A stretch of 64,000 bases of DNA from Tenacibaculum jejuense (GTDB lineage Bacteria; Bacteroidota; Bacteroidia; Flavobacteriales; Flavobacteriaceae): assembly GCF_900198195.1 (NCBI RefSeq), contig NZ_LT899436.1, positions 1,088,501-1,152,500 of the forward strand, in the 5' to 3' direction. The notes beneath the pieces were generated by a model. It saw nothing but the letters and a program-made list of their open reading frames with translations. It had not been told where the DNA came from and searched no databases. Positions 1 to 64,000 of this stretch are shown one piece after another (position 1 is the stretch's first letter; every line of letters starts with the position of its first letter). A program made the position numbers and the translations under genes.

Positions 1-205
1 CTAAGCTTAAGCCATTAATCTCAGGCATATTAATGTCTAGAAAATATATATCTGCTTCGTTTTCTTGAGCAAACTGAATGGTTTCTAATGCATTTGAAAA
101 ACTAGCAGCTAAAGACAAACTGGGTGTTTTTTGTATAAAAGATTCTATGATTTCTCTAGCAACAGGTTCGTCATCAACAACAACACAAGTAAATATATTA
201 TTCAT
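1..205 (-). CDS. Response regulator, receiver domain (partial; 3' end outside window)
   Basis: Only the first 68 codons are inside the window, read leftward from an ATG at 205. They form the start of a receiver domain: an acidic pair at D11-D12 and the phosphoacceptor D57 in FLDINMPEINGL. The start codon overlaps the last codons of the upstream sensor kinase (198-205), so the two are translationally coupled. Kinases of this LytS type normally pair with LytTR-type DNA-binding regulators; the output domain is not visible, so the LytTR assignment is inference. Confidence 0.88.
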   Translation of the reverse strand, partial: MNNIFTCVVVDDEPVAREIIESFIQKTPSLSLAASFSNALETIQFAQENEADIYFLDINMPEINGLSL

Positions 206-1259
206 TTCTAGCTGGTATTTTTAGTTGTACTTCGTAAATATTATCTGACGATTTAGTTTCAAGAGTAAAATTATTTTGAAATAACATCGTGAGTCTTTTT
301 TTAATATTAGTTAATCCAATTCCTTTTTTTGATTTCATAAAATTCTTATGAGAATTTGAAATTGAAAAGTTGATTGAGTTTTCTGAAGTTTTAATATTCA
401 TATCAATAGTTAGAATTCCGTTAATCTGCATACCATGTTTAAAAGCATTTTCTACAAATGGGAGGAAAATCATAGGAGAAATTAAAAGAGAATCTTTGTG
501 TATTTCTTTAGAGAATTTGACATTTAAACTATCTTGAAACCTCATTTTCTCTAAAGAGATGTAATCTTCAATATGTTGTATTTCATTAACAAGAAGTACT
601 TCAGGTTTTTCAACTTGGTATAAGATATAATCTAAAAGACTCGAAAGTTTTAAAATCATATCTGGAGCTTCGTCTGCTTTTTTAAGAGCAAAACCATACA
701 GTGTGTTTAGTGTATTAAACAAGAAATGAGGGTGAATTTGCATTTTCAAATACTTTAATTCTTGTTCTTTTAATTGTAGTTGTGTTTGTAAAAATTTATT
801 TTTTAAATCTTCATCTCTTAAGGTTGACTTATAATTTTGAATAACAAGACCAATAAAAATTATTATTAATATGATAAAATATACACCAAAAATGATGTAC
901 GGAATTGTTTTGGTTAACGGAGGAGTCTTTCCAGAGCTTAAATGGCTAGAAGAAATCATTCCGTAAAAAATTGAAAAAGCAATAAAGAAGAAGGAAATAA
1001 TAAATGTATAAATTGAGTATAAGATAAAAAAGAAGTGTTTTTTTACTAACAAGTATTTTGGTATCAGAAAATATAAAAAGAAATATCCTATGCTAATAGT
1101 TATTGGCATTAGATAGTAGGTGAATTTATTGATATACTTAATGTTTGTACTTCCGTAACCTAGATAATAAGTGTAAAAAAAATAAACTCCTACCCAAAAA
1201 AGTAAATGTATAGTTCCTTTAATAAATATCCCTAAAAACACTTTTAAGTTTTCCATCAT
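198..1259 (-). CDS. LytS/YehU-type sensor histidine kinase
   Basis: A 353-residue membrane sensor kinase. The first ~140 residues hold about four transmembrane helices (around 10-30, 48-70, 77-100 and 120-142) with little periplasmic sequence, so the signal is probably sensed in or near the membrane. A short coiled coil (about 145-172) leads into the His_kinase domain (PF06580) with the phosphoacceptor motif HPHFLFNTLN (H178). The HATPase region follows, with an N-box (PFVENAFKHG) and a glycine box (KGIGLTNIKKRL). It overlaps the response regulator gene by 8 bp and starts divergently from the ExbB-like gene. The start could be either of two adjacent Met codons. The signal it senses cannot be read from sequence. 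Confidence 0.92.
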   Translation of the reverse strand: MMENLKVFLGIFIKGTIHLLFWVGVYFFYTYYLGYGSTNIKYINKFTYYLMPITISIGYFFLYFLIPKYLLVKKHFFFILYSIYTFIISFFFIAFSIFYGMISSSHLSSGKTPPLTKTIPYIIFGVYFIILIIIFIGLVIQNYKSTLRDEDLKNKFLQTQLQLKEQELKYLKMQIHPHFLFNTLNTLYGFALKKADEAPDMILKLSSLLDYILYQVEKPEVLLVNEIQHIEDYISLEKMRFQDSLNVKFSKEIHKDSLLISPMIFLPFVENAFKHGMQINGILTIDMNIKTSENSINFSISNSHKNFMKSKKGIGLTNIKKRLTMLFQNNFTLETKSSDNIYEVQLKIPARNE

Positions 1260-1419
1260 TGCAATATCAACTTTTTTAAGTGAAAAAATAATATCTAGCG
1301 ATGAAATTCAAAAAAAGTAAGGGTTTTAACAGATTTGTTAAAAGTCATTAATATTCTGTAGTCTTTATTACTAGATTTGTTATTCGTCGAAAAGAGTAAA
1401 AACTAGTTCGTATTCCAAA

Positions 1420-1427
1420 TACATTTG
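1420..1427 (+). promoter_or_regulatory. Candidate -7 promoter element for the ExbB-like gene
   Basis: TACATTTG matches the Bacteroidota -7 consensus TAnnTTTG and lies about 30 nt before the ATG at 1458. No convincing -33 TTG is seen at the usual distance. Confidence 0.45.
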
Positions 1428-1457
1428 TGAGTGTATTAACTTTAAAACAAAATACTT

Positions 1458-1838
1458 ATGAACTTTTTAATTTTAGGAGAATTATTTAAAAGAATGAACG
1501 AAGGAGGACCTTTTTTTATGTATCCTATTTTTTTGATGCTGCTAATTTGTATAGGTTTAATCGTTTTTTCTTTTTTAAAACAAGACTTGGAGGGTAAATT
1601 AAAAGAGCTGATAAGCCATGTTAGTTTATTTGCTTTAGTATGGGGGTTTTTAGGAATGATGATTGGTTTGATTACTGCTTTTGATGCAATTTCTTCAATT
1701 GAATATGATGTTGCTACTCAAGTTTTAGCTGGAGGTTTAAAAATAGGATTGCTATCTCCAACTTTCGGTATTTTTACTTTTCTAGTTGCACGTTTTGGTA
1801 TTATAGTACTACATTTAAGAAAGAGCAAAAACGCTTAG
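1458..1838 (+). CDS. MotA/TolQ/ExbB proton-channel-like small membrane protein
   Basis: A 126-residue protein with three hydrophobic segments (about 18-40, 55-76 and 92-118). Two features resemble the MotA/TolQ/ExbB proton channel family: an N-terminal EGGPFFMYPI stretch, typical just before the first helix, and a C-terminal GGLKIGLLSPTFG stretch corresponding to the conserved TolQ/ExbB pore region. It is shorter than a true ExbB (usually over 200 residues) and lacks the large cytoplasmic loop. No ExbD/TolR gene is adjacent, so energising a TonB/Tol system is uncertain. It starts a plus-strand group with the serine hydrolase 34 bp downstream. Confidence 0.65.
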   Translation: MNFLILGELFKRMNEGGPFFMYPIFLMLLICIGLIVFSFLKQDLEGKLKELISHVSLFALVWGFLGMMIGLITAFDAISSIEYDVATQVLAGGLKIGLLSPTFGIFTFLVARFGIIVLHLRKSKNA

Positions 1839-1872
1839 TCTAACCTATTTAATTTTTTTAAAATTCAATAAA

Positions 1873-3204
1873 ATGAAAAAAAGTATCTTTTTTTTAGTGG
1901 GATTTCTATGCGTTTTTTTTACCTGGAGTCAGAGTGAGAATCTAGCAGAAATCGATAAATTATTTACTGATTTGGCTTTAGAAAATAAAGCCATAGGAAC
2001 GATATCTATTTTTAAAAATGGAAATGAAGTATTCAATAAATCTACGGGTTTCATTTCTGTTGAAGATAAATTAGAAGCTAATGCTTATTCGAATTATAGA
2101 ATTGCTTCAATTACTAAAACTTACACCGCAACTATCATATTGCAATTAATAAGCGAGAAGAAATTAACTCTTAATACAAAATTGAGTGCTTTCTTTCCTA
2201 AAGTGCCAAATTCTGAAAATATCAGAATACAAGATATGTTGTATCATAGAAGTGGACTGTTTAATGTTACAGAAATTAAAGATTTTTCAACTTGGATTGC
2301 AGATTATAGAACTCGTGAAGAAATGTTAGAAAAGATTCAAGGAACTACATCTGTTTTTAATCCAGATTCAAAAGCGTCATATTCAAACACGAATTTTATA
2401 CTGTTGTCTTATGTTGCTGAGGAGATTGAAAAGAAACCATACGCTAAGATTTTTGAGGAAAGAATAGCTGATGCTTTAGATTTAGATCATACTTATTTAG
2501 GAAAAGATATTGCAGTAAAAGACAATGGAGCTAAATCGTATTATTTTGAAAATGATAAATGGAATCCAGTTGAATTAATTACAAATATTAATGGACCAAT
2601 TGGGGCTGGAGGAATTGTTTCAACGGCTACGGAAGTGAATATTTTCTTTGATCGTTTATTTTCTGGAAAATTATTGTTTGACAATTTTTTAAAACAAATG
2701 ACAACACCAAAAGAAGGTTTAGGGATGGGGCTTTCTATTTTTCAATATCGTGGGATGAATTTGTACGGACATAATGGTTCTATTGATGGATTTCGATCGA
2801 TAGCAGGATACATTCCGAGTAAAAAAGTTGGTTTTACCATAACTTGTAACGGAGTTAATAAAATAAGTTTATCAAACCTTATTTTTAAAGTTTTAGATCT
2901 ATATTTTAAAAACGACCCATCTATGCAAAGTAATTCTTTAGTGAAGTTAAAAGCTGAAGATTTAGAACCTTTTTTAGGAGTTTATGGAGGTGAAACTTTT
3001 CCTTTCAAAATTACATTCACCAAAGAGAAAAATACTTTGATGGCTCAAGCTACAGGACAGCCAATCTTCAACTTAATAGCGTTAAAGAAAAATGTATTTA
3101 AATACGATGCTATGGGAATTCTTTTCAATTTTAATAAGAAAGATAATACAGTACTAGTGAAGTTTCAGGGAAAAGAGCATGTATTGAAAAAAGAAAAAGT
3201 ATGA
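1873..3204 (+). CDS. Secreted serine hydrolase, class C beta-lactamase/DD-peptidase family
   Basis: A 443-residue exported enzyme with an N-terminal signal peptide (about 1-19). The penicillin-binding/beta-lactamase fold is shown by three active-site motifs in order: S79-I-T-K82 (SxxK), Y170-S-N172 (YxN) and H300-N-G302 (the HxG/KTG position). The C-terminal ~90 residues form a separate domain like the lipocalin-type tails seen in this family. Members include beta-lactamases, D-aminopeptidases and esterases; the HNG motif is more typical of the esterase/peptidase branch than of true AmpC. The stop codon overlaps the next ATG (ATGA at 3201-3204), so the two genes are translationally coupled. 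Confidence 0.85.
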   Translation: MKKSIFFLVGFLCVFFTWSQSENLAEIDKLFTDLALENKAIGTISIFKNGNEVFNKSTGFISVEDKLEANAYSNYRIASITKTYTATIILQLISEKKLTLNTKLSAFFPKVPNSENIRIQDMLYHRSGLFNVTEIKDFSTWIADYRTREEMLEKIQGTTSVFNPDSKASYSNTNFILLSYVAEEIEKKPYAKIFEERIADALDLDHTYLGKDIAVKDNGAKSYYFENDKWNPVELITNINGPIGAGGIVSTATEVNIFFDRLFSGKLLFDNFLKQMTTPKEGLGMGLSIFQYRGMNLYGHNGSIDGFRSIAGYIPSKKVGFTITCNGVNKISLSNLIFKVLDLYFKNDPSMQSNSLVKLKAEDLEPFLGVYGGETFPFKITFTKEKNTLMAQATGQPIFNLIALKKNVFKYDAMGILFNFNKKDNTVLVKFQGKEHVLKKEKV

Positions 3205-4112
3205 GAAGTCTATGTATAGTTGTGTTTACCTTCTTTTTTGGAAGTTTGTTTTCTCAACAAGAAGGAGACAAATATAGAAGAGAAGGAGAGTTGGAAAAAT
3301 CAATTCAAGCTTATAAAACTGCGTTTGATAAAGATGCAACTAATTCAAAAAATACCTACAATTTAGCATGTGCTTATGCCTTGTCTCATCAAATAGACAA
3401 TGCGTATCATTATTTACTTAAAGCTTTAAAAGGTGATAGTTCATTGTGGGTTTTGGCAGATAATGATTTGTTATCGTTGCATGATGATATCCGATGGAAA
3501 ACTATTGAAGCAAATCAATTCGATAAATATCAAAAAGAAAAAGGAAAGTTGAAAAAGCCAGAATACGCAAGAAAACTTCTTAGGCTAATTGTTAGAGATC
3601 AGATGTTTGATTATCATATGGATATGGCGAAACAGTTTTTTGTAAAAAATGGGAAAGCGCCTCATTGGTATTATCCGTTAGCATTTGTAAAAAAGCAAAC
3701 GGCAAAAGAAAATTTTATTAAACTAGAAAAGTTGATTAAAAATTATGGTTGGCCTACATATGAAGATGTTGGAAAACTAGCTGCAGATGGTCCTTTGTTA
3801 GTGATCAATCATCATGAAAAAGAAGCAATTAGAATAAAGTATTTGCCAAGAATAAAAGAAGCTTGTGTAAAGCAACAAGGGAGCTGCGTAGAATTTGCAA
3901 AAATTCAAGATAGAATATTGGTAAATACAGGTAAAAATCAGTTGTACGGAATGCAGTTTGCTTACGATTTAAATCATAAGTTAGCGCCTTTACCAATTTT
4001 AGAACCTGAATATGTTGATAAAAGAAGAGCAGAAATAGGTTTACCACCACTTAAAGATTATCTCAAAAGAAAAATTAACTATGATTTTAATGTAAAACAA
4101 AAAAGGAAATAG
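3201..4112 (+). CDS. Secreted TPR protein with DUF6624-like domain
   Basis: A 303-residue protein with a signal peptide (about 1-18, ending LFSQQ). Residues ~20-80 carry one or two TPR-like helices (GELEKSIQAYKTAFDKD, NTYNLACAYALS). The C-terminal half matches the pattern I associate with DUF6624: the stretch LIKNYGWPTYEDVG, then a conserved His pair in LLVINHHEKEA, and the block QDRILVNTGKNQLYG. The function of the domain is unknown. It is coupled to the upstream serine hydrolase by a 4-bp overlap, and a hairpin terminator follows at 4136. Confidence 0.72.
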   Translation: MRSLCIVVFTFFFGSLFSQQEGDKYRREGELEKSIQAYKTAFDKDATNSKNTYNLACAYALSHQIDNAYHYLLKALKGDSSLWVLADNDLLSLHDDIRWKTIEANQFDKYQKEKGKLKKPEYARKLLRLIVRDQMFDYHMDMAKQFFVKNGKAPHWYYPLAFVKKQTAKENFIKLEKLIKNYGWPTYEDVGKLAADGPLLVINHHEKEAIRIKYLPRIKEACVKQQGSCVEFAKIQDRILVNTGKNQLYGMQFAYDLNHKLAPLPILEPEYVDKRRAEIGLPPLKDYLKRKINYDFNVKQKRK

Positions 4113-4135
4113 TTGAATAATTGTATTGAAACATT

Positions 4136-4170
4136 AAATACCCTTTTCAAATTAGAATTGGGTATTTTTG
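4136..4170 (+). terminator. Rho-independent terminator after the serine hydrolase/DUF6624 pair
   Basis: AAATACCC (4136-4143) and GGGTATTT (4160-4167) form an 8-bp stem around a 16-nt loop, followed by further T residues. It ends the 1458-4112 group just before the next ATG. The T-rich right arm also reads TATTTTTG (4163-4170), a -7-like sequence only 4 nt before the next start codon. Confidence 0.6.
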
Positions 4171-4174
4171 CATT

Positions 4175-4408
4175 ATGAGTAGAAAAATAAAATTGATTTG
4201 GGATTTTAAAGGTCCAGATGCTTTAGAAACAGCAAAACATCATTGCATACATTTAAAAGAATTTGCTCAAATTGAAAGTTTAGATGTTTACGAAATTGAT
4301 CATAAAGAAATCAATGAAATGTATACGTTAGCTTTTGTAACGGTAGATGAATCAATAATGAAAATATTTCGAGATGCACTAAAGCCACATCGAGGAGAGT
4401 TAGGCTAA
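4175..4408 (+). CDS. Conserved small hypothetical protein
   Basis: A 77-residue acidic-to-neutral protein without signal peptide or membrane helix. It contains a His/Cys cluster (KHHCIHLKEF, residues ~21-30) and ends HRGELG. The codon use is like the neighbours and the start sits 8 nt after the T-tract of the preceding terminator. I recognise the general type as a small cytosolic protein found in flavobacteria but know no function; the His-His-Cys-x-His cluster could bind a metal (inference). Confidence 0.6.
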   Translation: MSRKIKLIWDFKGPDALETAKHHCIHLKEFAQIESLDVYEIDHKEINEMYTLAFVTVDESIMKIFRDALKPHRGELG

Positions 4409-4553
4409 ACTAAATTTAATTGTAAAGTTCAAAAAGTTTATTGTTGTATTGAATTTAGTATAATTTAAACTATATCTTAATCGTTTACAAGGCATCTGAA
4501 TTTATAAGAGTTTATCTTAATATTGTACATTTAAAGTAGTATAGACTGTAATC

Positions 4554-5174
4554 ATGGGGCAGAGAATAATTTTAGTAGTATTTCTTTTTTTGACTTTAAT
4601 TTTAAGTGGTCAACATCAATATGTAACTAATAAAGGACACGAATCTTTAGAGAAAGCAATTTATGTTAGTCATGAAATTATAGAAGGAAGAACTGCTTTT
4701 TTTGAAAGGCAAGCAGAGGAAAAACCATTAATGTTTCAAAAAACTAAAGTTTTAATTGGAGAACTAAATAGGTTATCTAATAATGTTAAAAGTTTTATTG
4801 ATACAATTCAAAAAGAAGTAAATACAGAACGAGTTGTTTACGATTTATTACAGGAAAATCACTACAAGAAGCTATTATTTACGCCACAAGGCAAGCTGAC
4901 CAAAAGAGCAAAAAAACTTAAAGTAAAACTAGATAGCTTATATAACTTTTCATTAAGGGTAAATGTGCATAAATTGTCTCAGTTAGAAAATTTCACAAAA
5001 GAACACTTTAAAACAGATAATGAATATTACGATTTTGAAGAACAAAAACTATCTTTTTTCGATCATTTATTTTACGATAAAACCAATTATGGTATTATGA
5101 TGTCGATGTATTATCTTATCTTAGATGTACAAACATTTCAATTGCTGTATTATGGTACAGTGATGAGTTATTAA
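4554..5174 (+). CDS. Secreted helical protein resembling the GldM N-terminal domain
   Basis: A 206-residue protein with a signal peptide (about 1-19, LILSGQ). The mature part is helical and charged. It resembles the N-terminal helical domain of the gliding motility/type IX secretion protein GldM in several places: KPLMFQKTKVLIGELNRLS, then FTPQGKLTKRAKKLK, then a C-terminal FFDHLFYDKTNYG stretch placed where GldM has its W..HHF..P block before the last helix. It lacks the GldM transmembrane anchor and all later beta domains. No gld/por genes are nearby. The resemblance is by eye and moderate; it may simply be an unrelated helical secreted protein. Confidence 0.5.
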   Translation: MGQRIILVVFLFLTLILSGQHQYVTNKGHESLEKAIYVSHEIIEGRTAFFERQAEEKPLMFQKTKVLIGELNRLSNNVKSFIDTIQKEVNTERVVYDLLQENHYKKLLFTPQGKLTKRAKKLKVKLDSLYNFSLRVNVHKLSQLENFTKEHFKTDNEYYDFEEQKLSFFDHLFYDKTNYGIMMSMYYLILDVQTFQLLYYGTVMSY

Positions 5175-5193
5175 CTAAAAAAAACAATAATTT

Positions 5194-5484
5194 ATGTATT
5201 TAATTAATTTACATGCAGTACCTAAAAAAGGGACAGAATATTTTGAAAAAGTTGTAGGAGCTTACGTTAGTGTATACATAGACTATGTTGATGGTGAAGG
5301 AGCTATTCAATTGGCTAAATATTACACTGAAGAAGAAGGTTGGTTAGTACAAAATGTAGAAGACGATTTTTATGAAATCGAAAACCCAGACGAGTTAGAA
5401 AAAGATTATAAAGATCACTACGACGAAGCCAAAGAACATGGATATACAATGGTTTTTAATTGTTATGAGTCTGTGGAAGAGTAA
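5194..5484 (+). CDS. Small acidic hypothetical protein
   Basis: A 96-residue strongly acidic protein (runs such as EEEGW, DDFYEIENPDELEKDY) without signal peptide or membrane segment. It starts 19 bp after the previous stop, so co-transcription with the GldM-like gene is likely. It ends shortly before the bidirectional terminator at 5531. I do not recognise the family; the alternation of aromatic and acidic residues suggests a small folded cytosolic domain rather than disorder. Confidence 0.55.
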   Translation: MYLINLHAVPKKGTEYFEKVVGAYVSVYIDYVDGEGAIQLAKYYTEEEGWLVQNVEDDFYEIENPDELEKDYKDHYDEAKEHGYTMVFNCYESVEE

Positions 5485-5530
5485 TTCTTTGGGAAAAATA
5501 GAATCTGAGTCTTAAAAATTTAAACTCACA

Positions 5531-5567
5531 ATTAGTGGTTAGTGAAAACTTTTCACTAACCACTAAT
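5531..5567. terminator. Bidirectional terminator, perfect 18-bp inverted repeat
   Basis: ATTAGTGGTTAGTGAAAA (5531-5548) and its exact complement (5550-5567) flank a single C. It lies between convergent genes and covers the stop and last codons of the minus-strand flavoprotein gene (stop at 5556-5558). Confidence 0.75.
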
Positions 5568-6764
5568 TGCATTAGCACATATAAAACCTCCTGTCCAAGC
5601 ATTTTGGAAATTAAACCCACCAGTAACCGCATCGATATTTAGAATTTCACCAACAAAAAATAAATTTTGATGTAACTTACTTTCAAAACGTTTGAAGTTA
5701 ATCTCTTTTAAATCAATTCCACCAGCTGTTACAAATTCATCTTTAAATGTAGATTTACCCTCCGCTAAAAACACAGCGTTTGTTAACTGTTCTGCTAATT
5801 GTGAAGTTTGTGTTTTTGTAATATTAGCCCAATTTTGCTGTAATTCAATATGAGATGCGTTTAAAAATCGTTCCCATAAACGTCTAGGAATTTCACTAAA
5901 AGGAGATTTTAATCCAATTTGTTTTTTTGCGTTTACTTTCTTTAAACGATTTAATTCTTCTGTAATTTGATTGGTTGATTTAGATAACCAATTTACAGCA
6001 ACTTTATAACTGTATTTTTTCTCTGCTAAAATTCGTGCTCCAAATGCAGATAATTTTAAAACCGCAGGTCCACTTAATCCCCAGTGTGTAATTAAAAGTG
6101 GTCCGAAGTTTTCAAGTTTGCTGTCTAGAATTTTCACACTAGCATTGGGTACAGAAATTCCACCTAAATCTTTAATTCTTTCATCTTTAATATTGAAAGT
6201 GAATAGAGAAGGAACAGTGTTAATGACAGAATGCCCCAGTTCTTTTGAGAGTTCCCAAATCTTCTTACTACTACCAGCAGCTATAACTAATTTATCAGCA
6301 ATAAAAGAATCATTTTTTGTGTTAATAACCCATTTATTTTCTTGTTGATAAAATGAAGTTACATTTTGACTTGTTAACACTTTGATATTTAGTTTTTCAA
6401 CAGCTTTTTGAAAACAATCGATAACAGCCTGAGAAGTATTAGCTTCAGGAAAAACACGATTATCATTTTCAATTTTTAAAGGAACATCTCTGTTTTCAAA
6501 CCATTCAAAAGTATCGCCAGTCATAAATTGATGAAAAGGACCTAAAAGTTCTTTACTTCCTCTTGGGTAAAATTTTATAAGTTCTTTTGGCTCAAAACAA
6601 GCATGAGTAACATTACAACGTCCTCCACCAGATATTTTTACTTTTTGTAATACTTCCTTACCTTTTTCAAGGATGGTAATATCTAAGTCAGGATTTAATT
6701 CTTTTGCATTAATTGCTGTGAAAAAACCAGCAGCACCACCGCCTATAATTACGATTTTATTCAT
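5556..6764 (-). CDS. HI0933-family NAD(P)/FAD-dependent oxidoreductase
   Basis: A 402-residue cytoplasmic flavoprotein. Residues 4-30 form the dinucleotide-binding fold (IIGGGAAGFFTAINA). The family signature KISGGGRCNVTH follows at ~43-54, then ITHWGLSGPAVLKLS near residue 226 and the C-terminal FAD-contact region with AVTGGFNFQNAWTGGF. These are hallmarks of the BaiN/HI0933 group, whose physiological substrate is mostly unknown. Its ATG overlaps the stop of the GHMP kinase gene by 4 bp (6761-6764), making it the last gene of the mevalonate operon. A role in that pathway is suggested only by position. Confidence 0.92.
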   Translation of the reverse strand: MNKIVIIGGGAAGFFTAINAKELNPDLDITILEKGKEVLQKVKISGGGRCNVTHACFEPKELIKFYPRGSKELLGPFHQFMTGDTFEWFENRDVPLKIENDNRVFPEANTSQAVIDCFQKAVEKLNIKVLTSQNVTSFYQQENKWVINTKNDSFIADKLVIAAGSSKKIWELSKELGHSVINTVPSLFTFNIKDERIKDLGGISVPNASVKILDSKLENFGPLLITHWGLSGPAVLKLSAFGARILAEKKYSYKVAVNWLSKSTNQITEELNRLKKVNAKKQIGLKSPFSEIPRRLWERFLNASHIELQQNWANITKTQTSQLAEQLTNAVFLAEGKSTFKDEFVTAGGIDLKEINFKRFESKLHQNLFFVGEILNIDAVTGGFNFQNAWTGGFICANAISG

Positions 6765-7696
6765 AAAACCATTTCGTTGTAAGGAATGATAATTTCAAAA
6801 CCTTTATTCTTAAAATATTCTGGAGTTTCGTTGTTTCCTGTAGCTAAAACAAAATCTCCACCCCAAGCACCTAAACTTTTTACAGTACCAAAATAATCTG
6901 AAAATAATCTATCTTTTACTTTGGGTAATTCGATAATAGAGGAAACTAAATTTTCGTGAGTATTTAGTAAATCTTCAAAATCAGATAAGTTTTTCGATGT
7001 AATTAAATCTTTAGAAATTTGAGAAATGAGTTGAATTTCGTTTTCTAGTTTATGTCTTTTTTCCTTGTATCTTTTTATACCTTCTCTACTGTTTTGTTTT
7101 TGATTTAAAAAAACAAAATACAAATCGTTTGAAAAAGTAGGAGAGAAGTTTACTTCTGTAATAGTTGGTTTTTTATCTTCTAACTGATAAAAAATAGGCG
7201 AATCGTGTTTTGCACAAGCAATATCATAACCACTGCCAGAAAAAGCATTCCAAAGTAAAGTGAAAGGATTTACATTTGCCCAAGATGCGATGTTATTGAT
7301 TAATGTTGATGAGCTTCCTAGTCCCCAATTCTGCGGAAAAGTTAAATGAGTTTTCACAATATAACCTTGATTAGAATTTAGAAAATCTGGATTTAACTTT
7401 CTAGCTTCTTGTAAAATATTTTGTAAAGTTTCAGCTATTTGATCAGAACTTCCTTCTTGATCTGAGTTAAAAGTAGCTGAGGTTAAACGAAGTTTAGGTA
7501 CATCAAATGAAGCTTCAAACCAACATTCGCCAGTATTAGTAAAACTTCCCCAAATTAATTCAGGTTGATCGATTGGTGTTACCGTTAAATCTTGTCCATA
7601 TTTTGTAGGAACAGCTAAAGAAGTTGCTCCATCTAAAACAAGATATTCTCCTGTTAATAATAATTTTCCGTTACTATAATATTTATCCAAAATCAA
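6761..7696 (-). CDS. GHMP kinase, GYDIA family (mevalonate pathway)
   Basis: A 311-residue kinase of the GHMP (galactokinase/homoserine/mevalonate/phosphomevalonate) fold. The N-terminus YSNGKLLLTGEYLVLDGA is the substrate-side motif 1. The ATP-binding glycine/serine loop is WGLGSSSTLIN (about residues 116-126). The signature GSGYDIACA (about 150-160) gives the family its name in Bacteroidota. The HMG-CoA reductase gene lies two genes upstream in the same operon, so it probably phosphorylates mevalonate or phosphomevalonate for isoprenoid synthesis; which of the two is not decidable here. It overlaps the following flavoprotein gene by 4 bp. Confidence 0.9.
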   Translation of the reverse strand: MILDKYYSNGKLLLTGEYLVLDGATSLAVPTKYGQDLTVTPIDQPELIWGSFTNTGECWFEASFDVPKLRLTSATFNSDQEGSSDQIAETLQNILQEARKLNPDFLNSNQGYIVKTHLTFPQNWGLGSSSTLINNIASWANVNPFTLLWNAFSGSGYDIACAKHDSPIFYQLEDKKPTITEVNFSPTFSNDLYFVFLNQKQNSREGIKRYKEKRHKLENEIQLISQISKDLITSKNLSDFEDLLNTHENLVSSIIELPKVKDRLFSDYFGTVKSLGAWGGDFVLATGNNETPEYFKNKGFEIIIPYNEMVL

Positions 7697-7730
7697 TATT
7701 AGGTCGTATGCAGCCTAAACCTTTTATAAT

Positions 7731-8186
7731 TTAATTATTTCTCGACTGCACCCGAGTAAATTTTGTTTTTTGATATTTTATAAACTCTTTAAAACTTTTA
7801 GAGAAACAAAAATACAATATTGCTATACAATAAATAACAATATCAAAGTTTAAGCTATAGTTGTAAGTAATTCTACCTAATAAGTTATTTTTAATGGAAT
7901 AAAACCATGAAATACTACCTAAAGCATAATATATTTTATAAGAGAAAAAACCAATTAAAAAATACATACCCCATTTACGTCCTTTGTATACTGAAATTAA
8001 AGAATACAGAACTACAGCTAAATAGAAAACCTCTAAAACTATTTCAGATTTGATATAGTTTAAATAATAGCCATGTAAAGTACTGTAATAGATATAAATA
8101 CCAATAGTGTATAGTGAAGCTAGAATGATAAAACTAGATACTATAAAAAATTGTTTTCTTCCAGTATTTACCAAAAAACTATCCAT
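7731..8186 (-). CDS. Small four-helix membrane protein, unknown
   Basis: About 151 residues with four hydrophobic segments (roughly 10-32, 45-64, 70-92 and 105-128) and a basic C-terminal tail. I prefer the Met codon at 8186, which starts 1 nt after the HMG-CoA reductase stop codon; an in-frame Met at 8201 would overlap that gene by 14 bp. It sits between HMG-CoA reductase and the GYDIA kinase, inside the mevalonate operon. No family is recognised; it resembles the many small 4-TM proteins of unknown role in this phylum. Confidence 0.7.
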   Translation of the reverse strand: MDSFLVNTGRKQFFIVSSFIILASLYTIGIYIYYSTLHGYYLNYIKSEIVLEVFYLAVVLYSLISVYKGRKWGMYFLIGFFSYKIYYALGSISWFYSIKNNLLGRITYNYSLNFDIVIYCIAILYFCFSKSFKEFIKYQKTKFTRVQSRNN

Positions 8187-8187
8187 T

Positions 8188-9921
8188 TTACACCAATCCA
8201 AACTGTTTAAAATGATGTGTAAAATGCTTTACTTGAAACTTTTTCCAATATTCAAAATCAAGTTCACCAAAGAAAGGATGTACTACAGTTCTAGTACTAT
8301 CTTTTTCAAATGCATCAAAAAATAATCGAAGTTGAATAATTAAATCGTCTATAGCTTCATCAATAGAGCTAAATTTAGTTGGTGTTGGAGTGTCAGATAA
8401 AAATGAGGCTCTAAAACCAGGTTGTATTTCGTTATTGGTATCTAAAAATGGTCTCCTGCGAGCTGTTTTTTCATCTTCAACAAAAACATCTATCTTCAAG
8501 TTTCCATTCGGAATTTGAGTTACAGCGCTTAAATGTTCAATCATCTGTTGAGCATTCATAGTTCCAAAGACGGGTTTACTTTCTTGAGATAATTTTCCAA
8601 GAGTTTCCCTGATTTCTGTTTCGTTGGTAATATCTACCCAATTTATTTTTGGCTTACGTAACTCTTCTAGTTTTTCTATAACAGCACTGTGAGATACAGT
8701 TTTGTTTTCAAAAAAAGAACTGATACTTTCTTTCTCTTGAGCAGTTGCATTGTGTTGGTTAAGAATATTCATCAAATGCATTTTCATATGTCCATGCTGA
8801 ATTCCTTTTGTTGTTAAAGCTCTTAATGCAGCAAAGTTTTGGGCTAAACCAGCAGCGGCGATAATTTGCATTAAATCTCTCGCATTAGGTTTTTGCATCA
8901 TGTCTAACGATAATCTTGCCATTGGATGTAAAGCGGTTAAACCACCAACAGTTCCTAGAGCTAATGGAATTTCAATCCAAAATTTAAAAATTCCATTTTT
9001 AACTTCACAATGTGTTAAACTAGAGTATTTTCCATTTCTAGCAGCAAAAGCATGTGCACCAGATTCTATAGCTCTAAAATCATTTCCAGTAGCTAAAACA
9101 ACAGCATCAATTCCGTTCATAATTCCTTTATTATGAGTAACTGCTCTGTAAGGTTCTATTTCTGCGATTTTAACAGCTTGTTCAAATTTATAAGCAAATT
9201 TTTCAGGATTTTCTCCTCCTAAGTCTTCAATAGGGCAACTCACTTCTGCTTTTACGATACACTCAGGTACATAATTAGAAAGAATACTCATAATAATTTC
9301 GATATCTTCTTTCTGAAATTTTTTAGCAATAGCTTCTAAACAAGAATTGATAAAATTTGCTCCCATGCTATCTTTTGTCTCAAAAGTGACATGAAGTTGA
9401 TAGTAATTTTCTAAATCAGCCGTTTTATCTTTTAATTCAATATCTAAAATACCACCACCACGCTTTTCCATATTTCTGGTTATAGAAGCAGTAGCGGCAT
9501 ATAATTCTGTTTTATTAAGGTTGAAATAAGTCTCTAAATCTTTTTTATTTCCGGCATAAATAAAATGTACTTGTCCGATTTTAGTAGTAGAAATTACTTC
9601 AGTTTTAAATCCTCCTCTAGTACTCCAGTATTTTGCTACTTTGGCTGCTGCTGCTACAACAGAACTTTCTTCAATTACCATTGGTATTACATATTCTTTA
9701 CCATTAATAATAAAGTTAGGAGCAACACCGTAAGGCATATAAAAATTAGAAATTGTATTCTCAATAAAGTCATCATGGAGTTGTTGTAATTTTTCATCAA
9801 CATTCCAATATTGTTTAATGATTTGAATAATTTCAGGTTGATTATTGAAGTAATTTTGAGCTAACCAATCTATTTTCCCTTCTTTAGTTAGCTTAGAAAA
9901 GCCAGAAATAATCTTCGACAT
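8188..9921 (-). CDS. Class II-type hydroxymethylglutaryl-CoA reductase with C-terminal DUF1569-like domain
   Basis: A 577-residue two-domain protein. Residues 1-~445 are HMG-CoA reductase, which makes mevalonate from HMG-CoA. Expected catalytic residues are all present: Glu in VIEESSVVAAA (E84/E85), Lys in THNKGI (K265), Asp in GNDFRAIESG (D281) and His in QHGHMKMH (H378). Class II enzymes usually end near residue 430. Here ~120 further residues resemble DUF1569 of the DinB/DfsB superfamily: TMNAQQMIEHLSAV at ~454, a HPFFGEL block, and a terminal HFTHHFKQFG with several His. The extra domain probably binds metal (family knowledge); its purpose is unknown. First gene of the mevalonate operon. 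Confidence 0.93.
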   Translation of the reverse strand: MSKIISGFSKLTKEGKIDWLAQNYFNNQPEIIQIIKQYWNVDEKLQQLHDDFIENTISNFYMPYGVAPNFIINGKEYVIPMVIEESSVVAAAAKVAKYWSTRGGFKTEVISTTKIGQVHFIYAGNKKDLETYFNLNKTELYAATASITRNMEKRGGGILDIELKDKTADLENYYQLHVTFETKDSMGANFINSCLEAIAKKFQKEDIEIIMSILSNYVPECIVKAEVSCPIEDLGGENPEKFAYKFEQAVKIAEIEPYRAVTHNKGIMNGIDAVVLATGNDFRAIESGAHAFAARNGKYSSLTHCEVKNGIFKFWIEIPLALGTVGGLTALHPMARLSLDMMQKPNARDLMQIIAAAGLAQNFAALRALTTKGIQHGHMKMHLMNILNQHNATAQEKESISSFFENKTVSHSAVIEKLEELRKPKINWVDITNETEIRETLGKLSQESKPVFGTMNAQQMIEHLSAVTQIPNGNLKIDVFVEDEKTARRRPFLDTNNEIQPGFRASFLSDTPTPTKFSSIDEAIDDLIIQLRLFFDAFEKDSTRTVVHPFFGELDFEYWKKFQVKHFTHHFKQFGLV

Positions 9922-9944
9922 TCATCTTATTTTTAATAACGAAA

Positions 9945-9952
9945 CAAAGATA
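9945..9952 (-). promoter_or_regulatory. Candidate -7 promoter element of the mevalonate operon
   Basis: On the minus strand TATCTTTG matches the TAnnTTTG consensus exactly, 24 nt before the HMG-CoA reductase ATG. The nearest TTTG upstream is only 16 nt away, shorter than the 20-nt spacing seen at other promoters in this window. Confidence 0.5.
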
Positions 9953-10072
9953 ATTCTTTCCTTTTAATCAAAATTTATAATCGTAGTTTTCTGTTAAATT
10001 ACAGTAAAATTTATTATTTTTTCGTAAACTTGGCAGTCGTTTTATTAAATCATCAAATAAATAAGATACTTC

Positions 10073-12247
10073 ATGAAAAAAATATGCTTTTTAGTAATTT
10101 TGGTGACTTTTTTTTCAGCTAAAAGTCAATCTACTACAAATAATTTAAAAGAAATTACATTAGAGGAGATTTGGAATGGATCATTCTCTGCAGATAGAAT
10201 GAATGCCTTAAGATCTATGAATGGAGATTTTTACACGGTATTAGGTTTTAATAGAGAAACGAGAACAGCTACAGTAGATAAGTATAGCTACGAAACACAA
10301 CAAAAAGTAGAAACAATTGTTGATGGAAGAAACTTACCTAACTTAGATTATTTTAGTTCTTACTCTTTTAATGATAATGAAACAAAGTTATTATTAGGAA
10401 CTAACTTCAAACAAGTTTACCGTCATTCTTATAAAGGAACGTACTTTATTTACGATATAGCAACTAAAGATTTAATTTCTTTAGGAGAAGATATACAAGA
10501 ACCAACTTTTTCCCCAGATAGTAAAAAAGTAGCTTATGCTAAAGACAACAACTTGTATGTTAGAGATCTTGAAGGAAATAGAGAAATAAGAGTAACTAAC
10601 GATGGAAAAATAAATGCTATCATTAATGGTACTACAGACTGGGTTTACGAAGAAGAATTTGCTTTTGTAAAAGCTTTTGAGTGGAGCAAGGATAGTAAGT
10701 TCTTAGCTTTTTTACGATTTGATGAAAAAGAAGTAGCACAATTTACAATGAATGTTACAGGGAATGAATTATATCCTTCAACGCATACATTTAAGTATCC
10801 TAAAGCTGGTGAAAAAAACGCTGTTGTTACATTAGAGTTATTTAATGTTCCTCAAAGAACAGTAAGTAGAGTAGATCTTGGGAGTTATGAATATATACCA
10901 AGAATGCAATGGACAAATAAACCAGAAATATTATCAATCACTACTTTAAATAGAAATCAGAATGATTTAAAGTTATTTTTCTTTAATGCAAATACAGGAA
11001 ATTTAAAAGTAGTATTAAATGAGAAAGATGAAGCTTATGTAGATGTACAAGATAATTTAACTTTTTTAGAAGATAATAGTTTTATCTGGACGAGTGAGAG
11101 AGATGGTTATAACCATATTTACCATTACAACGAAGACGGTACATTGAAAAACCAAATTACTAAAGGAGATTGGGACGTAACGAATTACTATGGTTTAAGT
11201 AAAACAAATAATAAGATATATTATCAATCTGTAGAAAATGGATCTATAAACAGAGGTGTTTATGCTATTGGATTAGATGGTTCTGATAAAAAATTACTTA
11301 CAGATAAAAGTGGACAAAGTAGTGCTTCATTTAGTAAAAACATGAAGTATTTTATTAATACACATTCTTCTGCTACTCAAGTACCTACTTATACATTATA
11401 CAATGGTGATGGGAAAAAGATCAAAACACTTAAAGATAATATAGACCTTTATGTGAAGATGAAAGGATATAAAATGAGTAAGAAAGAATTTTTCACATAT
11501 AATATTAATGGTAATGATTTAAATATGTGGATGATTAAACCTGCAGATTTCGATCCTACAAAAAAATATCCACTATTATTATTTCAATATTCAGGACCTG
11601 GTTCTCAACAGGTTTCTAACAGGTGGAATTCTAGTAATGATTATTGGCACCAAATGTTAGCGCAAAAAGGTATAATAGTTGCATGTGTAGATGGACGTGG
11701 AACTGGATATAAAGGAAGAGATTTTAAGAAAGTTACTCAGAAAGAATTAGGGAAGTATGAAGTAGAAGATCAGATAGCAGTAGCTAAATTTTTTGCTAAT
11801 GAAAATTATATTGATGCAGAAAATATTGGAATTTGGGGATGGTCTTATGGTGGCTTTATGAGTACAAACTGTCTTTTAAAAGGAAATGATGTTTTTTCTA
11901 TGGCTATTGCTGTAGCACCAGTAACTTCTTGGCGTTTTTATGATACTGTTTATACAGAACGTTATATGACTACACCACAAGAAAACGCATCTGGTTATGA
12001 CGAAAATTCACCTATCTCACATGCTGATAAACTAAAAGGAGATTATTTATTAGTACATGGATCTGGTGATGATAATGTTCATGTTCAAAATACAATGAGA
12101 ATGGTAAATGCTTTGGTAGAAGCAAACAAACAGTTTGATTTGTTTATTTATCCTGATAGAACTCATGGTATTTACAGAGGGAAAAATACGAGACTTAACT
12201 TATATACAAAGATGACCAACTTTGTATTGAAGAGTTTAAAAAACTAA
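10073..12247 (+). CDS. Dipeptidyl peptidase IV, S9 family
   Basis: A 724-residue exported serine protease with a signal peptide (about 1-18, FFSAKSQ). Residues ~80-440 form the DPP IV beta-propeller, including DWVYEEEF, which carries the Glu pair that binds the substrate N-terminus. The C-terminal alpha/beta hydrolase domain has nucleophile S591 in GWSYGGF, D666 in GDDNVH and H698 in THGIYRG, matching the human DPP IV triad order. It cleaves X-Pro or X-Ala dipeptides from peptide N-termini in the periplasm or outside. Two POT peptide transporters follow at 27 and 17 bp, so the operon links peptide cleavage with uptake. Confidence 0.95.
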   Translation: MKKICFLVILVTFFSAKSQSTTNNLKEITLEEIWNGSFSADRMNALRSMNGDFYTVLGFNRETRTATVDKYSYETQQKVETIVDGRNLPNLDYFSSYSFNDNETKLLLGTNFKQVYRHSYKGTYFIYDIATKDLISLGEDIQEPTFSPDSKKVAYAKDNNLYVRDLEGNREIRVTNDGKINAIINGTTDWVYEEEFAFVKAFEWSKDSKFLAFLRFDEKEVAQFTMNVTGNELYPSTHTFKYPKAGEKNAVVTLELFNVPQRTVSRVDLGSYEYIPRMQWTNKPEILSITTLNRNQNDLKLFFFNANTGNLKVVLNEKDEAYVDVQDNLTFLEDNSFIWTSERDGYNHIYHYNEDGTLKNQITKGDWDVTNYYGLSKTNNKIYYQSVENGSINRGVYAIGLDGSDKKLLTDKSGQSSASFSKNMKYFINTHSSATQVPTYTLYNGDGKKIKTLKDNIDLYVKMKGYKMSKKEFFTYNINGNDLNMWMIKPADFDPTKKYPLLLFQYSGPGSQQVSNRWNSSNDYWHQMLAQKGIIVACVDGRGTGYKGRDFKKVTQKELGKYEVEDQIAVAKFFANENYIDAENIGIWGWSYGGFMSTNCLLKGNDVFSMAIAVAPVTSWRFYDTVYTERYMTTPQENASGYDENSPISHADKLKGDYLLVHGSGDDNVHVQNTMRMVNALVEANKQFDLFIYPDRTHGIYRGKNTRLNLYTKMTNFVLKSLKN

Positions 12248-12274
12248 ATAAAAACAAAACTTTGACTAATTTTT

Positions 12275-13825
12275 ATGAAAGATTCAGCAATTAAACAAAA
12301 AGAGCTTTTTGGACAACCAATAGGACTCTATATTCTGTTCTTAACTGAAATGTGGGAACGTTTTTCATACTATGGTATGAGAGCATTACTTGTATTATAT
12401 ATGACAGCATCAACTTTAGGAGAGGATGCCAGAGGAGCAGGTTTAGGTTGGACAGAAAAGGAAGCTTTAGCATTATACGGGTGGTATACAATGTTAGTTT
12501 ATGTTGCCTCTATCCCTGGAGGAATGATTGCTGATAAATTATTAGGGCAAAAAAAATCAGTTTTGCTCGGAGCTATAATTTTATGTTTAGGCCATGGAGT
12601 GTTAGTTATGACTGATACTTGGGCTTTTTATACAGGACTTGGATTAGTTATTGCTGGAGTTGGTTTGTTAAAACCAAATATTTCTTCAATGGTTGGAGGC
12701 CTATATAAAGAAGGAGATATAAGGAGAGATAAAGGTTTTAGTGTATTCTACATTGGGATTAATTTAGGGTCATTACTTGCTACTATGATTGTGGGATTAG
12801 TTGTTGCAGAGTGGGGTTGGCATGCAGGTTTTGGTTTGGCTGGAATTGTAATGGTTCTAGGTTTAATTAATTATATCTATGGTCAAAAGTATTTAACTCA
12901 CGTTGGTAATTTAAATGTCGATAAAGAAGATGAAAATGAAATTTCTTATGGTCAACTTTATGGTAAGCTATTAAAGTCTTCAAAACAATTGATAATAACT
13001 TTATTGTTAATTGTAGCATCTGCTATAGGATGGTTTAATTTAGGTTGGGGATATGGATTGTTATTTTTAACCCTTACAGCTATTACAGCATTGTTAATGA
13101 TGATTTATAAAGAACTGGAAACTCAAGTTTTTAAAGACAGATTTTTAGTTTTATTATTATCCTTTATAATGGTGATAATTTTCTGGGGAGCATTTGAACA
13201 AGCTGGAGGTCTAATGAATTTATATACAGATACTAAGACTGATAGGGATCTTTTCGGGTGGAAAGTACCTACAGTAATGTTTCAAAGTTTAAATGCAGGT
13301 TTTATAATTTTATTTGCAACTGCTGTAGCTAGCTTTTGGGCAAAACGAAAGTTAAAGTCTAAAGAAGCATCATCATTATTCAAAATGGCTTTAGGTATTA
13401 TTATTATGGGATTTGGATTTTTGTTTATGGTTTTTGCAGCTATGGAGTTTGAAAAATCTGGTAGTTCTAGTATGATATGGCTTGTTTTGGCTTATTTATT
13501 TCATACACTAGGAGAATTATGTATCTCTCCTGTAGCATTATCATTCATAACTAAATTAGCTCCTGTTAAATATGCATCCTTAATGATGGGAGTTTATTTT
13601 GCAGCTACTGGGTTAGGAAATAAGGTTGCAGGTATAATAGGTGAGTCTGCTTCTGATTTTGGAGAGTTAACGATCTTCTCAGGAATCTTAATTTTTACAG
13701 TATTAATAGGAGGTCTTTTTATTTTAATGTTAAAGCCTCTTAAGAGACTTACACATGGAGTAGAAGAAAAAGAAAGAGATCTTAAGAATGAAGAAGCTGA
13801 AGGTTTTGAACTAGCAGATAATTAA
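12275..13825 (+). CDS. Proton-coupled peptide transporter, POT/PTR2 family (first copy)
   Basis: A 516-residue inner-membrane transporter with about 12-14 helices. The POT signature ExxERFxYYG is present as TEMWERFSYYG near residues 23-33, and the PTR2 motif FYIGINLGSL follows in TM5. The conserved TM10 block YLFHTLGELCISPV, with its Glu, is near residue 406. Family members co-transport di- and tripeptides with protons. It lies 27 bp after DPP IV and 17 bp before a second POT gene. A charged tail (EEKERDLKNEEAE) ends the protein. Confidence 0.94.
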   Translation: MKDSAIKQKELFGQPIGLYILFLTEMWERFSYYGMRALLVLYMTASTLGEDARGAGLGWTEKEALALYGWYTMLVYVASIPGGMIADKLLGQKKSVLLGAIILCLGHGVLVMTDTWAFYTGLGLVIAGVGLLKPNISSMVGGLYKEGDIRRDKGFSVFYIGINLGSLLATMIVGLVVAEWGWHAGFGLAGIVMVLGLINYIYGQKYLTHVGNLNVDKEDENEISYGQLYGKLLKSSKQLIITLLLIVASAIGWFNLGWGYGLLFLTLTAITALLMMIYKELETQVFKDRFLVLLLSFIMVIIFWGAFEQAGGLMNLYTDTKTDRDLFGWKVPTVMFQSLNAGFIILFATAVASFWAKRKLKSKEASSLFKMALGIIIMGFGFLFMVFAAMEFEKSGSSSMIWLVLAYLFHTLGELCISPVALSFITKLAPVKYASLMMGVYFAATGLGNKVAGIIGESASDFGELTIFSGILIFTVLIGGLFILMLKPLKRLTHGVEEKERDLKNEEAEGFELADN

Positions 13826-13842
13826 TAACCAAATAATTTACA

Positions 13843-15618
13843 ATGAACACTGATATAGAGAATTTATTTAAAGACAAAGTAATTGGGCATCCAGCAGGAT
13901 TGTTTGTACTTTTCTTTACTGAAATGTGGGAACGTTTTTCTTATTATGGGATGCGTGCTCTTTTAGTGATGTTTTTCACTGCTTCAATAATGGATGAAGG
14001 TTGGGGTTGGCCAAGAGAATGGGCTTATGCTATTTTTGGGACTTACACTTCACTTGTATATTTATCTACACTTTTAGGAGGATATTTTGCTGATAACGTA
14101 ATAGGTATAAGAAAGGCTGTTGTAGTAGGTGCTTTATTAATGACTTTAGGTCATGCTTGTATGGCAGTAGAAACTCCGTTTTTTATTTATTCGGGTTTAG
14201 CTTTATTAGTATTTGGAAGTGGTTTTTTTAAACCAAATATGACTTCTATTATTTCAGAAATGTATAATGGTAAACCTGAGAAAAAAGATGGAGCCTATAC
14301 AATTTTTTACATGGGAGTTAATGCTGGAGCTTTCTTAGGAATTTTATTATGTGGATACTTAGGTGAAAAGATTGGATGGTCATGGGGATTTGGAGTAGCA
14401 GGTATTTTTATGTTGTTTGGTTTATTACAGTTTTGGTTAATCCAAGGAATATTTGGAGACATAGGTAAAGAAGCAAAAAATAAGAACGTTGATGTTTTAG
14501 ATGAGGTTTTAAATACAACTGATGATACAACGGTTGATAAAGAAGTAAAGAGAAATCCTTTTACTGGATTAGAAAAAGCTCTTATTGCAGTTTCTTCAAT
14601 GTTAGGATTACTTTGGATTTTTAATGATCCTATTTCAAAAATATCTGAAGGAAAGTATAATATTTTTCCATTTGAAATATCTGGTTTATCTGGAGCAACT
14701 ATAGCTATAATAGCTGCTTTCTTAATATTTATTTCTTTATTAGTGATGAGAATTCCTCGTTATGATAAAATTACCAGAGATAGAATGTTAGCTGTTACTT
14801 TCTTTTGTTTTGTAACTATATTCTTTTGGGCTGTCTTTGAACAGGCGCCTAGTTCATTAACAATTTTTGCTAAAGATTATACAAATAGAGTTTTAGAAGG
14901 CAACTCAGCTTTTATTTTTAAAATTATAGACGCATTAATTACTATTGTTCCTTTGGTTATTATCACTTGGGTGTTATCCTTATTATTTAAGAAAACATTT
15001 AAAAAATATTCATTTTCAAATATAGTATTGGCACTAAGTTTTGTGATTGTTTGGTTTATAGCTTTATATAGACTAGTAGATAAATTTAGTGCTGATGTGG
15101 CTGAAGTAGATGCTTCTTGGTTTGGAATTTTGAATTCTCTGTTTATAATCACTTTAGCCCCACTATTTTCTCGTTGGTGGGAAAGTAAATATAACCCAAA
15201 TGCAAATATGAAATGGGCTATAGGAATGGGGTTATTAGGATTAGGTATGGCATGTGTAGCTATAGGTTCTGCTTCTATACCTGTAGGTGCTAAAACTGCT
15301 TCTGTAAGTATGATTTGGTTAGTTTTAGTGTACCTATTCCATACTATGGGAGAATTATGTATTTCTCCAGTAGCATTATCATATGTGTCTAAATTAGTAC
15401 CAGGAAGAATGATTGCTTTTATGTTCGGAGTTTATTATTTAGCAGTAGCCATAGGAATGAAGTTAGCAGGTGTATTTGCAGAGTCTTCAGAGACTATAGC
15501 AAAGGATAATGGCTTAAGTAGCTTTTTCTGGTTATTAACTATTATATCTTTTGCCTTAGCTGTTCTTTCGGCTGTATTATATCCAGTAATTAAAAAACTA
15601 ATGCACGGAGTTAAATAA
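13843..15618 (+). CDS. Proton-coupled peptide transporter, POT/PTR2 family (second copy)
   Basis: A 591-residue paralogue of the preceding gene with the same TEMWERFSYYGMRALL motif (about 26-41), PTR2-type FYMGVNAGAF and YLFHTMGELCISPV. It differs by a longer loop after TM6 containing NTTDDTTVDKEVK, and by extra helices between TM6 and TM9 that add ~75 residues. The pair arose by tandem duplication and has diverged, so the copies may prefer different peptides (inference). A strong terminator at 15647 closes the DPP IV-POT-POT operon. Confidence 0.93.
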   Translation: MNTDIENLFKDKVIGHPAGLFVLFFTEMWERFSYYGMRALLVMFFTASIMDEGWGWPREWAYAIFGTYTSLVYLSTLLGGYFADNVIGIRKAVVVGALLMTLGHACMAVETPFFIYSGLALLVFGSGFFKPNMTSIISEMYNGKPEKKDGAYTIFYMGVNAGAFLGILLCGYLGEKIGWSWGFGVAGIFMLFGLLQFWLIQGIFGDIGKEAKNKNVDVLDEVLNTTDDTTVDKEVKRNPFTGLEKALIAVSSMLGLLWIFNDPISKISEGKYNIFPFEISGLSGATIAIIAAFLIFISLLVMRIPRYDKITRDRMLAVTFFCFVTIFFWAVFEQAPSSLTIFAKDYTNRVLEGNSAFIFKIIDALITIVPLVIITWVLSLLFKKTFKKYSFSNIVLALSFVIVWFIALYRLVDKFSADVAEVDASWFGILNSLFIITLAPLFSRWWESKYNPNANMKWAIGMGLLGLGMACVAIGSASIPVGAKTASVSMIWLVLVYLFHTMGELCISPVALSYVSKLVPGRMIAFMFGVYYLAVAIGMKLAGVFAESSETIAKDNGLSSFFWLLTIISFALAVLSAVLYPVIKKLMHGVK

Positions 15619-15646
15619 AGATTTTTTACTTAACAAATAATAAAAT

Positions 15647-15679
15647 AAACCTACCAAATACAACTTGGTAGGTTTTTTT
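15647..15679 (+). terminator. Rho-independent terminator of the peptide-utilisation operon
   Basis: AAACCTACCAA (15647-15657) pairs exactly with TTGGTAGGTTT (15665-15675) around a 7-nt loop and runs into a T-tract. Confidence 0.88.
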
Positions 15680-15713
15680 GTAAATTTGGAATACTTATTG
15701 AGACATATAAAGT

Positions 15714-16229
15714 ATGAAAAATATTTTTTTAGTTGCTGTTTTTGTATTAACAGCGATCACAGCAAAAGCACAGGAAGTAAATTGGATGTCTTTCGAGAAG
15801 GCAATAGAATTAAATAAAACTACACCTAAACCTATTTTAGTAGATTTATATACAGACTGGTGTGGCTGGTGTAAACGAATGGACGCCACAACTTATAAAA
15901 ATGAAGTTATCGTAAAATTTATTAACGATAATTATTACGCTGTTAAAATGGATGGAGAAGGAAAAGGTGACATCACTTTTAAGGGTAAAACCTTTAAATT
16001 TGTACAACAAGGAAAAAGTAAATATCACCAGTTAGCTGCAACGATAATGAACGGGAAAATGAGTTATCCTTCTACAGCTTTTTTTAATGCAGAAGAACAG
16101 TTAATTCAAACAGTTCCTGGGTATTTACAAAAAGAAAGATTTGAAAAAATATTATCTTATTTCAGTGGAGAAGCTTACAAAACAACTCCATGGAAAGACT
16201 TCGAAAAAAACTTCAAAAGTTCTTTGTAA
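15714..16229 (+). CDS. Secreted thioredoxin-fold protein
   Basis: A 171-residue exported protein with a signal peptide cleaved near residue 19 (AKAQ). The thioredoxin active site is C50-G-W-C53 in YTDWCGWCKRMD, and the cis-proline loop is MSYPSTAFF. Between them lies an insertion typical of the DsbD-gamma/DUF255-like branch rather than classical TrxA (KGKTFKFVQQGKSKY). It probably acts as a periplasmic thiol-disulfide reductase; the partner is unknown. It has a hairpin terminator at its stop codon and converges on comEC with a gap of only 7 bp. Confidence 0.85.
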   Translation: MKNIFLVAVFVLTAITAKAQEVNWMSFEKAIELNKTTPKPILVDLYTDWCGWCKRMDATTYKNEVIVKFINDNYYAVKMDGEGKGDITFKGKTFKFVQQGKSKYHQLAATIMNGKMSYPSTAFFNAEEQLIQTVPGYLQKERFEKILSYFSGEAYKTTPWKDFEKNFKSSL

Positions 16230-16246
16230 CTAAAAGTTACTTTTTT
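16226..16246 (+). terminator. Short terminator at the stop of the thioredoxin-fold gene
   Basis: GTAACT (16226-16231) and AGTTAC (16235-16240) form a 6-bp stem over AAA, followed by six T residues. The stem includes the stop codons of both convergent genes. Confidence 0.6.
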
Positions 16247-18264
16247 AAAATATAAGCACCATCTTCATTTGTATTATGAAATGGTGTTTTTTGTATAGCG
16301 CAAATTTCTGACCAACGTTTTATATAACTTTTATAATTTGATCCATCACTAATAATTAATTTTGGATTTATTTCTTTTATAAGACGTTCTAAATTCAATT
16401 TTGGAGAGTTCTTCAATATAACAATTGTATTTTCTAATTTCTTTTTTGGATAAATCGCTAAACTATCTATAATAAGATATTTATAATTTAAAAATCCAAT
16501 GACTTCTTTTTTGGATGACTTAGTGTGATTTTTGATGTTTTCTTTTGTTTTATAGGCATCAAAAAACTTTAATTTAGAAATAGCTAAACTATCAAGATTA
16601 CTGATCAAATCAATTGAGTTACTATTTCGTATACCAATTAATGAATGCTTATTTTTATGAAATACTATAATCTCTTGTTGTGATTTTATTTCATGTCTTT
16701 GAAAAATATAAAGCGATTGTAAACACAGTATGCATCCTAATAAAATGAAAAGCAGTTTTAATTTGAATTTTTTGAGAAGTGAAATTATAATTAACATTAT
16801 AATATAATATAGAATCATATTCCGAAAAGGAAGATGAATATGACTAAAGATAAAATCTTCATACGAAGCAACTTTACTAATGATTAGGTTCATCCATGAT
16901 ATGATGCTACTGTAAAGAGTCACTAAAAACTCAGGTAGTATTTCACAGTAAGCTAATATTAGAACAATTAAACCTAAACTTAAAATAAAACCAATACAAG
17001 GTATAATAAATAAGTTAGCGATTAAAAATAAACTTGGAAACTGATGAAAATAATAAAGACTAATAGGTAATGTACTTATTTGTGCAGCCATAGAAACTGT
17101 TGTTAATTTCCAAAATTTATTTAAAAAGAATGTTCTGGGTGTCCAAAGTTTCTTCAGAAGAGGTTGAATCCAGATGATACCAAATACGGCTAAATAACTC
17201 AATTGGAATCCTATATCGAATAGAAACATCGGCTCTACTAAAAGTATACATAACATAGAGCTTACTAAAGAAAATTCAACAGGTTGATTTCTCTTAATTT
17301 GATTTCCAATCATGATAAAAGTAAACATTGTTGTTGCTCTTACAACAGATGCTGACATCCCTGTGAAAAATGCGAAAAACCATAAAAGTATTAAAGTCAA
17401 AACAACCCTTAAGTATTTACTTTTTTTTAATGGTAATAAGCATGTTAAAAGAAAGTTTAATAAGTAGCATACAATTCCAATGTGTAAGCCTGATATAGCT
17501 AAAATATGAATAGCTCCAGCTTTTGTGTAATTTTCTTTTAATTCTGAAGATAGGTCTTGACGTTGACCTAATAGCAATGCATTAGTAACAGCTAATTGAT
17601 CTTTTGAGAAAGAATATTTTTTAAGGCTCTTTTGTATTTGTTTTCTTAAAGTTAAAACGAATTTAGATAATGAAATCCTGTCGTTTTTTACAGTTGTAAA
17701 ACTGCCTTTATTTAGATGTAATTGATGAATTATTCCTTGGTTTTTCAAATATTCTGCATAGTTAAATTCATGAGGGTTTTTGGCATTGGATATGTATTGC
17801 AATTTAGCTTGAGGGATTATTAAATGACTAAAATTTATAGTATCAAAATCATACGATTTATCAAGGTATAGAATCACTTTTCCGCTAGAACTTTTATCAT
17901 TTACTTGAATAATATTTGCAATAAATTTATGAGAGTAACTATTAGATTTTAATTGATTACTTATCTCTAGTACAATAGTATTTTCAGAAGATAGAAAATT
18001 GGTATAGAACTTTTTTGAATTCATATCGTTTGTTATGAATTTAGTAGTCATACCTAAAACAATAAAGCATAAAGCGAAGCTAAACTTTTGATACGTTGTA
18101 CGTTTCAATATACGTACTAAGTTTAAAAAAATTAAGAATAAACATACCCCTAAAAATAATATTAAATTGTGGGTAATAATAAGTGAGTACTTGTGTTGTA
18201 TGTATATACCAAAAATTACACATAGCAATATATGCATAGGTATATACCTAAGTAAATTTTTCAT
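16237..18264 (-). CDS. comEC: ComEC/Rec2 competence DNA-uptake channel, Bacteroidota type
   Basis: About 675 residues from the Met at 18264 (MKNLLRYIP); an upstream in-frame Met at 18306 adds 14 residues that look non-coding. The N-terminus has two helices and a DUF4131-like region. The Competence domain follows with the signature ALLLGQRQDLSSELK and HILAISGLHIG near residue 260, then about seven transmembrane helices. The protein forms the inner-membrane channel for single-stranded DNA in natural transformation. The C-terminal ~130 residues occupy the place of the metallo-beta-lactamase-like domain but show no HxHxDH motif, only LIISDGSNYKSYIKRW and a late FHNTNEDGAYIL; such degenerate tails are usual in this phylum. 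Confidence 0.9.
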   Translation of the reverse strand: MKNLLRYIPMHILLCVIFGIYIQHKYSLIITHNLILFLGVCLFLIFLNLVRILKRTTYQKFSFALCFIVLGMTTKFITNDMNSKKFYTNFLSSENTIVLEISNQLKSNSYSHKFIANIIQVNDKSSSGKVILYLDKSYDFDTINFSHLIIPQAKLQYISNAKNPHEFNYAEYLKNQGIIHQLHLNKGSFTTVKNDRISLSKFVLTLRKQIQKSLKKYSFSKDQLAVTNALLLGQRQDLSSELKENYTKAGAIHILAISGLHIGIVCYLLNFLLTCLLPLKKSKYLRVVLTLILLWFFAFFTGMSASVVRATTMFTFIMIGNQIKRNQPVEFSLVSSMLCILLVEPMFLFDIGFQLSYLAVFGIIWIQPLLKKLWTPRTFFLNKFWKLTTVSMAAQISTLPISLYYFHQFPSLFLIANLFIIPCIGFILSLGLIVLILAYCEILPEFLVTLYSSIISWMNLIISKVASYEDFIFSHIHLPFRNMILYYIIMLIIISLLKKFKLKLLFILLGCILCLQSLYIFQRHEIKSQQEIIVFHKNKHSLIGIRNSNSIDLISNLDSLAISKLKFFDAYKTKENIKNHTKSSKKEVIGFLNYKYLIIDSLAIYPKKKLENTIVILKNSPKLNLERLIKEINPKLIISDGSNYKSYIKRWSEICAIQKTPFHNTNEDGAYILKK

Positions 18265-18291
18265 AGCCCTGTAAAGATATAAAAAATATAG

Positions 18292-18435
18292 TTGCAGGAA
18301 ACACAATTAAAAAACACTAAAAAATACCAAAAAATAATAATCTATGACTGGAATTATTCAAAATACGAATTTGTAAACTCGACTTATAATGATCTCGATA
18401 CTATTGTAGAACTACTATATAAAGTAAACACTTAA
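18292..18435 (+). other. Open frame without a start codon, possible remnant of a lost gene
   Basis: A 47-codon frame with no ATG runs to a TAA at 18433-18435. Its last 30 codons read like the end of a real protein (YDWNYSKYEFVNSTYNDLD, then TIVELLYKVNT), with varied aromatic and charged residues unusual for random AT-rich DNA. It may be a truncated gene end; chance is also possible. Confidence 0.2.
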
Positions 18436-18478
18436 AGACTAAAAATAAAGAATTGAAGAAGTAGGAGAGAAAAGGAAC

Positions 18479-18502
18479 AAACCACGATGGAGATCGTGGT
18501 TT
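18479..18502 (-). terminator. Terminator of the small leader-peptide gene
   Basis: AAACCACGAT (18479-18488) pairs exactly with ATCGTGGTTT (18493-18502) over a 4-nt loop. On the minus strand it starts 10 nt after the stop of the 58-codon gene and is followed by a T-rich stretch. Confidence 0.72.
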
Positions 18503-18512
18503 TTCAATAAAG

Positions 18513-18689
18513 TTATTGTTTACAAAAAGGATTGTTAGGATTCCTTTTACAATACTCAGATGCAGGACCTTCATCACAATCATGAGTTGCTGAGAAATGA
18601 CAAGGAGCTTGACGTTTTGCTCCATTAATAAATTGTTGTTCAGACTTGTTTAACACAGTGCCTAAATTTGAAATGTTTTTTAACATCAT
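18513..18689 (-). CDS. Small cysteine-rich peptide with a Gly-Ala leader (bacteriocin/RiPP-like precursor)
   Basis: A 58-codon gene (57 if the second of two Met codons is used). The first half is leader-like: LKNISNLGTVLNKSEQQF, then INGA, the pattern of double-glycine-type leaders in Bacteroidota peptides (usually ...EQQxINGG). Cleavage after A24 would release a 34-residue peptide with four cysteines (C30, C38, C47, C56) and the ending NPNNPFCKQ; two disulfides are likely. Such leaders are normally cut and exported by C39-peptidase ABC transporters (family knowledge); none is in the window. The gene has its own -7/-33 promoter (18713-18743) and terminator (18479-18502). Activity (bacteriocin, signal or other) is unknown. 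A longer frame at 18401-18625 on the same strand overlaps it in another phase and looks non-coding. Confidence 0.72.
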   Translation of the reverse strand: MMLKNISNLGTVLNKSEQQFINGAKRQAPCHFSATHDCDEGPASEYCKRNPNNPFCKQ

Positions 18690-18712
18690 ATAAGATTTTG
18701 ATTAATAGATAT

Positions 18713-18743
18713 GTAAGATACAGAAAGATTTCATAGAAGTCAA
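18713..18743 (-). promoter_or_regulatory. Candidate promoter of the small peptide gene
   Basis: On the minus strand TTG (18741-18743) is followed after exactly 20 nt by TATCTTAC (18713-18720), which shares six of eight positions with TAnnTTTG. The same 20-nt spacing occurs at lysS, thrS and the small RNA. Confidence 0.45.
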
Positions 18744-18859
18744 TTGTATATTATATAGCTTTTATCAAGTAAACGAATTAATAATAAAGAATTGTGAAAA
18801 AAGAAATGAAGCTTTTAATTACATTTTGTGCTTTTTCTTGCTAAGATGTAATACTTAAT

Positions 18860-18870
18860 ATTTGTGGTCT
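18860..18870 (+). promoter_or_regulatory. Motif shared with the beta-helix lipoprotein promoter region
   Basis: ATTTGTGGTCT lies 140 nt before the alginate lyase ATG. The same 11 bases occur on the minus strand at 24984-24994, 81 nt before the first beta-helix lipoprotein gene. Function unknown. The rest of 18690-18939 holds no other gene I can see. Confidence 0.3.
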
Positions 18871-18939
18871 TTTTTCATGTAATTCTTAATTAATTGATTT
18901 TTTAATTACTGTTTTTTAAGGAATTGTCAAAAATAATTG

Positions 18940-18970
18940 TATTTTTGGTTTTCCAGATTGGTAAACCAAT
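18940..18970 (+). promoter_or_regulatory. Alginate lyase promoter with overlapping UxuR/ExuR-like operator
   Basis: TATTTTTG (18940-18947) fits the TAnnTTTG -7 element. Starting 10 nt later is the dyad ATTGGT-AA-ACCAAT (18957-18970), placed where the transcript should begin. It differs at one position from ATTGGTATACCAAT, the operator of the GntR-family hexuronate repressors UxuR/ExuR. A GntR-type repressor controlling the lyase gene is inferred; no such regulator is encoded in the window. Confidence 0.5.
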
Positions 18971-19010
18971 TTGAAAATTCAAAAACTTACAACCCTTTAA
19001 CTCAAAAAAA

Positions 19011-20729
19011 ATGAAAACCCTCATTACTTTAAACAGTAAGCATAAGTATTACACTATGCTGGCATTTTTAATTTTTCTGTCATGTACAGATAATTCAATG
19101 GAACTAAATGATCTTGGTATCAATGTTGAAGAGCAGCATCAGTCTTTAAAAAATAAAATAATAGATGTAAATGAAATTTCAGTCTCTGCAAACGGTGATG
19201 ATGGAAATATTCCATCAAATACATTAGATGGTAACCTGAATACTAGATGGTCATCAAAAGGAAGAACTGGGAAATATATTACCTACGATTTAGGAAAAAT
19301 AAGAAAAATAGATGCAATTAGAATAGCTTGGTTTAAAGGAAACCAAAGAAAAACTTTTTTTCAAGTTGCAGTTGGTAACTCAACATCGTCGCTAACCACT
19401 ATTTTAAATAGAAAATCAAATGGTTCATCAGGTAATTCTAACGGTTTTGAGTTTTACGAATTACCAGATACAGAAGGAAGATTTTTAAGAATTAGAGGTT
19501 TTGGTAATTCTAGTAATGATTGGAATAGTATTACTGAGATAGAAATTTTAACAACGACATCAAATGGTTCAACAGCTGTTATTCAAGTTCCTTCTAGAAT
19601 TCAAGCTGAAGATTTTACATCACAAAAAGGAACTCAAACTGAGGCTACAAGTGATACTGGCGGAGGTTTAAATGTTGGTTATATAGATGCAGGTGATTAT
19701 TTAGAGTATGAAATTGATGTGCCTGAAACGAAAGATTATAATTTTGAATTTAGAGTAGCATCACTAAATAAAACTATTCGATTTGATGTAATTAGTAACG
19801 GAAACAGACTAGCAGGTATTAGTAAGGCAACAACAAACGGTTGGCAAAATTGGATTACAACAAAAAAGACAATCCGTTTGAATAAAGGAATACAAACATT
19901 ACGTTTATTGGCTACAGATGGTGGATGGAATATTAACTGGTTAGAAATTAAAGAAGATCAATCAAACCCAGATCCAAATCCGACACCAGGAAGTTCACCT
20001 GCTTCAATACTTGGAGGTTTAAAAAATTGGAAGCTTAATGGCTATTCAGGAACATTTCAATTAGGGGCTTCTAATAATGGGCTAACTTATGTAGATAAAA
20101 CCCCAAATTTACAGACATTCAGTAATCCAGAATGGTTTTACACAGATGGAACTTGGACTTACTTTAAGGCTTATCCAGGAAATCCAACTTCGAGTGGTTC
20201 TGGTAACCCAAGATCTGAATTAAGAGAACTAACAACTAACGGAAATGCAAATATTTATTGGGATGGAACTACTAGTAAAGAACACAGAATGATCTGGAAA
20301 GTAAAAGTAGACCGTTTACCACAATCAGGTAAAGTTTGCTTTGGTCAAATACACGATAAAACAGATAAGTTTGATGATGTAATACGTGTTCAATGTCAAG
20401 GAGACCCTTTTCAAACTTCAGGAGAAATTACTTTAAGAATAAATGGTTATGTAACTGAGGTATTAGAAGGAGGAGGTAAGTCTGTTGGGAAAATTAGAAT
20501 AGGAGAAGAATTATACTATGAGCTTACTTATCAAAACAGTGTAGTAAAACTTTACGAATTAAATAGTAGTGGATCAAGAGTAAAAACAATTTTCACTTCT
20601 AAAAAAGCAGCTGCTAAAGAAAATTATTTTAAAGCAGGTTGTTATTTGCAATCTGTAAAAGGGAAAAAAGCAAAAGGACCAAACGATTTTGGATTGGTAG
20701 GAATAAAAGAATTAAAAATATTTCATTAG
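19011..20729 (+). CDS. Secreted PL7 alginate lyase with CBM32 and CBM6 modules
   Basis: A 572-residue lipoprotein (lipobox FLSC, C25). Residues ~52-180 are an F5/8 type C (CBM32-like) domain (TLDGNLNTRWSS, ITEIEI). Residues ~192-315 are a CBM6-like domain (IQAEDFT, GYIDAGDYLEYEI, GWNINWLEI). A Pro-rich linker (~318-330) leads to the PL7 catalytic domain. The three PL7 motifs are present: RSELRE (401-406), QIH (446-448) and YFKAGCYLQ (539-547), giving catalytic H448 and Y545. QIH in place of QVH is associated with activity on guluronate-containing blocks. The enzyme cuts alginate by beta-elimination, probably at the cell surface. It converges on two beta-helix lipoproteins. No SusC/SusD or oligoalginate genes are present. 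Confidence 0.93.
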   Translation: MKTLITLNSKHKYYTMLAFLIFLSCTDNSMELNDLGINVEEQHQSLKNKIIDVNEISVSANGDDGNIPSNTLDGNLNTRWSSKGRTGKYITYDLGKIRKIDAIRIAWFKGNQRKTFFQVAVGNSTSSLTTILNRKSNGSSGNSNGFEFYELPDTEGRFLRIRGFGNSSNDWNSITEIEILTTTSNGSTAVIQVPSRIQAEDFTSQKGTQTEATSDTGGGLNVGYIDAGDYLEYEIDVPETKDYNFEFRVASLNKTIRFDVISNGNRLAGISKATTNGWQNWITTKKTIRLNKGIQTLRLLATDGGWNINWLEIKEDQSNPDPNPTPGSSPASILGGLKNWKLNGYSGTFQLGASNNGLTYVDKTPNLQTFSNPEWFYTDGTWTYFKAYPGNPTSSGSGNPRSELRELTTNGNANIYWDGTTSKEHRMIWKVKVDRLPQSGKVCFGQIHDKTDKFDDVIRVQCQGDPFQTSGEITLRINGYVTEVLEGGGKSVGKIRIGEELYYELTYQNSVVKLYELNSSGSRVKTIFTSKKAAAKENYFKAGCYLQSVKGKKAKGPNDFGLVGIKELKIFH

Positions 20730-20756
20730 GTAAATTTGAACTAAATCCCCAAAAGA

Positions 20757-20790
20757 AAAAGAGCAATCGATATAAATTGATTGCTCTTTT
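20757..20790. terminator. Bidirectional terminator between lyase and beta-helix genes
   Basis: AAAAGAGCAATC (20757-20768) pairs with GATTGCTCTTTT (20779-20790) over a 10-nt loop. The same 12-bp stem is reused at 25054-25087. Confidence 0.82.
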
Positions 20791-20812
20791 ATTTTATCTT
20801 AAAAATAAAGAT

Positions 20813-22852
20813 TTAGTTTCTTGTATTTCCACTAACAGTATTGTTTGCACCCGAAGGTATATTCTTCATTTCGATTAATTCATAAGAATCTGTCAATGTA
20901 AAATTATTATTAATTATTGTAGAATTGATAGACTCATCTACAATTACACCAGTAACATTTTTTGCATCAATCGTATTTTGATTAAACTTAATTCGATCAC
21001 TTTTTATGATCTCTAAACCTGTATTTATCGTATTATTTATAAGACTTATTCCGACAGCATTAAAAATACGAGATGTTTTTTTTCCGTTTAATACACATCT
21101 AGAAATTTCTGTAGTGTACGATGAAAAATCATTAGTTAAGTTTGGTATAGGTCTATTAAATCCATTAACGAATAAAAATCGACCTTCTACATCAACTTTT
21201 TCGTCATGAATTTTGATGTTATTACTGTAAACACCAAAAATAATACCTGCACTATTAGGTTCTATGCTCGTATAAGTATTATCAAAAACTTCAACATCTT
21301 CAGCTTTTTCAATAATCAAACCTACCTTACAATCAATTACTTTGTTTTGACTAATATTAGCTCTACCTCCAAAAACTTTCATACCTGTAGCAAATCCTTT
21401 TACTGTATTATTACCAACATGATTTTCTATGGCATACTGCTGTAGATTACCTCCAACAAAATCGGTATAAAGTCTAAAATCACTAGTTTGTATTCCTATT
21501 CTAGTACCTTTTACATTGTCTCTAGCTTCTATAGTATTATTGGTAATAGAGCTTCTTCTTGTATGTCTTTGAGCTATAGAATGATCAGATACATTTCCAT
21601 TAATATTAACTTTATCACCAGTAAAAACAATGATACTACCATTTTGATTGTTAGTGAATGTATTATTATCTATGGAAACATTTTCTACCCATTCATATTT
21701 AATAGCGGAATCGAAATTAAAGCTACTGTATTCAATATAAGGCTCAATATCTATTCCATATTTAGGGTTTGTTCCTGAGGAATTGTAAATAATATTTCCG
21801 TTGTCATCACGTAAAACTTCACCTAAACCAGTATTTTTGATTTGGTTGTTTTTAATGGTAATATCTTCTCCATCTGTTATACTAATGTTATTTCTTCTAC
21901 CTTCATCAATTACACAGTTTTCAATACTAATTTTTTTATTCCATAACGCATTAGGGTTAGTTCTACTTCCTTCATCACCAACAGCTCCAATAACTATACA
22001 GTCTCCCGTAGAAGCTTTCAAGTTGGTGCGATTCACTTGAATATTTTCTGAACCTGCTATGGTAATTAAAGTTGGCCACTCGTGTGTATCTCTTGATATA
22101 CCATGTGCATCTTTATATGGACTGTAATCATGTTCAAATCGATCACCAATTAAATTACCTCCAGTTATTGTGACATTGTTTTTTTCAAAAACAGAAATTA
22201 ATACACCCCAAGGAATCTTAAAAGGTTGAACTCTTAAAAAAGTATCATTTGTCATTTTTAGATGGAAATCTGAAGGTAAGTGAATAGCGTCTTTGTCTAA
22301 TCCTCTACCACCTTGCTCAATACCGATTTTAAAATAAGCGTCAAGTTTATCAATAACGAAAGTAGTAGCGCCTAAATCTTTTGATAAATCTATTACTTTC
22401 TGTAAGTTCTCTTTATTGGTATTTGCAATTTCGTCGGATACTTTTCCTTGAATAATGTTCCAGTTATCTGGTAGAAAGTTAAAATAGTTATTCTTTAAAC
22501 TCACATCACCAGAAATACTAACAGAACTGGTTAATAATCGACTATCAATTATTCCATTAGATGTAAAGTTTAATTTTCCGTTGATAATTTTACCTTTATT
22601 AAAAACCAATTCTACTCCATCTGGAATAGAGACTGTTTCTCCTTGTAAATCTAAAGTACAGTCTATTGTTTTTTTTGAGTTTGAAGAAAGATTAGTTAAT
22701 TTAAAATCACATGGTTGAGTATTAATAACTTCGTCTGGTGTATTTCCATCTTCTCCTTCTTGACCAACATTAATAACTTCATCTTTTGAGCATGAAAAGC
22801 ATGTTATAAGAAGTACTAGATATAGTTTAAAATTGATATTTATTTTATCCAT
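20813..22852 (-). CDS. Parallel beta-helix lipoprotein (second of tandem pair)
   Basis: A 679-residue lipoprotein (FSCSKDE, C21). After an acidic linker, residues ~45-110 form short strands with GVELVFNKGKIINGKL. From ~175 on there are many right-handed parallel beta-helix repeats rich in N-N-x-I turns (ITDGEDITIKNNQIKNTG, IENCVIDEGRR). A HEWPTLITIAGSENI segment near residue 260 follows GDRFEHDY, an arrangement common in pectate-lyase-superfamily and tail-spike-like proteins. It starts 2 bp after the stop of its paralogue. It could be a polysaccharide lyase, epimerase or binding protein; no catalytic motif of PL6 or of AlgE-type epimerases is recognised. Confidence 0.8.
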   Translation of the reverse strand: MDKININFKLYLVLLITCFSCSKDEVINVGQEGEDGNTPDEVINTQPCDFKLTNLSSNSKKTIDCTLDLQGETVSIPDGVELVFNKGKIINGKLNFTSNGIIDSRLLTSSVSISGDVSLKNNYFNFLPDNWNIIQGKVSDEIANTNKENLQKVIDLSKDLGATTFVIDKLDAYFKIGIEQGGRGLDKDAIHLPSDFHLKMTNDTFLRVQPFKIPWGVLISVFEKNNVTITGGNLIGDRFEHDYSPYKDAHGISRDTHEWPTLITIAGSENIQVNRTNLKASTGDCIVIGAVGDEGSRTNPNALWNKKISIENCVIDEGRRNNISITDGEDITIKNNQIKNTGLGEVLRDDNGNIIYNSSGTNPKYGIDIEPYIEYSSFNFDSAIKYEWVENVSIDNNTFTNNQNGSIIVFTGDKVNINGNVSDHSIAQRHTRRSSITNNTIEARDNVKGTRIGIQTSDFRLYTDFVGGNLQQYAIENHVGNNTVKGFATGMKVFGGRANISQNKVIDCKVGLIIEKAEDVEVFDNTYTSIEPNSAGIIFGVYSNNIKIHDEKVDVEGRFLFVNGFNRPIPNLTNDFSSYTTEISRCVLNGKKTSRIFNAVGISLINNTINTGLEIIKSDRIKFNQNTIDAKNVTGVIVDESINSTIINNNFTLTDSYELIEMKNIPSGANNTVSGNTRN

Positions 22853-22854
22853 TA

Positions 22855-24903
22855 TTATAATTCTTTAAATTCAACAGTATTATTAACAATGATATTATTC
22901 GTATTTACACTAGAGTCAACTTGAAATATGCCTTCAAAAACATTCTTTTTTACAGTAAAATGATTGTTTTTAATTTCTGAGTTAGAAGTGTTTTCTAAAC
23001 TTATACCATGATAAGTAAGGTTAATAACTTCTGAAGTATTATTATTAAATTTAATATCGGTTACATTTTTCAGTAGAGTTGTACTATATATTTTGTTTTT
23101 TAAGATTTCTACACCTCTTGAATTCTTTATAGTTGGTCCTCTAAAAGAGTTGAATTCGCTTTCTCTTATGGTAACTTTGAAGTTATCTACATTCAAATGA
23201 AAATCATCATTAGGCATATTAAAATCAATAGATTCTAAATAAAAACCATTCGATAATGTGAATTTTTCGTTATAAATTTCGATGTTGTTAGCATAATCCG
23301 TTAAACGAATTGCTTTAGAGGCTATGGCACCAGATGTATAAGTGTTATCATGTACTTTAATGTTTTCAGCTTTATTTATCAGTAAACAAACTGTAGCGCC
23401 TTCAACTGTATTTCCAGATACTTCAGCATTATTTCCTCTTATATTATAGCCTCCAAAAAAATTTCTTATGGTATTATTTTTAACATCATTTCCAGTTGCA
23501 TATTGCTTTAAAGTACCTCCGTCAAAATCAATAAATTTTCTGTAATCACTAGTGGAAATCCCTATTCTTCCCCTTACATCATCTCTTGCTTCTAAGGTAT
23601 TATTGATGATTTTAGAACCAGAAGTATTGTTTTGTGCAATAACATGATCAGAAAAATTACCATCAATTAAAACATTATCACCTGTATAAACAATTATACT
23701 ACCAGCTTCATTACCTTTAAAAATGTTATTTCTGATAATTACATTTTCTACCCATTCGTATGTCTTTCTAGATTCAAAAGAAAAATCATCATAACCAACA
23801 AAAGGTTCAACATCTAATCCAAACCTAGGAGCTACTCCTGCAGACGAGTATATAGTATTTCCATCATTATCCTTAAGGGTTTCTCCTATTCCAGCGTCTA
23901 AAATTTCATTACCTTCAATTAAAATATCTTCACCATCAGTAATACTAATATTATTTCTTCTATTATCAGAAACAATACTGTTGGTAAGACTTACCTTTTT
24001 ATTCCAAACTGTTTCAGGATAAATTCTATGTCCTTCCGATCCTGTAATTAATCCATCGGCAATAGAAGATTTTAAGGTGATATTATCAATATTAATATTT
24101 TCTGAACCCCGAACTAATAGTAATACACCCCATTCGTGCGTGCTTCTTTTAAGACCATGCCTGTCGAAAAAAGGAACATAATCATGTTCGTATCGATCTC
24201 CTATAAAATTACCTCCAGAAATCTTAACATTTTCTTTTTTATCGATGGTCATTAAACTATACCAAGGAAATGCATTAGGTTGTACTCTAAACACAGTTTC
24301 TTCATGTAAACTTAAATGAAAGTTAGATGGTAAAAGAATGGTATGCTCTATAGTATTTCCATAAGGTTGAGTTTCATCAATTGGTGTAATTTTAAAATAC
24401 ACGTCTATTTTTTCTACAGAAAATTTAGTAGCCCCTAAAGCACTGGTAAGATCAATAGCTTTTTGTAAATTCTTTCTATTTTCTAGTGCTACTTCGTTGG
24501 TAACAGTACCTTCTTTCATTTCCCAGCGATCGCCAAAAAAGTTAAAGTTTTCGTTACTTAGTTTTGCATCTCCTGTAATGCTTAACGATAGGTTTAATAA
24601 ATCTCCGTCAATACTACCATTAGATTCGAAATTAACAACACCATTAATAATTTGTCCTTTATCAAAAACTAATTCAACACCAGAAGGAAGGTTTACTGTT
24701 TCTCCTTTTAAATCTAAGACACAATTAATTGTAAGTTTGGTATTAGGGGCTACATTTTTTAGTGTAAAGTTACAAGGTGTAGTATTTACAATTTCATCTG
24801 GTACATTGTTATCTTCATCTCCTTGATCAACATTAATAACTTCATCTTTTGAGCAAGACAAGCTAATTAAAAGAATAATTATATTATAAAACCGTAATTT
24901 CAT
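22855..24903 (-). CDS. Parallel beta-helix lipoprotein (first of tandem pair)
   Basis: A 682-residue paralogue of the next gene, similar over its full length. The lipobox end is LSCSKDE (C17), and the tether and first beta domain are nearly the same (CSKDEVINV, GVELVFDKGQIING). The block ISGGNFIGDRYEHDY followed by STHEWGVLLLV and the repeat SITDGEDILIEGNE is conserved. The last ~100 residues differ most from the paralogue. It is the promoter-proximal gene of the pair, and the minus strand upstream carries ATTTGTGGTCT (24984-24994). Likely surface-exposed and involved in binding or cleaving polysaccharide, given the PL7 neighbour; substrate unknown. Confidence 0.8.
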   Translation of the reverse strand: MKLRFYNIIILLISLSCSKDEVINVDQGDEDNNVPDEIVNTTPCNFTLKNVAPNTKLTINCVLDLKGETVNLPSGVELVFDKGQIINGVVNFESNGSIDGDLLNLSLSITGDAKLSNENFNFFGDRWEMKEGTVTNEVALENRKNLQKAIDLTSALGATKFSVEKIDVYFKITPIDETQPYGNTIEHTILLPSNFHLSLHEETVFRVQPNAFPWYSLMTIDKKENVKISGGNFIGDRYEHDYVPFFDRHGLKRSTHEWGVLLLVRGSENINIDNITLKSSIADGLITGSEGHRIYPETVWNKKVSLTNSIVSDNRRNNISITDGEDILIEGNEILDAGIGETLKDNDGNTIYSSAGVAPRFGLDVEPFVGYDDFSFESRKTYEWVENVIIRNNIFKGNEAGSIIVYTGDNVLIDGNFSDHVIAQNNTSGSKIINNTLEARDDVRGRIGISTSDYRKFIDFDGGTLKQYATGNDVKNNTIRNFFGGYNIRGNNAEVSGNTVEGATVCLLINKAENIKVHDNTYTSGAIASKAIRLTDYANNIEIYNEKFTLSNGFYLESIDFNMPNDDFHLNVDNFKVTIRESEFNSFRGPTIKNSRGVEILKNKIYSTTLLKNVTDIKFNNNTSEVINLTYHGISLENTSNSEIKNNHFTVKKNVFEGIFQVDSSVNTNNIIVNNTVEFKEL

Positions 24904-24983
24904 TTTGTAATTTATTATGTGGATTATTTCGATATTAAATTACTCTTTTATTTTAAAATCATTGTTCTCATTTATTTATTGCC

Positions 24984-24994
24984 AGACCACAAAT
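24984..24994 (-). promoter_or_regulatory. Second copy of the ATTTGTGGTCT motif
   Basis: On the minus strand ATTTGTGGTCT continues as GGCAATAA, 81 nt upstream of the first beta-helix gene. It is identical to the motif upstream of the alginate lyase at 18860. Confidence 0.3.
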
Positions 24995-25053
24995 AATGAT
25001 CGAAAAGCTTCAAATATTTTTTGAGAGTGTTTCTTACACAATTTTCCAGAAAA

Positions 25054-25087
25054 AAAAGAGCAATCAAATTAATTTGATTGCTCTTTT
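25054..25087 (-). terminator. Terminator with 17-bp perfect stem after the TonB_C protein
   Basis: Two exactly complementary 17-nt arms meet at 25070/25071 with no spacer; the outer part is the AAAAGAGCAATC stem also found at 20757. It follows the stop at 25110 on the minus strand. Confidence 0.8.
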
Positions 25088-25109
25088 AATATCCATCATA
25101 TAGTAAGTT

Positions 25110-26189
25110 TTAATCATTTAAATAAAATTCAATGGGGAATTGATATTTTGTATTTACTCTTTTATTGTCTTTATATCCAGCCTTTAGTTTTGGAAGTTTT
25201 TCAACTAACCTTTTAGCAGCGGTTTCTAGAACTTTACCATCATTCGGACCTTTTGCTTTTATGTTTACTACATCTCCTTCTGAATTAATTATAAAAGAAA
25301 CATAAACTACTCCTTCTATATTATTATCAAGTGCTTCTACAGGATAAGCAAAATTTTTAATCACATGTTTTTTTAATTCATTAGCAAAGCAATCAAAAGA
25401 ATCATCGAAACTAGAGAAACATTCTTTAAATGTAGGAGTTCTTTGAAGTTCATCAAAAGTGTAAACTTCGTCAAGATTTATAGTTTTAGTTTTATTTCTA
25501 ATATTTGTTTTTTTAACTCCAGGAATATCAAACATTATTTTTAAAGTGTATTGAACATTAACTTTAACTCCACTTTGCTTTCCTGGAATAAACGTTGGTA
25601 ATTTATTTACAATTCTGTTTGCTTCGTCTCTTAGTTCTTCTCCTTTGTATGGGAAAAGTGTATTTGAAATTTCAATATTTCCTTCTTTATTGATAATGAA
25701 ATTAACTAAAACTCTACCCTGAATTCCTTTGTTGTACGATCGGTTAGGGTATTGAAAATTGTTTTTGATATGTTCTGTAATTTCACTTTTGAAACACTTG
25801 TTTTGTTTCATTATAGCAATATCTTCACAAGATTTAAATAAAGGAATTTCATCTACATTAAAGAAAGAGATTGCAGTACCATTATCTACTTTTTTTATAG
25901 TTAGACTGTTTACAATTTGCGTGTTTTTTTTAACTTCTGAAATCTTCTTTGAAAAGTTGTTGTTTACACCTTTAACTAAATCTTTTTTTCTTTTGATCCT
26001 GCGTCTTGAAGTAACTTGGAATGATACTTTTTTGTTTTTTTTCTTATCATCACTTTTCTCAATAGTACATTTAGTAATACTATTTAAATCTAAAAGCGGA
26101 TCATCTTCTGGCGTATCACAGGTTTCAGTTTTTTGAGCATATATTAACACAGAAAATAACAATAGAAGAATAGAGAATTTTGTTTTCAA
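25110..26189 (-). CDS. Periplasmic protein with two TonB C-terminal domains
   Basis: A 359-residue exported protein. The signal peptide (about 1-18, LIYAQ) is followed by a basic, probably disordered stretch (~45-85, KKNKKVSF, RRRIKRKK). Two TonB_C-like domains follow, at ~120-225 (NNFQYPNRSYNKGIQGRVLV ... YTLKIMFDIP) and ~250-357 (KNFAYPVEALDNNIEGVVYV ... YQFPIEFYLN). Each is preceded by a Cys pair (FKSCEDIAIMKQNKCF; FKECFSSFDDSFDCF), a pattern shared with other TonB_C proteins in this window. It lacks the N-terminal membrane anchor of a real TonB, so direct energy transduction is unlikely. The role is unknown. Confidence 0.82.
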   Translation of the reverse strand: MKTKFSILLLLFSVLIYAQKTETCDTPEDDPLLDLNSITKCTIEKSDDKKKNKKVSFQVTSRRRIKRKKDLVKGVNNNFSKKISEVKKNTQIVNSLTIKKVDNGTAISFFNVDEIPLFKSCEDIAIMKQNKCFKSEITEHIKNNFQYPNRSYNKGIQGRVLVNFIINKEGNIEISNTLFPYKGEELRDEANRIVNKLPTFIPGKQSGVKVNVQYTLKIMFDIPGVKKTNIRNKTKTINLDEVYTFDELQRTPTFKECFSSFDDSFDCFANELKKHVIKNFAYPVEALDNNIEGVVYVSFIINSEGDVVNIKAKGPNDGKVLETAAKRLVEKLPKLKAGYKDNKRVNTKYQFPIEFYLND

Positions 26190-26323
26190 AATAGACTAAT
26201 TTGGGGATTGGGTCGGCAAATATATTAGTTTTTTTGAGCGAAATTTTAAGTTTAAACTTCTTAATGTTTTTTTAAAATAGTTTACATTTTGATTACGTAA
26301 ATTTAATATGTACTGGTAAATAA

Positions 26324-26349
26324 AAAACAGTTCTGACAAGAACTGTTTT
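26324..26349 (-). terminator. Terminator of lysS
   Basis: AAAACAGTTCT (26324-26334) pairs with AGAACTGTTTT (26339-26349) over GACA, just downstream of the lysS stop. Confidence 0.82.
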
Positions 26350-26376
26350 AATAAAATTATGTATGTTAAAGTGGGT

Positions 26377-28071
26377 TTAAACTAAGTTTACAAATAAACC
26401 TTCTTCAGTTTTTTCAACTTTTGCTAGATTATTTTTTGTTAAACTTTTAATAGTTTTATCCCATTTTTTATTGCTTAATCCAGATTGAGCTTTTAAATCA
26501 TTTAACGCTATTTTATCCGCTTTTTCTAATAACGCTAATACTGCTTTTTCATCATCATTTAAAGCTACTGTTGGAGCTTTCTTCTCAGGTTTCATTTGTG
26601 GGAAGAATAAAACTTCTTGAATAGATGGATTGTTAGTTAAATACATAATTAAACGATCCATTCCAATTCCAAGTCCTGAAGTAGGAGGCATACCATATTC
26701 TAAAGCACGAATAAAATCTTGATCAATAAACATAGCTTCGTCATCACCTTTTTCAGAAAGCTTTAATTGCTCTTCAAAACGTTCACGTTGATCGATAGGG
26801 TCATTTAACTCAGAATATGCATTTGCGATTTCTTTACCACAAACCATTAATTCGAAACGCTCAGTTAATTCAGGGTTATCTCTATGCTCTTTACATAAAG
26901 GAGACATTTCTTTAGGATAATCTGTAATGAAAGTAGGTTGAATGTAATTTCCTTCACATTTTTCACCAAAAATTTCATCAATTAATTTTCCTTTACCCAT
27001 GGTTTTATCAACCTCAATTCCCATTCCTTTAGCAGCTTCAAATAATTCTTCTTCAGACTTACCATTAATATCGAAACCAGTAAAATGTTTGATAGAATCT
27101 GCCATAGTAACACGTGCATAAGGAGCTTTAAAATCTACATCATGTTCTCCAAAAGTAGCTTTCGTAGTTCCGTTTACTGCAATAGCACAATGCTCTAATA
27201 ATTTTTCAGTAAACTCCATCATCCAGTTGTAGTCTTTGTAGGCTACATAAATTTCCATTGCTGTAAATTCAGGATTGTGAGTTCTATCCATTCCTTCGTT
27301 ACGGAAGTTTTTAGAGAATTCATAAACACCGTCGAAACCACCAACAATCAATCGTTTCAAATATAACTCGTTAGCAATTCTCATGTATAATGGAATGTCT
27401 AAAGAGTTATGATGTGTAATAAATGGTCTTGCAGCTGCACCACCAGGAATTGGTTGTAAAATTGGAGTTTCTACTTCAAAATAACCAGCATCGTTAAAAA
27501 ACTGACGCATAGCATTAAAAAGTTTAGTTCTCTTTACAAATACTTCTTTTACATGTGGATTAACAGCTAAATCTGCATAACGTTGACGATAACGCATTTC
27601 TGGATCTGTAAATCCGTCGTAAGTATTTCCTTCTGCATCAACTTTAGGTAATGGTAAAGGTTTTAAAGCTTTACTTAATAATTTAAAATCTTTAACCATT
27701 ACAGTAGTTTCACCTACTTGAGTTTTAAATAACTCTCCTTCAATTCCTACAAAGTCACCAATATCTAGTAACTTTTTATAAACTTCATTATATAAAGTTT
27801 TGTCTTCTCCAGTACAAATTTCGTCACGGTTAAAATATACTTGAATTCTTCCGTTACTATCTTGCAATTCAGCAAAAGAAGCCTTTCCTTGAATACGACG
27901 AGACATTAAACGTCCAGCGATAACCACCTTTTTACCTTCTTCAAATTTCTCTTTAATTTCCTTAGAATTAGAATCTAATGGGAATAAATCGGCTGGATAT
28001 GGATTAATACCTAGCTCTCGTAATTTAGCTAGCTTCTCTCTACGTACAATTTCTTGTTCTGATAATTGCAT
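26377..28071 (-). CDS. lysS: Lysyl-tRNA synthetase, class II
   Basis: About 564 residues from the Met at 28071 (MQLSEQEIVRREKL); a further in-frame Met at 28116 would add 15 residues and would overlap the promoter, so it is rejected. Residues ~50-150 form the OB-fold anticodon-binding domain (VVIAGRLMSRRIQGKASF). The class II catalytic core follows, with motif 2 (FRNEGMDRTHNPEFT) and motif 3 (GLGIGMDRLIMYLTN). A C-terminal extension of ~60 residues, after FFPQMKPEKK, resembles a winged helix and is typical of Bacteroidota. It charges tRNA-Lys. A perfect TTG-N20-TATCTTTG promoter lies just upstream. Confidence 0.96.
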   Translation of the reverse strand: MQLSEQEIVRREKLAKLRELGINPYPADLFPLDSNSKEIKEKFEEGKKVVIAGRLMSRRIQGKASFAELQDSNGRIQVYFNRDEICTGEDKTLYNEVYKKLLDIGDFVGIEGELFKTQVGETTVMVKDFKLLSKALKPLPLPKVDAEGNTYDGFTDPEMRYRQRYADLAVNPHVKEVFVKRTKLFNAMRQFFNDAGYFEVETPILQPIPGGAAARPFITHHNSLDIPLYMRIANELYLKRLIVGGFDGVYEFSKNFRNEGMDRTHNPEFTAMEIYVAYKDYNWMMEFTEKLLEHCAIAVNGTTKATFGEHDVDFKAPYARVTMADSIKHFTGFDINGKSEEELFEAAKGMGIEVDKTMGKGKLIDEIFGEKCEGNYIQPTFITDYPKEMSPLCKEHRDNPELTERFELMVCGKEIANAYSELNDPIDQRERFEEQLKLSEKGDDEAMFIDQDFIRALEYGMPPTSGLGIGMDRLIMYLTNNPSIQEVLFFPQMKPEKKAPTVALNDDEKAVLALLEKADKIALNDLKAQSGLSNKKWDKTIKSLTKNNLAKVEKTEEGLFVNLV

Positions 28072-28105
28072 TGATATTCGTTTTATGTAATTGAAATTAA
28101 AGGCG

Positions 28106-28136
28106 CAAAGATACAATCAATTGTAGTATTAAACAA
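28106..28136 (-). promoter_or_regulatory. lysS promoter
   Basis: On the minus strand TTG (28134-28136), 20 nt, then TATCTTTG (28106-28113), an exact -7 match. The start codon is 35 nt downstream. Confidence 0.75.
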
Positions 28137-28175
28137 TTTCCTTTTTTAGATAAAAAAAGTTTTTTTAAAATATTT

Positions 28176-28207
28176 TTTGGTGGGTAATTTAAAAGTATAT
28201 ATATTTG
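28176..28207 (+). promoter_or_regulatory. Promoter of the candidate small RNA
   Basis: TTTG (28176-28179), 20 nt, then TATATTTG (28200-28207), an exact match to the Bacteroidota consensus. It faces away from the lysS promoter, whose -33 element lies 40 bp to the left. Confidence 0.75.
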
Positions 28208-28211
28208 CAGG

Positions 28212-28313
28212 CTGTTTTGTTTTAAAAGCAGCGTTTAGTTGTGTTGTTCGGCAAGAAATTGCCAAGGTTTTGTTAACCAATGGAAAGCTTCCCTGAAACG
28301 GGTTGCTTTTTTT
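28212..28313 (+). ncRNA. Candidate structured small RNA, about 100 nt, family unassigned
   Basis: A strong plus-strand promoter points into a gap between two minus-strand genes, and a T7 run ends it at 28313. The predicted fold has a closing helix of two parts: AAAAGCA (28224-28230) with TGCTTTT (28304-28310), and CGTTT (28232-28236) with AAACG (28296-28300). Inside are hairpins GGCAA-GAAA-TTGCC (28250-28263, GNRA tetraloop), GGTT-TTGTT-AACC (28266-28278) and GGAA-AGC-TTCC (28282-28292). An alternative 5' hairpin starts GCTGTTTT. No start codon leads to a credible frame. Length and promoter suit a housekeeping RNA, but the SRP RNA signature (GGAAGGAAGCAGC) is absent and 6S RNA is normally longer. 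Confidence 0.65.
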
Positions 28314-28320
28314 ATTTGTA

Positions 28321-28830
28321 CTAAAATGTAAAAATTGCAGCTCTATATTCCCATAATTTCACAAAAAACAAGACAAAGAAAATTGATGCAGCTATAAATT
28401 TAATTCCTGTTGAAGCTAAGAAGCCTAAAAATGCACCGAATGATGCTTTTAAAGCTTTATTAGTATCTTTTCCATCAAAAACTACTTCGCCTAAAAACGC
28501 ACCACTAAAAGCTCCGATTAAAATTCCAAATGGAATAGGAGATAGTAAACCTACAATTAATCCTATAGTTGTTCCATAAGCCCCATATTTAGACCCACCA
28601 AATTTTTTGGTGCCTAATGCAGGTATAAAATAATCTAAAATAAAGATAGCTAATGCCACAAATAATGTGATACCAAGGAATGTCCAATTCTGAGGAATCG
28701 CTCTAGTTAAATGTAAAAGTAATAATCCGACCCAACCAGTTACAGGACCAGGTAGTACGGGTAAAAAGGAACCAATTATTCCTAAACAAATAAAAATCAA
28801 TCCTAAAAGAGTTAATAAAATATCCATCAA
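28321..28830 (-). CDS. DUF456 family membrane protein
   Basis: A 169-residue protein with five to six transmembrane segments and many glycines. Features match DUF456: an N-terminal IGSFLPVLPGPVTGWVGLLL, a central DYFIPALGTKKFGGSKYGAYG, and a glycine-rich GIIVG/GAFSGAFLGE region followed by a final hydrophobic hairpin. The biochemical role of the family is unknown. Translation may start at either of two adjacent Met codons. It converges on the small RNA, whose T-tract ends 8 nt from its stop codon. Confidence 0.88.
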   Translation of the reverse strand: MMDILLTLLGLIFICLGIIGSFLPVLPGPVTGWVGLLLLHLTRAIPQNWTFLGITLFVALAIFILDYFIPALGTKKFGGSKYGAYGTTIGLIVGLLSPIPFGILIGAFSGAFLGEVVFDGKDTNKALKASFGAFLGFLASTGIKFIAASIFFVLFFVKLWEYRAAIFTF

Positions 28831-28864
28831 TACATATGACGATAGTATCGATGAAATGTTACTT

Positions 28865-28908
28865 TATAACTAAAAAATTAGTTTAAACTAATTTTTTAGT
28901 TATATTTG
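28865..28908 (+). promoter_or_regulatory. 40-bp perfect palindrome overlapping a -7 element, probable BlaI operator
   Basis: Positions 28865-28904 form an uninterrupted palindrome centred at 28884/28885. It contains two dyads, AACTAA-AAAA-TTAGTT and AACTAA-TTTT-TTAGTT, separated by TA, so four half-sites. The right end overlaps TATATTTG (28901-28908), an exact -7 element. A repressor bound here would cover the -33 to -7 region. The BlaI/MecI-type repressor gene is second in the operon, so autoregulation is the natural reading (inference). Confidence 0.65.
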
Positions 28909-28943
28909 TAGAGGTTAAATAAAAAGTTGATATGAAGTGAATT

Positions 28944-29408
28944 GTGTTTTTATTGAGTGTAATAGCTCTTTTTATTGCTTGTGAAAACAGTTTAAATAGA
29001 GTAGTAGGAGTACATGATAAAATAAATTTTGAAAAATTTAAAAATCAAGAATTAGATAAATCCTATAAAAATTTATTGAATCCTAATAATACAACTGAAG
29101 AAGAATATAAAGCTATAATAAATTCATGGAAAGAGTATCACACAAAAGTGAGTTCAATTTTACAAGAGAATAATTTTTCGTGGGGAGTAAAAGATCCATC
29201 GGTTACTATATTCAATAAAATTTATTTTAATAAAGAAGGTAAAGTAAATCATATTTTAGTTAACGTAAAGAATGAAAAAGTAAGTAATGAAGTAAAATCG
29301 GCTTATGTTACATTACTGAAAAATCACATTAATGAGTTATCAATTAACTTAAAAAGAGGAAATCAATTTGCACAGTGTGGCAAAATAAAATATAAGAATT
29401 ATGAGTAA
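28944..29408 (+). CDS. Short lipoprotein of unknown function, signal peptide interrupted by a nonsense codon
   Basis: The frame from a GTG at 28944 gives 154 residues. Its natural start looks like ATG at 28932, giving M-K-stop-I-V and then FLLSVIALFIACENS; the third codon is TGA (28938-28940), one base from TGG (Trp). With the GTG start the lipoprotein signal lacks its basic N-terminus. The mature part is hydrophilic and unrecognised, with no conserved motif seen. It overlaps blaI by 8 bp and is the first gene after the palindrome. It may be a fresh null allele, a weakly expressed protein from GTG, or a sequencing error. Confidence 0.6.
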   Translation: MFLLSVIALFIACENSLNRVVGVHDKINFEKFKNQELDKSYKNLLNPNNTTEEEYKAIINSWKEYHTKVSSILQENNFSWGVKDPSVTIFNKIYFNKEGKVNHILVNVKNEKVSNEVKSAYVTLLKNHINELSINLKRGNQFAQCGKIKYKNYE

Positions 29409-29769
29409 ACAATTAACAAAAGCAGAAGAACAAATAATGCAAGTTTTGTGGGAGTTAGAAGTTGCTTCTGTTAAAGAAGTTATAGAACAGTTACCAGAGC
29501 CAAAACCAGCTTATAATACTGTTTCTACAATTATAAGAATTTTAGAGACAAAAGAATTTGTAGATCATAAAGCTAAAGGAAGAGGTTACGTTTATTATCC
29601 GCTTGTAAAAAAAGAAGACTACAGTAACCAGAGTATACACAAGTTAATGAATGGATATTTTGGAGGGTCATTTAAGAGTCTAGTTTCATTTTTTATGAAA
29701 GAAAATAAAATGGATCTTAAAGAATTAGAGAGTATTTTAAAAGAGGTAGATAAGAATAAAAAGGAATAA
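29401..29769 (+). CDS. BlaI/MecI/CopY-family transcriptional repressor
   Basis: A 122-residue winged-helix repressor. The N-terminus LTKAEEQIMQVLWELE and the recognition region KPAYNTVSTIIRILETKEFVD are typical of BlaI/MecI. The C-terminal dimerisation segment begins near YSNQSIHKLMNGYFGGS and contains ELESILKEV. In the classic system the membrane protease BlaR1 inactivates the repressor upon beta-lactam sensing. Here two BlaR1-like M56 proteins follow directly (2 bp and 24 bp gaps), and a palindrome precedes the operon, so it probably represses its own operon. The inducing signal is unknown. Confidence 0.92.
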   Translation: MSKQLTKAEEQIMQVLWELEVASVKEVIEQLPEPKPAYNTVSTIIRILETKEFVDHKAKGRGYVYYPLVKKEDYSNQSIHKLMNGYFGGSFKSLVSFFMKENKMDLKELESILKEVDKNKKE

Positions 29770-29771
29770 CG

Positions 29772-31400
29772 ATGAGTACTTACATTTTACAAGTTATAAT
29801 GTTTCAAACATTGTTCTTAATTGTTTACGATTTCGTACTAAGTAAAGAAACTTTCTTTTCTAAAAATAGATGGTATTTAATAGGTTCTGCACTATTATCT
29901 TTTGTATTACCAATAATTAAGATACCGACTTTTCAACAAACTGTAGAAAAGGAGTATTCAGATTTCTTACCAGAGCTCACATTATCACCAGAGATAATTA
30001 TTGAACAACAAGAAACTTCAATTATTACAGAATCTTTAAATTATACAAGTATTATTTTCTATTCAGGAATTTTTGTGTTTACTCTTCTTTTTCTATTAAA
30101 GTTAAGTAAAATTGCAAGCTTACTAATTCGAAATTCTAAACATAAAAAAAAGCAATTTACACTTGTGTTATTACCAAGTTCTACAAAAGCTTTTTCTTTT
30201 TTCAATTTTATTTTTTTAGGAGATCAAATTACTACAGAAAACAAAGAGAATATCATAGCTCATGAGTTGGTACATATTAAGCAAAAACATTCTATAGACT
30301 TGTTGTTTTTTGAACTGTTAAAGATAGTCATGTGGTTTAATCCTTTGGTTTGGTTATATCAAAAAAGAATAACATTAGTTCATGAGTTTATATCCGATGA
30401 TATTGTAAGTAAAACAAAAGAGAGATCAAGTTATATCAATAGTTTACTGTCAGATGTTTTTCAGGTAGAAAACATTGTGTTTGTAAATCAGTTTGCGAAA
30501 CATTCATTAATAAAAAAGAGAATCCATATGATCACAAAGAAAGAGTCAAGAAAAATAAAACAACTTAAATATTTACTAATAATACCTACATTATTTAGTA
30601 TGCTATTTTACACCGTATGTGTAAGAGCTCAAGAGAATTTATCTGTTTTAGAAGATTTATTGAAAGAAGAATTACTCCTGAATAATGAAATAACAGGAAA
30701 AGAAGATGAGAGATTAGTAGAAAAGGAGAAATTTGAGGAAAGAAATAAAACCAAAGATCAAACCTCACCTCAAAAGCAGAATACTCCTAAATTAATTTCT
30801 AAGAAAAAAAATAATAAGCGTAGCAATATTAAAAAGGAAACTAAAGAAATTAAAGAGAATATTATAAAAAAAGATACCCTAGTTATTGAAGAAAAACCCG
30901 TAGTTGAAGTTGTAGCAACGCAAAAACAAGAAGTTACAACTGAAGAATTATTAGCAGAAAATAAAACACAAATAACTGCAGATAGATCAGAAAAAACTGA
31001 GGTAGTTACGAATGCAGCAAAAGAAGAAGTAATTCAAGAGGATGTTAAAGAACTATTCCCGTTGTCTCAAGTAGATAAATTTCCTTCATTCATAGGTAAA
31101 GGATTTGGCAAAGAAGCTTTTGATAATCACATCACATACCTTATGAGGTATAAAATGGATTGGAGTCCTTTTGGAAATATGTATAAAAAAGAAGATGAAC
31201 AAACCTATGCATATTTTCATATTAATAAAGAAGGGAAAATAGAAAATATTAGAATAAGAACTAAAGATCCAAGAATAAGAAAAGGACTGATAAAATTTAT
31301 AAAAAGCTGGCCTCCAATAAATCCGGCAGAATATAGAGGGAAACCAGTAAAAGTATCTTATGTTTTACCGGTAAAGTTTAAAAAAAATCAAAGAGATTAA
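29772..31400 (+). CDS. BlaR1-like M56 membrane metallopeptidase with TonB_C end (first copy)
   Basis: A 542-residue protein. The N-terminal membrane domain has helices at ~5-22, 35-50 and 92-112, then the zinc protease motif HELVH (H164, E165, H168) in IIAHELVHIKQKH and a late helix at ~268-285. Conserved M56 blocks KETFFSKNRWYL and STKAFSFFNFIFLG are present. After the last helix comes a long charged, Lys/Glu/Thr-rich periplasmic linker (~290-430), then a TonB_C-like domain (about 432-540, DKFPSFIGKGFGKEAF ... YVLPVKFKK). No penicillin-binding sensor domain is present. It probably cleaves BlaI on sensing an envelope signal (inference). Confidence 0.9.
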   Translation: MSTYILQVIMFQTLFLIVYDFVLSKETFFSKNRWYLIGSALLSFVLPIIKIPTFQQTVEKEYSDFLPELTLSPEIIIEQQETSIITESLNYTSIIFYSGIFVFTLLFLLKLSKIASLLIRNSKHKKKQFTLVLLPSSTKAFSFFNFIFLGDQITTENKENIIAHELVHIKQKHSIDLLFFELLKIVMWFNPLVWLYQKRITLVHEFISDDIVSKTKERSSYINSLLSDVFQVENIVFVNQFAKHSLIKKRIHMITKKESRKIKQLKYLLIIPTLFSMLFYTVCVRAQENLSVLEDLLKEELLLNNEITGKEDERLVEKEKFEERNKTKDQTSPQKQNTPKLISKKKNNKRSNIKKETKEIKENIIKKDTLVIEEKPVVEVVATQKQEVTTEELLAENKTQITADRSEKTEVVTNAAKEEVIQEDVKELFPLSQVDKFPSFIGKGFGKEAFDNHITYLMRYKMDWSPFGNMYKKEDEQTYAYFHINKEGKIENIRIRTKDPRIRKGLIKFIKSWPPINPAEYRGKPVKVSYVLPVKFKKNQRD

Positions 31401-31424
31401 TTTATTTCTAAAAGACCAATAATC

Positions 31425-32933
31425 ATGCTTACATACATCATTCAAGTAATTTTATTCCAAGTTTTATTTTTGGTTATTTACGATTTCGCTCTTAGTAAAG
31501 AAACTTTTTTTTCTAAAAATAGATGGTATTTAATAGGCACGATACTCTTATCTTTTTTATTACCGTTAATTAAAATTACAACTGTAAAAGAAACGATAAC
31601 AGAAGAGTATTTAGTTTTATTACCAGAAATAATTTTATCACCAGAGAAGGTAATAGAGAAGCAGCAATGGTACCAGTCAATCAATTATTTAGATTTTATT
31701 TTTTTGGGAGGGTTACTGGTGTTCTTAATTGTTTTTTTAATCAAAATAACGCAACTTTTCAACTTAGTTTATAAGAATAATGTAGTTAAAAAAGAAGGTT
31801 ACAGTTTGGTTTTGATACCAAATACCACAAAAGCTTTTTCATTTTTCAATTTTATATTCTTAGGAGAAAAAATTTCTGATGAAAAAACAGAAAAAATAAT
31901 AGCACATGAGTTGGTGCATATCAATCAAAAGCACTCTTTAGATTTACTCTTTTTCGAAATTTTAAAAATCGTAATGTGGTTTAATCCTATGGTAAGAATC
32001 TATCAAAAAAGAATCACATTAGTTCATGAGTTTCTGTCAGATGAAATTGTAAGTAAAACTGCAAATCAAGGCAACTATATCAATAATCTATTATCTGAAG
32101 TTTTTCAGGTACAAGAGATGTCGTTTGTCAATCAATTTTATAAAAATTCATTAATAAAAAAGAGAATAGCTATGATGACGAAAAGTAGATCAAAACAAAG
32201 TAAGCAATTAAAGTATTTAGTTTTAATACCTGTTTTAATAAGTATGTTGTTTTATACTGCTTGTTCAGAAAAAGAAAGTATATCTATTTCACCAGTTTTA
32301 GAAACTCAGAAAATATTCACAAGCTTAGATAAAAAACCTGTAGAAACAGATCGACAAAGTTATATGGATTTTTACATGGGCGACAAATTACCTAACACGA
32401 AAGAATATTCATTAGAAGAATTGACTGAGGAAGAAAAAGAAGAGTTTTTAGCAATGACAGAAAAGTTTAAAGATAATAGCACTGTACAACTAAAAATTTT
32501 TGAAGGATTGAATAATAGAAAAGTAGTCGCATTCTCACTTTTTATAAATAAATCTGAATTAGGAAAATATGAAAGAAAACAAGGAGATATGGTTCCAATG
32601 ATTGAATTAGATGTTTTTCCAACTTTTCCAGGTTGTTCAGATGGAGATAAAGATTGTTTTTCCAAAAGTATGACTGATTATGTAAAAGAAAATTTTGATG
32701 TTTCGCTAGCAGATAATTTGAATTTAAGAAAAGGAAAACAAAGAATTTTTGTAAAATTTAAAATTACTAAGACAGGAAATATTGAAGATATTGAAGTAAG
32801 GGCACCACATCCAGATTTAAAATCACATGCAGAGCAATTAGCAAAAAATCTTCCACAAATGAAACCTGGAGAAAAAGATAATAAAGTTGTAAATGTAGGT
32901 TACGTTTTACCAATTACATTCAATGTACAATAA
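31425..32933 (+). CDS. BlaR1-like M56 membrane metallopeptidase with TonB_C end (second copy)
   Basis: A 502-residue tandem paralogue of the preceding gene, sharing KETFFSKNRWYLIG, TTKAFSFFNFIFLGE and the zinc motif IIAHELVHINQKH (H161, E162, H165). After the last helix (~265-282, SMLFYTACSEKES) the linker is shorter than in copy one. The C-terminal TonB_C-like domain starts FPTFPGCSDGDKDCFSKS, with the Cys pair also seen in the 25110-26189 protein, and ends VGYVLPITFNV. The first copy has no such Cys pair. Two different sensors may thus feed one repressor. Confidence 0.9.
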   Translation: MLTYIIQVILFQVLFLVIYDFALSKETFFSKNRWYLIGTILLSFLLPLIKITTVKETITEEYLVLLPEIILSPEKVIEKQQWYQSINYLDFIFLGGLLVFLIVFLIKITQLFNLVYKNNVVKKEGYSLVLIPNTTKAFSFFNFIFLGEKISDEKTEKIIAHELVHINQKHSLDLLFFEILKIVMWFNPMVRIYQKRITLVHEFLSDEIVSKTANQGNYINNLLSEVFQVQEMSFVNQFYKNSLIKKRIAMMTKSRSKQSKQLKYLVLIPVLISMLFYTACSEKESISISPVLETQKIFTSLDKKPVETDRQSYMDFYMGDKLPNTKEYSLEELTEEEKEEFLAMTEKFKDNSTVQLKIFEGLNNRKVVAFSLFINKSELGKYERKQGDMVPMIELDVFPTFPGCSDGDKDCFSKSMTDYVKENFDVSLADNLNLRKGKQRIFVKFKITKTGNIEDIEVRAPHPDLKSHAEQLAKNLPQMKPGEKDNKVVNVGYVLPITFNVQ

Positions 32934-32934
32934 A

Positions 32935-33828
32935 ATGAAGTTGTTTAAAACGTTACTGTTTTGTTTTTATAGTTGTTATCTGTTTTCTCAACAAGTTCCC
33001 GATAGTTTGTATGTACCAAATATTGTTAAAGAAAAGAGAAATGTTATTATATATGTAGATGAAGCACATAATAATTTTCATACAATAAATAATCGTTTTT
33101 ATCCTTTTGCTAATGTTTTAAGAAAATCAGGATATAAAGTAGAATCCTTTACAGAGAAGTTTTCTAAAAAGTCATTAGCAAATATTAAATTGTTAGTTAT
33201 TTCAAATGCATTGCATGAAAACGCTAGAGGACCGTTTGTAATTCCAACACCTAGTGCTTTTAGCAAAGAAGAAATAAATACAATTAAAGATTGGGTTAAA
33301 AAAGGAGGAGCTTTGTTTCTAATTGCAGATCATATGCCTTTTGCTGGGGCAAGTGAAGAATTAGGTAAAACATTCGGATTTCATTTTTATGACAGTTTCT
33401 TATTGGATGAAGATATGAGAGGTATTTTCGATTTTAATAAAGAAAATAAGATGTTAGCAAATCACGATTTAACTAAAGGAACAGTAAGATTTAAAAAAGT
33501 AAATTCCATAAGAACTTTTACCGGTCAAGCATTTCAAATTCCAAACAAAGCAATTTCAATTTTAAAAACTACCGAAAAACAAACTGTTTTTTTACCAGAT
33601 ACCATGTGGCGATTCAATAAAAATACCAAACGTTTTCCGGCAAAAGAATTATCACAAGGGGCTATTATGAATGTAGGAAGAGGTAGAATTGCTGTTTTTG
33701 GAGAAGCAGCGATGTTTACAGCTCAGCTCGCTGGAAGAAATCGTTTTAAAGTAGGAATGAATGCATCAGAAGCTTCAGAAAATCATAAATTACTACTGAA
33801 TTTAATTAGTTGGTTAGGAAACGAATAA
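32935..33828 (+). CDS. Secreted DUF4350-type protein
   Basis: About 297 residues from the Met at 32935, 1 nt after the preceding stop; an in-frame Met at 32923 overlaps the M56 gene and is less likely. A signal peptide (~1-19, CYLFSQQ) is followed by a glutamine-amidotransferase-like Rossmann fold: IYVDEAHNNFHT, IKLLVISNALH, then EINTIKDWVKKGGALFLIADH, and near the end GRGRIAVFGEAAMFTAQ. These match the DUF4350 pattern. No catalytic Cys is evident, so it may bind rather than hydrolyse ligand. Part of the BlaI/M56 operon by spacing. Confidence 0.72.
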   Translation: MKLFKTLLFCFYSCYLFSQQVPDSLYVPNIVKEKRNVIIYVDEAHNNFHTINNRFYPFANVLRKSGYKVESFTEKFSKKSLANIKLLVISNALHENARGPFVIPTPSAFSKEEINTIKDWVKKGGALFLIADHMPFAGASEELGKTFGFHFYDSFLLDEDMRGIFDFNKENKMLANHDLTKGTVRFKKVNSIRTFTGQAFQIPNKAISILKTTEKQTVFLPDTMWRFNKNTKRFPAKELSQGAIMNVGRGRIAVFGEAAMFTAQLAGRNRFKVGMNASEASENHKLLLNLISWLGNE

Positions 33829-33861
33829 AGTACTTTACATTTAGAAAAATATTAATAATAC

Positions 33862-35115
33862 ATGGGAAAGAGAGTTTTAATTGTTTTAATTGTTATGCTA
33901 TTTACAAAAGCTGAAGCACAGACTTCAGCTTTTGAAACAATAGATAATTTAATAGAATTAGGTAGATATAAAATTGCATTACAAAAACTAAAAAGTTTAC
34001 CATCATCATTCGAGAAAGAAACTAGAATGGCAAAACTATTCGATGTTTTAGATGATCACAATAAAGCAATATTACATTACAAAAAAGCTTTAACGATAAA
34101 AGAAGATTATAAGACTAAAATTAAGTTAGGAAAATCGCTTTTAAAAGAAAAAAGAATAAAAGAAGTCGTAACTCTTTACGAGGAAATCTGTGAAAAAGAT
34201 CCAGATAATTTAATAGCAAAATATACTTTAGGAAAAAGATACTTACAATTAAGAAAGTATGAAAAAGCCAAAACTATTTTCAAAGATTTAATCAAAAAAG
34301 ATGGTGAAAATCCTAATTATTATTACCAATTGGCATTAACTATGCCTCAGTATAAGAAAATTTTTAAGCGAATAGATAATTATTTAATAGCATATAAATT
34401 AGATAATTCGCATTTTAAATCAATTGAAAAATTAGCCAAAGGTTTTACAACAATTAAAGATAGAGATTCTGCAATGCTTTTTGTAAATAAAGGATTGAAA
34501 TTACGTCCAGATCATATTGATTTAAATCGACTTAAAATTAATCGATTCTTTGCTAAGAAAAAGTATGATAAAAGTATAGCTTTATTAAATCATATCGATA
34601 GTGTTCAACCAAACGAACGTTATACTCATATTATGTTAGGTAGATGTTATTTTAATCTTGAAAACTACGATGAAGCTGAAAAACATTTCAAATTAGCAAG
34701 TCATTTAGATGATGAAGATTTTAAAAGTTCAATTTATCTTGGGGATATTGCTATGATTAGAAAAGAAACAAGAAAAGCTATGTTTCATTATTTAAGCGGT
34801 ACTAGTAGAGGAAAAAGAAAGAGAGACCGAGCTTACATGGGATTAGCTAATGTTTTTACAGAAATGAAAAAGCCCCAAAAAGTATTAGAAGCTTATAAAG
34901 ATGCTGTAGATGAAAACTATAAAAACTATAAAGCTCTCTTTGGCTTAGCAAAACAATCAGATTTGTATTATAAAGACAAAAAGATAGGTTATAAACTCTA
35001 TAAAAGATACCAAGAAAGATTTACAGGAAAAGATACGATTGCAGATAATTATATCAAAAGTAGATTAAAAGAGATAAAAAAAGAGTATTTCTTAAAAGGA
35101 GAAGAAATAGAATAG
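33862..35115 (+). CDS. Secreted tetratricopeptide repeat protein
   Basis: A 417-residue exported protein; the signal peptide ends near residue 19 (KAEAQ). Most of the mature part is TPR-like helices, for example LFDVLDDHNKAILHYKKAL, RYLQLRKYEKAKTIFKDLI, RCYFNLENYDEAEKHFKLAS and LANVFTEMKKPQKVLEAYKD, with roughly eight to ten repeats. TPR solenoids bind other proteins, so it probably scaffolds envelope proteins. It lies 33 bp after the DUF4350 gene in the same operon. Confidence 0.85.
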   Translation: MGKRVLIVLIVMLFTKAEAQTSAFETIDNLIELGRYKIALQKLKSLPSSFEKETRMAKLFDVLDDHNKAILHYKKALTIKEDYKTKIKLGKSLLKEKRIKEVVTLYEEICEKDPDNLIAKYTLGKRYLQLRKYEKAKTIFKDLIKKDGENPNYYYQLALTMPQYKKIFKRIDNYLIAYKLDNSHFKSIEKLAKGFTTIKDRDSAMLFVNKGLKLRPDHIDLNRLKINRFFAKKKYDKSIALLNHIDSVQPNERYTHIMLGRCYFNLENYDEAEKHFKLASHLDDEDFKSSIYLGDIAMIRKETRKAMFHYLSGTSRGKRKRDRAYMGLANVFTEMKKPQKVLEAYKDAVDENYKNYKALFGLAKQSDLYYKDKKIGYKLYKRYQERFTGKDTIADNYIKSRLKEIKKEYFLKGEEIE

Positions 35116-35152
35116 CTATTTTTTCCTATTTTCACTCTAAAATTCTTAACGA

Positions 35153-35626
35153 GTGATTTTTAGAACCATTATTTTTTTTGCGATCATGTTGTGTTGTATT
35201 TCTTGTGAATACATATCTGGTGGTAAAAAAAATAATGGTGTTTTAAACGATACTATTGTCGATTTTTCTACCGTTGATGTTTCTCCGGCTTTCAAAGAAT
35301 GCGAAACACTTTTAGATAACGATAAAACAAATTGTTTTCGAGCTAATATCAGACAAAAGTTTACTAAAGCATTACAATCATTTAATATATCTACTCACGA
35401 TGAAATAAATGAAACGGTTACTGTTGTTTTGGTGATTGGAAATACAGGTAAGATGGAAATCAGCGATATTCATACTTCAGAAGTTATAGAAGAAAAATTA
35501 CCTGAATTACCTCAAATATTAGATTCTATAATAACTCAAATGCCAAATTTACTCCCGGCAACAAAACGAGGGATTCCTGTTACTACTCAGTACGAATTAC
35601 CTATAGAAATTAAAACAAAAGAATAA
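35153..35626 (+). CDS. Lipoprotein with degenerate TonB_C-like domain
   Basis: A 157-residue lipoprotein from a GTG start (MIFRTIIFFAIMLCCISCEYI; lipobox near C18). The mature part begins with the Cys-pair segment SPAFKECETLLDNDKTNCF, characteristic of the TonB_C-like proteins here, and ends TTQYELPIEIKTKE, the last strand of that fold. The middle is shorter than usual (about 100 residues). Last gene of the BlaI/M56 operon, 37 bp after the TPR gene. Three proteins of this operon therefore carry the same periplasmic fold. Confidence 0.7.
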   Translation: MIFRTIIFFAIMLCCISCEYISGGKKNNGVLNDTIVDFSTVDVSPAFKECETLLDNDKTNCFRANIRQKFTKALQSFNISTHDEINETVTVVLVIGNTGKMEISDIHTSEVIEEKLPELPQILDSIITQMPNLLPATKRGIPVTTQYELPIEIKTKE

Positions 35627-35712
35627 AATGCTTTTTTTTGAGTTATAACTACAAAAATTGATGTAAAGAAAGCAGATATACATTTTTTAAAAGAATTTGT
35701 AGTCAGTTCAAT

Positions 35713-35720
35713 TACATTTG
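35713..35720 (+). promoter_or_regulatory. Candidate -7 element of the SH3-like lipoprotein gene
   Basis: TACATTTG matches TAnnTTTG, 16 nt before the ATG at 35737. Confidence 0.4.
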
Positions 35721-35736
35721 AATTAAAATTATACTG

Positions 35737-37212
35737 ATGAAATTATTTTGGAAAACTACATTAGTGATCATTTTCATGATTTTAGCTGTAAACTGTAAAA
35801 CGAAAGAAGCTAATACTAATGTGAATTTAAGTTTAAATACAGATGTTACAACTAAACTTAAAACACAAATAAATAAAGAAATAGAAAAAGAATTCGATTC
35901 AAAGTTTTTGTCTAGAGGTGAATTAGTCATTAAAAAAAAGGAAGTATTAATTTTCGATTTCAATGAAGATGATCTATTAGATGGTGTTGCATTTTTAAGT
36001 TTTTTTAGTGCAACAGATAAATCCTTTAAGAGATCGATTATCATGTACTACAAAAATGATGGTAAGCAACTTATTTTAAAAGATAAAATAAAGAAAGACT
36101 ACTGTGTGTTTCCAGAAAAAGATGCAATAAAAAATATCCAATTCGAAGCAGCTCCAAAAATATATACAAGTCAAGTTAAACCTAATGAATTAGGTCTAAT
36201 TGATGAATCTTTAAAACAAGAAAGTATTATTTCCTTAGCCGATGATAAATTAATTTATGGCGAAGTTATAAGTTCAGATCATTATGATGTTAATAGTTCT
36301 CATAAAGTAGAGCAAGAAAATTATTATAAATATACTTCAGCAGCAAACGGACTTATATATAGAGATAAACCAGATGGAAAAGTATTAGGAAAGTTTCCCT
36401 ACGGAAAAGAAGTTCATGTGGTTGGAAAAACTGGGTTAAAAAAGACAATTTACGATCAAGGAAAAGAAGTAGAAGGCGAATGGGTTGAAGTTGCATTAGA
36501 TGAATATTCTGAAAAGAAAGCTTTTATATTTGATGGTTATTTAAAAGAAATACACGAATTAGATCGACAAAGATTGATAAAGGTAGCACCAGTTGTGTTT
36601 GAGAAGAATCGAAAAAAAGGATTAATCTTACCTGGAACATATAAGGTTTTTAATCAAAAGTTAAAACACACAAGTGATATTACTGTAGATGGTATCAGTG
36701 AAGTTTATGTAGTTAAAAAAACAAAATATAAACGTCCTTTACTGTCGAATCAAAAGTATTGTGAATGGGCAAATTATGTAGAGGTCATTTTAGCTAGAGA
36801 ACATTTTATCTTATTTGGAAAAAATATCATCTCAATATCTTCAACAGAAGAAGTTAAACTGTCCGAGACTAAAAAAGTAGCTTTAGTATTAGGTGAAAAT
36901 TACACAATGGAAGCTTCAGACGAAGATGGACTTACAGGTTGTGATGATTATAGTGATATCTTTTTAAAAACAGGGAATAGATACGAAGTATTGTATCATA
37001 AGCCTGAAAAAGTAGGGGATAAGTTGGTTGCAAAAGTATTTGTTCATGATGAAGGTATGAGTGAACGAATATCAGAAATCAAAGTAGAAGACAATACTAT
37101 TCTTTTACGTATAGCGCAAGGTTTCCAAGAAGGAACAGGTTCTTATAAAATGAAAATTTTCAAACAAGATAAATGGTACTGTACAGAAACCGATCATAAA
37201 AGAGAATATTAA
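35737..37212 (+). CDS. Lipoprotein with SH3-like domain, unknown function
   Basis: A 491-residue lipoprotein (ILAVNCKTKE, C20). Residues ~58-105 have acidic calcium-loop-like patterns (FDFNEDDLLDG) followed by strands, as in FG-GAP-like domains. Residues ~200-260 form a bacterial SH3-like module (LIYRDKPDGKVLGKF ... GEWVEVAL). The C-terminal ~220 residues are beta-rich without a recognised family. Envelope-associated by its signal; the binding partner is unknown. It may have its own promoter at 35713. Confidence 0.65.
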   Translation: MKLFWKTTLVIIFMILAVNCKTKEANTNVNLSLNTDVTTKLKTQINKEIEKEFDSKFLSRGELVIKKKEVLIFDFNEDDLLDGVAFLSFFSATDKSFKRSIIMYYKNDGKQLILKDKIKKDYCVFPEKDAIKNIQFEAAPKIYTSQVKPNELGLIDESLKQESIISLADDKLIYGEVISSDHYDVNSSHKVEQENYYKYTSAANGLIYRDKPDGKVLGKFPYGKEVHVVGKTGLKKTIYDQGKEVEGEWVEVALDEYSEKKAFIFDGYLKEIHELDRQRLIKVAPVVFEKNRKKGLILPGTYKVFNQKLKHTSDITVDGISEVYVVKKTKYKRPLLSNQKYCEWANYVEVILAREHFILFGKNIISISSTEEVKLSETKKVALVLGENYTMEASDEDGLTGCDDYSDIFLKTGNRYEVLYHKPEKVGDKLVAKVFVHDEGMSERISEIKVEDNTILLRIAQGFQEGTGSYKMKIFKQDKWYCTETDHKREY

Positions 37213-37278
37213 AAAATCTATTGTGTATTTGGAGTAAAATTCTGTCAATTCGGATGATTTATTGAAATGAAGAAAAAC

Positions 37279-37328
37279 TATATCGAGAAAAGATTTTTAA
37301 CTTAAAGATAGTTCTCGATATACTTTTT
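37279..37328 (+). terminator. Possible terminator after the SH3-like lipoprotein gene
   Basis: TATATCGAGAA (37279-37289) pairs with TTCTCGATATA (37312-37322) over a 22-nt loop, followed by CTTTTT. Confidence 0.45.
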
Positions 37329-37391
37329 CGTACCTCAAAAGCACTCGAACTGACAATTTAGAATTGTTTAAGTTTTTAAATGCACAATAGA

Positions 37392-37934
37392 TTAATAAAC
37401 TAAAAAGATTGTACTTAAAGCAATAAGTAATATAAAAGGTCCAAAAAAGAAAAATAAAGCAATAGTTAACCAAATTATTAGCTTTGTTTTGCTGAAATCA
37501 GAAGGTTTGTCTTTCAAGAGTAATTTATTTACATGGTCAAGAGATAGATTCATGATACTTTCTTTAGAGACATTTTGATCAATTAAGCCATAGTATTTTA
37601 ATCCTTTTTTATAACCATTAATAACTTCTTTAGGATGAATTAAAAAACTAAATCCCATTGCCCAAATACTCATAATTCCAATAGAAAAGTGTTTCCACAT
37701 TCCAGTAGCAATTTCCCAACCAGCGATATAAGCTTCACCTTTCCAAGTTGTATCACAATCAAATAAAATATGCTGAATATCGTGTATATAAACAATCTTT
37801 TTTCTGAAGTCAGAATTAGGTAGCTTTAGAGAAAAATATTTAAAATGAAGTGAGAAAAAATCTTCATTTTCACCACCGTTTTCTGCTAAATTATTTTCAG
37901 TATAAAATTGATCTAATTTTTGAGCAATTGTCAT
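37392..37934 (-). CDS. Coq4-like membrane protein
   Basis: A 180-residue protein with the metal-binding motif HDxxHx11E of the Coq4 family: H51-D52-x-x-H55 and E67 in HDIQHILFDCDTTWKGE. The sequence after it (AYIAGWEIATGMW) is helical, as in Coq4. Unlike soluble Coq4, it ends in a hydrophobic hairpin (~150-180, two helices) that would anchor it to the membrane. Coq4 acts in ubiquinone synthesis in eukaryotes; Bacteroidota use menaquinone, so a different substrate is likely (inference). It stands alone between a plus-strand gene and a divergent lipoprotein gene. Confidence 0.65.
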   Translation of the reverse strand: MTIAQKLDQFYTENNLAENGGENEDFFSLHFKYFSLKLPNSDFRKKIVYIHDIQHILFDCDTTWKGEAYIAGWEIATGMWKHFSIGIMSIWAMGFSFLIHPKEVINGYKKGLKYYGLIDQNVSKESIMNLSLDHVNKLLLKDKPSDFSKTKLIIWLTIALFFFFGPFILLIALSTIFLVY

Positions 37935-38000
37935 AGTTACGGTACTTTAAGTGTAATTATATAAGCTACAGTAAAATTATAGTTCGTAATTGAAGAATAT

Positions 38001-38049
38001 CTTGACAATTATCAAGAAATTTAAATTCTTTCGTGTTAAAAGAATTTAA
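38001..38049 (+). promoter_or_regulatory. Two inverted repeats upstream of the 38088 lipoprotein gene
   Basis: CTTGA (38001-38005)/TCAAG (38012-38016) is followed by TTAAATTCTTT (38021-38031) and its complement AAAGAATTTAA (38039-38049). No T-tract follows. They lie 39-87 nt before the ATG and could be operator sites. Function unproven. Confidence 0.35.
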
Positions 38050-38087
38050 TATGTTAGTTTTGAGACTAATTAACTCAAACTTAAATT

Positions 38088-38870
38088 ATGAAAAGAATTG
38101 CTTATTCATTAGTAATTGCCTTAACTCTAGCATTTTTAACGAGTTGTGAAGTTGAATGGGAAACAAAATTCAATAAAGATGGAGGCGGAAAATACAGTAT
38201 GATTATGGATATGTCTGCCATGTTAGAAATGACAGCAGGAATGCCGAGTAACAAAAAAAAGAAAGAGAATGAACTAAAAGATACGGTTATCGATTTTTCT
38301 AAAATTTTAGAAGAGAAGAAAGATAGTATAGCTAAACTTCCAGCAGAAGAGCAAAAGAAATTAAAAGAGTTAGAAGATTTAAAAGTCACTATTGAGGCAG
38401 ATACAGCTATTAATAAAGCAATAGTTAGAATTGATTATGATTTTGATGATTTAGAAGATTTAAAGTCTGTTGGAAAAAAAATGAGGCTAGCCGACCTTGA
38501 TAAGTTTGTCAAAATGGGGAGCAAAGGAAAAATGAAGAAAGAAAAAGAAGATGAGGCAGAAGAAAAGGAAGATGATAAATTCCCAGCGATTACTGATATG
38601 TTAAATATTGAGTATTCAGGTAAAAAATTCGTTTCTAAATTATCTGAGGAGGCAACAAAAGAGATCAAGAAAAATTCTGGTGATAATAATCCTTTCGCAA
38701 GTTTAATTAAGTTTAAAGTAAGGTATATTTTTCCTCACAAAATAAAGAATGTAAGTAACGAAGATGTTCGAATTTTATCTAGTTTTAAAGGAATAGAATT
38801 TAATGTAAGTGTTGCTGATTTAAGTAAAAATCCAGATTACTTAAATGTCGAGGTAGAGTTCGAAAAGTAA
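38088..38870 (+). CDS. Acidic/lysine-rich lipoprotein, unknown function
   Basis: A 260-residue lipoprotein (FLTSCEVEW, C20). The mature N-terminus VEWETKFNKDGGGKYSMIMDMS looks like a beta-hairpin of the DUF3153/LppM-like type. A long charged helical middle (~65-165, KKKKENELKD, KEKEDEAEEKEDD) separates it from a C-terminal beta domain (FKVRYIFPHKIKNVS ... VEVEFEK) that could complete the same fold. Expressed alone, with a strong terminator at 38895. The family call is tentative. Confidence 0.65.
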   Translation: MKRIAYSLVIALTLAFLTSCEVEWETKFNKDGGGKYSMIMDMSAMLEMTAGMPSNKKKKENELKDTVIDFSKILEEKKDSIAKLPAEEQKKLKELEDLKVTIEADTAINKAIVRIDYDFDDLEDLKSVGKKMRLADLDKFVKMGSKGKMKKEKEDEAEEKEDDKFPAITDMLNIEYSGKKFVSKLSEEATKEIKKNSGDNNPFASLIKFKVRYIFPHKIKNVSNEDVRILSSFKGIEFNVSVADLSKNPDYLNVEVEFEK

Positions 38871-38894
38871 TACAACTGTAAAACTAAAATACTG

Positions 38895-38935
38895 AAAGAC
38901 CTGTGAAGTTTTTATAATATCACAGGTCTTTTTGT
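38895..38935 (+). terminator. Terminator of the 38088 lipoprotein gene
   Basis: AAAGACCTGTGA (38895-38906) pairs exactly with TCACAGGTCTTT (38920-38931) and is followed by TTT. Confidence 0.85.
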
Positions 38936-38962
38936 ATTCCAATAAATATTGTTCAAGTTATT

Positions 38963-40162
38963 TTAGCGATTCTTATTTAGCTGATCTCTTTGCGATTTAC
39001 ATTCCATGATTTTTTTAATCGCATTATCATTATTCGGATTTAAGCTTAACGATTTCGCGTAATTTTTTATGGATGTATTCCAATCTTTTTTATCAAAATA
39101 AGCCTCGCCTAAACTATCATAAAGATCAAAGTCATTAGGCATTAATGAAATTCCGTAGTTAAAAATTTTAATAGCTGTTTCAGGATCTTTTTTGTCTTTT
39201 AACCATTCATATCCTATAACATTTATTCCCCAATTTAATCCCTTGTTTTTTAATTCTTCTTCAGAATATTGTTCAGGATTCATTTTTTCTTGAAGGAATA
39301 AAACAGGATTTTTAGTGTCATTATATTGGGTATAATGTTTATAAGCTATCGATTCTTTATTCTTCTTAAATAAGTCAATCATCATTGTTTTATGATGTCC
39401 TTTTTTTAATTCCTTTTTCAAATCTATTTCTACATATTCACTAAAATCTGTGTATAAATAAACTCTAATTTTAAGTGAAGTTAAATCATAAATTGTCGAA
39501 AACTGTGTGGCAGTAACTTCTGAACTTTCAGTTTTCATATGATTCATAACTCGACTACAATAATCTAAACTAGCTTTACCTTCTGTTGTTTTTAAAAATT
39601 GTAAACCTTTCTGAAACCTAGGAATATCAACTTCTTCAACAGACTTTATTTGAGAATAGTAAAAGTTTGAAAATGATTTTTCTTCATCATCTCCTATAAT
39701 TAATAATTCGCCTTCAACTATTAAATATGTTCCAGATTGATCTACAAAAACTAACATACTGCTAGAAAGAAAGCTTAAATCGATAGTTTCTAAGTATTCT
39801 TTAACTTCTTCAACATTGGCCATAGTTTGCATGATATTTCTAATGGCTTTAACAATTGATACTTTAGTTTTTCCTTCGGTATTTGTAATAGGTAATTCTG
39901 AATTTGCAAAGCCATCAAATACTAAACCTGCTTCATTTATAGCACCTTGAGCAAAATTATTAATTCTACCCATGTACATGACGCCAAACTTTTTATCTCC
40001 AGCGTTCTCAAACCAAAATTGATTATTCGGACTTAGAAAATCTTCGTTATTACCAACAAATGTCTTTCCGTTTTTAGTTATTTTATACATACTACATGTA
40101 TGCCCAATACTGGGATATAATAAAACACTAATTAGTAGAGTAAGGATGAATTTATTTTTCAT
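38963..40162 (-). CDS. Secreted Ntn-type linear-amide hydrolase with C-terminal TPRs
   Basis: A 399-residue exported protein. The signal peptide is followed by C23 (GHTCSMYKITKNGKTFVGNNEDF). Cleavage just before Cys would expose it as the N-terminal nucleophile, as in choloylglycine hydrolase/penicillin V acylase and C45-type enzymes. The GNNEDF and AINEAGLVFDGFAN segments match conserved active-site positions of that fold. From ~305, TPR-like repeats follow (AIKIFNYGISLMPNDFDLYD, WNTSIKNYAKSLSLNPNND). The substrate could be an N-acyl amino acid, bile salt-like amide or beta-lactam; it is not deducible here. Confidence 0.78.
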   Translation of the reverse strand: MKNKFILTLLISVLLYPSIGHTCSMYKITKNGKTFVGNNEDFLSPNNQFWFENAGDKKFGVMYMGRINNFAQGAINEAGLVFDGFANSELPITNTEGKTKVSIVKAIRNIMQTMANVEEVKEYLETIDLSFLSSSMLVFVDQSGTYLIVEGELLIIGDDEEKSFSNFYYSQIKSVEEVDIPRFQKGLQFLKTTEGKASLDYCSRVMNHMKTESSEVTATQFSTIYDLTSLKIRVYLYTDFSEYVEIDLKKELKKGHHKTMMIDLFKKNKESIAYKHYTQYNDTKNPVLFLQEKMNPEQYSEEELKNKGLNWGINVIGYEWLKDKKDPETAIKIFNYGISLMPNDFDLYDSLGEAYFDKKDWNTSIKNYAKSLSLNPNNDNAIKKIMECKSQRDQLNKNR

Positions 40163-40243
40163 TTGGTAATCTTTGATATAAAGACTACGCTTTTTTTTAG
40201 TTGTTACTCTTTTTCAAATACTGAGATTAAATTTTTATAAAAA

Positions 40244-40284
40244 AGTACGGGCGATCCACACCAAAAGTGTGGGTAACCCGAACT
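40244..40284. repeat. GC-rich hairpin in an AT-rich intergenic gap
   Basis: An imperfect inverted repeat: CGGG (40248-40251) with CCCG (40277-40280), and CCACAC (40256-40261) with GTGTGG (40267-40272) over CAAAA, separated by a 4-by-4 internal loop. It is far richer in G+C than its surroundings. It may be an intergenic repeat, a regulatory RNA element or a terminator; no T-tract follows on the plus strand. Confidence 0.45.
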
Positions 40285-40326
40285 ATATTTTAAGCTGATA
40301 ATCATATTTTTATTTCAAAAGTGTCT

Positions 40327-40770
40327 ATGATGAAGAAAGCTATTTTATTATTTATTTTTTTAAAATCGATAATGATGTTTTCGCAAGAGAAAAAAGAGAT
40401 TGTTTTTCTTTTTTTTGATAAAAATGATTAAAAAAAGTGTACAATAGAAGGTGAATCCACCTATAAAAATTCCAAAGGAAAATATTTAGTAAACAGATTT
40501 GAAAAGGAGAAAGAAAAAAAGAGAATACTTTTTAATATCTGTGATGAGAGATTCTCTTTTAATAGAAACTCAAAAATAGACACATTTGATATCAAAAACT
40601 TGAGTGAACTAAATATTAAAAGTTTAGAATACATAAAAAACAAGTATAACAAAGCAAGAGAATTTAAGCATCATGTATTTAAAAAGATAAATATTGTAGA
40701 GAAAATTTCTGATACAAAAATAGTCAATTATTACGATGTTTATTGGATTGGAGCTTGGGTAGAAGATTAG
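40327..40770 (+). pseudogene. Secreted-protein gene broken by one in-frame stop
   Basis: A 147-codon frame starts MMKKAILLFIFLKSIMMFSQ, a clear signal peptide, and continues to codon 34. Codon 35 is TAA (40429-40431). The same frame then stays open for 112 more codons (KKCTIEGESTYKNSKGKYL ... YYDVYWIGAWVED) to TAG at 40768-40770. No frameshift is needed, so a single substitution (for example GAA or AAA to TAA) explains the break. The product would be a ~147-residue secreted protein similar in style to the two genes that follow. Family unknown. Confidence 0.7.
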
Positions 40771-40819
40771 CAAATTTTAAGTTAACTAGAGGTATTATTT
40801 AGGATGATATGATTAAAGT

Positions 40820-41227
40820 ATGAAACAGATTTTTTTATTTTTTGTATTAATAGTTAATATAAGTTTTGCACAAACTAAGCATATCTTATTTGAAGGTAAT
40901 TCCAAAGAGTATTTTGTAAAAGAATTAGGTAATGGAAAAACAGCAAGTGAACTAAAATTCAGAAAAGAAGTAAAAAGTAAAAATGAGATACATTTTTATA
41001 TTGAGGGGCAACTTTTTATTTTTAAAGGAGAAGACAAAGGTTTAAGTATATTAAATAAAGAGGATTTTAGTAAAATTAAATTTGATAATCTTCAAGAGCT
41101 TAAAGAAAATGTTGATTCTAATAATGCATTATATCCATGTAAAGTATTTCCTGATATTGAACTTGTAGAGAATGAAAACTCTTTGATAAAAAAATACAAA
41201 GTGAAATGGAAGTATTATATAGAATAA
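40820..41227 (+). CDS. Small secreted protein, unknown
   Basis: A 135-residue protein with a signal peptide (~1-17, NISFAQ). The mature part is a Lys/Glu-rich mix of strands (HFYIEGQLFIFKGEDKGLS ... KVKWKYYIE) with a single Cys near residue 109. It follows the pseudogene by ~50 bp and precedes another small lipoprotein gene by 32 bp; all three are of similar size and composition. No recognised family. Confidence 0.6.
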   Translation: MKQIFLFFVLIVNISFAQTKHILFEGNSKEYFVKELGNGKTASELKFRKEVKSKNEIHFYIEGQLFIFKGEDKGLSILNKEDFSKIKFDNLQELKENVDSNNALYPCKVFPDIELVENENSLIKKYKVKWKYYIE

Positions 41228-41259
41228 CAAATAATATTTTTACTAAAAAATGTAATTAA

Positions 41260-41736
41260 ATGGGTAAAAATATTTTCATAATACTGGTTTGTATTTTATT
41301 AAGTTGCTGTAAATCCTCTTTCGATTACAAAGAGGCAGATAAAAATACATTATTTGTACTTTTTGAAGAATCTGTGGAAACAACTAAATCATATTCGTTG
41401 CTAAAAAATGAAAAGAAAGAAGTGTTTAAAAATCCTTTGTTTAATTATTCATTTAGAAATACTAAAATAAAAGACTTTACTTTAAACTGTCCTGCGTTTT
41501 TTTCATTTGATGATATGTTTAACAATACCAATAAAAGTAAAGTGTTTACAATACATAAAAGTTTTTTAAGAAATAATTTTATTGTAGACAGAGACTACAT
41601 TAATACTTTTGGTTTAGACAAGGTGTTTGAGATATTAGCAAAAAGTAGCACAATTTTTGTAATAGATAAATCAGAAATTAAAGACAACAAAATAACATTA
41701 AGAGAAGCTAAATTAATTTATCCTGTCGAAGAATAA
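41260..41736 (+). CDS. Small lipoprotein, unknown
   Basis: A 158-residue lipoprotein (ILLSCCKSSFDY, lipobox Cys at 16 or 17). The mature part contains LNCPAFFSFDDMFNN and the helical KVFEILAKSSTIFVIDK, with no motif I recognise. Probably co-transcribed with the preceding small secreted protein gene. It converges on the ATP-grasp gene. Confidence 0.6.
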   Translation: MGKNIFIILVCILLSCCKSSFDYKEADKNTLFVLFEESVETTKSYSLLKNEKKEVFKNPLFNYSFRNTKIKDFTLNCPAFFSFDDMFNNTNKSKVFTIHKSFLRNNFIVDRDYINTFGLDKVFEILAKSSTIFVIDKSEIKDNKITLREAKLIYPVEE

Positions 41737-41784
41737 TTACGTTTAGTACTAAAAGTTATTTTTAAAATATTTAAAAGAGTTTTA

Positions 41785-42678
41785 TTACGTTTTAAAGTTC
41801 ATATTTAAAGCAGAATAAAACTCTTTTTTATTTGCATTATCTGGTAAACCTGCTACTTGCGCGTCGCCCAATTCCATGATAATCCATTCACCAGTTTTCT
41901 TTTGTGCTATGTCCATAGTAAAAAAACTACTTTTAATCTTTAGAGCTAATGCTTTGAATTCATTAAAATCAATTTCTGAAGTTCCATAATCGCCTTCATC
42001 CCAATAATTAAAAACTTGAATTATCTTTTTATTCCCGAAGAAAATTCGAAACTCTTTTGTTAAAGGCATTCCACTTTTAGAATGTTCAGTTAAAAACTCT
42101 AATTCTTCAAAAGCTCTAAATACGATGCCTTCATTTAGAGTATTCCCTCGCAGTTTTATAAAATTATGTACAATAGTTTTAACGTTGTTTGAATCGGAAG
42201 CATTAGGAATAAAACAAGCATCTTCCCAATGATGTTTTTCAGATTTTACATAGTCTTTTACAATAATTGGTGATTTGCCAAAATCTTGTGCTAGTTTTAA
42301 AATAGATACATCAGTGAGATCCGTCGTCCAATTAGATTTTGGAGTTTTCGTTTTTATAATGTCATATGAATTCGGAAGGTAATGACAATGTTTATAAGAT
42401 TCTGGATCATTAATAAGTTTTATATTTTTCTTTAAAAGTCCTTCATACAGATTTTCATATTGCTGTGGAGTTATCATCCAACCTCTGTAGAAAGCTGTTT
42501 CTATTTTGTCTTGATTTGGAACGAATTTTAACGCTGTATTTAATTCATTTTCTACTAAAGCCTCATAGCTAATTAAAGAAAAATTAAAGCCTAAGTCTAC
42601 AGCTATATTTTTTTCTTCTTCATAATCTGGTTCTATAGTTTTAGAATCGAATACAGCATCACAAAATATAATTCTCAT
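41785..42678 (-). CDS. ATP-grasp domain protein
   Basis: A 297-residue cytosolic protein. The N-terminal third is a pre-ATP-grasp-like Rossmann region (MRIIFCDAVFDSKTIEPDY). ATP-grasp signatures follow: KSPIIVKDYVKS (nucleotide-binding Lys), NEGIVFRAFEELEFL (strand with Glu), KEFRIFFGNKKIIQVFNYW, and the metal-binding end WIIMELGDAQVAGL. Such enzymes ligate a carboxylate to an amine or thiol using ATP. It is the last gene of the five-gene operon starting with the GH3-like gene. Substrate unknown. Confidence 0.78.
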   Translation of the reverse strand: MRIIFCDAVFDSKTIEPDYEEEKNIAVDLGFNFSLISYEALVENELNTALKFVPNQDKIETAFYRGWMITPQQYENLYEGLLKKNIKLINDPESYKHCHYLPNSYDIIKTKTPKSNWTTDLTDVSILKLAQDFGKSPIIVKDYVKSEKHHWEDACFIPNASDSNNVKTIVHNFIKLRGNTLNEGIVFRAFEELEFLTEHSKSGMPLTKEFRIFFGNKKIIQVFNYWDEGDYGTSEIDFNEFKALALKIKSSFFTMDIAQKKTGEWIIMELGDAQVAGLPDNANKKEFYSALNMNFKT

Positions 42679-42693
42679 AGCTTTAAATTCAAT

Positions 42694-43431
42694 TTATAGT
42701 TCTGCTTGTAGATTTTTTAATCTTGATAAATCATCAAAACTTGCAATAATTTTTTTTCCATTTCTAGAAGCTATAATTGTATTGTTTTCTGCTGAAATAT
42801 CTAACTTTCTACTTTCCATATAGCTAATGAAACTAGCTTTATGATCTAATTCTATAGCTCCAATAAGTTGAGGAAAAGTAGTTGGTATTTTTTCTAATCG
42901 ATCAAATTCAATTTTAGGTATTGTTTCAGAGTTTATGGCAATAACCATTGTTCCTTGTCCGTAATTCGCACAGAAATACGCATCAGCATTTAAAAGACCG
43001 ACAGCAATCATTCCCATTTTGTGTTCAAAACCTTCTTCAACATAAAAATGACCATCGATAAATTCTTCTATTTGATGCTTTTCTCCGAAGCTTTTTAATT
43101 CATTTGCTTTTACTAATAAATTTTCTGGAATTCCACTTTTAGCATTAGCCCAGCCCCACATCCAAGAATAATCATTAAAAGAAAGTGAACCAATTACTTG
43201 AATAGGAAAGCTCAGTTCTCCAAAATATAACTTACCTTCATTTAAGTTGATGTTCCAAGAAGAATCCCCAGTAATTTCATTAAAAATAATTTGCTTTTCG
43301 AAAGACAAACCAGCATTTTCATAAAGTAAATCAGTAAAACCTATTCCAGTTTTCTCATCTATATTTTCAGTTTCTAGTTTAGGTGTTTCAATTACTTCTT
43401 TTTTACCGAATAATTTTTTAAATAATCCCAT
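42694..43431 (-). CDS. DUF6882-type protein
   Basis: A 245-residue protein without signal peptide. The block LYFGELSFPIQVIGSLSFND followed by SWMWGWANAKSGIPE matches the DUF6882 pattern (GxFS...W.WAWAN). The N-terminus MGLFKKLFGKKE resembles short amphipathic membrane-contact helices. The C-terminus may be an additional small domain (KIIASFDDLSRLKNL). Function of the family is unknown. 15-bp gap to the ATP-grasp gene and 4-bp gap from the NTR-like gene. Confidence 0.68.
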   Translation of the reverse strand: MGLFKKLFGKKEVIETPKLETENIDEKTGIGFTDLLYENAGLSFEKQIIFNEITGDSSWNINLNEGKLYFGELSFPIQVIGSLSFNDYSWMWGWANAKSGIPENLLVKANELKSFGEKHQIEEFIDGHFYVEEGFEHKMGMIAVGLLNADAYFCANYGQGTMVIAINSETIPKIEFDRLEKIPTTFPQLIGAIELDHKASFISYMESRKLDISAENNTIIASRNGKKIIASFDDLSRLKNLQAEL

Positions 43432-43435
43432 GATG

Positions 43436-44152
43436 TTATAAATTTGGAAAGGTTAGTATAGTTTCATTATCTAGATTTTTAGTCCATTTTAAAATGATAT
43501 AAGAAACTAGTTGATCTTTTTTATACTTCAATTTAGCGTCAGGTTTGGTAAATGATACTTTTTTTAAAAGTTCAAAACGAATTCCACTATTAAAATTCTG
43601 CTGAGCAATTTTATTTTCAGGAATAATATTACTTATAGAAGCATCAGAATTTAAAGTGACTTTATAAATTAAAGGTTCTTTCGTTTTAGAGAAAAGAGTT
43701 TGGTTAATATTACCTTTTAATCTCTGTACGAATTGATAAGCTATTGGTTTGTTTTTATGTTTTTTAGAAATATTCCTTAATATATCTTTATGATTAATTG
43801 AAGAACTTAAGAGAGCAGTGCAAAATGAAACTTCGATTAAATTTTGTTCGTTTTTAAAACCCAAAATAAAAAATGACACACCATTTGAAGGAATAAAATG
43901 GCAAGAGCTTCCTTTTTGACTATTAATGAAAATCGCATCATTTGAATTTCCTTTAAATAATTCTTCTATTTTGATCTTAGATGAATAAAAACCAGGATTT
44001 TTATTAAGTTCTTTTATAGATTCAAATTGAACAACACCTATAAAATCAGCATAAGAAAATGCATTCATTAGTTTTATAGGAGAGCAGCTACAAGCAAAAG
44101 ATTGATAACTAGAAATTAATAAAAGAAACAATAAAAAGTATTTAAGTTTCAT
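43436..44152 (-). CDS. Secreted TIMP/NTR-like protein
   Basis: A 238-residue exported protein with a signal peptide ending SFA, so the mature chain starts near C-S-C-S (residues ~21-24). The N-terminal CSC, the following ADFIGVVQFESI strand, KGSSCHFIPSNGVSFFILGF and the late Cys in VSFCTALLSS match the layout of the netrin/TIMP OB-fold. In animal TIMPs the N-terminal Cys chelates a metalloprotease zinc; a protease-inhibitor role here is only an analogy. The C-terminal ~100 residues are separate and unknown. Third gene of a five-gene operon. Confidence 0.6.
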   Translation of the reverse strand: MKLKYFLLFLLLISSYQSFACSCSPIKLMNAFSYADFIGVVQFESIKELNKNPGFYSSKIKIEELFKGNSNDAIFINSQKGSSCHFIPSNGVSFFILGFKNEQNLIEVSFCTALLSSSINHKDILRNISKKHKNKPIAYQFVQRLKGNINQTLFSKTKEPLIYKVTLNSDASISNIIPENKIAQQNFNSGIRFELLKKVSFTKPDAKLKYKKDQLVSYIILKWTKNLDNETILTFPNL

Positions 44153-44154
44153 AA

Positions 44155-44712
44155 TTATTTCCCTCTAATTCTACTAAAAGTTTCTGGCGTCATACCTAAA
44201 AAAGAAGCCAAATGTTTGGCAGGAACTCTGTTAAATAGTTCTGGTTTTTTAACAAATAAATCGTCATGTCTTTCTTGAGAAGTATGTAGTAATAAACTAT
44301 CTAAACGTTCTGCAAGATTTATATATAGTTTTTCTAAAAACAAGCGACCTAAATGTTCTAACTTATGACTTTTAGCAGAAAGCTTTTCTAAATCTTCTCT
44401 AGCCACCATAAAACAAGAAATATCTTCAATCGCTTCAATATTGTATTTACTTTTTTTACGTTGAATAAAACTATCTATCGCAGTGATACTTTCTTGTTCA
44501 GAAGCAATATGAACAGTAATGTCTTTTCCGTCCCTGTAATAAAATACACGACCAATTCCTGATATTATAATATAAAAGTGCTTACAAATACTATTTGCAG
44601 GATGAATTAATTCTCCTTTTTTAAACTCTTTATAAACTGCAATTTTCTGTAAAGCGTCAGTTATTTCTCCGTGTTGTAATAAGAATTCAGCATTTTTTAG
44701 AAATTCTTCCAT
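44155..44712 (-). CDS. Crp/Fnr-family transcriptional regulator
   Basis: A 185-residue regulator. Residues ~25-115 form the cyclic nucleotide-binding-type beta-roll (KKGELIHPANSICKHFYIIISGIGRVFYYRDGKD). The C-terminal helix-turn-helix is RVPAKHLASFLGMTPETFSRIRG, as in many short Bacteroidota Crp homologues. There is no Fnr-type cysteine cluster. It lies 2 bp after the GH3-like gene and 2 bp before the NTR-like gene, so it may regulate this operon. Confidence 0.9.
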   Translation of the reverse strand: MEEFLKNAEFLLQHGEITDALQKIAVYKEFKKGELIHPANSICKHFYIIISGIGRVFYYRDGKDITVHIASEQESITAIDSFIQRKKSKYNIEAIEDISCFMVAREDLEKLSAKSHKLEHLGRLFLEKLYINLAERLDSLLLHTSQERHDDLFVKKPELFNRVPAKHLASFLGMTPETFSRIRGK

Positions 44713-44714
44713 AA

Positions 44715-46226
44715 TTATAGCAATTCATTTAATTCTTCTATAAAATCACGTTTATTTGATAATCTAGGAACTTTATGTTGTCCACCTAACTTTCCTTTCA
44801 TTTTTAGCCAATCATAAAACAAACCTGTACGAGCTTGGTGAACTTTAGGCATATTTAAAGTCATGTTATTGTATCGTTTTGCTTCGTAATCTGAATTACA
44901 ATTTTTCAAAGCATTATCTAGAATTTCAGTAAAAAAGTGTAAATCCTGTGGTTGTTTCTCAAACTCAACAATCCATTCATGTCCGCCATTTGTATTACCA
45001 TTCATAAAAATAGGAGCAACGGTATAATCTTTTATTGTCGAGTTTGTTTTTTCACAAGCAGATTTCAATGCTTCCTCTGCATTTTCAATTATTAATTCTT
45101 CTCCAAAAACATTAATATGGTGTTTAGTTCTACCAGTAATTTTAATTCGGTAAGGATTTGTAGAGGTAAATTTCACTGTATCACCAATTAAATATCTCCA
45201 AAGACCACCATTTGTAGTAATTACAACTGCATAGTTTACATCTTTTTTAACTGCTGAAAGAGGAATAGCTTTTGAATTTTCTCCATCGTATTCACTCATA
45301 GGAATAAATTCATAAAAAATTCCATAATCAAGCATTAATAAAAGTTCATCAGAATTATTTCTATCTTGAATAGCAAAGAAACCTTCAGAAGCATTGTAAG
45401 TTTCGTAATATCTAAAACTCTTTTTAGGAATTAATTTTTTGAATTGCTCTCGATATGGATTGAAGTTTACACCACCATGAAAATAAACTTCTAGATTAGG
45501 CCAAACTTCTAAAATATTGTCTTTTCCAGTTTTTTCTAAAACTTTATTTAACAAAACTAACATCCAAGAAGGAACTCCAGCTAAACTAGTAATGTTTTCT
45601 TGTATTGTTTCATCAATAATAGCTTCCATTTTAGTTTCCCATTCACTCATTAAAGCAACTTCCTGTTTAGGAGCAGAGCTGTAATCTGCCCAAAATGGCA
45701 TGTTTTCTATAATTATCGCAGATAAATCACCAAAATAAGTGTCATTATCTTCGTAAATAGCAGAACTTCCACCTAATCTAAGACCTTTTCCTGTAAATAA
45801 TTGTGTTTCTTCATTGTTATTAATATACAAACCCAACATGTCTTTCCCAGCATTGAAATGACACTCTTCTAAAGCTTCATTACTCACTGGAATGAACTTA
45901 CTTTTAGCGTTGGTTGTACCACTCGATTTGGCAAACCATTTAATTTTTGTAGGCCAGAATAAATTTTGTTCTCCCTTTCTACAACGTTCAATAAGAGGTT
46001 CTATAGTTTCATATTTCTGAATAGGTACAGTATTTACAAAATCTTCGTAATTTTTTATTTTAGAGAATTTATGGGTTTTCCCGAACTCAGTGTATTTTCC
46101 AAGAGCAACTAAATTAAATAACAATTCTTGCTGAACATCAGTAGGGTACTTTAAAAAGAGTTCCATTTGATGTTTTCTTTTTTTTAAAAACCAAGTAATA
46201 ATAGAATTTATAAACTGGAACGGCAT
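44715..46226 (-). CDS. GH3-like acyl-acid-amido synthetase
   Basis: A 503-residue member of the GH3 family (ANL superfamily adenylate-forming enzymes). The ATP-binding motif is KSSGTTNAKSKFIPVS (~100-115). Further conserved blocks are YYETYNASEGFFAIQD (~307-322), the hinge aspartate region LWRYLIGDTVKF and KITGRTKHHINVFGEE. Plant GH3 enzymes conjugate amino acids to hormones; the bacterial substrates are largely unknown. It opens the operon GH3-Crp-NTR-DUF6882-ATP-grasp. The 46226 start is divergent from the DUF2797 gene. Confidence 0.9.
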   Translation of the reverse strand: MPFQFINSIITWFLKKRKHQMELFLKYPTDVQQELLFNLVALGKYTEFGKTHKFSKIKNYEDFVNTVPIQKYETIEPLIERCRKGEQNLFWPTKIKWFAKSSGTTNAKSKFIPVSNEALEECHFNAGKDMLGLYINNNEETQLFTGKGLRLGGSSAIYEDNDTYFGDLSAIIIENMPFWADYSSAPKQEVALMSEWETKMEAIIDETIQENITSLAGVPSWMLVLLNKVLEKTGKDNILEVWPNLEVYFHGGVNFNPYREQFKKLIPKKSFRYYETYNASEGFFAIQDRNNSDELLLMLDYGIFYEFIPMSEYDGENSKAIPLSAVKKDVNYAVVITTNGGLWRYLIGDTVKFTSTNPYRIKITGRTKHHINVFGEELIIENAEEALKSACEKTNSTIKDYTVAPIFMNGNTNGGHEWIVEFEKQPQDLHFFTEILDNALKNCNSDYEAKRYNNMTLNMPKVHQARTGLFYDWLKMKGKLGGQHKVPRLSNKRDFIEELNELL

Positions 46227-46281
46227 TTTTGAGTTCGAATTTGTAAGTTTGTTCTTGGCTAAAAATAGTAAATTTTACAAC

Positions 46282-47079
46282 ATGCAATACAAGGGCGTTT
46301 TAAAAAAAATGAATACTGAAAATCTTGATACAGTTCAGTATTATCTAGATATGCAAACCGATTTTATTAATGTAAATCAGTTACTTCATAAAACAATTGC
46401 CATTAAGTTTGAGACTTATGAGTGTTTGTCTTGTGGATTAGAAAAAGAAATTTATCGTCAAGGATTTTGTAAATCATGTTTTTTTGAAACTCCAAATGCT
46501 GGAGATTGGATTATGCGACCTGAATTAAGTAAAGCACATTTAGGAGAAGCAGATAGAGATTTAGAATATGAAAAGAAAGTACAATTACAACCTCATATTG
46601 TGTATTTAGCTAATTCAAGTAATGTAAAAGTTGGAGTGACTAGAAAAACGCAAGTTCCAACACGTTGGATAGATCAAGGTGCACACGAAGCTATTGAAAT
46701 TGTTGAAGTACCCAATCGTTATTTAGCGGGTATTACTGAAGTTGCACTAAAAGAACATGTAGCAGATAAAACCAACTGGCGTAAAATGTTGAAGAATGAT
46801 ATTGAGGATGAAGATTTAACCAAATGGCAAGAACGCTTACGTGCTTTTATTCCAGAAGAAGTACAAGAATATTTTATTGAAAATAATAAAGAAACTACTA
46901 TTAATTTTCCTGTAGATAAATATCCTGAAAAGCCTAAAAGTTTAAATATTTTAAAAGAAGGAAGTTATTCAGGTAAGTTAGTAGGCGTAAAGGGACAGTA
47001 TTTTATTTTTGAAGACAATACTGTTTTTAATGTAAGAGCAAATGAGGGATTAGTAGTGAGTATAACAGTATTAGATTAA
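46282..47079 (+). CDS. DUF2797 family protein
   Basis: About 265 residues from the Met at 46282 (MQYKGVLKKMN); an upstream Met at 46249 sits too close to the divergent GH3 start. A zinc-ribbon-like cluster is visible as CLSCGLEKEIYRQGFCKSC. The C-terminal half holds VYLANSSNVKVGVTRK, followed by TRWIDQGAHEAIEI, the characteristic DUF2797 block with a GIY-YIG-like look. Function unknown; a nucleic-acid role is plausible given the zinc cluster. Confidence 0.85.
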   Translation: MQYKGVLKKMNTENLDTVQYYLDMQTDFINVNQLLHKTIAIKFETYECLSCGLEKEIYRQGFCKSCFFETPNAGDWIMRPELSKAHLGEADRDLEYEKKVQLQPHIVYLANSSNVKVGVTRKTQVPTRWIDQGAHEAIEIVEVPNRYLAGITEVALKEHVADKTNWRKMLKNDIEDEDLTKWQERLRAFIPEEVQEYFIENNKETTINFPVDKYPEKPKSLNILKEGSYSGKLVGVKGQYFIFEDNTVFNVRANEGLVVSITVLD

Positions 47080-47145
47080 AATTGAGGGTTACTATAATTT
47101 ACTAAATCATCGGTATTAACGTTATTCTTTGTTTTACAAACGTTG

Positions 47146-47174
47146 GTCCACAAAAAACATTCAAAAGTCCACAA
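47146..47174 (+). promoter_or_regulatory. Direct repeat GTCCACAA x2, 21-bp period
   Basis: GTCCACAA at 47146-47153 and again at 47167-47174, two helical turns apart and 63-91 nt before the DUF5648-like lipoprotein ATG. This geometry is typical of sites for LytTR-type activators. Regulator unidentified. Confidence 0.4.
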
Positions 47175-47236
47175 CCATCTGTTATTTTTTGATTGAAAAA
47201 AATATTTTTAAGGCTAATTATTAACCTTTTATTTTT

Positions 47237-47869
47237 ATGAAAACAATCAATTTTAAAACAGGATTTTTAGCGTTAACGCTAAGTACTATGGGACTTTTAA
47301 CTTCTTGTGAGCAACAAGAAACTTTAATTGAAGATCCTAATGTTGTAGAAGTTTCGGATGTAGAGATTGAAACAACAACATTACAAAACAGAACTACATT
47401 AATGGGAGTTGGACGTTTCTTTCTTGGTGGAGCTAATAGTTTACATACTTATAGAGTAGGAAACATCGGAGCCAACTTAGGAAGAAGAGAAGGGGTTCCT
47501 TTTAAACTAGGAATTTTTAACAAAGTATCAACACCTACACCACCAGCAGGAACAAAACAATTATTTTTTCTATTAAGTCCTGGAAACAGAGATTTTGTAT
47601 TAACTACAAGCGCATCTGAAAGAAACACATTACAGAGACGTAGATGGAGAAATGTTAGTGAGTTTAATTTTCAGGATAGAGAGTCTGGATCAGGAAGATT
47701 GTTATTTAATCAATCTGCTTTTATTCATAATTCAGGAGGAAGTGGTCGTGTAAAATTATATCGTTTTTATGGTAGTAGTAATACAGATCATTTGTATACT
47801 ACAAATTACCAAGAAGGGGTAAACGCAGGTTATGCTTTTGAAGGAGTAGTAGGCTGGGTACACTTATAA
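47237..47869 (+). CDS. Lipoprotein with DUF5648-like repeat
   Basis: A 210-residue lipoprotein (LLTSCEQQE, C25). After an acidic linker the C-terminus has the DUF5648 pattern KLYRFYGSSNTDHLYTTN followed by GYAFEGVVGWV. An earlier, weaker copy is visible in KQLFFLLSPGNRDFVLTTSA. Such repeats are found fused to secreted lysozymes and lectin-like proteins and probably bind carbohydrate or cell wall (family impression). It has its own upstream region with a direct repeat and a strong terminator. Confidence 0.72.
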   Translation: MKTINFKTGFLALTLSTMGLLTSCEQQETLIEDPNVVEVSDVEIETTTLQNRTTLMGVGRFFLGGANSLHTYRVGNIGANLGRREGVPFKLGIFNKVSTPTPPAGTKQLFFLLSPGNRDFVLTTSASERNTLQRRRWRNVSEFNFQDRESGSGRLLFNQSAFIHNSGGSGRVKLYRFYGSSNTDHLYTTNYQEGVNAGYAFEGVVGWVHL

Positions 47870-47887
47870 TAGTACGTAAAAACAAAA

Positions 47888-47914
47888 AAAACGACCTAAA
47901 TTTTAGGTCGTTTT
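47888..47914. terminator. Bidirectional terminator, 13-bp stem
   Basis: AAAACGACCTAAA (47888-47900) and TTTAGGTCGTTTT (47902-47914) are exact complements around one T, between convergent genes. Confidence 0.85.
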
Positions 47915-47920
47915 CTTTTT

Positions 47921-50041
47921 TTATTTTTTTACTAACTCGTAATTATTTTTCATTTTTAATTGGCTTAAAACGTTTAAGGCTTCATCTAAATAAATATCCT
48001 TTTTTAGATTTTTATGCCAAGCCATTCTTTTGTCTTTAAGAACAGTATCCTTTTTGAATAAAGGAACTTCATACTTAGGAGAAGTAAATGTCAAGTTAGA
48101 ATTAAACTTGAAAATATCCTTAAATTGTTTAGCTTCTTTTACTCGTTCCTCAGATTCATCTTTGTAAGTATTGTAATTTAAAGAAATAGTGTTATCATCC
48201 TGGTTTTTCTTTAACCATTTAGCATATTCGTTAATTGAAATAAATTTTGAATTACTATTAATTCTCTCCTTACTAGCACTAACAACTTCACCAAAGTTAC
48301 TGTAAGTATCTGTCTTTGTATATTTAGCTGGTTTTACACTATCCCAAGGTAAAGCACCATCTAAGTCACGTTCACCAAATTCCATATAACTATAACGGTC
48401 TGGCATAGCAATGTCTGAGTATACACCCTCAATTTGAGTAGAACCACCATTAATTCTATAGAATTTTTGAATTGTCATTTTTAAAGCTCCTAAATCTTCA
48501 GGATATTTTTTTACATAGTAATTTAGAGGTAATAAGTTTTGAACTGTTCCTTTTCCGTAGGTTTGTTTACCACCCATAACTACACCACGTCCATAATCTT
48601 GCATAGCAGCAGCAAAAATTTCTGAAGCTGAAGCAGACATTTCATTTACCATAACTACTAATGGTCCAGCCCATTGTACACTACTATCAGTATCATTTTT
48701 AATATTAGCAGGTTCACCTCTATATTTTACCTGAACAATAGGACCTTCATCTATAAATAATCCACCTATGTCAATAACTGTTTTTAAAGAACCACCACCG
48801 TTGTTTCTTAAGTCAACTATCAATCCAGCTACATTTTCTTTCTTTAAACGCTCAATCTCTAGTTTCATATCACTAGCAGCATTTCTTTTCTTAGTATCAT
48901 TAAAATCAATGTAAAATTTAGGAAGATTTATAACACCATATTTCTTTCCATTTTTTTCAACTACACTAGATTTTACAAAAGTTTCTTCTAATTCAACTAT
49001 ATCTCTAATGATAGGAATAACTTTAGTTGAACCATCTAACTTTTTCTTTACAGTTAATCGAACCTCTGTTCCTTTCTTTCCTTTAATAAATGTAATCGCA
49101 TCATCTAAGCGCATTCCTGTAATATCTAAAGGTTCTCCATCTCCTTGAGCAACCTCTAAAATAATATCACCAGGTTCTAAATCTCCTTGCTTCCAGGCAG
49201 GTCCACCAGAAATCAATTCTACAATTTTAGTGTACATACCTTCACGTTGTAAACGAGCTCCAATTCCTTCAAGTTTTCCAGACATATCTTGATCAAATCT
49301 AGATTTAATTCTAGGAGACATATATGTTGTGTGAGGATCAAAACCACCTACTACACTATTTAAAAAAGTTGAATACCAATCAGAATTTTCTAATTCCTCA
49401 ATTCTAAGATATAAATCATCCATATTCTTTAAAACTTCCTTACGAGCTTCTTTTTCTAAAGTTTTGAATGACTTCTTCTTGAATTTTTTATCTTTTTTTG
49501 CTTTGTCTTTTTGTAAATCTTCAAGATCATCAATTTTACTAATTACTTGAAGTTTTAATTGTTTACGCCAATTGTCCAATAATCCTTTTTCATCTTCAGC
49601 AAACGGAGCTTTGTCATAATCAACATCAATATCTTCATTTTTCTTATAATTGAAAGGGTTGGCTAATAAACCTTTATAAGTTGTTTTAGCAGTTTCAATT
49701 TTTTCTAAGAAACGTCCGTAAACTAGTTTATAAAAACTGATATCAGATTTTTTTAGTTGGTCATCAATTTTGTATTTGTATTGAGAAAACTCCTTAAGAT
49801 CTTTTTGCGTAAAATAACGTTTACTTGGATCTAGACTGGTAATAAATTCATTATATACATGTTCAGAAAAATCATCATTTAAATCTTTTTGAATGTAATG
49901 ACCTCTAGTGAGGAGATTTTTTAATACATAAATTATAAGTTTATCTTTTTCAGGATCGTTCTTTTCAGAAATAGATTTTCCATAAGAATTGCTGCTTATT
50001 AGTAATGCAGTCAATATTGGGATAAGTACTTTCATCTTCAT
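47921..50041 (-). CDS. Tail-specific carboxy-terminal processing protease (S41A)
   Basis: A 706-residue periplasmic protease with a signal peptide (~1-21). An N-terminal helical domain carries YFTQKDLKEF and DWYSTFLNSVVGGFDPHTTYM. The PDZ domain (~255-340) has GIGARLQREGMY and GDIILEVAQGDGEPL. The catalytic S41 domain contains the Ser in MSASASEIFAAAMQDYGRG and the Lys in TYGKGTVQNL, the Ser-Lys dyad of Prc/Tsp. A C-terminal extension follows, as in E. coli Prc. It degrades or trims proteins with unstructured C-termini. It converges on the DUF5648-like gene. Confidence 0.95.
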   Translation of the reverse strand: MKMKVLIPILTALLISSNSYGKSISEKNDPEKDKLIIYVLKNLLTRGHYIQKDLNDDFSEHVYNEFITSLDPSKRYFTQKDLKEFSQYKYKIDDQLKKSDISFYKLVYGRFLEKIETAKTTYKGLLANPFNYKKNEDIDVDYDKAPFAEDEKGLLDNWRKQLKLQVISKIDDLEDLQKDKAKKDKKFKKKSFKTLEKEARKEVLKNMDDLYLRIEELENSDWYSTFLNSVVGGFDPHTTYMSPRIKSRFDQDMSGKLEGIGARLQREGMYTKIVELISGGPAWKQGDLEPGDIILEVAQGDGEPLDITGMRLDDAITFIKGKKGTEVRLTVKKKLDGSTKVIPIIRDIVELEETFVKSSVVEKNGKKYGVINLPKFYIDFNDTKKRNAASDMKLEIERLKKENVAGLIVDLRNNGGGSLKTVIDIGGLFIDEGPIVQVKYRGEPANIKNDTDSSVQWAGPLVVMVNEMSASASEIFAAAMQDYGRGVVMGGKQTYGKGTVQNLLPLNYYVKKYPEDLGALKMTIQKFYRINGGSTQIEGVYSDIAMPDRYSYMEFGERDLDGALPWDSVKPAKYTKTDTYSNFGEVVSASKERINSNSKFISINEYAKWLKKNQDDNTISLNYNTYKDESEERVKEAKQFKDIFKFNSNLTFTSPKYEVPLFKKDTVLKDKRMAWHKNLKKDIYLDEALNVLSQLKMKNNYELVKK

Positions 50042-50391
50042 AAATCTTCAGTCGTTTAAATGATTTTAAAATTACTGGTATTTGCTAAGCTACTAAAATA
50101 ATGCCAATTTTAATAGTTGTGTTTGTTTATGTTCTCAAGTGATTTTTTTAATAAATTTATAAGACCTCTTTTTTTACAAATACTTTATTTACAATTATTG
50201 TCTGTGAGGTTGTTTTAAATAACCTTTTATAAAAAGTATTTTTTATAAAGATAAAAGTTATTTATGAATAAATTATTATCACTTTAATCTATACAAGTTT
50301 AGGCATTAATTTTTCATAATTATCTTTACGAAATGTTAAAAAGTACAGCTAATTTTTTAGTGTATATTTGTTATAAGTAAATTAAAAAACA
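50042..50391. promoter_or_regulatory. Divergent intergenic region with surE promoter
   Basis: No coding frame is visible. TATATTTG (50363-50370) is an exact -7 match 21 nt before the surE ATG. No clear promoter for the protease gene is seen on the minus strand. The middle is extremely AT-rich with short complementary runs such as AATAAC/GTTATT, which may be chance. Confidence 0.5.
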
Positions 50392-51162
50392 ATGCAAGAG
50401 AAACCTTTAATTTTAGTGACCAATGACGACGGTATTACGGCTCCTGGTCTTAGAATGTTAATTGATATAATGAATGAAATTGGTGAAGTAATTGTTGTAG
50501 CTCCAGATAGTCCACAAAGTGGAATGGGACATGCAATTACCGTAAATAATGTGTTGCATTGTAATCCAACTTCAATAGATGATGGTCCGCAAATAGAATA
50601 CAGTTGTTCAGGAACTCCTGCTGATTGTGTAAAAATGGCAAAAAATAAAATTCTTAACCGAAAGCCAGATTTATGTGTTTCAGGAATTAATCATGGATCT
50701 AATTCTTCCATAAGTGTCATTTATTCAGGAACAATGAGTGCTGCTGTTGAAGCCGGTATTGAAGGTATACCAGCAATTGGTTTTTCTTTGCTAGATTATA
50801 GTTGGCATGCAGATTTTCGTTCTTCCAAAGAGTTTGTCAAGAAAATAGCACTTAATGTATTACTAAATGGTTTGCCAGATGGAGTTGTATTAAATGTTAA
50901 CATTCCAAAGTTGAAGAAAGAAGAAATAAAAGGAGTGAAGATTTGTAGACAAGCGAATGGTTATTGGAAAGAAGATTTTGATAAACGTAAAAGTCCAATG
51001 GGTAAAGAATATTATTGGTTGTCTGGTGAGTTTGTAAATAACGATAAAGGTCAGGATACAGACATTTGGGCGTTAGAAAATGGATTTATTTCTGTAGTAC
51101 CTGTTCAATTTGATATGACTGCGCATCATGCAATTCAAAAATTACATTCATGGGATTTATAA
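50392..51162 (+). CDS. surE: 5'/3'-nucleotidase SurE
   Basis: A 256-residue cytosolic phosphatase. The N-terminal metal site is LVTNDDGITAPGLRML, with the conserved Asp-Asp pair (D11, D12). SGTPADCV and SGINHGSN carry the further metal-binding Ser/Asn, and YSGTMSAAVEAG follows. SurE hydrolyses nucleoside monophosphates. Here it heads the operon surE-51150-lpxB-NlpC-NlpC; its stop overlaps the next gene by 13 bp. Confidence 0.96.
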   Translation: MQEKPLILVTNDDGITAPGLRMLIDIMNEIGEVIVVAPDSPQSGMGHAITVNNVLHCNPTSIDDGPQIEYSCSGTPADCVKMAKNKILNRKPDLCVSGINHGSNSSISVIYSGTMSAAVEAGIEGIPAIGFSLLDYSWHADFRSSKEFVKKIALNVLLNGLPDGVVLNVNIPKLKKEEIKGVKICRQANGYWKEDFDKRKSPMGKEYYWLSGEFVNNDKGQDTDIWALENGFISVVPVQFDMTAHHAIQKLHSWDL

Positions 51163-51437
51163 ATAAAGATGTTCTTATCGGGTTTTTAGTTTCGATTTTT
51201 GCTACATTTTGTGGTTTCTTTATTTACATCCAATATGTATCACGATTTGGTTTTTCTGAAACCATTGAAATGTTACAACAAGGAGGAGTTTTCGGACCTG
51301 TAATTGCATTAGCAGCTTTACCTAATTTATTTGTATTCTTTATTTATTTAAAAAAGAAACAAGATTTAAGAGCTAAAGGAGTTTTGTTAGCTACAATGTG
51401 TACTGCAATTTTTACTTTCATATTAAAGTTCATATAG
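51150..51437 (+). CDS. Small membrane protein between surE and lpxB
   Basis: A 95-residue protein with three hydrophobic segments (about 9-28, 45-67 and 75-94) and no other motif. The start lies inside the end of surE (13-bp overlap) and the stop is 4 bp before lpxB, so it is an integral part of this operon. Function unknown; envelope-related by neighbourhood. Confidence 0.75.
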   Translation: MGFINKDVLIGFLVSIFATFCGFFIYIQYVSRFGFSETIEMLQQGGVFGPVIALAALPNLFVFFIYLKKKQDLRAKGVLLATMCTAIFTFILKFI

Positions 51438-51441
51438 TATA

Positions 51442-52551
51442 ATGAAGTATTATATAGTTGCTGGAGAAGCCTCGGGAGATTTACATGGTTCTAATTTAAT
51501 GAAAGAATTATTTAAACAAGACAAAGATGCTAATATACGTTTTTGGGGAGGCGATTTAATGAAGGCTGTTGGTGGTGAATTGGTGGTTCATTATAAAGAT
51601 AGAGCAATTATGGGGTTTGTTGAAGTCATCTTGAACTTACGTAAAGCTCTTGGTTTTATCAAACGTTGTAAAAACGATATTGAACAATTTCAGCCAGATG
51701 TTATTATATTTATTGATAATTCAGGTTTTAATTTACCTGTAGCTAAATGGGCAAAGCAAAATGGATATAGAACTAATTATTATATATCACCTCAAGTTTG
51801 GGCGAGTAGAGCAGGAAGAGTAAAATCTATTAAAAGAGATGTAGACAAAATGTTTGTAATACTTCCTTTTGAGAAAGATTTTTATAAAAAGTACAATTAC
51901 GAAGTAGAATTTGTAGGTCACCCTTTAATTGATGGAATTGTTGATAGGGAACAGGTTGATGAAGATGAGTTTCGTAAAACTCATAATTTAGGGACTAAAG
52001 AAATTATTGCGTTATTACCAGGAAGTAGAAAACAGGAAATTACCAAAATGTTGAACACAATGTTGTTAATGGTTGATAAATTTCCTGAATATCAATTTGT
52101 AGTTGCAGGTGCACCAAGTCAAACTAGATCATTTTATGAAACCTTTTTAAAAGGCAATAATGTAAAGTTTGTAGATAATAAAACATACGATTTACTGAGT
52201 ATTTCACATACAGCTTTAGTAACATCTGGAACAGCAACATTAGAAACGGCTTTATTTAAAGTTCCACAAGTAGTTTGTTATAAAGGAAGTTGGCTATCGT
52301 ATCAAATAGCTAAAAGAATTATAACTTTAGATTATATTTCTTTAGTGAATTTAATTATGGATAGAGAAGTAGTGAAGGAGTTAATTCAAAATGAGTTTAA
52401 TGAATTTACTTTAGAACAAGAATTACAATTACTTCTAGAAGAAAATAAAAGAAAAGCTCTTTTCTTAGATTATTTCGAATTAGAAGAAAAACTAGGAGGA
52501 AAGGGAGCATCAAAAAAAGTAGCAAATTCAATTATAGAAAGTTTAACATAA
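51442..52551 (+). CDS. lpxB: Lipid-A-disaccharide synthase
   Basis: A 369-residue GT-B glycosyltransferase (GT19). The N-terminus IVAGEASGDLHGSNLM is the hallmark LpxB motif. IDNSGFNLPVAKWAK, YYISPQVWASRAGRVKSI and the C-terminal donor site ALLPGSRKQEI and TSGTATLETAL are also in place. It joins UDP-2,3-diacylglucosamine and lipid X to form the lipid A disaccharide at the inner membrane. Operon with surE is common in Bacteroidota. Confidence 0.96.
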   Translation: MKYYIVAGEASGDLHGSNLMKELFKQDKDANIRFWGGDLMKAVGGELVVHYKDRAIMGFVEVILNLRKALGFIKRCKNDIEQFQPDVIIFIDNSGFNLPVAKWAKQNGYRTNYYISPQVWASRAGRVKSIKRDVDKMFVILPFEKDFYKKYNYEVEFVGHPLIDGIVDREQVDEDEFRKTHNLGTKEIIALLPGSRKQEITKMLNTMLLMVDKFPEYQFVVAGAPSQTRSFYETFLKGNNVKFVDNKTYDLLSISHTALVTSGTATLETALFKVPQVVCYKGSWLSYQIAKRIITLDYISLVNLIMDREVVKELIQNEFNEFTLEQELQLLLEENKRKALFLDYFELEEKLGGKGASKKVANSIIESLT

Positions 52552-52561
52552 AAGTACAATA

Positions 52562-53101
52562 GTGATAAAAAAAATACCCCAAATTTTATTGATCTTGTTT
52601 TTAGCTTATGGATGTTCTTCATCTAAAACAGCAAGTTCATCAAAACGCTATAAGAAAAATAAAAGAAGAGTCGTAACTAAAAAAAGATCGGTAAGAACAA
52701 AAGATCTTTCACAGTTAGCAAATAGAATAATAGCAACAGCAAATACTTATAAAGGAACTCGTTATAAATATGGAGGCGTAACTAGAAAAGGAATGGATTG
52801 TTCTGGTTTAATTATGACTTCTTTCAAACAGAATGGACTTTCATTACCAAGAACTTCTTACGATATGTCTACACAAGGGAAACAAATCCCTCTAAAAAAT
52901 GTTAGAAAAGGAGATTTACTTTTTTTTACAACTAATCCTAGAAAACCAAGAAGAATAAGTCATGTTGGTTTAGTTACCTCTGTTAAAAATGGAATTATTT
53001 ATTTTATACATGCTTCATCTAAAAGAGGAGTAACAGTAAATAATATGTCACAAAAATATTACAAGAGAAATTTTGCTAAAGCTAAAAGAGTGCTAAGGTG
53101 A
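52562..53101 (+). CDS. NlpC/P60 (C40) peptidoglycan hydrolase, lipoprotein (first copy)
   Basis: A 179-residue lipoprotein from a GTG start (FLAYGCSSSK, C18). After a very basic linker (KRYKKNKRRVVTKKRS) comes the NlpC/P60 domain: YKYGGVTRKGMDCSGLIM with the catalytic Cys, RRISHVGLVTS with the catalytic His, and FIHASSKRGV with the third polar residue. Such enzymes cut the D-Glu-diaminopimelate bond of stem peptides. The gene ends in a GTGA overlap with its paralogue. Confidence 0.93.
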   Translation: MIKKIPQILLILFLAYGCSSSKTASSSKRYKKNKRRVVTKKRSVRTKDLSQLANRIIATANTYKGTRYKYGGVTRKGMDCSGLIMTSFKQNGLSLPRTSYDMSTQGKQIPLKNVRKGDLLFFTTNPRKPRRISHVGLVTSVKNGIIYFIHASSKRGVTVNNMSQKYYKRNFAKAKRVLR

Positions 53102-53601
53102 AAAAAGTAGGATCTTTTGTAGTCGTGTTTATCTTGATATGGGCATATCGATTTGCAAATCATAATAGGCGAAATAATATTGAACAGAACGTAGAGACTA
53201 GCTCAGCAAATAAGGTGAGTGTTATTTTAAAAGCAGCGAATTCGTATTTGGGAACGCCTTATAAGTTTGGAGGAACAACAGCTAACGGAATGGATTGTTC
53301 TGGGTTAGTTTATACTGTATTTAAAGAAGAATTAGGGGTCACTCTTCCTCGTTCTTCAAGATCCATGAGTTCCGAAGGAAAAAAAATAACTTTAGAAAAC
53401 ATTAAAAAAGGAGACTTACTTTTTTTTGATATTCCAACAATGCACGGTGATGTAAACCATGTTGGGTTAGTAAATTCAACAAAGTCTAATACTATTAAAT
53501 TTATACATTCAAGTACTTCCAAAGGAGTAGTAATATCTTCTTTAGATGAATCGTATTGGAAAGAGGCTTTTGCTTTTGCAAAGCGAATCGATATTAATTA
53601 A
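53098..53601 (+). CDS. NlpC/P60 (C40) peptidoglycan hydrolase (second copy)
   Basis: A 167-residue paralogue started by GTG within the GTGA overlap at 53098-53101. An N-terminal helix ([13 protein letters not shown]) acts as signal or anchor; there is no lipobox. The catalytic domain has [15 protein letters not shown] (Cys), [11 protein letters not shown] (His) and [11 protein letters not shown]. Its last 8 bp overlap the 3' end of the convergent obgE gene. Confidence 0.92.
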
Positions 53602-54583
53602 GCTTAGACCAAAGTTTATCCTTTAATTCCATTAATCCCATTTGTGCTACTGATGAAATAAATAAAGTTTCAATACCTTTTGGTAGTTCTTCTTTTATTT
53701 CAGCTTTCAATTCATCATCTAACATGTCAGATTTTGAAATAGCTAACACACGATCTTTATCTAATAGTTCAGGATTGTGTTGTTTTAACTCGTTTAAAAG
53801 GATACTATATTCCTTTTTAATATCGTCGCTGTCTGCAGGAATTAAGAACAGTAACAAAGAGTTTCTTTCAATATGTCTTAAAAAGTAATGCCCTAATCCT
53901 TTTCCTTCAGCAGCTCCTTCAATAATACCAGGAATATCTGCCATTACAAAACTTTGGTGATTACGATATTCCACAATACCTAAATTAGGTTTTAAGGTTG
54001 TAAAAGCGTAATCTGCAATCTTTGGTTTGGCTGCAGTTAAAACAGATAAAAGAGTTGATTTTCCTGCATTAGGAAATCCTACTAAACCGACATCAGCAAG
54101 AATTTTTAATTCAATTCTAAACCAAGCTTCTTTACCGTCGATTCCCGGTTGGGCATATCTTGGCGTTTGATTTGTTGGTGATTTAAAATGCCAGTTTCCT
54201 CGTCCTCCTTTACCACCTTCAAGAACAACAACTTCTTGTTCGTCATCATTGATTTCATAAAGAATCTGATCTGTATCTGCATCTCTAATTATGGTACCTA
54301 ATGGAACAGGAACAATAACATCCGCTCCGTCTTTACCAGTACTTCGACTAGATCCACCATCACCACCACCTTCAGCTCTAAAATGACGTTTGAATTTTAA
54401 GTGAAATAATGTCCACATATTTTTATCTCCTTTGAAGATTACGTGTCCACCACGACCTCCATCACCACCATCTGGTCCACCTTTTGCTATGTATTTTTCA
54501 CGATGCAAATGTGCAGATCCACGTCCTCCTTTTCCAGAAGAAGCATATATTTTTATATAGTCAACAAAATTTCCTTCAGTCAT
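53594..54583 (-). CDS. obgE: GTPase ObgE/CgtA
   Basis: A 329-residue ribosome-associated GTPase. The N-terminal glycine-rich Obg fold is clear ([43 protein letters not shown]). The G domain follows with G1 [11 protein letters not shown], switch [10 protein letters not shown]3 DIPGII and G4 SKSD. It lacks the variable C-terminal Obg domain seen in some species. It acts in ribosome assembly and stress control. A GC-rich hairpin separates it from hpt-adk on the same strand. Confidence 0.96.
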
Positions 54584-54598
54584 TTCTCAAAAATTAAT

Positions 54599-54618
54599 AT
54601 TCCCGCCTAAGCGGGAAT
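54599..54618 (-). terminator. Hairpin between hpt-adk and obgE
   Basis: ATTCCCGC (54599-54606) pairs exactly with GCGGGAAT (54611-54618) over a 4-nt loop. It lies after the hpt-adk stop and 16 bp before the obgE start, so it may partly end transcription or protect the 3' end. Confidence 0.6.
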
Positions 54619-54622
54619 GTTT

Positions 54623-55741
54623 TTATAATGTGTCAAAAACGTCTGCTAAACGTTTTGTTATATCTTCAATAGATCCAACACCATCAACTCCGTAAAAATT
54701 ACCTTGTGCATTGTAGTAATCTTTTAAAACGGCTGTTTTGGTATTGTATTCGTTAAAGCGGTTTCTGATTTTTTCTTCATCAGTATCATCAGAACGACCA
54801 CTAGTTTTTCCTCTTTCTAAGATTCGTTCTACTAATAAATCTTCTGGAACTTCTAAAGCAACCATTCCATTAATTCTTTCACTTTTTTCAGCTAAGAATT
54901 CATCTAGAGCTTTAGCTTGATCTTCTGTTCTTGGGAATCCGTCAAAAATAAAACCATTTGCCTCAGCATTTTTATTTACTTCAGCTTTTAGCATATTGAT
55001 TGTAACTTCATCAGGAACTAATTCACCTTCATCAATATATTTTTTAGCTAATATTCCTAAATCAGTTTCGTTTTTAATATTGAATCTAAAAACATCACCA
55101 GTAGAAATATGAACTAAGTTATATTTTTCTTTAAGCAATTCAGCTTGTGTTCCTTTACCAGCACCCGGAGGTCCAAATAATACTATGTTTTTCATTTTAG
55201 GTTGTGTTGTTAATTGATAAATAGCAGGTAAATTTCTACCCAAACCATTATAATCTAAACCGTAGCCTACAATAAATTTATCTTCTAAATTTTTACCAAT
55301 GTAGTTGATGTGTAATTCTTTTCTATACACATCTGGTTTAAAAAATAATGAAGCTATTTTAAGTTCTTTAATGTTTTTATTTCTGAAGATTTCGTAAATC
55401 TCTTGTAGTGTAGTTCCTGTATCAATAATATCTTCTAGTATGATAACTGTTCTACCAGAAATATCTTCATTAATACCAATTAGTTTTTTTACTGTTTCCC
55501 CAGAAGTCGTACCTTCATAAGAAGCTAGTTTTACAAAAGTGATTTCACAATCTTGATTGAATTCTCTAACAAAGTCGGATGCAAAAACAAAACATCCGTT
55601 TAAAATACCTATAAATAAAGGAACTTCATCTTTCGGTAAATCAGCTTTTACTTGATATACAAGCTGTTTTACAATAGAAGAAATTTCTTCTTTACTTATT
55701 AATTCTCTGAAATATAAATCGTGAAGTTTCTTTATTTTCAT
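54623..55741 (-). CDS. Hypoxanthine phosphoribosyltransferase-adenylate kinase fusion
   Basis: A 372-residue fused protein. Residues 1-~178 are hypoxanthine phosphoribosyltransferase: GILNGCFVFASDF, and the PRPP loop VIILEDIIDTGTT (99-111). Residues 183-372 are adenylate kinase, beginning MKNIVLFGPPGAGKGTQ (P-loop 190-198), with the NMP-binding region HISTGDVFR and FDGFPRTEDQA. The lid is short (RGKTSGRSDDTDEEK) without zinc-finger cysteines. Fusion joins IMP/GMP salvage to AMP phosphorylation. Met183 could also act as an internal start for free Adk. Known in related flavobacteria (my recollection). Confidence 0.94.
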   Translation of the reverse strand: MKIKKLHDLYFRELISKEEISSIVKQLVYQVKADLPKDEVPLFIGILNGCFVFASDFVREFNQDCEITFVKLASYEGTTSGETVKKLIGINEDISGRTVIILEDIIDTGTTLQEIYEIFRNKNIKELKIASLFFKPDVYRKELHINYIGKNLEDKFIVGYGLDYNGLGRNLPAIYQLTTQPKMKNIVLFGPPGAGKGTQAELLKEKYNLVHISTGDVFRFNIKNETDLGILAKKYIDEGELVPDEVTINMLKAEVNKNAEANGFIFDGFPRTEDQAKALDEFLAEKSERINGMVALEVPEDLLVERILERGKTSGRSDDTDEEKIRNRFNEYNTKTAVLKDYYNAQGNFYGVDGVGSIEDITKRLADVFDTL

Positions 55742-55769
55742 ATATAGGTAAATATACTAATTAAATAAA

Positions 55770-55815
55770 AAAACCGTCTTGTTTAACTGATCTATCAGTA
55801 GGAACAAAACGGTGA
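55770..55815 (-). terminator. Terminator of secDF
   Basis: An outer stem pairs ACCGTcTTGTT with AACAAaACGGT (one mismatch) around an inner CTGAT/ATCAG hairpin. The minus-strand product runs into T residues just after the secDF stop. Confidence 0.65.
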
Positions 55816-55836
55816 TTTTATAATGTGCTCTTAAAT

Positions 55837-58821
55837 TTAATTTTTAGTTTCTTTATTTTTAGTAGCGTCAAACATAATAGGTGTTGCTACAAATAAAGAT
55901 GAATAAGTACCCACAATAACACCAATAATTAAAGCGAACATGAATCCTTTGATACTATCTCCTCCAAAGAAGAAGATCGCTAACATTACTAATAATGTTG
56001 TTAAAGAGGTGTTGATAGTTCTACCAAGAGTACTACTTAAAGCTTTATCTACTAGGCTAGCTGTAAAAGAAGAACTGTTATCAGCATATTCTCTAATTCT
56101 ATCGAAAATTACTACGGTATCATTCAGCGAGTAACCAACTACAGTTAGTATTGCTGCTATAAATGACTGACCAATTTCCATATCGAAAGGCATGATTTTA
56201 TATAATATAGAGAAGATTCCTAATACAATTAAAACATCATGGAATACAGCGGCTACTGCACCGATAGAGAAAGAAACTTTTCTGAATCGTAATAAGATAT
56301 ATAAGAAAACTACCAATAAAGAACCAAATACAGCAAATATTGCAGCTTGTTTGATATCATCAGCAATTGTTGGATCTACTTTTCTAGCACTCATTATACC
56401 TTGTGCGTTTTCACCTTTATCAAAACCAGGCTTAAAGTTTTCGTAACTTAGGTCTGATAAATAAGTTTTTAATCCTTTGTATAAAGTATTTTGAACTAAT
56501 TCATCAACTTCTTTACTCTTTTCTTCAATCTTAAAAACAGTAGTTATTTTTAACTGATTAGTTGCACCATAAGTTTTTACTTCAGGAGCAGTTCCAAAAA
56601 CTTCTTTTAAGGACTCTGCTACATCGTTAGCTTTCATGTCTTTATCAAAACGTACAACAAAAGATCTACCTCCTTTAAAATCAACTCCTTGTTTTAAACC
56701 AATAGAAAATATAGAAACTAAACCTATTACGATAAATACACCAGAAATGATATAAGCGATTTTACGTTTTCTTAAGAATTCAATATTAATATTCTTAAAC
56801 CAGTTTTTAGAAATGTTTGTGTTGAAAGTTAAATTACTTCCTTTAGTTACAGCACCGTCAACAAATAAACGAGTAATAAAAATTGCAGTAAATAAAGAAG
56901 TAGCAATACCGATCATTAATGTTAATGCAAATCCTTTAATAGGTCCTGTACCAAAAACATATAAGATAACACCAGTTAAGAATGTAGTGATGTTAGCATC
57001 TAAGATTGCAGATAATGCTCCTTTAAAACTAAAACCTTCACTAACTGATTCGAATAAACTTTTTCCTGAATTTAAAGCTTCTTTAATTCTTTCAAAGATA
57101 ATTACATTGGCATCTACCGACATACCAATAGTTAATATGATACCTGCAATACCTGGTAGCGTTAATACAGAGTTAAATGAAGCTAAAACTCCGAAGATGA
57201 ATAAGATGTTAACTAATAAGGCAATATTAGCATATAAACCTGCTTTACCATAGTATAACACCATCCAAATTAATACTAGAACAATTGCTAAAGCAAAAGA
57301 CCACATACTTGCGTTTATAGCTTCTTTACCTAAAGATGGACCAACAACTTCAGATTCGATAATTCTTGCTGGAGCAGGTAATTTACCAGCTTTTAAAACA
57401 GTAGCAATATCTTGTGCTTCTTCTACTGTCATTGAACCACCAGAAATTGAAGATGTACTTCCTAATTTACCTTTAATGATAGGAGCAGAGTATACATAAT
57501 CATCAAGAACAATAGCAACATGCTTGTTAATGTTCTTTTCAGTTAAACTACTCCACAATTTAGTACCTTTAGTATTCATGGTCATGCTTACCTCTGGTTT
57601 ACCTAATTGGTCAAACTGTTGTGAAGCATCAGCAATTACATCACCTTCAATATCTGCAATACCTTCTCTGTTCGACTTGATAGCATATAAACGAATAAAA
57701 CTATCAGAGTTATCTCCAGAATCAGCATCTTGAGTATCAGGTTTGTAATCCCATAAGAATTTTGTGTTTCTTAAATTGGCTGGTAATAAGGCAGTAATTT
57801 GCTTATTTTTTAATATGCTATTTACTTTTGCCGTATCTTGAATTTTAGAATATCCAATAACAGAACCAAATTGTTGTTGGTTTGGTATAAAAAAGTTGAA
57901 TAACATTTCAGAGTTAGCTACAGAAGTAGAGTCTGTATCATCTCCAAGTAAATCTGCTAAATTACTTTTAGCAGTATCTTTTTCTTTAGTAACTTCTTTC
58001 TCAGCTGATTTTTTTAATAATTCAATTGATTTTAAGTTAGCTTGAGATAAGAATGATATCACCTCAGTATTAGAATATACTTCCCAAAACTGTAATTTAG
58101 CTGTACTTACTAATAATTTAGTAACACGTTCTACATCTTTGGCTCCAGGTAATTCAACTTGAATTCTTCCTGATGTACCTATTCTTTGAATATTTGGTTG
58201 TACAACCCCGAATTTATCTACACGACTTCTCAATACTTGAAAAGCAGTTCCTATAGAGCTGTTGATTTCTTCTTGTAAAACAGCTTTTACTTCACTGTTA
58301 GTTTTATTGAAGTCAATTTTTTCGCGTAATAATTTATTTCCAAAGATTTTAGGATCACTTAATTTAATAGAACCCTTACTCGCTTTTTCAAATTCTTCGT
58401 AAAATAAATCGATATAATCATCTTGAGCATTTTTCTGAGCTTCATCTGCATTTGCTAAAGCAGTTCTGAAAACTTGATTTTTTGACTCGTTAGATAATCC
58501 TATTAAGATATCCTTTACTGATACTTGTAAAATAGCATTAATACCACCTTTTAAATCAAGACCAAGATTCATTTCTTTGTCTTTAATGTCATTGTAGGTG
58601 TTACCTAATACTACCTCTTTATTTGCAACACTATCAAGATATTTTCTCTCAAGTCTAGCTAATTCCTTACCACTTTTATTTTCACCAAGATTAGCTTCAG
58701 CAAATGCTTTAGCTTCATTTTCAACCTTGTTCCCAAAAAACGTAAATGATAATTGGTATAAGCTTACTAATCCGAAAAGGATTGCAAATAATCTGATTAG
58801 ACCTTTGTTTTGCATTTTCAA
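55837..58821 (-). CDS. secDF: SecDF fusion, protein translocase accessory subunits
   Basis: A 994-residue fusion of SecD (about 1-640) and SecF (about 665-994), as usual in Bacteroidota. SecD features: MNLGLDLKGGINAILQVS, the large periplasmic region, RIQVELPGAKDVERV, and the transmembrane block TIGMSVDANVIIFERIKE. SecF features: IGLKQGVDFKGGRSFVV and the paired membrane motif GYSLNDTVVIFDRIREY. It uses the proton gradient to help pull exported proteins across the membrane. A -7 element TATATTTG lies 32 nt upstream. Confidence 0.96.
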   Translation of the reverse strand: MKMQNKGLIRLFAILFGLVSLYQLSFTFFGNKVENEAKAFAEANLGENKSGKELARLERKYLDSVANKEVVLGNTYNDIKDKEMNLGLDLKGGINAILQVSVKDILIGLSNESKNQVFRTALANADEAQKNAQDDYIDLFYEEFEKASKGSIKLSDPKIFGNKLLREKIDFNKTNSEVKAVLQEEINSSIGTAFQVLRSRVDKFGVVQPNIQRIGTSGRIQVELPGAKDVERVTKLLVSTAKLQFWEVYSNTEVISFLSQANLKSIELLKKSAEKEVTKEKDTAKSNLADLLGDDTDSTSVANSEMLFNFFIPNQQQFGSVIGYSKIQDTAKVNSILKNKQITALLPANLRNTKFLWDYKPDTQDADSGDNSDSFIRLYAIKSNREGIADIEGDVIADASQQFDQLGKPEVSMTMNTKGTKLWSSLTEKNINKHVAIVLDDYVYSAPIIKGKLGSTSSISGGSMTVEEAQDIATVLKAGKLPAPARIIESEVVGPSLGKEAINASMWSFALAIVLVLIWMVLYYGKAGLYANIALLVNILFIFGVLASFNSVLTLPGIAGIILTIGMSVDANVIIFERIKEALNSGKSLFESVSEGFSFKGALSAILDANITTFLTGVILYVFGTGPIKGFALTLMIGIATSLFTAIFITRLFVDGAVTKGSNLTFNTNISKNWFKNINIEFLRKRKIAYIISGVFIVIGLVSIFSIGLKQGVDFKGGRSFVVRFDKDMKANDVAESLKEVFGTAPEVKTYGATNQLKITTVFKIEEKSKEVDELVQNTLYKGLKTYLSDLSYENFKPGFDKGENAQGIMSARKVDPTIADDIKQAAIFAVFGSLLVVFLYILLRFRKVSFSIGAVAAVFHDVLIVLGIFSILYKIMPFDMEIGQSFIAAILTVVGYSLNDTVVIFDRIREYADNSSSFTASLVDKALSSTLGRTINTSLTTLLVMLAIFFFGGDSIKGFMFALIIGVIVGTYSSLFVATPIMFDATKNKETKN

Positions 58822-58852
58822 TAATTTAGACTGACTTCTTTTTTAAAACGTG

Positions 58853-58860
58853 CAAATATA
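58853..58860 (-). promoter_or_regulatory. Candidate secDF promoter -7 element
   Basis: TATATTTG on the minus strand, exact consensus match, 31 nt before the ATG. A -33 TTG at 20 nt is absent (TTT instead). Confidence 0.5.
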
Positions 58861-59050
58861 GTATAACAAAAGTATAAGTAAAAAGAAAACCATAACTTTT
58901 ACGTATTATGCTTATGATAATCTCTAAAATTTATTATGTAAATAACGAATTCTTTACTTTTTAGAAAGATTTGTTTACAGTTTTATCATGTTTTTTCATT
59001 ATATTTATTTCATAACGTAATTCGGGGAAAGAAAATAAAAATATAATGTT

Positions 59051-59677
59051 ATGTTATTATTCCGAAACTCGTTAATTAATTTCTTTACTTCAAAAAAATA
59101 CTATACATCTTATTACAAGAGAGTAATAAATAAGTACAAGTATCCTGAGTCTTATTTGAAATTGTATCATGCTTTACATACTGTTCCTGAAGAATTAGAA
59201 ACATCTGTCTTAATCGCATTTTCAGAAACTATAAGTTTTGGAGCTAGTCTTAATAGTATTAAATCTAAGCTTAAAGGGAGTTATAGAGTAGTCAAAGAAT
59301 TAAATGATGTTTATGTTTTGTTCACAGAACTTAAAACAGTGGGCTATAAATTTATTATTGAACTACATTTTTACAAGCAAAAACTAGTACATTTCAAATA
59401 TGTGTTTAGGAATCACACAAATAAAAATGAATTGAAGTACATGTTAATGAAAAAGTATTTTAATGAAGAAAAGATTTTTTTTGAAGTTAAAGATACTTGT
59501 ATAAAAGATGTAGACGGAAACTATATCTTTATACTTGATGAAGTAAATTTATCTATTAATTATATGACTTACGATTATGGTTTTTATAATCATATCATTG
59601 AAATGAAGACTCAAAAAGAAAAACAAAAAACACTAAAGTATAATAATGCTATGGATGAACTATACAACAGGTTATAA
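59051..59677 (+). CDS. Hypothetical protein, Lys/Tyr-rich
   Basis: A 208-residue protein with no signal peptide or clear membrane helix and a high content of Lys, Tyr and Phe. The N-terminus (FFTSKKYYTSYYKRVINKYKY) is basic and aromatic. The middle (GYKFIIELHFYKQKLVHFKYVF) alternates as beta strands and the C-terminus (MKTQKEKQKTLKYNNAMDE) is a charged helix. No family is recognised. It stands alone on the plus strand between secDF and the coiled-coil gene. Codon use matches the neighbours. Confidence 0.6.
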   Translation: MLLFRNSLINFFTSKKYYTSYYKRVINKYKYPESYLKLYHALHTVPEELETSVLIAFSETISFGASLNSIKSKLKGSYRVVKELNDVYVLFTELKTVGYKFIIELHFYKQKLVHFKYVFRNHTNKNELKYMLMKKYFNEEKIFFEVKDTCIKDVDGNYIFILDEVNLSINYMTYDYGFYNHIIEMKTQKEKQKTLKYNNAMDELYNRL

Positions 59678-59690
59678 AAAAAGAGAAGTT

Positions 59691-60287
59691 TTATACTCCT
59701 CTTTGTTTATTAATTTCATCTTGTAATTGTCTTCTTAATTTTTGTTCCTTTTCTAAAGACTTTTTTCTAAAAGTTTCAAGTTCTAGTTCAATTTCAGATA
59801 AATCATTTTTAGCTTTTTTAGTCAAAATATTACTTGACTTAAATTTAGATATAAAAAAAATTAAAGCTAGTAAAAGAATTCCTATTAGAGACCAAGTAAA
59901 CATATTGTATGTGCTTTTACTGGTGGCAATACCTAAAACACTAATTTGATTTTCTTTATCTTGAGAACTAGTTAAGTCATTAGAAACTTTACTAACATTT
60001 TCATTCAAAGTTGCGATTTCTTTCTTTTGAGAATCTACAATTTCTTGCCTTGCAACAATTTCTTTTCTTAATATAGTAACGCTATCAAGTACGTTTTTTT
60101 GGAAAACTAAAAATTCATTTCTAGGAATCATTTTATACTCTTTCCAAGTATTTGATAATCCATAAGCTTTTTTAAATTCATTCTCTATTGTATTTGGTAA
60201 TTCCCTAATCTCTTTTTTTGTCAATTTTGTTTGAGCGAATAAAGAAGTTGAAAAAAGTAATACAAATAAAAAGTTAATAGTTTTCAT
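59691..60287 (-). CDS. Exported coiled-coil protein with one membrane anchor
   Basis: A 198-residue protein with a signal peptide (~1-18, TSLFAQ). Residues ~55-105 form a coiled coil (RKEIVARQEIVDSQKKEIATLNE). A transmembrane helix lies at ~128-146 (WSLIGILLLALIFFI), and a second coiled coil follows (~158-195). Homologues in flavobacteria are, as far as I recall, often labelled tRNA (guanine-N1)-methyltransferase, which this sequence does not support: no SPOUT knot is visible. Probable envelope structural role. It follows the rplT operon after a strong terminator. Confidence 0.72.
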   Translation of the reverse strand: MKTINFLFVLLFSTSLFAQTKLTKKEIRELPNTIENEFKKAYGLSNTWKEYKMIPRNEFLVFQKNVLDSVTILRKEIVARQEIVDSQKKEIATLNENVSKVSNDLTSSQDKENQISVLGIATSKSTYNMFTWSLIGILLLALIFFISKFKSSNILTKKAKNDLSEIELELETFRKKSLEKEQKLRRQLQDEINKQRGV

Positions 60288-60317
60288 CAGATATATTTAG
60301 ATTTCGGGTTGATTTAA

Positions 60318-60347
60318 AAAAACCCAAACGAAAAAGTTTGGGTTTTT
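60318..60347. terminator. Terminator after rplT, bidirectional
   Basis: AAAAACCCAAAC (60318-60329) pairs exactly with GTTTGGGTTTTT (60336-60347) over GAAAAA. Confidence 0.88.
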
Positions 60348-60369
60348 AGTATAAGCAAGGTTATTAAAC

Positions 60370-60714
60370 TTATTTTACTTTATCTACGATTGCCTTAAAA
60401 GCTTCTGGGTTGTTCATAGCTAAATCTGCTAAAACCTTACGGTTTAATTCGATGTTATTAGCTTTTACTTTACCCATAAACTGTGAGTAAGACATTCCGT
60501 ACTGACGAGCTCCAGCGTTAATACGTTGGATCCATAATGAACGGAAGTTTCTTTTCTTGTTTTTACGGTCACGGTAAGCATATTGTAATCCTTTCTCAAC
60601 CGCATTTTTAGCTACTGTATAAACGTTTTTTCTACGTCCGAAGTAACCTTTAGCTTGCTTCAAGATTTTTTTTCTTCTATTTCTTGAAGCTACAGAATTT
60701 ACTGATCTTGGCAT
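60370..60714 (-). CDS. rplT: 50S ribosomal protein L20
   Basis: A 114-residue basic protein matching L20 over its length: [39 protein letters not shown], and [15 protein letters not shown] near the middle. L20 binds 23S rRNA early in 50S assembly and in other bacteria represses its own operon. Last gene of thrS-infC-rpmI-rplT; terminator at 60318. Confidence 0.98.
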
Positions 60715-60808
60715 AATTTTCTTGTTTTTGTAGTAGGCGACTAATTAAATAGTACTTTATTGAGCCTAACTCCATGGTTAATAATTAATTTTACTACCTA
60801 GCGAACTA

Positions 60809-61006
60809 TTATTTTAATAATAATTGTTGCTTAATGTTACTCTCGTCAGATTTGTGTACTAACGTAGAGTGTGTTAATGCAAGCTTACGTTTTTTAGACT
60901 TCTTTGTTAAGATATGACTTTTAAACGCGTGCTTTCTTTTGATCTTTCCAGAACCAGTTAACTTAAAACGTTTCTTGGCACTAGATTTAGTTTTCATTTT
61001 AGGCAT
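60809..61006 (-). CDS. rpmI: 50S ribosomal protein L35
   Basis: A 65-residue very basic protein with the L35 pattern [20 protein letters not shown] followed by [15 protein letters not shown]. It lies in the conserved order infC-rpmI-rplT, 55 bp after infC and 94 bp before rplT. The longer 94-bp gap shows no clear terminator. Confidence 0.97.
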
Positions 61007-61061
61007 TTTCTGCTATCGTTTTTATCTTGCTTATATATCGTCGTTATTCTAAAAGAATAAA

Positions 61062-61616
61062 TTACTTCACTTTTTTAGGAGCGATAAACATAATCATACG
61101 TTTACCTTCCAATTTTGGCATTTGTTCTACTTTACCATATTCTTCTAGTTCTTGAGCTAATTTTAATAATAAAATTTGCCCTTGTTCTTTAAATATGATA
61201 GAACGACCTTTAAAGAATACATATGCTTTTAACTTAGCTCCGTCTTGTAAGAACTTAATCGCATGTTTCTTTTTGAATTCGTAATCATGCTCATCTGTTT
61301 GAGGTCCGAAACGAATTTCCTTAACAACCACCTTAGTCGCTTTTGCTTTTAATGCTTTTTCACGCTTCTTTTGCTCGTAAAGGAATTTTTTATAGTCAAT
61401 AACTTTACAAACAGGAGGGACTGCTTTAGGAGATATTTCAACTAAATCTAGCTCTTGCTCTTGAGCTATTGCTTTAGCTTTTGCAAGTGAATACACACCT
61501 ACTTCTACGTTGTCGCCTACTAGACGAACTTCATCAACATATTTAATTTTGTCATTAATTCTATGTTGATCTTCTTTAATAATTCTTGCGGGTCTACGTC
61601 CGCGTTTTCTTCTAAT
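61062..61616 (-). CDS. infC: Translation initiation factor IF-3, non-AUG start
   Basis: About 184 residues. The only in-frame ATG (61496) would remove the N-terminal domain. Upstream the frame stays open and encodes [32 protein letters not shown] and DNVEVG, typical of IF-3. The likely start is ATT at 61614-61616, which overlaps the thrS TAG stop (61612-61614); ATA at 61620-61622 is the alternative. E. coli infC also uses AUU and is autoregulated through it. The C-terminal domain has [17 protein letters not shown] and [11 protein letters not shown]. It prevents premature subunit joining and checks the start codon. Confidence 0.93.
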
Positions 61617-63603
61617 TGCTATGGCTTATACTTTTTAAATTATTCTCTTTTTGATTATTAGTGTTAAACGTAACTAACGTTTTTTGAACTTCCTTCTGTA
61701 TTAGTTGGACAAATTCTTCAATAGTGAAAGTACCTAAATCTCCTTCACCATGTTTCCTTACAGATACCGTGCCATCTTGTTCTTCCTTTTCTCCAACAAT
61801 AATCATGAAAGGAATTTTACTAACTTCCGCATCTCTAATCTTACGACCAGTCTTTTCATTTCTATTGTCTACGAGGGCGCGAATTTCGGAATTTTCTAAC
61901 AAAAGTAAAACTTTTTCGGTATATTTTTCGTATTTCTCGCTGATTGGCAGTATTATAACCTGTTCTGGGGTCAACCAAAGCGGGAAATTACCACCTGTAT
62001 GCTCTAATAAAATAGCAATAAATCTTTCCATAGAACCAAAAGGAGCACGGTGAATCATTATTGGTCTGTGAAGTTCATTATCACTTCCTTTATATGTTAA
62101 GTCAAAACGTTCAGGTAAGTTATAATCAACTTGTATAGTACCAAGTTGCCAACTTCTTCCTAGAGCGTCTTTAACCATAAAGTCTAATTTTGGTCCGTAG
62201 AAAGCAGCTTCACCTGGTTCTATAACAAAATCTAAACCTTTATCTTTTGCAGCATTTATAATTGCTTGCTCAGCTTTTTCCCAGTTTTCTACATTACCAA
62301 TGTATTTTTCTGGTTTTTCTGGATCTCTAACAGATACTTGAGCAGTAAAGTTTTCGAAACCTAAAGAAGTAAATACATAAAGTACTAAATCAATTACGTT
62401 TTTAAATTCACTATCTAGTTGTTCTGGTGTACAGAAAATATGAGCATCATCTTGAGTAAAACCTCTTACACGTGTTAATCCGTGGAGCTCTCCACTTTGT
62501 TCATATCTATATACTGTACCAAATTCAGCAAAACGTTTAGGTAAATCTTTATAAGAATAAGGTTTGAATTTATAAATCTCACAATGATGCGGACAGTTCA
62601 TTGGTTTTAATAAGAACTCTTCATCATCTTTTGGTGTATGTATAGGTTGAAAACTGTCTTCACCATATTTAGCATAGTGACCAGAAGTTACATAAAGATC
62701 TTTTTGCCCAATATGAGGAGTCATGACCATTTCGTAACCGGCTCTTTTTTGAGCTACTTTCAAGAAATCTTCTAAACGACTTCTTAGTGCTGCTCCTTTA
62801 GGAAGCCAAAGCGGTAAACCTTGACCAACAGTTTGAGAAAATGTAAATAACTCAAGTTCCTTTCCTAATTTTCTATGATCTCTCTTTTTTGCTTCTTCTA
62901 ATAACTCTAAGTATTCAGTAAGCATTTTTTGCTTAGGGAAAGAAATACCATAAATACGTGTTAACTGATTATTCTTTTCATCTCCACGCCAGTAAGCACC
63001 AGCAACATTCATAATCTTGATAGCTTTAATTATTCCAGTATTTGGAATATGTCCACCACGACATAGATCAGTAAAGTCGCTGTGATCACAGAAAGTAATA
63101 TCACCGTCTTCTAAACCTTCTATTAATTCCACTTTATATGAATTGTTTCTTTCCTTATAATAAGATAAAGCTTCGTCTTTTGTAACTGAGCGCATTTTGA
63201 ACTCTGCTTTTTCACGAGCTCTTTCTAAAAACTTCTTTTCTATAGAAGCAAAATCTTTTTCTGATATCGTATCATCACCAAAATCTACATCATAATAAAA
63301 ACCGTTATCAATTGCAGGACCTATTGTAAGTTTGGCATCAGGATGAAAATCTAGGATTGTTTGAGCTAGAACGTGAGCTGATGAATGCCAAAATGCTTTT
63401 TTACCTTCAGGAGAGTCAAAAGTATATAGTGTAAGATTACCATCTGTGGTTAATGGAGTAGTAGTTTCTACTGTGGTATTGTTAAAATTAGCTGAAATAA
63501 CATTTCTAGCTAATCCTTCACTTATACTTTTAGCAACTTCAATAGGAGTAGTGTTTTTTTCGTACTCCCTAATACTTCCATCTGGTAATGTAATTTTAAT
63601 CAT
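61612..63603 (-). CDS. thrS: Threonyl-tRNA synthetase
   Basis: A 663-residue class II synthetase. The TGS domain (1-62) is followed by the editing domain with [11 protein letters not shown] and [10 protein letters not shown] (zinc and editing His/Cys). The catalytic core has [33 protein letters not shown] and [18 protein letters not shown]. The anticodon-binding domain is at the end, plus a ~20-residue tail ([17 protein letters not shown]) that is not conserved. Its stop overlaps the infC start, so the two are coupled. A perfect promoter lies at 63654-63684. Confidence 0.97.
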
Positions 63604-63653
63604 TTTATATATTGTTATGTTACGATTTTCCTACAAGTGAAAATCTTAATGCA

Positions 63654-63684
63654 CAAATATATTGTAAATGCATTTTTTGTACAA
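63654..63684 (-). promoter_or_regulatory. Promoter of the thrS-infC-rpmI-rplT operon
   Basis: On the minus strand TTG (63682-63684), 20 nt, then TATATTTG (63654-63661), an exact -7 element. The leader to the thrS ATG is about 45 nt, too short for a T-box or other large riboswitch. Confidence 0.75.
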
Positions 63685-63685
63685 T

Positions 63686-64000
63686 TATATTAGACGAGAA
63701 TTTGTTTTGATTCCTTTTTTATTTTGAATATTCTAATTGAATGGGATATGAAATTACAATTATGATTAGGTCGTTTGCTTTAATACACTTGGAATACTAG
63801 TTTGAAAGTACTTTGTCGTTAGTTTTTTTGGGGCTTTACTCTAGTATAAAGTCTTTTTTTTTACTGAAGAGATAGATTGTATAATGATAAGTTTAGTGTT
63901 TGTCCAAACTTTGTGCTATTAATATTATAGTCTGATTATTTCTTTATTACTGTTTATTTAAGGTGCTTTTGAGTTAAGAATTGTGGTTAAGTAATGAATA
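63686..64000. other. Gene-free end of window
   Basis: About 315 bp with no credible coding frame on either strand. The only structured element is a weak hairpin (63834-63851) followed by nine T residues (63854-63862), terminator-like on the plus strand although no plus-strand gene precedes it here. Confidence 0.5.

Follow-up and report, generated by a model that had tools for sequence, protein, structure and literature searches.

The minus-strand gene at positions 18513 to 18689 of the window (the whole 64-kb stretch of Tenacibaculum jejuense DNA that was analysed) is best explained, from its sequence and those of its relatives, as coding for one of the many precursors of a large secretion family. 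The precursor is predicted to be cut after a Gly-Ala pair, exported by a shared C39 exporter, oxidised and secreted, most likely as an antagonist, and this reading is considered fairly probable. The gene and its surroundings comprise the following features.

18513 to 18689, minus strand: 58-codon precursor peptide gene, MMLK...FCKQ, stop codon TAA, start at 18689 or 18686; identified from the frame and the relatives of its leader.
18618 to 18689, minus strand: leader MMLKNISNLGTVLNKSEQQFINGA, with cleavage expected after Gly-Ala from the family consensus.
18516 to 18617, minus strand: 34-residue core, net charge +1, with cysteines at precursor positions 30, 38, 47 and 56.
18479 to 18502, minus strand: terminator-like hairpin AAACCACGAT-CTCC-ATCGTGGTTT, identified from shuffles and folding energy.
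18715 to 18743, minus strand: promoter-like TTGACT-17-TATCTT, of a frequency equal to chance expectation and partly common to the relative at locus L010 (by eye).
18401 to 18625, minus strand: overlapping 74-aa frame, judged spurious as it traverses the hairpin and as relatives match the leader of the other frame.
16237 to 18306, minus strand: ComEC-type competence gene (Pfam Competence, DUF4131), flanking the peptide gene.
19011 to 20729, plus strand: gene for an alginate-lyase-type secreted enzyme (Alginate_lyase2, CBM_6 and F5/8 type C domains), flanking the peptide gene.

The 58-aa frame and the cysteines C30, C38, C47 and C56 are present where an earlier note on this DNA had placed them, as is a double-glycine-type leader of 24 residues with GA at its end. 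A second in-frame ATG follows the first, and the leader may therefore have 23 residues. A hydrophobic pattern ending in GG, GA or GS before a short core, which marks leaders of this kind, is found in the window peptide. The longer overlapping frame that had been pointed out at 18401-18625 also exists (minus strand, 74 aa), but it was rejected as the true gene because, among the 30 best DNA matches, the similarity to relatives is limited to the codons for the leader of the 58-aa frame and at most about 18 nt ahead of them. A chance open reading frame is ruled out by the family matches, with leader relatives in the same genus reaching E values down to 5.5e-11 and close relatives occurring in three named Tenacibaculum records.

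The earlier note had regarded the gene as a complete stand-alone transcription unit, of which one end is borne out. The terminator hairpin has 10 bp at 18502-18479 and lies 10 nt past the stop codon; its folding energy is -13.2 kcal/mol (z -5.0), equal stability was reached in 0 of 200 shuffles, and 1 terminator-like site was observed near the gene versus 0.2 in shuffles. The promoter sequence TTGACT-17-TATCTT does exist at 18743-18715, but it is not enriched over chance, with 5 promoter-like sites in the 701 bp searched versus 4.8 +- 2.1 in shuffles. The sequence TTGACTTCT recurs by eye at about the equal place in one relative (L010), which lends the promoter weak support.

The window peptide has no match to Pfam or NCBIfam models at E<=10 and none in the PDB at E<=1, and the 64-kb window has no tRNA and no Rfam family above the gathering score. 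The structure predicted for the peptide from 6 rows has a mean pLDDT of 47 and is not usable.

The genome of T. jejuense is a single contig of 4.61 Mb, in which the peptide gene occupies the gap between the ComEC-type gene and the oppositely oriented alginate-lyase-type gene; there is no evident immunity gene among these neighbours. In the sister genomes G181 and G173 the neighbour of the ComEC-type gene matches the window lyase gene (75% and 74% identity), and the gap between the two genes is much shorter and without the peptide gene. A single gene unit thus appears, from the sequences compared, to have been inserted in T. jejuense or lost in G181 and G173. An association with comEC itself was rejected, as a leader peptide (E<=0.1) is present at only the T. 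jejuense locus among 27 ComEC loci, each covered with flanks of about 1.5 kb at most and, for L150, with just about 0.2 kb upstream.

A search of the T. jejuense genome with the single sequence gave 31 places at E<=10, and a family profile built from 20 of these matches gave 56 places at E<=1, the window gene being included in both. Members with E<=1e-4 number 48 and occupy 25 separate places, over 10 kb from one another; 13 genes stand together in the biggest cluster. The earlier note had proposed a search for homologues with the same leader and cysteines, and these occur in 50 of 166 same-genus genomes (profile match at E<=1e-4), in which peptide counts are lower bounds with at most 39 candidates scored per genome. 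In a Flavobacteriaceae sample with at most 21 candidates scored per genome, family members were found in 28 of 299 genomes and 25 of 236 genera. The best NCBIfam match by number is NF047798, which 5 of 20 members match at E<=1 (best E 0.046), and Pfam gives scattered weak matches only for these 20 members. No description of the peptide family was recognised in the available parts of the literature consulted, which left subscription papers mostly outside its scope (PMC6671954, PMC7268733, PMC10352776, PMC8939145, PMC11879956, PMC5524665, PMC3482391).

Leader and core differ sharply in their conservation. A leader-only profile applied to the fetched loci gave 639 frames, and removal of identical copies and of leaders under 23 residues left 555 distinct frames, 552 of them with a core of 15-80 residues. 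The family leader consensus is MKKSILNLGKALNKAEQKQINGG. Of its 23 positions, 14 have an entropy of no more than 1.3 bits, versus 3.8-4.1 bits at every one of the first 25 positions of the core. The leader ends in GG in 490 of the 555 and in GA in 7. At 50% identity, 545 distinct cores fall into 259 clusters, and 152 of these are singletons, including the window core, whose best relative score lies inside the cysteine-fixed null. The leader DNA itself gives little sign of recent spread, an explanation that was rejected: the same-codon rate at shared residues is 0.65 in 96 leaders, which were chosen by similarity, and exceeds only modestly that of ComEC (0.53, 11 genomes) and that given by codon usage (0.52).

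It could be that the window gene is a decaying orphan copy in which leader and terminator persist while the core no longer matters. The singleton core, the rare GA end and the presence at one ComEC locus of 27 would fit such decay, but the frame is open with its four cysteines and hairpin intact, and singletons are normal in a family in which they make up 152 of 259 core clusters. We find decay quite improbable.

The cores have a strong preference for even numbers of cysteines. Among the 552 cores, one cysteine occurs in 1 core, two in 16, four in 245, five in 21, six in 238 and eight in 31, and there are no cores with 0, 3 or 7. An odd count is thus found in 22 of 552 cores, or in 8 of 259 when one core is taken per 50%-identity cluster, versus about 0.50 expected from shuffling and odd-count fractions of 0.33 to 0.56 for the other 19 residues. 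In T. jejuense, 5 of 46 distinct cores are odd, each with five cysteines. This is the pattern expected of nearly complete pairing, which suggests that the family cores are probably disulfide-bonded.

The even-cysteine rule also bears on the idea that the window peptide is a lanthipeptide or another enzymatically modified RiPP, which we hold to be highly improbable. T. jejuense does encode a lantibiotic dehydratase and LanC at about 723-728 kb, and 3 of 20 family members marginally match a leader model for class I lanthipeptides (best E 0.45). The LxLxKx5L leader motif is found in many, though not all, class I lanthipeptide precursors of Bacteroidetes, according to the accessible part of PMC7268733. 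By eye, the 722.8-kb locus has its own precursor with this motif, which occurs in 0 of 552 family members, and no profile-detected family member lies within 100 kb of the locus. Ser and Thr together are fewer than Cys in 302 of 552 cores. Lanthipeptide identity was rejected for the window gene itself, as LanB/LanC are not beside it and the only LanC found, at 722.8 kb, is far off. The distant locus (L135:9838-14550, about 722.8-727.5 kb) is a class I lanthipeptide-like locus in its own right, with LanC, lantibiotic dehydratase and an LxLxK leader precursor.

Selection could be assessed in core types with close relatives, which the window core does not have. Across 99 independent pairs of similar cores, the dN/dS ratio was 0.15 for cores and 0.19 for leaders, values that may be biased down by the choice of pairs of equal length with a core DNA identity of 0.70-0.985. 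Cysteines were kept at 512 of 512 positions and other residues at 2794 of 3369 (83%). Core types that have close relatives are thus under constraint of some kind, and fast-evolving arms-race cores are unsupported within core types. Purifying selection would also be consistent with a disulfide-rich inhibitor or binder (a protease inhibitor, a lectin-like protein or a host-directed effector) secreted by the same route, an alternative that keeps a small but real share of the probability. Some family cores resemble known folds weakly, namely Prokineticin (E 9e-4), scytovirin (E 0.006), WAP (E 0.011), and carboxypeptidase inhibitor and defensin-like proteins (E 0.013). However, the Prokineticin and WAP matches are below the curated Pfam cut-offs and may rest on cysteine spacing alone, and the window peptide matches nothing in Pfam (E<=10) or the PDB (E<=1).

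The earlier note had suggested looking for a C39 transporter in the same genome, and two full-length C39-peptidase ABC proteins are encoded there, at 495.6 kb and 4224 kb, with the motifs Q..DCG and Q..SCG, the cysteine of which sits at the usual C39 catalytic place. The 495.6-kb exporter lies with an HlyD gene inside the 13-gene family cluster, in a module at 489-498 kb that holds many peptides. Beside it is encoded an oxidase of 544 aa, composed of a degenerate C39-like domain, VKOR and Thioredoxin_4, with the motifs CLLC and CGHC. The 4224-kb exporter has one family gene and an HlyD gene beside it. This second C39 ABC and HlyD locus (L026:1067-6872, about 4.222-4.228 Mb) also contains two unusual frames with GG leaders, which are acidic or rich in Asp/Asn/Ser, along with a nucleotidyltransferase-domain protein.

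VKOR is above the cut-off in 47 of 166 genus genomes, and a C39 gene lies at most 10 kb from 51 of the 59 VKOR genes compared. The distribution of VKOR follows that of the peptides, being found in 44 of 50 peptide genomes versus 3 of 116 others in counts that ignore kinship. Among 78 C39-bearing genomes, peptides occur in 44 of 47 with VKOR versus 3 of 31 without it (p 1.4e-14, kinship ignored). Two genomes without VKOR, G012 and G179, have at least 39 scored peptides each; G012 is 67% complete. In G179 a lost VKOR module is possible because its RNA sites (see below) lie near a contig start, three of the six at most 0.8 kb from one. Four others (G017, G075, G083 and G090) have 1-3 peptides each without VKOR, and G096, G104 and G149 have VKOR without profile-detected peptides. 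The core cysteines may depend on the oxidase. At L209 of G083, which is without VKOR, a family leader behind an RNA element precedes a core with no cysteine in the 75 of its 76 residues that were read; at L197 the same genome has another family core, with four cysteines.

Export of a disulfide-rich peptide by a C39 transporter encoded elsewhere, as the earlier note had proposed, is well supported at the level of sequence by the relatives and the C39 exporters. In the proposed mechanism, a C39 domain would recognise the leader and cut it after Gly23-Ala24, and the 34-residue core would pass through the ABC/HlyD-type exporter. The VKOR-thioredoxin protein would then make two disulfides outside the cytoplasm, and the folded peptide would act outside the cell. 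Its action may, at a guess, be bacteriocin-like antagonism of competing bacteria, with a target of its own for each paralogue. An antagonistic role is favoured because the family resembles the bacteroidetocins (PMC6671954, available in part). Counting against this reading as a whole are the singleton window core, the rare terminal GA (7 of 555) and a promoter at chance level.

Alternatively, the exported peptide could be a signal or pheromone that is sensed by the producer or its kin instead of killing. The logic of leader and C39 domain is the same as for ComC-type peptides, 2 of 20 family members weakly match the ComC model, with an E value of 0.017 at best, and a gene for a LuxR-family regulator (GerE) lies near the 489-498 kb module of T. 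jejuense; a regulator-like gene beside the module of G027 has no Pfam match. Against a signal stand the approximately 50 different cores per genome, mostly with four to six cysteines each, and flanking genes of the window peptide gene that are not receptor-like. A signal has a small probability, and the antagonist role is more likely.

An RNA pseudoknot of about 60 nt stands before many of the family genes with an MKK-type leader; one instance is given here.

490027 to 490086 of the T. jejuense genome (G000:C1, locus L202): RNA element, one of at least 18 sites in the genome, none of them in the window.

The element has three parts: a hairpin whose loop, UCGCGA, is invariant; a stem formed by AGACAC and GUGUCU; and a pseudoknot in which the loop of that stem pairs with a stretch ending about 27 nt before the start codon. 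Covariation was assessed in 41 diverse sequences chosen out of 156; same-genus genomes supplied 33 of the 41, and seven further genera the remaining 8. The collecting pattern required UCGCGA and parts of helix 2, which accounts for part of the invariance there, but it made no demand on the pseudoknot. The covariation is strong: in the pseudoknot helix 94% of cells are paired and 6 of 6 pairs have both-sided changes, in helix 1 80% are paired and 4 of 5 pairs have such changes, and helix 2 is nearly invariant with 98% paired. None of 500 shuffles reached any of the five measures used, and slid structures were just 32-55% paired. Minimum-energy folding of three elements was no better than shuffles (z -0.37, -1.04 and -0.49), and RNAalifold, a pseudoknot-free method, shows the middle stem only. 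What supports the RNA is its covariation and its position. Two of the 41 sequences (L100 and L101), which stand before VKOR genes, are without most of the pseudoknot loop. At these sites (L100:509-568 and L101:7541-7600), the UCGCGA hairpin loop has an alternative potential partner further downstream, UUCGCGG or UUCGCAG.

Of the 156 elements, all drawn from loci chosen for their family genes, 150 stand before a leader-family frame, with a distance of 78-85 nt between element start and ATG for nine in ten; the other six precede VKOR (2), a C39 ABC frame (2), a lipoprotein-like frame (1) or no frame (1). A whole-genome search used a model of helices 1 and 3, and 150 of 2202 candidates were scored in T. 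jejuense. The resulting sites, at least 18 and placed by coordinates, all lie before family peptides or the exporter gene as far as scored: at 17 the model ends about 20 nt before a family-peptide ATG, and 1 is about 200 nt before the C39 exporter gene. No site was found in 12 peptide-free genomes. Of six other same-genus peptide genomes, G179, G020, G083 and G090 (one weak site) have the element and G017 and G075 have no site. The VKOR genomes without a profile-detected peptide have 2 sites (G096) or none (G104 and G149), and the other-genus genomes G247 and G382 have 20 and 8. A simple pattern made 24 of 30 fetched sites readable; 22 of these run into a leader-family frame (three being the same gene on one contig), one runs into VKOR and one into no frame. 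Rfam 15 gave no credible match to the element on 11 loci, its two matches (E 1.1 and 2.8) being to eukaryotic families far below the gathering score and the one at L173 lying off the element. Judged against Rfam, the RNA is apparently new.

By leader type, the element precedes 133 of 387 MKK, 5 of 35 MKN and 7 of 39 other genes. Among 89 genes of the window's leader type (MLK/MIK/MVK and alike) none has it, and it is absent from the 64-kb window (best E 1.7). The window gene, set singly between unrelated genes, would thus belong to a second, pseudoknot-free arm of the family. About half of the MLK-type genes have a promoter motif, TAnnTTTG, near the start codon: it lies 20-39 nt upstream in 0.51 of 79 such genes versus 0.15 when shuffled, and the window gene has a degenerate form of it only. 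A TAnnTTTG promoter upstream of the RNA element was rejected (11 of 156 versus 9 shuffled). By eye, MLK-type genes (L089, L096 and L138) have a second conserved element, AAGTAAGG....CCTTACTT followed by TTACGGTTTT, about 55-90 nt before the start codon.

It is conceivable that the family forms a venom-like library of dozens of unrelated, disulfide-locked peptides with a common leader and a common module for export and oxidation. The three-helix pseudoknot, not described before, would then switch many of the peptide genes together with that of the exporter and, in some genomes, that of the oxidase, the window gene lying in the pseudoknot-free arm. We regard this idea as equally apt to prove right or wrong. 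Within it, the pseudoknot just before the start codon could be a riboswitch or a protein-sensed leader, and the palindromic UCGCGA loop could dimerise. If the library reading is true, some 50 different disulfide peptides leave one genome via one or two machines and offer a natural library for studying cargo tolerance of C39 exporters, disulfide formation in Bacteroidota and peptide targets. The RNA would be a new cis-regulatory RNA with a ready set of target genes.

Among known systems, the bacteroidetocins, proposed class IIf bacteriocins of Bacteroidetes, are close in kind. As far as the available part of PMC6671954 describes them, they share with the T. jejuense family a GG-type leader, four cysteines, a thiol oxidoreductase gene, an ABC exporter with a double-glycine peptidase domain and their occurrence in Bacteroidetes. 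That part of the paper reports no immunity gene. However, the bacteroidetocin leader is 15-16 aa long, whereas that of the window peptide is 23-24 aa, and bacteroidetocins, peptides of similar size (42 aa for A and B), are encoded in a four-gene region with a five-TM protein, the peptide, the thiol oxidoreductase and the ABC exporter (PMC6671954, same part). The window gene is instead flanked by the ComEC-type and alginate-lyase-type genes, and T. jejuense has about 50 mostly unalignable cores, many of them far from the exporter. By leader length and gene layout the window peptide is not a bacteroidetocin. NF047798 (leader_Chryseo, 'bacteriocin-like protein') is a leader model to which the family matches are all weak and the window peptide has no match at E<=10.

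Class II microcins of Enterobacterales are likewise unmodified GG-leader peptides exported by C39 ABC and HlyD-type proteins. They are few per genome, with an immunity gene beside the peptide, and are not known to have a VKOR partner. Conotoxin precursors, which use eukaryotic secretion, resemble the family in joining a conserved leader to variable disulfide-rich cargo; set against them, similar cores of the peptide family diverge under purifying selection. Prochlorosins have lanthionine rings and LanM, whereas the T. jejuense family has even cysteine numbers and a VKOR oxidase. The two are alike in having one leader type, many divergent cores and many precursors encoded far from a shared enzyme; prochlorosins receive mention in PMC7268733. 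A GG-leader peptide is of an ordinary kind, and what is unusual is its setting among about 50 paralogues whose cores follow an even-cysteine rule, with VKOR as a partner and with an RNA element, apparently new, before the genes of the sister branch.
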